Made by a program: the position numbers and the translations under genes | Shown here: piece by piece, positions 1 to 23,173 of the stretch | Layout: every line of letters begins with the position of its first letter | Numbering within the stretch: position 1 is the first letter of the stretch | The notes under the pieces: generated by a model | What the model saw: the letters and a program-made list of their open reading frames with translations, nothing else | Databases searched by the model: none | Told to the model about the DNA's origin: nothing | IMG/VR virus record: IMGVR_UViG_3300030109_002139 | Span: 7,599 to 30,771 of that record | Origin: a virus | Strand: one strand, 5' to 3' | DNA length: 23,173 nucleotides

Positions 1-67
1 CTTTCTTTATTCCCCCAAATGCGGCAGTCGCAGTTGAGATAGCCGCACTTATAGTGAGAGGGTCCAT
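1..67 (-). CDS. Conserved phage protein of unknown function, N-terminal fragment
   Basis: An ATG at 67-65 opens a frame that runs off the left edge after 22 codons, beginning MDPLTISAAIS and continuing with an Ala/Thr-rich stretch and a Gly-Gly. It starts three bases after the stop of the preceding gene, in the same direction, which fits the packing of the whole operon. Its weak Shine-Dalgarno candidate (AAGGA) is about 13 nt upstream, so it may rely on coupling. Small proteins beginning MDP-(I/L/V)-(S/T) with an Ala-rich helix are, as I recall, common downstream of tail fibre genes in marine phages; their role is not known to me. The fragment is too short for a functional call. Confidence 0.6.
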   Translation of the reverse strand, partial: MDPLTISAAISTATAAFGGIKK

Positions 68-70
68 GTG

Positions 71-271
71 TTAGTCAGCGTCCTTGATTGTTAGTGTACC
101 ATCGGCAACTTTAGCTTTAATGTCAGAAGGTAAGTCGTCTTTGTTTGCTCTTAACCAAGATTGAAACTCAGGATTTTCTGCAATGCAAGTAACTCTTACT
201 TTGCCATCTCCATCTGTTCTTTTATATAGGTCTTTATCTTCTGTAGTTTTTCCTAATACTGCGTATGTCAT
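71..271 (-). CDS. Small hypothetical protein, 66 aa
   Basis: I place the start at the ATG at 271-269 (MTYAVLGKTTED), which forms an ATGA overlap with the stop of the fibre gene and has GGAG nine bases upstream. A longer frame from 286 adds five residues but lacks a ribosome site. The product is 66 residues, soluble, charged and rich in Asp, Lys and Thr, with no signal peptide or membrane segment. It contains one aromatic core (NPEFQSWL). I do not recognise a domain. Its position at the end of the fibre module suggests a late accessory or virion-associated protein, but that is inference from context only. Confidence 0.75.
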   Translation of the reverse strand: MTYAVLGKTTEDKDLYKRTDGDGKVRVTCIAENPEFQSWLRANKDDLPSDIKAKVADGTLTIKDAD

Positions 272-1293
272 AGTTCCGCACTCCATGCTAAATATGCACC
301 AGAATTTTTAAGTCTTAGTTGACTACCCTGCCCTGCTGTTAGTCCTGAACTACAATTTGCAACAATGCTAGTACCAAATATTGTAGCTTCATTATAAGAA
401 GGAACAGCACTGCAATTTGTTGATTGGTTAGTGTGACAAATATCATAATCACTAGCCGTACCATTAGTCTCAATGGCTGTAGGTCTGCTACGCATTGGAA
501 CAGGATATGTATGGTTAGCTATTATTTGTGTAGTAGAAGAATTGTATGAAGGGAAAGACCTGTTAGAACCATTGTCAAAAATAATTTTGTGATAATAGCG
601 GCTTGCTTTTAAAAGAGTACGCTCATATGGTTCATGCTCAAGTTCTGTAGCTTTCTCGCCAATTTCGCACATAACTCCAGTAACAGTGATATTTCCAGAT
701 GGAGTGGAACTATCATTAGCACTATTTCGTGACCTTAACTGAACTGATAAACAAGCATTATTAGCGTGTGGAGTAACACCATCACCAATAGTATATGTTT
801 TAGAAAATCTTTGAAAAGAAGTTGTCAATGAATTGTTATCAGTATTATCAAAATCAACTACTACTTGGTTGGTTGATGAGTTTACAGAATTTCTAAATAA
901 TAGAGCGTGCCAAAGTCTATCTCCTGCCGAACTAGATTTTGCATAGTAACTTATTGTTATTTTTTGCCCAACATAAAATTGCCCTGCATTTCCAGTAGAT
1001 GGAAGTTCTATTCCTTGTGTTATATTATATTCACCACTTGGTGTTCCAGTAGTTGTTATAGAATATTGAAGTCCAGTATCTGATGGAACAGTAGTGCTTC
1101 TTGCAAATGTTTGCCCAGAACCATATATCATCCATCTATCCGCACTACCATATGTATATGAACCACTGCCTGTTTGTGAGGTGCCTCTTTGCCAAACTTC
1201 AAAATTTCCATTTATAATAAAATTCTTATTAGCTAACGAGCTACCATTGTTTACGTTGGCTATGAGGTCAGCGAGTTCTCTTGCTTTGGTCAT
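268..1293 (-). CDS. Distal tail fibre / putative receptor-binding protein, 341 aa
   Basis: This protein probably forms part of the adsorption apparatus. Residues 23-60 read NKNFIINGNFEVWQRGT followed by an aromatic strand and a DRW motif, the usual opening of the carbohydrate-binding-like jelly roll in many phage tail proteins. Around residues 205-235 it carries the typical end of that domain (TGVMCEIGEKATELEHEPYE), followed by an LLKASRYYHK motif. The C-terminal 100 residues are Ser/Thr/Asn-rich with several cysteines and look like a variable binding tip. The gene is coupled to the S74 fibre gene upstream through TAATG, with GGAGG seven bases before the start. The receptor is unknown; the specific sugar-binding role is inferred from the fold-like motif. 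Confidence 0.8.
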   Translation of the reverse strand: MTKARELADLIANVNNGSSLANKNFIINGNFEVWQRGTSQTGSGSYTYGSADRWMIYGSGQTFARSTTVPSDTGLQYSITTTGTPSGEYNITQGIELPSTGNAGQFYVGQKITISYYAKSSSAGDRLWHALLFRNSVNSSTNQVVVDFDNTDNNSLTTSFQRFSKTYTIGDGVTPHANNACLSVQLRSRNSANDSSTPSGNITVTGVMCEIGEKATELEHEPYERTLLKASRYYHKIIFDNGSNRSFPSYNSSTTQIIANHTYPVPMRSRPTAIETNGTASDYDICHTNQSTNCSAVPSYNEATIFGTSIVANCSSGLTAGQGSQLRLKNSGAYLAWSAEL

Positions 1294-2426
1294 TACTTAT
1301 CCTCCAATGCTTTAACTCTAGTAATTAAATCAGCAACCTGTGCTTCTAATGTATCGTTCTTTGCTGATAGTTCTTGAATTGCTTTAACTAGTAATGGAAC
1401 AAGTTTAGACTGGTCTATGGATTGCATAATTGGGTTGCCATCTTTATCAACTTCATCTTTTGTTCCAGTAATAGCTTCTGGCACTACACTACTTACCTCA
1501 TGTGCTAGAAAGCCATCTACTATTGTATCTTTGTCTGTCTTAAAATTAAATCTACTTGGCTTGAGTTGTTTTAATCTTGATGTAGCATCCCAAGAAGTCG
1601 TTACATTTTCTTTTAATCTGTAGTCTGAAGAAGTGTTGTATGAAGTTGCTGAACCAGATGTATTAATAGCACCAACTTGCCCATTGGTATTAAAGAATTT
1701 TATTCTATGTTGAGTGCTTGTTCCAGAGCCAGCAACACCAATATCGCTTTGAGAGTCAGTAGCTGTAATAGATACACCATAAACTCCAGCGGCGGCATTT
1801 GTTCTATAATCCACTCTACCATCAGAATTTATACGCATACGTTCTGAACCTGCTGTTTCAAACTTTATAAAACCATCAGGGTCTACTTCAATATCTTCAT
1901 TACCATCAACTGTTTGTATTTGTATTGGTGCTGTAGCACTTTTACCTTTTAATATAAAAGCACCACCATTTATTCTTAAAGAGCCAACATCTGTTCCATC
2001 ACTCTGTTCAATAAGAATTGCATCCTCTTCATTTGAAGCTGTTTTAATTGTTGTTAGTGCTGAAGGACTAGCAGTACCTATCCCAACCCTGTTGTTAGAA
2101 CTATCCACCTTCAACGTACTTGTATCTACAGTTAAATCACCACCAACAGTTACAGCACCAGTGAATGTACCACTATCACTTTCAAATGTTGAGAAGCTCA
2201 CAACCTCTACAATATCATCAGCACTAGCACCAGAAGCAAGAACAACATCAGAACCATTGGTAGCTGTGAAGTCTGCTGAAGCTAATTTAATTCCATTAAG
2301 ATATACGTCTAACATACCTACAGTATACCCACTGGTAGCAAAGGAAGTCTGAGAAGCAGTAGCAGTGAAAGTATCTCTAGTCTGTGTTGCTTGTGGTGTT
2401 GGTATATTTCCTAGATAGCCTGCCAT
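1293..2426 (-). CDS. Tail fibre protein with C-terminal S74 intramolecular chaperone, 377 aa
   Basis: The N terminus (MAGYLG, then about residues 13-80 with DVYLNGIKL and VVSF) resembles the attachment domain seen in many marine phage fibres. Residues 81-265 are a beta-rich shaft with NNRVGIGTASP and ERMRINSDGRV motifs. Residues 267-377 form an endosialidase-type chaperone (peptidase S74): SDYRLKENV places Ser267 and Lys272 five residues apart, matching the known Ser/Lys self-cleavage dyad, and the end (from about residue 350) is a coiled coil. In this family the chaperone trimerises the fibre and cuts itself off before the serine, so the mature fibre would have about 266 residues. AGGAG lies six bases before the ATG. 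Confidence 0.9.
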   Translation of the reverse strand: MAGYLGNIPTPQATQTRDTFTATASQTSFATSGYTVGMLDVYLNGIKLASADFTATNGSDVVLASGASADDIVEVVSFSTFESDSGTFTGAVTVGGDLTVDTSTLKVDSSNNRVGIGTASPSALTTIKTASNEEDAILIEQSDGTDVGSLRINGGAFILKGKSATAPIQIQTVDGNEDIEVDPDGFIKFETAGSERMRINSDGRVDYRTNAAAGVYGVSITATDSQSDIGVAGSGTSTQHRIKFFNTNGQVGAINTSGSATSYNTSSDYRLKENVTTSWDATSRLKQLKPSRFNFKTDKDTIVDGFLAHEVSSVVPEAITGTKDEVDKDGNPIMQSIDQSKLVPLLVKAIQELSAKNDTLEAQVADLITRVKALEDK

Positions 2427-2435
2427 ATTGTTCTC

Positions 2436-2666
2436 CTATGATGGCTTTGTTGGGAATGTCACACTAGACATATCTAATCTAAAAGGTGGTTTATCTGTTA
2501 AAATTTTAGGGTTTGCCGTTTTAGTTATATCTCTCAACGACTGCCTGTAAGTTTTCCACTCAGCTTTTTTACTATCAGAAAGAGGGCTGTCTACTGCTTG
2601 TGTCCAATCACTTTCACTCAATAAGTTGTTTCTGTAATTTCTTAAATAATCTAATTCTATACTCAT
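2436..2666 (-). CDS. Tail assembly chaperone-like protein (Phage_tail_APC type), 76 aa
   Basis: The sequence RNYRNNLLSESDWTQ...PLSD..KAEWKTYRQSLRD and a proline-rich end (TFPTKPS) match the small family annotated as phage tail assembly chaperone, which has the signature R-x-x-R-x-x-L-L-x-x-(S/T)-D-W-T and W-x-x-Y-R-Q-x-L-R-D. I place the start at the ATG at 2666-2664 because it forms an ATGA overlap with the stop of the upstream gene. A TTG at 2690 would add eight residues (MFWRIFIR) that overlap the upstream coding end and look unlike the family N terminus. Proteins of this type usually sit among fibre genes and are thought to help fold or attach fibres. Confidence 0.8.
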   Translation of the reverse strand: MSIELDYLRNYRNNLLSESDWTQAVDSPLSDSKKAEWKTYRQSLRDITKTANPKILTDKPPFRLDMSSVTFPTKPS

Positions 2667-3253
2667 CCTAATAAATATCCTCCAAAACAACTATAAGCCG
2701 CACCATTGTAATAATCCGCAGAGCCACTCCCAGCAGAGTTAAATTCAACGTGTAACGTATCACCACTAGATAAATCTATTATTTGTGACATTGAGGACTG
2801 ACCCTCCCATTTACCATTTGTATTTAAATCATCAACATGAGCATTAAGCCTACTTAATGAATTTTGTTGAGTATCATTTTTATGAAACATACATTCTGCG
2901 GCTTCGCCATTTGCATCAACACGCATATACAGAGCTACAAAACAAAGGTAAGCTCCAGTTATAGGAGCAGTCATTTTATATGTAGAATTGTTATATGCAC
3001 TTCCTATATTAATATCTACTGTAGGCAAAGGTATATTTGCAGTTGTAACATAAGCGTTATTTGAACCTCTAGCTTGCCAACGTACTTGAGCAGGGAATAA
3101 TATTCTTCCGCTACTATCAATAGTCATAGCCGTTGTACCACTATCTGATTTTATTGTATCAACAAGAACACTACCACCAATGTCAGCATCACCACTAACC
3201 TCTGCCGCAGTTGTGCTAAGTAGAACAGCTTTACTTCCTATATATCCTGCCAT
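2663..3253 (-). CDS. Virion fibre-like protein with C1q/TNF-like jelly roll, 196 aa
   Basis: The N terminus is MAGYIGSKAVLLSTT, near-identical in its first six residues to the neighbouring fibre (MAGYLG), followed by a short beta-repeat linker with DSSGRILFP at about residues 47-55. Residues about 56-196 look like a C1q-type jelly roll: a Y-K-M-T-A-P-I-T-G-A-Y-L-C-F core strand pair, a variable middle, a D-T-L-H-V-E-F strand and a final SCFGGYLLG that matches the ending of C1q domains. Such domains trimerise and decorate fibre tips. The gene overlaps the preceding one by TAATG, with GGAG eight bases upstream inside it. A receptor-binding or capsid-decorating role is inference. Confidence 0.72.
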   Translation of the reverse strand: MAGYIGSKAVLLSTTAAEVSGDADIGGSVLVDTIKSDSGTTAMTIDSSGRILFPAQVRWQARGSNNAYVTTANIPLPTVDINIGSAYNNSTYKMTAPITGAYLCFVALYMRVDANGEAAECMFHKNDTQQNSLSRLNAHVDDLNTNGKWEGQSSMSQIIDLSSGDTLHVEFNSAGSGSADYYNGAAYSCFGGYLLG

Positions 3254-3606
3254 TAGGTTTGCTCCATGTACGACATTGAGGCACTAATTTTATCTGCGAC
3301 TGAACAGTCAATTTTTATAATATCTCCAACATTAAGAATTATTTTTCCATCAAGAACTGCAAGGGTAGACCCACTTGGTATTGGTGCATCCTTAATAATG
3401 TGTGCTGTTGTGTTCTGTGTCTGTGATGTTTGTGTTGTTGTACTTACAAGAGTAACACTAGCTGTAACTTGAGCCGTGTGTACGTTTGCTAGGTTTAATC
3501 CCAGAACAACTATCGTACTTCCTGACTGTACTGTATACAAAGTTTCTGGAGTTCCTGCACTAGCAGGACAAACATCCCTTGTAATTACTTTAAATGCGTT
3601 TGCCAT
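3253..3606 (-). CDS. Conserved virion-associated beta-strand protein, 117 aa
   Basis: A small protein with no membrane segment and alternating hydrophobic strands (TIVVLGLNLANV, AQVTASVTLVS, KIILNVGDIIKIDCSV), which suggests a single beta-sandwich. I recognise the family as a frequent neighbour of fibre genes in marine podo- and myoviruses, beginning MANAFK and containing CPASAGTPETLY; its function is unknown to me. AGGAGG five bases before the ATG gives it one of the strongest ribosome sites in the window, so it is probably made in quantity, as expected for a structural component. It follows the main tail fibre gene by one base. Confidence 0.75.
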   Translation of the reverse strand: MANAFKVITRDVCPASAGTPETLYTVQSGSTIVVLGLNLANVHTAQVTASVTLVSTTTQTSQTQNTTAHIIKDAPIPSGSTLAVLDGKIILNVGDIIKIDCSVADKISASMSYMEQT

Positions 3607-3607
3607 A

Positions 3608-5140
3608 TTATCCTCCTAATGCAATCGCCAAGGCTGTGGCTTCGTCAGCCGCCGCTGTTGCCGTTGTTGCTCCAATGTCAGAGAGAACCTCAGAGGTACT
3701 TCTGCTTTCTAAACCATTTGCTGTAAACCTTGCGTACTCGTCATCAGCAACAGAAGCACTATCAATCTTAACAGCATTTGTATTTGATATGCCAAAGGTT
3801 AGTGAAGCCTGACCACCAATATCAGATAAAACCTCAGAGGTGCTTCTACTCTCTAGACCATTGGCTGTGAAACGAGCATACTCATCATCTGCTACACTAG
3901 AGCTATCCACCTTCACTGCATTAGTATTACTAATTCCAAAAGTTAAAGAGGCTTGCCCACCTATATCACTAAGAACTTCTGAAGCACTCCTGCCTTCTAT
4001 AGATGTACCTGACACTCTAAGGAAATCATCATCAGCAACACCAGAAGTAAACACTGGAAGATTACCATTTGATATACCAGTTGATAGAGTTGACGTAGTT
4101 GTTATAGCTGTACCATTCAACGTCATAGCATCTGCTTCTAATGTACCATCAACATCAACATTGCCTGATATATCTAAAGATGCCGCCGCTATCTCACCAC
4201 TTGCAGTTAATGTAGTTATATTTGGATTGGCACCTGAACCTGCTAAAGATGCCATGTCTGCAATTACTGTACTTGTGGCGAGGAGATTTAAGTCCTCTAC
4301 AATGGCAGATGTCGCTAAGGTATTTAAGTCTGAAATTATATCAGTAGTCGCAAGCAATGCCATATTTGCTACATTGTCAGTCGTACCTAATATAGCCATG
4401 TCAGCTACACAGGCAGTAGTACCGAGTAATCCCATATCAGTTACAACTGCCGAAGTGCCAAGCAATCCCATTGCAGTTACATTACCTGATGTTCCAAGAT
4501 GACCCATTGCTGTAACATTTGCAGACGTTGCAAGTATTCCTAAATCTTCTACTACTGCTGATGTACCTAAAAGATTAATAGAAGTAGTAACATCTGCTAA
4601 AGATTGTACTGCTGTTATACTTGGTCCTGCTTCAGCTACACCAGTAGAAGCATTAAAACCTAAAACAGTTCCTTTCCGTGAAGCCAACACAGGTAACTCC
4701 ATAGAAACTTCACTATCATAATCAACTAATCTAACTGACCTAGAAGCCAAGTCCTCTAAATCAGAAGCAATAGCAGTAATCCTATCTAGCTCTGAGTTAA
4801 GAGTATCAACATCAAAAGCACCTGCTGTTGGAAAATCTGTAGTTCTGGCAAATGCTATATCTCTAGTAATAATAACTGTACTGCCACCAGTAGCACCAGT
4901 AATACTGTTATCTGTTGTTGTGTGTATATAACCTGTAGTACCAGAAGAATGAGCAAGATTGTTCTGTGCATTAGCAGAAGTAGTATAGTGTGTTGCTAAT
5001 GTTTTCTTAGTACCATCAACATAAAAGTTTAAATCAGCATCAGCAAAGAACTCAAAGGGTACAGCAAATGCAGTCTGTGTAGCTCCTTGAGCAACAGTAT
5101 AAGATATTCTTGGTGTGTTATCTGCTGTACTTATTGTCAT
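3608..5140 (-). CDS. Tail fibre protein, T7 gp17-type N terminus, 510 aa
   Basis: Residues 1-140 resemble the T7 tail fibre anchoring domain: RISYTVAQGATQTAFAVPFEFF, DLNFYVDGTKK, TTDFPTAGAFDVDTLNSELDRI. This part would attach the fibre to the tail tube. Residues 190-300 are tandem 12-residue repeats built around L-(G/A)-T-(S/T), probably a fibrous shaft. Residues 355-490 hold three copies of a repeat of about 48 residues (SNTNAVK...VADDEYARFTANGLESRSTSEVLSDIG). The chain ends in an Ala-rich segment rather than a globular tip. This suggests that the downstream fibre proteins supply the tip, as in phages with branched or multi-part fibres. The 12-nt gap between AGGGG and the ATG makes the ribosome site mediocre. 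Confidence 0.9.
   Translation of the reverse strand: MTISTADNTPRISYTVAQGATQTAFAVPFEFFADADLNFYVDGTKKTLATHYTTSANAQNNLAHSSGTTGYIHTTTDNSITGATGGSTVIITRDIAFARTTDFPTAGAFDVDTLNSELDRITAIASDLEDLASRSVRLVDYDSEVSMELPVLASRKGTVLGFNASTGVAEAGPSITAVQSLADVTTSINLLGTSAVVEDLGILATSANVTAMGHLGTSGNVTAMGLLGTSAVVTDMGLLGTTACVADMAILGTTDNVANMALLATTDIISDLNTLATSAIVEDLNLLATSTVIADMASLAGSGANPNITTLTASGEIAAASLDISGNVDVDGTLEADAMTLNGTAITTTSTLSTGISNGNLPVFTSGVADDDFLRVSGTSIEGRSASEVLSDIGGQASLTFGISNTNAVKVDSSSVADDEYARFTANGLESRSTSEVLSDIGGQASLTFGISNTNAVKIDSASVADDEYARFTANGLESRSTSEVLSDIGATTATAAADEATALAIALGG
3671..4078 (-). repeat. Three tandem 47/48-residue coding repeats in the tail fibre
   Basis: The copies are residues 355-401, 402-449 and 450-490 of the fibre protein (nt 4078-3938, 3937-3794 and 3793-3671). 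Copies two and three are almost identical as protein, differing mainly at V/I and S/A positions, yet they differ at many third-codon positions. The first copy is more diverged. This is a protein-level repeat rather than a recent DNA duplication. Confidence 0.85.
4241..4573 (-). repeat. Tandem 12-residue repeats in the fibre shaft
   Basis: About nine full units with a 36-nt period, aligned on the second leucine of L-L-(G/A)-T-(S/T) at residues 191, 203, 215, 227, 239, 251, 263, 275, 287 and 299. Each unit ends in a D/A-M/L-G/A/N pattern. A regular leucine every 12 residues suggests a repetitive helical or beta-spiral shaft. Unit number could vary between relatives. Confidence 0.8.
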
Positions 5141-5166
5141 GCGGCTATAATACCCCTGTTAAATAA

Positions 5167-8100
5167 TTAATCAAATGTTTTGTCAAGAGTCCTGCCTAGC
5201 TCTTGCATTGAATCTCTCCACCAGTAAAACCTAGATATGCCAGTAGCACTTAAAATATCTTTCATTCCTTTTCCTGTATCACCAGTAGCAAATTCTTGTA
5301 AAGCTAAGAAATAATCTTGTGCAACAGAAGGAGCAGAACCAGTAATACCTACTAAAGCACCTACTTGTGTGTCCTGAAACTTAGGATTAATAAAACCAAG
5401 TCCAATATCAGGACCACCTAAAGCATTAATAGTATGCATAGAAGTATAATAAATATCTGAGTACAATGCCGCCATTCCAGATTGGTCAAACCCCCTCATA
5501 AACCTATCTTCATAGTCCATTTTATCCCATGCCCATTCTGGAGTTTTCATTTTAACAGCAAAATAACCCAATCCTATATACATCATTGCTGTTAATGCCC
5601 TGTTCTTTGCATGACCAGAAGCATAAGCAACAGTTATTTTATTTAATGCGGCAAATGCATATGTATAGAATTGAAAGGGTGCAGAAAGAATACCACTTTC
5701 CATACGAGAATAACCTTTAACTTTTGCATCTTCCTTATATCCCCAATTTTTAGCAATACTATGTTTTACATAAACTCTACCATCCATCATAATAGGCTTA
5801 TCAGCAGGAGTAGACATCATAATAGTGTTCATTATGCCACCTGATAACGCACCTCCGTATCTTTCTTTTGCTGTTTCATTAGTCCATTCAGACACATCAG
5901 CATATCTGGTGCCATTTCTTCCCATTTTATGTGGACTATCTGCAATTAATTTTGCTGTATCTGCATCAATATCATACTTTGCAAGCCAAGATATTTCCAT
6001 TGGTTTAGCAGTACCATCTTTAACTTTTAATGCGTAATCAATTATTGTATGGCCTCTTGCCATAGAATCCCACCATTTAAGTATATGCGTAATTGGACCC
6101 AATCCATTACCCATAAAAAATAAATGTTGTGCTTTATCCCAGAAACTAGGGTTTAACATATTAGGTCTATCTGAACCTGATTCAATTCTCATATGAGCCT
6201 GACCCATTGAAATTTCACCCATTTCACCCATAATCTGAGCATCTTTCTTAGATGTATTTCTAGCAAATGAATCATCCATAAAGTCTAATAAACTATTTCT
6301 TATAGTTTTTAATTCATGGTTAAGAAATAAAGCACCAACTTCTGTAATTGCCGCAAGTCCTGCCTGACCCAAATAACTAAATCGTGCCGCAATTTTAAGA
6401 GCATTAAAAGTAACAAAAGACATTTTATCTGGGCTATCTATTACTCTGCCTACAACTCTTTCATACATTACAGACATATTCATAACAGCTTCATTAATTT
6501 CATCTTGTGAATTTCCATTAATAACCATGCGGTCTGTAATTTCATTTATAAAATCTTCTTGACTTGTATACCCAAACTTACGTTTCATTTCGTACATAGG
6601 CATAGTTCTATGAGCATATGCTGTAGCAACTGCTTGCATATCTGTAACAATAAAATCTCTTACTAATTCATTTGGAATATCTATTTTTCTGTGACGCATA
6701 TGTTTAGAAACATTAGCACCAAAAAAACCTTCATCAAAATCCATAACATCTTTCATGTCCATAATTTCTTTATAAACATCTTTTGCTCGTTGTTTAGACT
6801 CATCAACAGTTAGTAGTTTTTCTGTTACATCTCTGTTTTTACCCTTAAAATAAACATATTTTTTACCTATATAATACTGCTCTAGTATTTTAATAAATCT
6901 ATCTTTGTTTCTTTTGATAGCTTCTCTATCCCAGTATCTAGGAAAAAAGTTTTCTAACGCACCTTTTGTTTCTCGTACTACTTTTATTTCATTATCTAAA
7001 TTCTTAACTCTTCTATTTAAATCAGGTAGTCTTTGTTTAGTAAAATATGTTCGTGTATTTTTTTTCAATGACACACGAATAAATTTGTTTTGCTTTTCAT
7101 TAAAAACAAGAACACCATTTTCTAACATATCTTCTATTCTAGCTATATCAGATTTAATTATATCTTGCTTTGCTTGCAGTGGAGTTGAGTCTCCTATAAG
7201 ACCTTCATTAACTAATTTAGCTTCTTGTCTTTGAAAATGTTTTTTAATTAATTCTACAGCACTTTTTTCTCCTGCTGTTAAATCATCTGTATTATTAATA
7301 ATATAATGATTTGTCATTCTTTTAGAAAAATCAGAAAAGGTTTCATCTGCTTTATTAAAGCCACCTTTATTTCCTGTGTAATTTTTTACTGTTTTTTTAA
7401 TTGTAAGTATAGCATCTGATGTTTGATAGTCAGATATTTGCAATCTATCTTTTCTCCAAATATCAAGCATATCTCTTTTTAAAGCAATAACTTCACCAAC
7501 ATGTTGACCTTTAGCAATAAAAACAGAACCACCTAAAGCTCTTCCTGCCATTTGAAATGTGTAAGCCATACCATAATCATTAGCTAATTTAAGAGACATT
7601 TCTTTTACAGAGTTAGGTATAACTTTACTAGAAATTATTGTTTTCATAGGTGTAGGAATAGATTTATAAGCCCATTTTAAAACACCATCAGTAAACATAT
7701 TAGAAACATAATTAACATCAAACTCATATTTTTCTTTTAATCTTAATCTTTGTTCTATTTCTAATTTTTGTATCTTATCTTGAAATTCAGAAATTCGTGT
7801 ATTGTTTGCTTGAATTTGATTGCTTAATTTTCTTTCAGACATTCGTATTGCATTATTAAAATCTATAGTATGATTACCTGTTAATGGAATTTTATTTCCT
7901 TTTGCATCTGTTTGCGCCATAAACCTGTTGCCTTCAAATAAAGGTTTTAAATGCTCACGATTTTCCATTCTCATAAATTGTTTTTTGCCATTTACATCTA
8001 TAAAACGAACACCAATATCATTAAATTCTTTATCACCTCTCCATGCATTTGCTTCTAAAACTTTGCCTTTCATTTCATAAACTTTTTTTACTAAAGGTAA

Positions 8101-9456
8101 TGCACGTGTTTCAATAAGATTTTCTAAATCTTTTTGCAAAACAATATCAAAATTATCTTTGTTAGGAAGTTTTCTAGCATTTATATAATCTCTTATAATT
8201 TGAGATTTTTCTTTTTCATTTAAATTATTTACTTCACTTTTTAAACGATTTCTTAAACCATTTTTTAAACTTGATATTTCTCGTAACAATTCTATTTCTT
8301 TTTTTGATTTTCCTATTGCTAAAGTTCTTAATAAATCATTAGTACTATTAACAACAATAGTTTCATCTTTAAAATTATTAGGTGCTTGTGTTTTATTTTT
8401 TGTTTCCCACCTATTTATTATAGCTCTTTTTGCGGCTATAAATCCCGTATCTCCAGACGCTTTTAAACTAACCGCATCTGCTAATGCTAATTTTTTTACA
8501 GCGTTAAAATAATCTTTAAAGTTTCCATATTGTACTGCTAAACTTAAATTGCCATCTTTTAAACCATCAGGTTGTTTATTTATTGTTTTAAAAAACTTTA
8601 TTGCTTTTGATAATTTATCATTTAAATTTGTGGCACCTTTTATTTCCCCATTAAATTCTTCAATATCTGCTCTTAATCGTTTACTTTCTTTTTCTTTAAG
8701 GCCTAAATTATCTGGGTCTGTAATTCTTGTTTGCTGATGCATTTCTACTTGTTGCACATCAGGGTCATCATAAAGTTTGTTAGCTTCAATAACTTCATTT
8801 TTTGCTTTTGTTTCTATTTGTGTTTTTAATTTAGATGAAGCACCAAACACTGCACCCATAGCACCACCAAATAAAATACCAGTACCAATAGAATAATAAG
8901 CCTCTTCAAAAGAAGCATCAGGGTCAAATGGTATTCTTAATGCTTCTTGTCCTGCAACCAATACACCTACTCCTGCACCTACTCTTGTTGCTGACCTTGC
9001 TATTCCAAGAGCAGGACCACCAAAAGGTAAAGCAATAAAATTAACTGGGTCAAAAAAACCTGCAACAAATTGATTAAAGAGTGGAGAATCAGCAAGTATT
9101 TCTCTTCTTTCTTGTCCTGCTTTAATTGTGTTTTGTAAAAATCTCATATGTTTTTCATTATTAGCACCTGCTAAATATGAATGATATTCAGGTGCAAAAC
9201 TTTGTACTGCTGTATTAAATGTTTCACTATTTAAATAATTATTATCTACTCTAGTATATTCTGGGTCGTTATGTGCTACTGCCCAATTTGCTAATGGTGC
9301 ATACATATACCCAAATGATGCAGATAATGTTTGTCCAAATGTAGGGTTTTTTCTATAAACACCATTATCATAATATGTTTTTACATGATGTGGATTACTA
9401 CGCAAAGATGGAACATAATCTCTATTAAAATCAAAGCGTGGTAAATTTTCACTCAT
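5167..9456 (-). CDS. Large internal virion protein, T7 gp16-like position, 1429 aa
   Basis: The size, and its place as the last of three internal proteins directly before the tail fibre, match T7 gp16, which forms the inner-membrane end of the DNA ejection channel. Residues 128-173 (FNQFVAGFFDPVNFIALPFGGPAL, then a Gly/Val-rich run) and 188-206 (YYSIGTGILFGGAMGAVFG) are hydrophobic and could insert in the host membrane. The middle is long, helical and Lys/Glu-rich. Further hydrophobic stretches lie in the last third, around SYLGQAGLAAITEVGALF and ALTAMMYIGLGYFAV. I see no lytic transglycosylase motif at the N terminus, unlike T7 gp16. The start forms a TAATG overlap with the upstream gene, with AGGGG ten bases before it. 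Confidence 0.75.
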   Translation of the reverse strand: MSENLPRFDFNRDYVPSLRSNPHHVKTYYDNGVYRKNPTFGQTLSASFGYMYAPLANWAVAHNDPEYTRVDNNYLNSETFNTAVQSFAPEYHSYLAGANNEKHMRFLQNTIKAGQERREILADSPLFNQFVAGFFDPVNFIALPFGGPALGIARSATRVGAGVGVLVAGQEALRIPFDPDASFEEAYYSIGTGILFGGAMGAVFGASSKLKTQIETKAKNEVIEANKLYDDPDVQQVEMHQQTRITDPDNLGLKEKESKRLRADIEEFNGEIKGATNLNDKLSKAIKFFKTINKQPDGLKDGNLSLAVQYGNFKDYFNAVKKLALADAVSLKASGDTGFIAAKRAIINRWETKNKTQAPNNFKDETIVVNSTNDLLRTLAIGKSKKEIELLREISSLKNGLRNRLKSEVNNLNEKEKSQIIRDYINARKLPNKDNFDIVLQKDLENLIETRALPLVKKVYEMKGKVLEANAWRGDKEFNDIGVRFIDVNGKKQFMRMENREHLKPLFEGNRFMAQTDAKGNKIPLTGNHTIDFNNAIRMSERKLSNQIQANNTRISEFQDKIQKLEIEQRLRLKEKYEFDVNYVSNMFTDGVLKWAYKSIPTPMKTIISSKVIPNSVKEMSLKLANDYGMAYTFQMAGRALGGSVFIAKGQHVGEVIALKRDMLDIWRKDRLQISDYQTSDAILTIKKTVKNYTGNKGGFNKADETFSDFSKRMTNHYIINNTDDLTAGEKSAVELIKKHFQRQEAKLVNEGLIGDSTPLQAKQDIIKSDIARIEDMLENGVLVFNEKQNKFIRVSLKKNTRTYFTKQRLPDLNRRVKNLDNEIKVVRETKGALENFFPRYWDREAIKRNKDRFIKILEQYYIGKKYVYFKGKNRDVTEKLLTVDESKQRAKDVYKEIMDMKDVMDFDEGFFGANVSKHMRHRKIDIPNELVRDFIVTDMQAVATAYAHRTMPMYEMKRKFGYTSQEDFINEITDRMVINGNSQDEINEAVMNMSVMYERVVGRVIDSPDKMSFVTFNALKIAARFSYLGQAGLAAITEVGALFLNHELKTIRNSLLDFMDDSFARNTSKKDAQIMGEMGEISMGQAHMRIESGSDRPNMLNPSFWDKAQHLFFMGNGLGPITHILKWWDSMARGHTIIDYALKVKDGTAKPMEISWLAKYDIDADTAKLIADSPHKMGRNGTRYADVSEWTNETAKERYGGALSGGIMNTIMMSTPADKPIMMDGRVYVKHSIAKNWGYKEDAKVKGYSRMESGILSAPFQFYTYAFAALNKITVAYASGHAKNRALTAMMYIGLGYFAVKMKTPEWAWDKMDYEDRFMRGFDQSGMAALYSDIYYTSMHTINALGGPDIGLGFINPKFQDTQVGALVGITGSAPSVAQDYFLALQEFATGDTGKGMKDILSATGISRFYWWRDSMQELGRTLDKTFD

Positions 9457-12299
9457 TAAAATTTTACCCCTAAATCTTTATATAAATCACCGTAAAATTG
9501 CATTTGTAATTCATTAGCATTTGTAAAAGAAGGCTTACCAAAATCTTTAAAATTGTCAACATTGTACATTAATGGTTTTTCTACACCATCTTCAGTATAC
9601 GGAATATCAAGGTCAACATATTTGCCATCTGCATATGTTTTTCTAAGAACAACAGAAAAAATCATATCGCCAGGATCTCCTGTATCTACAGGCTTTAACA
9701 TTAATTTTTGTACAAAAGTGTCATCTGGTTTATCAGAAAATAAATTAAAAAAACCAGACACAATACTTTGAGAATCAAAAAGAATTGTATCTCTTCTTTT
9801 GCCAAATGTTTCAAGAACATTTGATAAACTATTATTTAAATCTATTCTGTTAATTGATTCCCATAAATCTAATGAATCAAATTGCACACCTTCTAAACTT
9901 GGGTCTATACCTGCTACTTGTGTTTCTATTTCTGTAAGCAATCTTGCTGTAGCTCTAGTACCAATTCTATTTGCAAGACCAAAAGACAATAGTTGAAATT
10001 TGCCACGTGACTCTGGCAATACCATTAAATGAGTTGCAGGGTCAATTAACAATGATAATTGTTTTACAAGTTGCTCTCGCACATCTGAATATTCATTTGG
10101 ATGACCTTCATTCCCTCTTTTATCCATTAATAAAAATTCAACATAAGATGTAGCATAATTATAAATATATGGGTCAGGTACAGCACTATCACCAAGCATA
10201 TTGTTTAAATCTTCTTCTACTAAAGCTCTTAACTCTTGGTCAATTCTTAACCTAGTTGGCGGTTTACCTGTAAAATTCATATCTAATTTTTCAGCTAATA
10301 TACTTTTGTATCCTTCATCTGTATTTCTTTGTAATAATTGCCCAAAAAGACTATCTATTTGCCTGCCATAATCTGGGTCTTGTTCATTTAAAAATTCTTG
10401 AGTTCCTGCAAAAAAATCTAAACTTGCTCGTACTTTTGCTTGTTTATCTGAAGAATATAATTTGTTTACTATATGTTTTGTTTGTTCATTATTAGATAAT
10501 TTAACCCACCATTTAGCTATAGTATCATAAGCAATAGTATTATTTTCGCCAAGATTAGAATAATTAATTGTTCCAAAATTATTAAAATTATCAATTAATG
10601 CCGCAGGAAGTGAGTTAGTTGTTATAATAGTTTGGATTATATTATCAGAAACCTCTGCACTTACACTAGCTGGATTTCTAAAAAACACATTTATATTTGT
10701 ATCTTGGTCTAATTTTAAATTACTTCTTATAATGTCATTCATTACTTTTTGAACATTTCTATTGCTTGAATCTGATGTTCCATCAACAATAGATTGGATA
10801 GCGTTATCTCTACTTGCATTTGTTGAAACAGTTGGTATCCGTGAAGCAGTAGTATTAAGTTGTGTTGCCGCAATAGTTAAGGTATCTTGTCCACCTCTTT
10901 TAGATAACACATTTTTAATTTGAGATAGATTAGATAAACTTGTTTTTGTTATATTTGGTGAATTTTCTAATTTTTGTTGCAAGCTACTTAAAGACCTACT
11001 ACCTCCTATATACATAGAAGCCATCTTTAATTCTTCTTTATTTAAACCTGATAAAGTTTGTGTCCAATTATTTATTAAAGATGCGTTTACCTGTGAATCA
11101 AAAGTTGCTTTTAAACTATTGTAAACAGCAGTTGTTAAATTAGCAAAATTTGAATCTTGTTTTAATAAATTTTCATACACATTATCAAAATTTAAATCAT
11201 TAGATATTAAATCTTCTAACGATTTTGTATTTAAAACATTTACACCTTCTGTAACCCTATCTATTGCACTGCTAATAATATTGTTTGATTCAATAGTAAA
11301 ACTCTCTGTAAGGTCAAATAATTCTTCAGTACTTAAATTTCTTATATCACTTGTTATATTTGCAATAGATGCTTTTATTGAATTTATTTGTTGTTCTGAT
11401 GGGTTATCATTTAAAATACGGTTAACAACAGATATAAGTTCTGGAGGCAAATCCGAATTGTCTGGAACAAAACGAGTTGTTAATGCTTGATTTATGTCAT
11501 CTTGTAATTGTGCATTATTTAGATTTCCATATTGTATTTTTAATCGTTGAACATTAGATATAATAACTAATTCTTTTAATGATGTTTTTTGTAACAATTT
11601 TCCATTAATTTCAGAATATGAATCACCCAAATTACCTGCCATAGAATCAACATTGCTTATTATTTCTCTGCGTTTGTTGTTATACTCTGGGTCATTAATG
11701 TCTAAGTTTACTATAGCAATTTTTGCATCTTCAAATTCTTGACCAAATGATTCTATGTTTAATTTTTTTTGGTTTTCTACTTGCATCTGCAACATTCGTG
11801 TAGATACATTACCAAGATAAGCAACACCTACTTCTTTAACATAGTTAGCATACTCATTATCATCACCTGCATTTTTATGTATGCTTGCAATATAGTTTTG
11901 AAACTCTGATTCAATAATACCTGCACCATTAGGTTTCTGGCTGTGCAAGGCAAACAACTCAGATGACTTAGCTTTAAAATCATTATCAATACTTTGATAA
12001 AATCTTTTCCGTGCTAGGTTTTCATAGGCTCTAGCACCAATAGAACCAAAATGTTTTGGTGCCTGTAGGTTTTCAAATGAGTTTGTATCTTCATTATAGA
12101 ATTTTAATTGTTGGTTAGTAAGTTTTCTTGCTTCTTCTTCACCTTTTTCTTGAGCAACATTTGCCGCTTCTTTAAAAAATGTAGAAGAAATATTACCCCA
12201 CGCATTAGCAATTTGATTAGCAGAAGATGCCATATCCCCATACTTAACAACTTGTATAGGTTGAGATTGATACCTTGAGCGTTCTATTTTAATAGCCAT
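9456..12299 (-). CDS. Internal virion protein, T7 gp15-like position, 947 aa
   Basis: A large, mostly helical, Asn/Ser/Gln-rich protein without signal peptide, membrane segment or cysteine-rich motif. The first 200 residues (QIANAWGNISSTFFKEAANVAQEKGEEEARK onward) resemble the N-terminal helical region of gp15-like ejection proteins in other podoviruses. It sits between a small gp14-like protein and the giant gp16-like protein, the order of the T7 core. By analogy it would form the periplasmic tunnel of the ejectosome. The call rests more on order, size and composition than on sequence identity. The ribosome site is weak, and the 4-nt gap suggests coupling to the upstream gene. Confidence 0.7.
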   Translation of the reverse strand: MAIKIERSRYQSQPIQVVKYGDMASSANQIANAWGNISSTFFKEAANVAQEKGEEEARKLTNQQLKFYNEDTNSFENLQAPKHFGSIGARAYENLARKRFYQSIDNDFKAKSSELFALHSQKPNGAGIIESEFQNYIASIHKNAGDDNEYANYVKEVGVAYLGNVSTRMLQMQVENQKKLNIESFGQEFEDAKIAIVNLDINDPEYNNKRREIISNVDSMAGNLGDSYSEINGKLLQKTSLKELVIISNVQRLKIQYGNLNNAQLQDDINQALTTRFVPDNSDLPPELISVVNRILNDNPSEQQINSIKASIANITSDIRNLSTEELFDLTESFTIESNNIISSAIDRVTEGVNVLNTKSLEDLISNDLNFDNVYENLLKQDSNFANLTTAVYNSLKATFDSQVNASLINNWTQTLSGLNKEELKMASMYIGGSRSLSSLQQKLENSPNITKTSLSNLSQIKNVLSKRGGQDTLTIAATQLNTTASRIPTVSTNASRDNAIQSIVDGTSDSSNRNVQKVMNDIIRSNLKLDQDTNINVFFRNPASVSAEVSDNIIQTIITTNSLPAALIDNFNNFGTINYSNLGENNTIAYDTIAKWWVKLSNNEQTKHIVNKLYSSDKQAKVRASLDFFAGTQEFLNEQDPDYGRQIDSLFGQLLQRNTDEGYKSILAEKLDMNFTGKPPTRLRIDQELRALVEEDLNNMLGDSAVPDPYIYNYATSYVEFLLMDKRGNEGHPNEYSDVREQLVKQLSLLIDPATHLMVLPESRGKFQLLSFGLANRIGTRATARLLTEIETQVAGIDPSLEGVQFDSLDLWESINRIDLNNSLSNVLETFGKRRDTILFDSQSIVSGFFNLFSDKPDDTFVQKLMLKPVDTGDPGDMIFSVVLRKTYADGKYVDLDIPYTEDGVEKPLMYNVDNFKDFGKPSFTNANELQMQFYGDLYKDLGVKF

Positions 12300-12303
12300 T
12301 TAT

Positions 12304-12750
12304 TTAACCCATATACGTTTTGCCAAAATTCATTCCTGTATTTATCATAGTAGAAAATGCTGTCATCTTTGCGGCTCGTAAAGCATAGTCTCCTTCTTCA
12401 CGCAATCGTGTTTGTTGTCTTACTAATTGTAAAGAACGTAACTGTCTGTCACTGGCTAACCTAGTTATATCTCCATAAGCAGTACGTTCATTACGTTTTA
12501 AATATGCATCTACAGATGCACCCTCAACATTTCTAAAACTATCAAAAGTAATATTAGAAGATTTAGCAACTGCATAGTCTTGCATACGCATATTGTGTTG
12601 TTGCATTGCTTGTATTTCTGATTGCTTTTTTTGGTAGCCTACTTCAATAGCATTAAGATAAGCTGACCTTCTTCGCTGTTCTCCTGCTTCTCTTTCTGCT
12701 TTAGCTTTTTGTATACCGCCAAACAAACCTAATAATGCAAAACCAATCAT
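12304..12750 (-). CDS. Internal virion protein, T7 gp14-like, 148 aa
   Basis: The N terminus has a short hydrophobic glycine-rich segment (IGFALLGLFGGI), followed by a long charged helix rich in Gln, Glu and Arg (about residues 15-65 and 95-125), then a glycine-containing end (GMNFGKTYMG). This layout, with a membrane-active N terminus and coiled coil, is usual for the smallest ejection protein of T7-like phages, which forms the outer-membrane pore. Position between tail tubular B and the gp15-like protein agrees. The start shares TAATG with the upstream stop, and GGAGG lies ten bases before it. Confidence 0.75.
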   Translation of the reverse strand: MIGFALLGLFGGIQKAKAEREAGEQRRRSAYLNAIEVGYQKKQSEIQAMQQHNMRMQDYAVAKSSNITFDSFRNVEGASVDAYLKRNERTAYGDITRLASDRQLRSLQLVRQQTRLREEGDYALRAAKMTAFSTMINTGMNFGKTYMG

Positions 12751-15392
12751 TAAATAATAACCTCCGCTATAATACTATTTACCTGCAAACTTAAAGGTGC
12801 AGGTTGTGTAACTGTTACCTGTGGGTCTTTCCCATATCCAAGCAAATTAAAATCCTTTTTTCCAGTAACAGGAGTTTTTGGTTGAGATAAATCGTCAGTA
12901 ACTTGTAATACTCCTAATGATACTCCATTGACACTTACAGATAATGTAGTGTTTAAGTCAAGTATTACCTTGCCTATTGCTCTAGGTTCTCCTGTAACTG
13001 GACCTTGATTTCCAATCAAATCAATAGGATTAGTTTTTAAATTAACATCAAACTTTCTACCTATTTCTGCTGATGTTAAATCATCATCTACTGAAGATAC
13101 ATCTATATTACCACTTGCTACTGTAAACTGACCAACATGATTAGTCCTATCTACAACCTCAAGAACAGCACCATTTTCAAATTCACCTGATACATCAAAT
13201 ACTCCTGCACTTCCTGTATATTTTTTTGAAATATCCAAATTTAAAGTACTGTCAAATTCCATTAAATTTAATTTAAGAGTTGTTGCACCTTTATCATATT
13301 TACCAACAACAAAAACTCTTTCATCTATAGTACATATAGAATGAAAAGAACCATTAGCATGTGTAGTAAACTCTGACCAACCTGCTCTTTTCTCTGCTCT
13401 ATTAGAATTAAATACTGCTATTGTTCCATCATTGTTAAGAACAAATACATAGTTTTCTGCTCTATCTATTGCCGCTTGCAATGTTGTCATTTGCACTGGT
13501 GTTTTAATAAGATGCGAAGAAAGAGTAGATACTGCATTACCAACATAAGCATCTTCTGTATCTGAATATATAAACTCTCTAACTATAGAGCCACTTCTCT
13601 GAACATAAACAGTAGCACCATCAAAAACATGTGGACGAACATCACTTGCACCAAAAGGTGTTTGCCTTCTAATCATAGCATTAGTTGGTGTTGTTGGATT
13701 CTGGTCAAAGGCAGGAACAATAAACTCAGAAGTAGAAGTAAATACCTGTAAATCTCTATTAGACACAATATGTTTAATAGTATTAATCTCACCAATACTA
13801 GATTTAATTTGTATAGATTCACTATCTAATGCTGTACCTACATCAAAATTAAAAAACTCTCCAGACTGACTACTCCACAAACCATCTGGTTCACCAAGCG
13901 TACCACCAAACCATAATCTGTTTTCATGGAAAGCAACTGCCGCAGGGTATCCTCTAACTGATGAATAAGATTGTTCACTCCAATCTTCTGTTGCCGTATT
14001 TGTTTTTATTCTAGGCGCACCTCCACCATCTGCTGATGATGTTGCCGCCGCACCTGCTGTAAAAGTATATTCATTTTCACTTACTATAGCTGTTACACTT
14101 CTAGCACCATTTAAATTTCCTATTGCTATTCCACCTACTGCTCCTGCTTGAGATACAGTAATATTACTACTTCCTGTACTTAATCCATGAGCAACATGAG
14201 TAACATATACAGTAGTAGAACCTTCTACAGTTCTAAATGCATCTGCCGCTAATTGAACTTCTGCATCTTCCATTAATGTACCTTTAGCTTGAGTAGTAGA
14301 TTGTACAGAAGTAATTAATATTTCAATGCCATGATACCTTAATACAACTCCAACATGTTTAGAACTTGTGTAGTTTCCACTTCCATCAGCAGAACCAGTA
14401 GTATCAAAGTAAGCCGCACTTACTGTACACACAACATCTGTTCCTGCTGTTGATGTACTTAATGCTAATGTCTGTCCTAATACCTGAAATGAATTATAAG
14501 GCTGATATGTTTTTTTATCATCAGAACGAGCATCAAAAGAAAATGTTGATACATTAAATGCTGTTAATGATGTTCGTGTTAATTTTCTAATCATAAAAGT
14601 TTGGTGTGATAAAAACATTACATCACCAGATTGAGCGTAAGTTACTTCTCTATTGTAAGTATCTGTAAAAGGTAATGCCGCACTACTAGCATCTTGTGTA
14701 ATAGTTTGTACTAAAGACACAGCACCAGAAGAAGGGTCGCCATTAGCTAAAAAATCTACAATAAATATTCTTATCTTTAAGTTTTCTAATGAAATAATAT
14801 ATCTTTCATCATCTGAAAATATAAAAGGTATTAATCTTATTTGTTGTTTGGTGCCTCCACTAAAATCAACAACAGCTAATCTTGTAGTATCTGTAGACGT
14901 TACAGTTAGATATGTTGAAGAACGAGGGTTATCTCTTACTACTGTAACTACAGCCGCAGAAGGATTGGCTACTGTAAATCCACTTATAGCATTTATAGCA
15001 GTATATAGATTGTCAGCCGTAGTATTATTGCTTTGATAGGCTCTAACATAATGCGTATTACCTACAGAAGAACTGGGAGAAGAACTACCTGCGGCTTCAA
15101 ATTGTATCGTTATTAATGTACCATCATCTTTGTAAAATTGTAGTTTAGAACCTGTAGCTATATTAGCATAGTCACTAACTGTAATAGTAAATGATGTTGC
15201 TTCTACTGTGGTATCAAACTCATAAAGGTTTTTTAAACCTGCTCTTTTTATTACCCCACCTTCAGCACGAATAAAAAAGTTCTCAAGTTTTTGTGCTGAC
15301 TTAGTATAAACCTGTGTATCTGTTCTTGAAATTAACGAAGGACTTATTTCACCAAACTGAAAATTTGTTACAGGAACACGAACCTTCTGCAT
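12750..15392 (-). CDS. Tail tubular protein B (T7 gp12-like nozzle), 880 aa
   Basis: The N terminus, VTNFQFGEISPSLISRTDTQ followed by A-Q-K-L-E-N-F and GGVIKRAGL, is the well-known start of podovirus tail nozzle proteins (N-F-x-x-G-E-I-S-P-x-L...L-E-N-F...G-G-V-x-x-R-x-G). Further conserved landmarks are GYPAAVAFHENRLWFGGT near the middle and SREFIY/STLSSHL-type strands after it, in a beta-propeller region. At 880 residues it is within the usual range. The protein would form the six-subunit nozzle below the gatekeeper. AGGAG sits inside the last codons of the preceding gene, six bases before the ATG. Confidence 0.9.
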   Translation of the reverse strand: MQKVRVPVTNFQFGEISPSLISRTDTQVYTKSAQKLENFFIRAEGGVIKRAGLKNLYEFDTTVEATSFTITVSDYANIATGSKLQFYKDDGTLITIQFEAAGSSSPSSSVGNTHYVRAYQSNNTTADNLYTAINAISGFTVANPSAAVVTVVRDNPRSSTYLTVTSTDTTRLAVVDFSGGTKQQIRLIPFIFSDDERYIISLENLKIRIFIVDFLANGDPSSGAVSLVQTITQDASSAALPFTDTYNREVTYAQSGDVMFLSHQTFMIRKLTRTSLTAFNVSTFSFDARSDDKKTYQPYNSFQVLGQTLALSTSTAGTDVVCTVSAAYFDTTGSADGSGNYTSSKHVGVVLRYHGIEILITSVQSTTQAKGTLMEDAEVQLAADAFRTVEGSTTVYVTHVAHGLSTGSSNITVSQAGAVGGIAIGNLNGARSVTAIVSENEYTFTAGAAATSSADGGGAPRIKTNTATEDWSEQSYSSVRGYPAAVAFHENRLWFGGTLGEPDGLWSSQSGEFFNFDVGTALDSESIQIKSSIGEINTIKHIVSNRDLQVFTSTSEFIVPAFDQNPTTPTNAMIRRQTPFGASDVRPHVFDGATVYVQRSGSIVREFIYSDTEDAYVGNAVSTLSSHLIKTPVQMTTLQAAIDRAENYVFVLNNDGTIAVFNSNRAEKRAGWSEFTTHANGSFHSICTIDERVFVVGKYDKGATTLKLNLMEFDSTLNLDISKKYTGSAGVFDVSGEFENGAVLEVVDRTNHVGQFTVASGNIDVSSVDDDLTSAEIGRKFDVNLKTNPIDLIGNQGPVTGEPRAIGKVILDLNTTLSVSVNGVSLGVLQVTDDLSQPKTPVTGKKDFNLLGYGKDPQVTVTQPAPLSLQVNSIIAEVII

Positions 15393-15394
15393 AT

Positions 15395-15979
15395 TTATCT
15401 CCTGTTAGTAACAAACCTTGAGGTACTTAACTTTCTAGTTGTCTGCTGTTGAGCGTCTAGGCTTCTTGCTTTAGCCATTGTTTGCTGTGCCATTGCCATC
15501 ATCTGTTGAGCCATTGAAGCATCTCTAGCAATAGCAGTAGAGAAAGCAACAGCTAAAGAATACTCTACAGCTAAAGTAAAATAACTTGGAAACTTATCTT
15601 CACCTGCTCTAAATGTATAATCTGCTATTAATGAATCAGAAGCAGTAGTATTAGCATAAGCCTTATCACCATACATCTGATATTCAATAGGATGGTCATT
15701 AACTGTTATAGCATGAAGCATTAAAATACCTGAAGGAAGTTGGTATGCTCTATCATATCTTCCTGTAGGTGCAGAGGATAATAAATTTAATGTAGCTTGG
15801 TCTGTCGCAAATCTCCACCTTGTATTGCACAAGGCAGTTCTAACAATATCTTCATACATATTAGTTGCTACTAATGCTTCTGTTGAACCATCACTAAACG
15901 AAGTAATTGTGTCTGCTCCAATAAGCACACACGCTCTGCTACACATATCTATTGCTGAATCTGCTACTGTACTTGTCAT
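15395..15979 (-). CDS. Tail tubular protein A (T7 gp11-like gatekeeper), 194 aa
   Basis: Typical features of the podovirus gatekeeper are present: an N-terminal helix with A-x-x-L-I-G-A-D-x-I-x-S-F, then ATNMYEDIVRTALCNTRWRFAT, then YQLPSGILMLHAITVN, and a C-terminal helix rich in Ala, Met and Gln. The length agrees with the family (about 190-200 residues). It forms a ring between connector and nozzle. Translation initiation looks unusual: the AAGGAG is 27 nt from the ATG with a perfect hairpin in between (see the hairpin entry). The gene is immediately upstream of tail tubular B with a 2-nt gap. Confidence 0.92.
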   Translation of the reverse strand: MTSTVADSAIDMCSRACVLIGADTITSFSDGSTEALVATNMYEDIVRTALCNTRWRFATDQATLNLLSSAPTGRYDRAYQLPSGILMLHAITVNDHPIEYQMYGDKAYANTTASDSLIADYTFRAGEDKFPSYFTLAVEYSLAVAFSTAIARDASMAQQMMAMAQQTMAKARSLDAQQQTTRKLSTSRFVTNRR

Positions 15980-15986
15980 GTTGGTT

Positions 15987-16006
15987 TAGGGGGATTTCTC
16001 CCCCTA
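15987..16006 (-). promoter_or_regulatory. Hairpin between ribosome site and start codon of tail tubular A
   Basis: On the transcribed strand TAGGGGGA, GAAA and TCCCCCTA form a perfect 8-bp stem with a GNRA-type loop. It is preceded directly by AAGGAG (SD) and followed by seven bases and then the ATG at 15979. There is no U tract, so it is not an intrinsic terminator. Folding would place the SD about seven bases from the start, an arrangement described for T4 gene 38. Confidence 0.7.
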
Positions 16007-16010
16007 CTCC

Positions 16011-16277
16011 TTAATCGCCATCTGTTTCTGCTACAGCAGTACCATCTGAAACATCTACAGTAGTACCATTGTTTGATAAAACAGTTACAAAGTTTGTAGT
16101 TGGAACATTAGTGTCGTGAACCACAATAAGGTCACGAACTGCTAACATATTCACAGCTTCTCCAGTAAAATAACCTGCTGTATTAACAGTAGCTATTGCA
16201 TCTGTAGTTGTGTATCTCCACATACTTCCATTGGAGTCTCCACCAATTCTAGTAAGACCAGCTGAACTATAAGCCAT
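16011..16277 (-). CDS. Small head-associated protein, probable decoration or stabilising protein, 88 aa
   Basis: An 88-residue protein directly after the capsid gene, beginning MAYSSAGLTRIGGDSNGSMWRY. I recognise this family as a frequent follower of the major capsid gene in marine podo- and siphoviruses; its members have a beta-rich core (DLIVVHDTNV, FVTVLSNNGTTVDVSDGTAV). The small size, all-beta look, strong AAGGAG ribosome site seven bases from the start and location suggest a capsid decoration protein made in high amounts. No experimental evidence is known to me, so the role is inference. It is separated from the capsid gene by 14 nt and ends in the leader of the tail tubular A gene. Confidence 0.72.
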   Translation of the reverse strand: MAYSSAGLTRIGGDSNGSMWRYTTTDAIATVNTAGYFTGEAVNMLAVRDLIVVHDTNVPTTNFVTVLSNNGTTVDVSDGTAVAETDGD

Positions 16278-16291
16278 ATCAAATCTCCTTA

Positions 16292-17104
16292 TTAATTATT
16301 ATCAAGGACTTCATAGATGCCAGCGTCATCAATAACGACAGCACCCATTGACATCATTGATGTTGCTAGGTGAGATACCTTCTCAGGTACATAGTTAAGT
16401 TCAGTTGATACGTCAGCACCAATACCTAGACCAACAGCAGAACTATGATAAGCCATGTTCTTTCCTGCGGTTACAGCAGATGTTGAGAAGAATTTAAAAC
16501 TTAAAAATTCTTTCATAGTCATACCACCTGCATATGGTAGGCTTGCATCACCAACATAATCAGCACTTGCAAATTCGTTTATAGCAAACAAATCAGCAAA
16601 TCCTTTTGGATTCATTGCACAAAACCTATTGCCATCTTCAGGCATATCAGCAACACCAACAGTTTCAAACAATGATAATACGTCAGCTTTTTCAAGAGCA
16701 GAACTTGTATCATGTATTTGAGTTGAGCTAGCACCTGCATCCATAGCGGTAATAAGTAGCTCGTCAGTCTTACGACCAAGAGCCGCCGCCGCAGATTGTG
16801 CTACAGCTTGACGTTCATTGATGTTAGTCTTTAGCTCGTCTAACTTATCAATGTACTCTGCGGCATAGTAGTCTGCCATTGTAGCTTCTGCTGTGGTATG
16901 TACTAATTCCATTGGTGTTACGTTACCATTTCTTGACTTGGTAGACGCACTTCCTTTAGCAATTTTTTGAAAGCGAACAACGCTTCCTGCAACATTACCA
17001 ACAGTTCTGACAGTATTACGCAATTTAGACCCCATTCTTTGGTAAGCCATATGCACATCTGATTCAAACTGCTTGATAAATGCTGTGTCAATACTATTAG
17101 CCAT
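16292..17104 (-). CDS. Major capsid protein, 270 aa
   Basis: The sequence fits the compact HK97-fold capsid proteins of marine podoviruses: an N-terminal helix (FIKQFESDVHMAYQRMGSKL), a basic strand region (VVRFQKIAKGSASTKSRNG), the E-loop-like segment ending TMADYYAAEYIDKLDELK, the long spine helix with AVAQSAAAALGRKTDELLITAM, and FCAMNPKGFADLF in the P-domain. At 270 residues it is short for the fold but normal for this group. It follows the scaffold and gp13-like genes. AAGGAGATATAC before the ATG is nearly the same as the T7 gene 10 ribosome site, consistent with being the most abundant product. Confidence 0.9.
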   Translation of the reverse strand: MANSIDTAFIKQFESDVHMAYQRMGSKLRNTVRTVGNVAGSVVRFQKIAKGSASTKSRNGNVTPMELVHTTAEATMADYYAAEYIDKLDELKTNINERQAVAQSAAAALGRKTDELLITAMDAGASSTQIHDTSSALEKADVLSLFETVGVADMPEDGNRFCAMNPKGFADLFAINEFASADYVGDASLPYAGGMTMKEFLSFKFFSTSAVTAGKNMAYHSSAVGLGIGADVSTELNYVPEKVSHLATSMMSMGAVVIDDAGIYEVLDNN

Positions 17105-17193
17105 AGTATATCTCCTTATTTACAGTTAAAATTTACTTGTCTCGGCAGTTGTCTATCTAGGGTCATCTCACTGCGATTGTCCAAAAGGGTCGC
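17105..17193 (-). promoter_or_regulatory. Capsid gene leader, with strong Shine-Dalgarno
   Basis: This 89-nt gap is the longest within the late operon after the terminase genes, in a genome where most spacers are 0-14 nt. It ends in AAGGAGATATACT before the capsid ATG, sharing 12 bases with the T7 gene 10 ribosome site. Its first two thirds are richer in GC than the flanking genes. I find no clear sigma70 promoter: a TTGGAC is followed at 17 nt by a poor -10 candidate. No strong stem is visible. A phage-specific promoter or RNA processing site is possible but not demonstrated. Confidence 0.45.
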
Positions 17194-17739
17194 TCAATGG
17201 TAAATAGGCTGTGACATTTTATTATAAGACATACTTTTATCTATATTGCAACGAAAAAACTGTAAAAATGTATGCTTGTTGTGTAAATATGTTTTATTTA
17301 CATCAAAATAAAAGCCACACCATGATAACCAACGTATAGTTTTTAAGTTATCTTGAGGAACAAAATTAAAAATTACCTTGTAATTTCCTTGCAACAAATC
17401 AATTACATCAGGACATTTTCTTAAAAATGTTCTGTAGTGTTTATACAAATCATCTGTAGCAAGAAACCAAACTTTGCCAATATCTACATTAACAGGAGTA
17501 ACACCCATTATAGCAATAGGTTTTTCGTAATCTAATAGAGTAAAAACTCTACCTTCTGACTCTATAAAGCTATCAAATATAGCGTCATTAGGTGCAAAAT
17601 CATACAGCTTACACTCATGCTCATCTTCTTTTCTTAGATTGTTAGCAATATGAGGTATGTCGTCAGGTATACTTTCAACTAAAAAAAGGTTTCCACTTTT
17701 ATTTAGAATTGTTCTAGCCGTATAAAGTTCTGAATCCAT
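17194..17739 (-). CDS. GNAT-like virion protein resembling T7 gp13 (DUF2833 type), 181 aa
   Basis: Residues about 60-145 read like the acetyltransferase-fold protein family that includes T7 internal protein A: RVFTLLDYEKPIAIMGVTPV, GKVWFLATDDLYKHYRTFLR, and FNFVPQDNLKTIRWLSWCGF, where an Asn followed by I-R-W-L-x-W-x-G-F is the usual GNAT ending. Whether the protein has acetyltransferase activity is unknown; I do not see a clear acetyl-CoA-binding R/Q-x-x-G-x-(G/A) loop. T7 gp13 is needed for virion assembly. The gene overlaps the scaffold end by 26 nt and precedes the capsid gene, so it is displaced relative to T7, where gene 13 follows gene 12. Confidence 0.75.
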   Translation of the reverse strand: MDSELYTARTILNKSGNLFLVESIPDDIPHIANNLRKEDEHECKLYDFAPNDAIFDSFIESEGRVFTLLDYEKPIAIMGVTPVNVDIGKVWFLATDDLYKHYRTFLRKCPDVIDLLQGNYKVIFNFVPQDNLKTIRWLSWCGFYFDVNKTYLHNKHTFLQFFRCNIDKSMSYNKMSQPIYH

Positions 17740-18427
17740 CTTCTACTTCTTTGATAAAAGCAGGTTCCTGTTTTGTAGGATTGTAATAACGAGGGTCTTT
17801 CATTTTAGCTTGCAAATCTTCAAGTGTAAGTTTACCTGCCGTTTCCCCATTACCCATAGGTATAGAATCTTCTTTTTGTTGTGACATAACATACTCAAGA
17901 ACCTTAATGCCATCAGCAGTAACACCAAGATTAGCAACAGAATCATGCAATTCTTTAGGAAAATACTTTGCAGAAAATAAACCAACAGCATCTACTCTTT
18001 CTTTGTGGTTTTCGCCTAACTTTGCTTGTTCTTCTTCTTCAGAAGGAAGCATAGACTCTATAGCTTCTGCATATATTTTTATGCCTTCTTCAAATTGTTC
18101 CTGACTATACCCATTTTCAAAAGCCTGACCTGCCCACCATTGGAGAAGGTTGTTGTCTACCGCTTCCGTTTCGTTGATTTCTTTGGGGAGTTTGTAGTCA
18201 CCACTTTTTTCTGGGCGGTTTTCGTAACGCTTGGCTTCGGCTTCTGCCAAAACCTGCTCACGAATGTCTTTATCCTTTTGGCCCATCTTAGACTCAAGGC
18301 TTTCATACGATTTAACAAGGTCTTCTCCTGTCTTAAATTTCTCTGGCAACCATTCTGGTCGTGTTACTTCTGATGTTTCACGTGAAACATTTTCTTCTAC
18401 AGTTTCTTGTATAGTTTCTTCTGCCAT
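17714..18427 (-). CDS. Capsid assembly scaffolding protein, 237 aa
   Basis: A highly acidic, helical protein between connector and capsid genes, the standard scaffold position. The motif PEWLPEKFKTGEDLVKSYESLESKMG (residues about 24-49) is typical of T7-like scaffolds. The middle is Glu-rich with LLQWWAGQAFENGYSQEQFEEG, and the C-terminal region (FIKEVEDGFRTLYG) is a likely capsid-interacting tail. The first 20 residues are an acidic, probably disordered tail. Codons 13-18 of this tail contain a perfect parS palindrome. The start shares TAATG with the upstream stop and has AAAGGA seven bases before it. Scaffolds guide procapsid assembly with the connector and leave before DNA packaging. Confidence 0.88.
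   Translation of the reverse strand: MAEETIQETVEENVSRETSEVTRPEWLPEKFKTGEDLVKSYESLESKMGQKDKDIREQVLAEAEAKRYENRPEKSGDYKLPKEINETEAVDNNLLQWWAGQAFENGYSQEQFEEGIKIYAEAIESMLPSEEEEQAKLGENHKERVDAVGLFSAKYFPKELHDSVANLGVTADGIKVLEYVMSQQKEDSIPMGNGETAGKLTLEDLQAKMKDPRYYNPTKQEPAFIKEVEDGFRTLYG
18374..18389. promoter_or_regulatory. parS: Perfect parS (chromosomal ParB-binding) sequence
   Basis: The 16 bases TGTTTCACGTGAAACA equal the widely conserved bacterial chromosomal parS palindrome, and the symmetry extends to 18 bp (ATGTTTCACGTGAAACAT, 18373-18390). It lies inside the scaffold gene at codons for Val-Ser-Arg-Glu-Thr. No ParA or ParB gene is in the window, so the obvious ligand is host ParB. A chance match to this one 16-mer in 23 kb is expected about one time in 100,000 at roughly 36% GC. 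Confidence 0.75.
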
Positions 18428-18687
18428 TATTTATTCCTTTCATGTTGAACAAGTCTACGCTCTATTAAACCTACAATATATCTTTGACCTTCTGCATGAC
18501 GCAATACATCATTACTTACTGCACTGCCATGCACTGCTTCTATTGTTATACTGCGTAAATATTTAAGTACTGCATTTCCTAAAGGTGAAGAAAATAAAGA
18601 ATGAACATTAGAATTAATTTCTTTTTCTGTTGCTTCTATTCTTGGGTATCCATCAACACCAATATTAGTCTGTTTACTCTGCGGCAA
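18427..18687 (-). CDS. Small hypothetical protein with TTG start, 86 aa
   Basis: The frame has no ATG or GTG near its beginning. A TTG at 18687-18685 is preceded by AAGGAG with a nine-base spacer, so TTG is the probable start (first residues PQSKQTNIGVDGYPRIEATEKE after the initiator). It overlaps the connector end by 14 nt and shares TAATG with the scaffold start. The protein is soluble with a helical C-terminal half rich in Arg and His (HAEGQRYIVGLIERRLVQHERNK). I do not recognise the family for certain; small proteins between connector and scaffold are common in marine podoviruses and their function is unknown to me. Confidence 0.75.
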   Translation of the reverse strand: MPQSKQTNIGVDGYPRIEATEKEINSNVHSLFSSPLGNAVLKYLRSITIEAVHGSAVSNDVLRHAEGQRYIVGLIERRLVQHERNK

Positions 18688-20227
18688 TCTGCTGTTCTCC
18701 TTGCATTTGGGCCATCTGCTGTTGCATCTGTTGCATCTGTTGAATTTGCTGAATCATCTGGTCACGCTCTATCTTATCCCTAACCAAGTTATCTGGTACA
18801 CCAAACTTCTTAGCAAGGTAGGCGGCTGATTCTTCAGAGTTAATTAAGATATTCAACATTTCAGGGCCAAATGTACCCCCTACAGTTTGCAGGAATCTAG
18901 CCATTGATGAAATATCTTGGTTTGCCTGTGCCTGAGAGAGTGGAGAAACAGAACGTATTTTAACCTGTCTGCCATTTACAGTAGGCAACTCAATACGATT
19001 TTGTTTCTTTAGTATGTATACTACTCTTTGTAGTACTGGTTGTACTAATTCTGCCTGCAATCTTCCAAATGCAGAACCAATGCGTCTTGATAAGTCAGCC
19101 ATACGCTCTGCTATTTCAGTAGCAGTAGCAGGAGTTCTATCTGGATTACCAAGCATGTCATTATACAAGGCTCTCTTAATATTTAACCTCATATCTGAAA
19201 GAATTAAGTTAGCAACGTCAAAAGAACCTGCGGCTCTTATAGGTTGTAACCCCATAGAGTTAGGTGCTTTAGGTATAACAGTTCCAGGAACTAGAGATAT
19301 AGTATCTGGGTTTACAATGCCATCATCATCCATCTGATATATACCTGATATAGCCATCTGTGCGTTTTCAAGTATAAGTTCAATGGTAAGATTAGTAGTT
19401 TTAATAGCACTTAATGCGTTGATTAACGGACCTCTTCCATAAACTTCCCCTGCACATTTAGACCAACGAAAACATATAAAAGGATTAGAACCAAGACCAG
19501 AAAAAGTATCCATCTTAATACAACTTTTAGTTGTTGTGTCTATAACATAAAGTAAAAACACATCTTCATTAATTCTTGAGTAATCTCTGCATACTACTTC
19601 TAGTATTTTTGTTTTCTTATCAGGGGATGATTCTGTATATCTTATTAAATCTTCTGAAAACTTGCCATCAGGGTAAAGAATAGGCAAATCTTCAAACCTT
19701 ACTTTTCTTTCTCTGTATACATGGTCTATCTTATCATCAGGCCCAGTGTCTAAAACCACATGAGGTAAAGGAATAGCAGAGAAAACAACAGGATTAATAG
19801 CATCACCTTCTTGTACATGAAGTACTCCTGTACCCACAGCCAAATCCATAAAACTTTCGTGAACCTCTTGTCCAAAATTAGAGTTCTGAATAACCTCAAA
19901 AACATATTCTGTAACTTCATCAAGGTCGTTATTAACACTATCTCTTTCCTCCTTTGGAACTTCACTACCTGCGGTAAAATCTGCCCATCTTGCAAAGTTG
20001 GGAACTAAACCAGACTGTAATCTTGACGCAAATTCCTGTACACCCACAACAGCAGTCTCATCAAATATCTTATCATCTCTTCTTTCACCTGCTGATTCAG
20101 TGTAAAACGATTCTCTTTGTGGTAAAGCATATTCATAGCACTCTTCAAACAAATCTTCAAAATGTTGCCTGTGTGCTTTTGCTCTTTCATACTTTCCAAG
20201 ATATTGTTGTGCTACTTTGTCATCCAT
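18674..20227 (-). CDS. Head-tail connector (portal) protein, podovirus type, 517 aa
   Basis: The sequence matches the T7-like connector family: an N-terminal RAKAHRQHFEDLFEECYEYALPQRESFY, DETAVVGVQEFASRLQSGLVPNFARWADF, the wing region with PHVVLDTGPDDKIDHVYRERK, FICFRWSKCAGEVYGRGPLINALSAIKTTN, and the RTPATATEIAERMADLSRRIGSAFGRLQAELVQPVLQRV core. The 517-residue length agrees with T7 gp8 (536). The last 30 residues are Gln/Met-rich (I-Q-Q-I-Q-Q-M-Q-Q-M) from a 9-bp repeat, a common connector barrel end. It forms the dodecameric ring through which TerL pumps DNA. It begins three bases after the small MCLGG gene with only a weak ribosome site. Confidence 0.93.
   Translation of the reverse strand: MDDKVAQQYLGKYERAKAHRQHFEDLFEECYEYALPQRESFYTESAGERRDDKIFDETAVVGVQEFASRLQSGLVPNFARWADFTAGSEVPKEERDSVNNDLDEVTEYVFEVIQNSNFGQEVHESFMDLAVGTGVLHVQEGDAINPVVFSAIPLPHVVLDTGPDDKIDHVYRERKVRFEDLPILYPDGKFSEDLIRYTESSPDKKTKILEVVCRDYSRINEDVFLLYVIDTTTKSCIKMDTFSGLGSNPFICFRWSKCAGEVYGRGPLINALSAIKTTNLTIELILENAQMAISGIYQMDDDGIVNPDTISLVPGTVIPKAPNSMGLQPIRAAGSFDVANLILSDMRLNIKRALYNDMLGNPDRTPATATEIAERMADLSRRIGSAFGRLQAELVQPVLQRVVYILKKQNRIELPTVNGRQVKIRSVSPLSQAQANQDISSMARFLQTVGGTFGPEMLNILINSEESAAYLAKKFGVPDNLVRDKIERDQMIQQIQQMQQMQQQMAQMQGEQQIAAE
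18713..18742 (-). repeat. 9-bp coding repeat, Gln/Met-rich connector tail
   Basis: On the coding strand the unit CAACAGATG recurs with small variants, giving the Q-Q-M series at the C terminus of the connector. The repeat is short and in frame, so unit gain or loss would only change tail length. Confidence 0.55.
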
Positions 20228-20230
20228 ATT

Positions 20231-20461
20231 CTACTCTATTCCACCAAAATATTTATTAAAGTAACCAATGCCACCACCAGTACCAGTCATTAAAGAACGT
20301 CTGCCAGTGCCACCTCTTCTTTTAGAAATAACTTTTTCAACAGCCATCTTTTTTTTCTTTTTTGTATCTTCTGCCGCTTGAAATTCTTGTGATTCCTGTT
20401 CAGCTTCTACTTCTGGGTCTGGCTCTGGGTCTGGTTCTCTTCTTCTACCACCTAAACACAT
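20231..20461 (-). CDS. Small MCxGG protein upstream of the connector, 76 aa
   Basis: Begins MCLGGRRREPDPEPDPE, continues with an acidic stretch, a run of five lysines, and a basic glycine-rich end (KRRGGTGRRSLMTGTGGGIGYFNKYFGG). Small proteins with an M-C-x-G-G start and a proline-rich tract are frequent next to podovirus connector genes; I know of no assigned function. There is no signal peptide, so the early cysteine is not a lipobox. A strong AAGGAG lies six bases before the ATG, 12 nt after TerL. The lysine run is encoded by two consecutive in-frame A AAA AAG heptamers, possible slippage sites. Confidence 0.8.
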   Translation of the reverse strand: MCLGGRRREPDPEPDPEVEAEQESQEFQAAEDTKKKKKMAVEKVISKRRGGTGRRSLMTGTGGGIGYFNKYFGGIE

Positions 20462-20473
20462 AACAGTCTCCTT

Positions 20474-21994
20474 TTACATTCTAGCCCATAGACCTTCTCG
20501 TCTGGGTTTTTTGGTTTGCTTTCTAAAAACATCAAAGCTACCTCTAGCATTAAACGATTTTAATGGTGTTTGTCCAGAAATTAATTGCCTACCCTCTCCT
20601 GCACCTAACATTAAATACTGTAAAGCATCATGAATATGAGAAAACATGTTCTTTTCTGGTTTGTCATCATATCTTTCTCCTGAAACCTGCATGCGTCTGT
20701 AAGAATATCCACCTTGAAATCCTTTAATTAAACTCTGGCACCTTCTATCTATCATAAACGCAGGTTGTCCGTCTGCCATTTTAGTAAGTTGTGAAGAAAC
20801 AGACTCTAATCTTAAATCAACGCTGTTGCTTGGAGCAGGATATGCCATTAACCCTGCACCTCTTAGTATCTGAAATGGGGTTGACTCATCAGTTTGCGCC
20901 CTAAAGTCACCAGCAGGGTCGCCATAAATATTAACTTCAAGGTTATGAAAACGAGTAGATATTTCTTGCCTTAGTAATTCTGCAAATCTAACTACTCCCA
21001 TATCAATAGCAACTATTTCTGACTGTATTAACCACCTGCCACGCACTTTCTGACCAAAAACTGCGGCAGGAGTAAGGCCAAAATCAATACCAACATACAA
21101 AGGAACACCAATAGCAACAGGAATATCCTCTTCTGCTACATGTGTTTCTGTTAAGAATTGAGGATATACAGGTTTTCCGTCCTGTATTGTACCTAATCTG
21201 TTCATAACATAAACATCTATCCATGATTTAGTCTTACCACGAATAAGATTAGAATAATAAGTAGGCAACATGTTCTTTTGATTCTCTGCTTTCTTATTAT
21301 CCTTGTAATCCTGCACCTCACCCTTCTCATCTAGGGCTTCTATCATAGCAGGAGGCTGTACATAGAATGTCCAGTTATCAGGTTTAATTAACATCCTTGC
21401 CTGTTCCATAGGAATATGGTCAGGAACAGGAACATCACCAGACATTATTGCCCACCAATGGTCCTCTTCTGGTGCGTTGGTATCGCAAATAACTCCAGAC
21501 CAACTAGGTCCACCTTCTCGCATAGAAGGGAATCTACCGCACCTCATTGTGCAAGCATCAATAATACTTTTTGGTATTTCTCTTGCTTCATTTACCCAGA
21601 CACCAGTAACCTCAAGAGATAATAATTTTTTAACATCCTCTGGTCTATCTAGGGCTAAGAAGATAACCTCAATGTCTAAATCCCCCTGAATAATATGGTG
21701 TGTATATGGAACAGACCAACGGAACTTACCCCATATATCTTCTGGAAACCAGTCTAACCAAGTCTTTATTGTTGTTGTTCTTAACTGTGGATTGGTGTTA
21801 CGAACAACAGCCCATCTTGTTTTACGCTTTCCTTCTTTATTCTTCTGTTGCTGTACTGCTCTTCTAAAGACTTCAACACAACAAGCAACAGACTTACCAG
21901 AACCAACAGGACCACGAATACCTCTAAAAAAATTAGCATCCTTCATAAAGGTTTTAAGGATATTACCATCAGGCTTGTACTTAAACTCTGTCAT
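20474..21994 (-). CDS. terL: Terminase large subunit (TerL), 506 aa
   Basis: This is the ATP-driven DNA packaging motor and headful or terminus nuclease. Walker A is GPVGSGKS at residues 28-35. The Walker B region is GVWVNEAREI at 131-140, with Glu136 as the likely catalytic base and Asn135 where many ATPases have Asp. The coupling motif region is around CDTNAPEEDHWW (170-181). The RNase H-like nuclease domain starts at YVGIDFGLTPAAVFG, with acidic residues Asp304, Asp359 (IYGDPAGDFR) and Asp456 (HIHDALQYLM). Length is normal for the family. The ATG follows the upstream TAG with no gap, so translation is probably coupled. It acts with the small terminase and the connector. Confidence 0.96.
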   Translation of the reverse strand: MTEFKYKPDGNILKTFMKDANFFRGIRGPVGSGKSVACCVEVFRRAVQQQKNKEGKRKTRWAVVRNTNPQLRTTTIKTWLDWFPEDIWGKFRWSVPYTHHIIQGDLDIEVIFLALDRPEDVKKLLSLEVTGVWVNEAREIPKSIIDACTMRCGRFPSMREGGPSWSGVICDTNAPEEDHWWAIMSGDVPVPDHIPMEQARMLIKPDNWTFYVQPPAMIEALDEKGEVQDYKDNKKAENQKNMLPTYYSNLIRGKTKSWIDVYVMNRLGTIQDGKPVYPQFLTETHVAEEDIPVAIGVPLYVGIDFGLTPAAVFGQKVRGRWLIQSEIVAIDMGVVRFAELLRQEISTRFHNLEVNIYGDPAGDFRAQTDESTPFQILRGAGLMAYPAPSNSVDLRLESVSSQLTKMADGQPAFMIDRRCQSLIKGFQGGYSYRRMQVSGERYDDKPEKNMFSHIHDALQYLMLGAGEGRQLISGQTPLKSFNARGSFDVFRKQTKKPRREGLWARM

Positions 21995-22177
21995 CTACAT
22001 ACTGGCTATCTTAGAATCTTTACCAACCTTAATCAGCTTTTCCTTAGTCTCATCAGCAATAACAGCAATCATCTTATCAGCTTCATGGTCAGTGCAGAAC
22101 TCTTTAGGATATAACTTAAAATGCACTTGCTTAACAACTATTCTTAATACTCTTCTTTCTTCTAATGTTAATTTCAT
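21995..22177 (-). CDS. Small hypothetical protein between terminase genes, 60 aa
   Basis: A 60-residue, Lys/Glu-rich, helical protein (MKLTLEERRVLRIVVKQVHFKLYPKEF, then DHEADKMIAVIADETKEKLIKVGK). There is no membrane segment and no recognised domain. AAAAAGG lies about seven bases before the ATG. Its start overlaps, as ATGA, the end of a short open frame that fills the preceding gap, and its stop abuts the TerL start. The location between the two terminase genes suggests a packaging accessory, but nothing in the sequence proves it. Confidence 0.72.
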   Translation of the reverse strand: MKLTLEERRVLRIVVKQVHFKLYPKEFCTDHEADKMIAVIADETKEKLIKVGKDSKIASM

Positions 22178-22256
22178 GTTGGAGCCTTTTTAGCTAGAAA
22201 TGTTTGTATGGTACTACTTACATATTGTGTGGCTTTAATTTTTGGGTAGCCCTCTG
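22178..22256 (-). other. 79-nt gap holding an open frame without a start codon
   Basis: After the small terminase stop, the frame one base back stays open from 22278 to a TGA at 22176-22174, 34 codons in all. The part within the gap reads AEGYPKIKATQYVSSTIQTF and ends shortly after. There is no ATG, GTG or TTG in it. It ends exactly in an ATGA overlap with the next gene, as real genes here do. It may be a frameshifted C-terminal part of the small terminase or the remains of a gene; see findings. Confidence 0.35.
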
Positions 22257-22634
22257 CTAAGTTAAGTCTATGTTCACTTTAATATCACCTGCATGTAAAT
22301 GCATATGCTTCTCTGTAGCCTTATAGCCTGCTCTATCAAGTATATCCTTACTAGCCTCAAGCTGTACATACTCACTCTTAGCTCCATTTGCTAGCTTCAT
22401 TATCTTTGCTGTTGCTATTGTAGCATTAATACCAATAGCATTACTTACTTGACTCATCATATACTGTTGCACATGTGGTTGCTTCAATGCCTTCATAGCT
22501 GACACTCTACCTGATTCACCTTCTGCATATCCTGCTTCTGCTGATGCTTGTTTTATACTACAGCCCTTTGCTACTAACGTATCCACTAACGCTGTCTGCT
22601 TCTGGGTTAATCCGCTCTTAACTGGAATGTTCAT
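22257..22634 (-). CDS. Terminase small subunit-like protein, 125 aa
   Basis: Residues about 9-35 (LTQKQTALVDTLVAKGCSIKQASAEAGYA) match the helix-turn-helix start typical of small terminases: L-T-x-K-Q-x-x-F/L-V...G-x-S-x-x-x-A-A/S-x-x-A-G-Y. These are followed by ALKQPHVQQYM, the usual second part. The C-terminal half is helical (KLANGAKSEYVQLEASKDILDRAGYK) and would drive ring formation. Small terminases bind the phage packaging site and present DNA to TerL, which lies two genes downstream. The start has only a poor ribosome site, and the gene opens the leftward operon facing a plus-strand gene. The protein may extend in another frame (see the 79-nt gap). Confidence 0.82.
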   Translation of the reverse strand: MNIPVKSGLTQKQTALVDTLVAKGCSIKQASAEAGYAEGESGRVSAMKALKQPHVQQYMMSQVSNAIGINATIATAKIMKLANGAKSEYVQLEASKDILDRAGYKATEKHMHLHAGDIKVNIDLT

Positions 22635-22691
22635 AGCGTCACTCTAAACCCCTTCTTTTACTCATGTCAATACACTAATATCACTAATTTC

Positions 22692-22708
22692 ATTCGCATG
22701 ATGCGAAT
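22692..22708. promoter_or_regulatory. Perfect 17-bp palindrome, possible operator
   Basis: ATTCGCAT-G-ATGCGAAT is symmetric around one central base. It lies 58 bp upstream of the small terminase start and just beyond a TTGACA-like element that faces that gene, a place where a dimeric regulator would control the late operon. It lacks a T tract, so it is not a terminator. The binding protein is unknown. Confidence 0.5.
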
Positions 22709-22713
22709 ACTTG

Positions 22714-22742
22714 ATAAAAGCTGTTAGAGCGACAGCTTTTAT
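22714..22742. terminator. Perfect 11-bp hairpin, possible bidirectional terminator
   Basis: ATAAAAGCTGT and ACAGCTTTTAT form an 11-bp stem with a 7-nt loop (TAGAGCG). The A and T flanks give a short U tract on either strand, as in bidirectional intrinsic terminators. On the minus strand it would end an RNA coming from the structured element, before the small terminase operon; on the plus strand it would block upstream read-through. Confidence 0.5.
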
Positions 22743-22778
22743 GATTCATTCATCATCATCAAACTCCCTAGCGATTAT

Positions 22779-22866
22779 ACCCACTGCGACACGCCCAACA
22801 ATCCCTAGTACTTGTAAGCCCACTTGAGGTGGTCTTACTGCGTGGATTGATGGGGGTCATTGTGGG
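22779..22866. ncRNA. Candidate structured RNA, domain A (long interrupted hairpin)
   Basis: Folding by hand gives CCCAC (22780-22784) with GTGGG (22862-22866); then a helix between 22791-22804 and 22844-22857 of 12 pairs with G-G and A-A mismatches, including CAATCC with GGATTG; then GTAAG-C-CCAC (22814-22823) closing on GTGG-T-CTTAC (22829-22838) over a five-base loop. The stretch is 52% GC over 22771-22870. No known RNA family was recognised. Strand is not settled. Confidence 0.5.
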
Positions 22867-22873
22867 GTTAGCC

Positions 22874-23007
22874 CAATAACATCTGAGGGCAAGAGGTCGC
22901 CAAGTAAGAGGCGACTAAAGCACAATAGATGCAACAAGCCGTTCGCACCTAATAGCAGGTGCAACCGTTCGTCGCATACGATTCTGCTTTACCCACAGAT
23001 GTTATTG
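22874..23007 (+). ncRNA. Candidate structured RNA, domain B (three-way junction)
   Basis: The closing stem pairs CAATAACATCTG-A-GGG (22874-22889) with CCC-A-CAGATGTTATTG (22992-23007), 15 pairs around one A-A mismatch. Inside are a 7-bp hairpin (22895-22901 with 22910-22916) and, with no spacer, a long arm from AAAGCA/TGCTTT (22917-22922, 22985-22990) up to GCACCT/AGGTGC (22945-22950, 22957-22962), about 28 pairs with small interruptions. Two G-T pairs favour the plus strand against one for minus, and TTCTTTTTATT follows directly on plus, like a terminator tail. No RNA family recognised. Confidence 0.55.
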
Positions 23008-23058
23008 TTCTTTTTATTGGCATAGTTTGATAAAGATATATTCAGACTTACAATCAAA

Positions 23059-23064
23059 TATAAT
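23059..23064 (+). promoter_or_regulatory. Possible -10 element before the plus-strand gene
   Basis: TATAAT matches the sigma70 -10 consensus exactly, but at 16-18 bp upstream there is no good -35 and no TG extension. It is only 15 bp from the ATG, so the transcript leader would be about 10 nt. In 22% GC sequence such a match is not rare. Confidence 0.25.
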
Positions 23065-23079
23065 AGAAAAGGACTAAAA

Positions 23080-23173
23080 ATGATTTATACAAATAGACAA
23101 ATAGATAATACAATAACAACAATACTATCTTTTACAGACAAGAAGCCTAAGACTAACGTAATCACTTGGCTAA
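23080..23173 (+). CDS. Start of a rightward gene of unknown function, truncated by window edge
   Basis: An ATG at 23080 with AAGGA six to seven bases upstream opens a frame that remains open to the window end (MIYTNRQIDNTITTILS, then DKKPKTNVITW). It is the only gene on the plus strand and is probably the first of the early or middle region of the genome, divergent from the late operon. The 31 visible residues show no recognisable domain. The good ribosome site, lack of overlap with other genes and codon content resembling the neighbours support it as real. Confidence 0.6.
   Translation, partial: MIYTNRQIDNTITTILSFTDKKPKTNVITWL

Follow-up and report, generated by a model that had tools for sequence, protein, structure and literature searches.

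What does the centromere site of a bacterial chromosome do inside the capsid scaffolding gene of a marine phage? The window, by which we mean the whole stretch of 23,173 nucleotides analysed here (positions 7,599 to 30,771 of IMG/VR record IMGVR_UViG_3300030109_002139), contains the exact parS 16-mer TGTTTCACGTGAAACA at 18374-18389, enclosed in a perfect 18-bp palindrome (ATGTTTCACGTGAAACAT, 18373-18390), and the site covers codons 13-18 (N-V-S-R-E-T) of a minus-strand ORF at 17714-18427. Exact match, palindrome and codon placement had all been claimed in the original prediction and are confirmed, and its estimate of about 1 in 100,000 for a chance match agrees with a hand calculation from about 36% GC. 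The site is the single match in the window even when 3 mismatches are allowed, a threshold at which dinucleotide-shuffled sequences have 0.15 matches on average, and the whole 30,771-bp record holds TGTTTCACGTGAAACA in one exact copy. Judged from its place between the portal and major capsid genes and from its homology to marine podophage scaffolding proteins, the ORF is the scaffold gene. The features of the window to which we refer below are as follows.

16292-17104, minus strand: major capsid protein gene (PHROG 3437), the downstream border of the segment discussed below and the parS-independent probe for relatives
17194-17739, minus strand: internal virion protein-like gene (PHROG 308), whose homologue holds parS at its 3' end in some relatives
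17714-18427, minus strand: capsid scaffolding protein of 237 aa with an acidic N-terminal tail that includes the parS-encoded NVSRET, assigned by homology to annotated scaffolds and by position (PHROG 3742, unknown function)
18373-18390: 18-bp perfect palindrome, from the sequence
18374-18389: parS 16-mer, a sequence match conserved in relatives
18427-18687, minus strand: conserved gene of 86 aa, flanked by portal and scaffold; its L040-clade counterpart is preceded by the noncoding gap that holds parS there
18674-20227, minus strand: portal (head-tail adaptor) gene (PHROG 332), the upstream border of the segment with most of the family's parS sites

Recurrence and turnover of parS among related phages

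Exact parS is kept in four of the five IMG/VR relatives found through the scaffold (68-81% amino acid identity), the contig of the fifth, L126, being without the N-terminus. In gene content, the best characterised relative is Pelagibacter phage EXVC031P Hodr (amino acid identity of 64% for the terminase and 52% for the capsid), which has TGTTTCAAATGAAACA at the same place in a scaffold of 35% identity. L040 (37% scaffold identity) is without the peptide and carries exact parS in the noncoding stretch that follows the portal gene. Because circularity was to be avoided, an unbiased set of relatives was fetched by capsid protein in three scans, without reference to parS, yielding 238 loci (2.56 Mb) on contigs that are incomplete and from phages that are not independent of one another. 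Within the 1.7-kb segment in front of the capsid gene, these loci hold 16 exact parS sites and 43 at no more than one mismatch, compared with a mean of 0 and 0.0024 (maximum 0 and 1), respectively, for 839 control palindromes of the same composition, generated by permuting the half-site. Outside the segment, three sites were found at no more than one mismatch. Chance occurrence, in favour of which there is nothing beyond the single site per genome, is ruled out by these controls, and its probability is negligible also in view of IMG/VR as a whole, where parS has exact matches in at least 120 stretches and two control palindromes are limited to 5 and 11 contigs. No TGTTTCANNTGAAACA at one mismatch or fewer was found in cultured podophages from outside the family that infect SAR11, Roseobacter, Methylophilales and Vibrio (HTVC010P and kin, Autographiviridae).

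The sites occupy at least four positions within the segment, given here relative to the capsid start.

About -1260 to -1370: scaffold N-terminus, as in the window
-726: scaffold C-terminus (L204, L206, L211, L212)
-115: 3' end of the gene after the scaffold (L350, L351, L369, L384)
-1640: noncoding gap downstream of the portal gene (10 of the 10 covered members of the L040 clade)

Some sites lie still further away. The contig of L175 has a scaffold without parS and an exact site in a large internal virion gene, near residue 1018 of a 1260-aa frame (L252:1432), while that of L147 has no head-gene site and carries TGTTCCACGTGAAACA where a small early gene begins (MVMFHVKQ...), in the other open frame of parS (L253:4849). 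In addition, a parS with one mismatch, TGTTGCACGTGAAACA (DVARET), occurs at L190:7965 and L198:9188; the gene that holds it occupies the place of an internal virion gene, some 4.7 kb downstream from the start of the capsid gene.

Mapped onto a capsid tree with 202 rows, the presence and absence of parS requires a minimum of 15 changes, of which 10 are imposed by branches with strong support; these are counts of changes in which gain and loss are not distinguishable, and the presence labels behind them leave out by hand the 3-mismatch matches of L205, L340, L367 and L393 and one of the two L384 matches, and score L278 (TGTTCCACAAGAAACA at the scaffold position) as absent. That parS has been gained or lost repeatedly, at several places within the head genes, suggests a phage that borrows host ParB. 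The original prediction had anticipated both an enrichment of parS in related phages and its persistence elsewhere where the scaffold lacks it, as the L040 clade illustrates, and both were borne out. As a feature of the scaffold gene, parS stands in the window, but the family's sites are not scaffold-specific, and a site is present in the segment of 49 of the 197 loci in which it is covered (25%). Because about three quarters of the covered relatives are without one, parS is dispensable and any function conditional.

Selection on the DNA rather than the peptide

Every coding copy within the head segment is read in the VSRET frame, as it would be if the peptide N-V-S-R-E-T were the selected thing in the scaffold. 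The codons argue against this. Across 36 scaffold N-terminal sites, conserved residues share codons in 93-96% of cases inside the site and in 57-76% outside it, depending on divergence, and among scaffold pairs below 40% amino acid identity, codons are shared in 1365 of 1423 cases inside the site versus 59% outside. The arginine of the site is always CGT, a codon that makes up 15% of arginine codons elsewhere in these genes. Since these 36 sites were found by DNA similarity, a separate search by peptide was made. Every VS[RK][ED][TS] in the scaffold region was found to be GTTTCACGTGAAA followed by CA, CC or CG, or by GT in one serine variant; every VSRET in the family's scaffolds reads GTT TCA CGT GAA AC(A/C/G), and the pattern occurs with other codons in distant genes only.

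Where the peptide itself changes (VPRET, VSHET, VSQET, VSNET, VSRGT), it is still encoded by parS-like DNA. Near-fixed codons, together with peptide changes that leave parS-like DNA in place, therefore indicate selection on the DNA, conserved beyond coding need. In the L040 clade, moreover, the 10 aligned noncoding copies read TGTTYCAYRTGRAAYA, and the site is kept by two members with a deletion just upstream. These copies contradict selection on the peptide, as does the use of the other open frame (MFHVKH) in the early gene of a relative, and we consider it extremely unlikely. Across 54 sites, positions 2, 3, 4, 6, 7, 11, 13 and 14 are invariant, and variation is found at 1, 5, 8, 9, 10, 12, 15 and 16, mostly at 9, 12 and 1; the natural variants include the cores CACATG and CAAATG, and also TTCCACGTG.

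Host ParB as the probable reader

The original prediction that the window encodes no ParA or ParB was borne out, and the result extends to the family. Pfam searches found neither a ParB domain nor a tyrosine integrase in the record, and neither a ParB_N domain nor a tyrosine integrase in 15 family genomes including the complete Hodr (with host genomes as positive controls), and tblastn detected no similarity to ParA, ParB, RsmG or MnmG in 244 family loci and the window. A phage-encoded ParB in this set is thereby ruled out as the reader, and these phages have no self-contained ParABS with parA and parB in cis. Because the phage encodes no ParB, the candidate reader is the chromosomal ParB of the host.

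Capsid homologues among 84,980 prokaryotic genomes lie for the most part in prophages or MAG contigs of Alphaproteobacteria; the closest, at 81%, comes from a Rhodobacterales MAG contig. A record titled Mesoflavibacter (Bacteroidota), L229, has a prophage capsid of alphaproteobacterial type; the MAG name may be wrong. TGTTTCANNTGAAACA is present in 7 of 10 host genomes with capsid homologues and in 43 of 58 genomes sampled from that class, with a core that is nearly always CACGTG. A genome with an exact match to a putative SAR11 16S signature serves as a lead to SAR11. Within its family, 18 of 26 genomes have one CACGTG-core parS within 1 mismatch, and in the two genomes inspected the site lies in rsmG, directly upstream of parA and parB, where it encodes NVSRET at codons 16-21. 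Phage and SAR11-type host thus hold parS in the same NVSRET reading frame, and the phage variants AGTTTC-, TGTTCC- and -TGGAACA are also found in hosts. The same sequence therefore stands near parA-parB in plausible host chromosomes, which represent an inferred host group rather than the exact host. The ParB of G010, an alphaproteobacterial MAG with a phage of the family, aligns to the Caulobacter ParB of structures 6t1f and 7bm8.

Another DNA-binding protein, such as a phage repressor or a different host factor, might instead read the palindrome, and in the L040 clade its place downstream of a promoter-like sequence resembles that of an operator. Yet the sequence and its tolerated variants equal chromosomal parS, a rare motif that stands beside parA-parB in hosts, and sites inside genes at moving positions are ill suited to one operator, which makes such a reader very unlikely. 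Host ParB is very probably the reader, although the binding itself is inferred, and the original prediction, which had proposed both selection on the DNA and host ParB as its likely reader, is supported to this extent by the near-fixed VSRET codons and the enrichment in relatives. The one family relative with a known host is Hodr, which infects Pelagibacter. Its site may not bind ParB, because the core of TGTTTCAAATGAAACA differs from the CACGTG core of SAR11 chromosomes, and it may be a decayed site.

Possible functions of the phage parS

With moderate confidence, we read the 16-mer as a parS centromere that is under selection as DNA, would be recognised by host chromosomal ParB and would serve to position or partition the phage genome. 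After injection or replication, host ParB would nucleate at the single phage parS, close as a CTP clamp and spread over roughly 1-2 kb of the flanking head genes. The phage genome would thus become a client of host ParA, and perhaps of SMC, and be positioned on the nucleoid; should a slow-growing host divide while a long infection or a carrier state lasts, the daughters would share the phage genomes. Overall, this would amount to centromere piracy by a non-integrating phage. That partition or positioning is the main benefit is close to an even call, leaning slightly towards doubt, and partition alone does not account for the concentration of parS in the head genes.

This concentration, together with the promoter-like sequence upstream of the noncoding copies, favours late-gene control more than partition. 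Here, ParB loaded at a single parS would coat the portal-scaffold-capsid block and hinder its transcription at low phage copy number, until replication dilutes ParB and releases the genes. Most of the family's sites lie in the 1.7 kb of head genes. The noncoding parS of the L040 clade has a conserved promoter-like TTGACT...TATA (TTGACTTTYGGTAACAATTTTATA, L264:5605-5730) about 95 bp upstream and a gene start just after it, and it is kept in two members without the intervening stretch. Caulobacter ParB spreads at most ~2 kb from a single parS, as assayed in an E. coli host (PMC5815017), and plasmid ParB proteins can silence flanking genes (PMC7333895). However, reports of silencing mostly concern ParB in excess, a 16-mer may simply be tolerated in disordered scaffold tails and at gene ends, and the site of some relatives is found in a distant internal virion gene or in an early one. 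We regard such a timer as unlikely as the main function.

It is also possible, with about the same low probability, that parS acts as a decoy, the replicated phage copies with one site each titrating ParB from the single or few host sites and blocking chromosome segregation and division. With one CACGTG-core parS in most genomes of the SAR11 family, tens of phage copies would outnumber the host site. Against this, the family has one site per genome; titration would be better served by arrays, which are known from other viral contigs (L016, L043).

A further observation concerns lifestyle. Integrated prophage relatives (L219-L241) contain no parS. The Caulobacter chromosome tolerates an extra parS cluster only within a zone of ~500 kb (PMC5815017), which would explain why integrated relatives are without parS and non-integrating ones may keep it; the contrast is confounded by descent, because the parS-free integrated relatives also form a separate clade.

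parS in other viruses

Among 120 viral stretches with parS that were fetched from IMG/VR, 119 show no ParA, ParB, RsmG or MnmG over up to ~14 kb per contig with alphaproteobacterial queries, and gross host contamination is rejected within that scope. Exact parS sites in head genes of unrelated phages include the following, which are sampled cases.

L080:69-779: head maturation protease, parS near the N-terminus (codon 23)
L004:703-1392: protease, parS near the N-terminus (codon 23)
L114:12455-13291: head scaffold, parS near the N-terminus (codon 20)
L098:3-1010: portal gene, parS inside

As these contigs carry parS in head maturation protease, scaffold and portal genes, they lend support to a broader reading, in which the head genes of many non-integrating phages would hold a bare host centromere, with ParB acting both as a nucleoid tether and as a copy-number-dependent switch that frees those genes when replication has diluted ParB. 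As a general viral strategy, this is tentative and on balance rather improbable. Elsewhere in IMG/VR, five clustered exact copies that resemble centromere arrays occur at L016:2657-3444 and L043:10535-11462. Related primase genes of two other phages (L091:7359-10217 and L108:931-3801) both contain exact parS as PVSRET.

Significance and comparison with known systems

If ParB binds these sites, viruses in Alphaproteobacteria, perhaps SAR11 among them, make use of a core protein of bacterial mitosis, and the placement and inheritance of phage DNA in slow-growing marine bacteria becomes testable. The family would then offer a natural experiment, as dozens of its phages either have or lack the site and hold it at differing positions. 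In the open-access literature searched, the coverage of which is incomplete, we found no report of phages that lack ParA and ParB and carry a host chromosomal centromere, and no paper on phage Hodr.

The phage site has the same 16-bp palindrome with fixed GTT-CA arms as the parS of chromosomal ParABS systems (Spo0J/ParB class; Caulobacter, B. subtilis), and it resembles chromosomal parS also in its variation at positions 1, 5, 8, 9, 12 and 16 and in its VSRET frame, which is that of the host rsmG site. Unlike chromosomal parS, it stands without parA and parB, lies in head genes and moves between positions. Phage genomes with a centromere are known from phage-plasmids with their own ParABS, such as P1 and extrachromosomal mycobacterial prophages (PMC7157519), but whereas those encode their own partition proteins, the parS phages described here encode no ParB domain. 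The closest proven precedent is SGI1, which carries mimics of the parS of IncC plasmids and hijacks their ParABS (PMC10954446). Like SGI1, the phage is a parasite that has parS-like sites without a ParABS of its own and would use the partition system of another replicon. In SGI1, the target is a plasmid ParB and its use has been proven experimentally, whereas here the element is a phage and the presumed target is the chromosomal ParB of its host.
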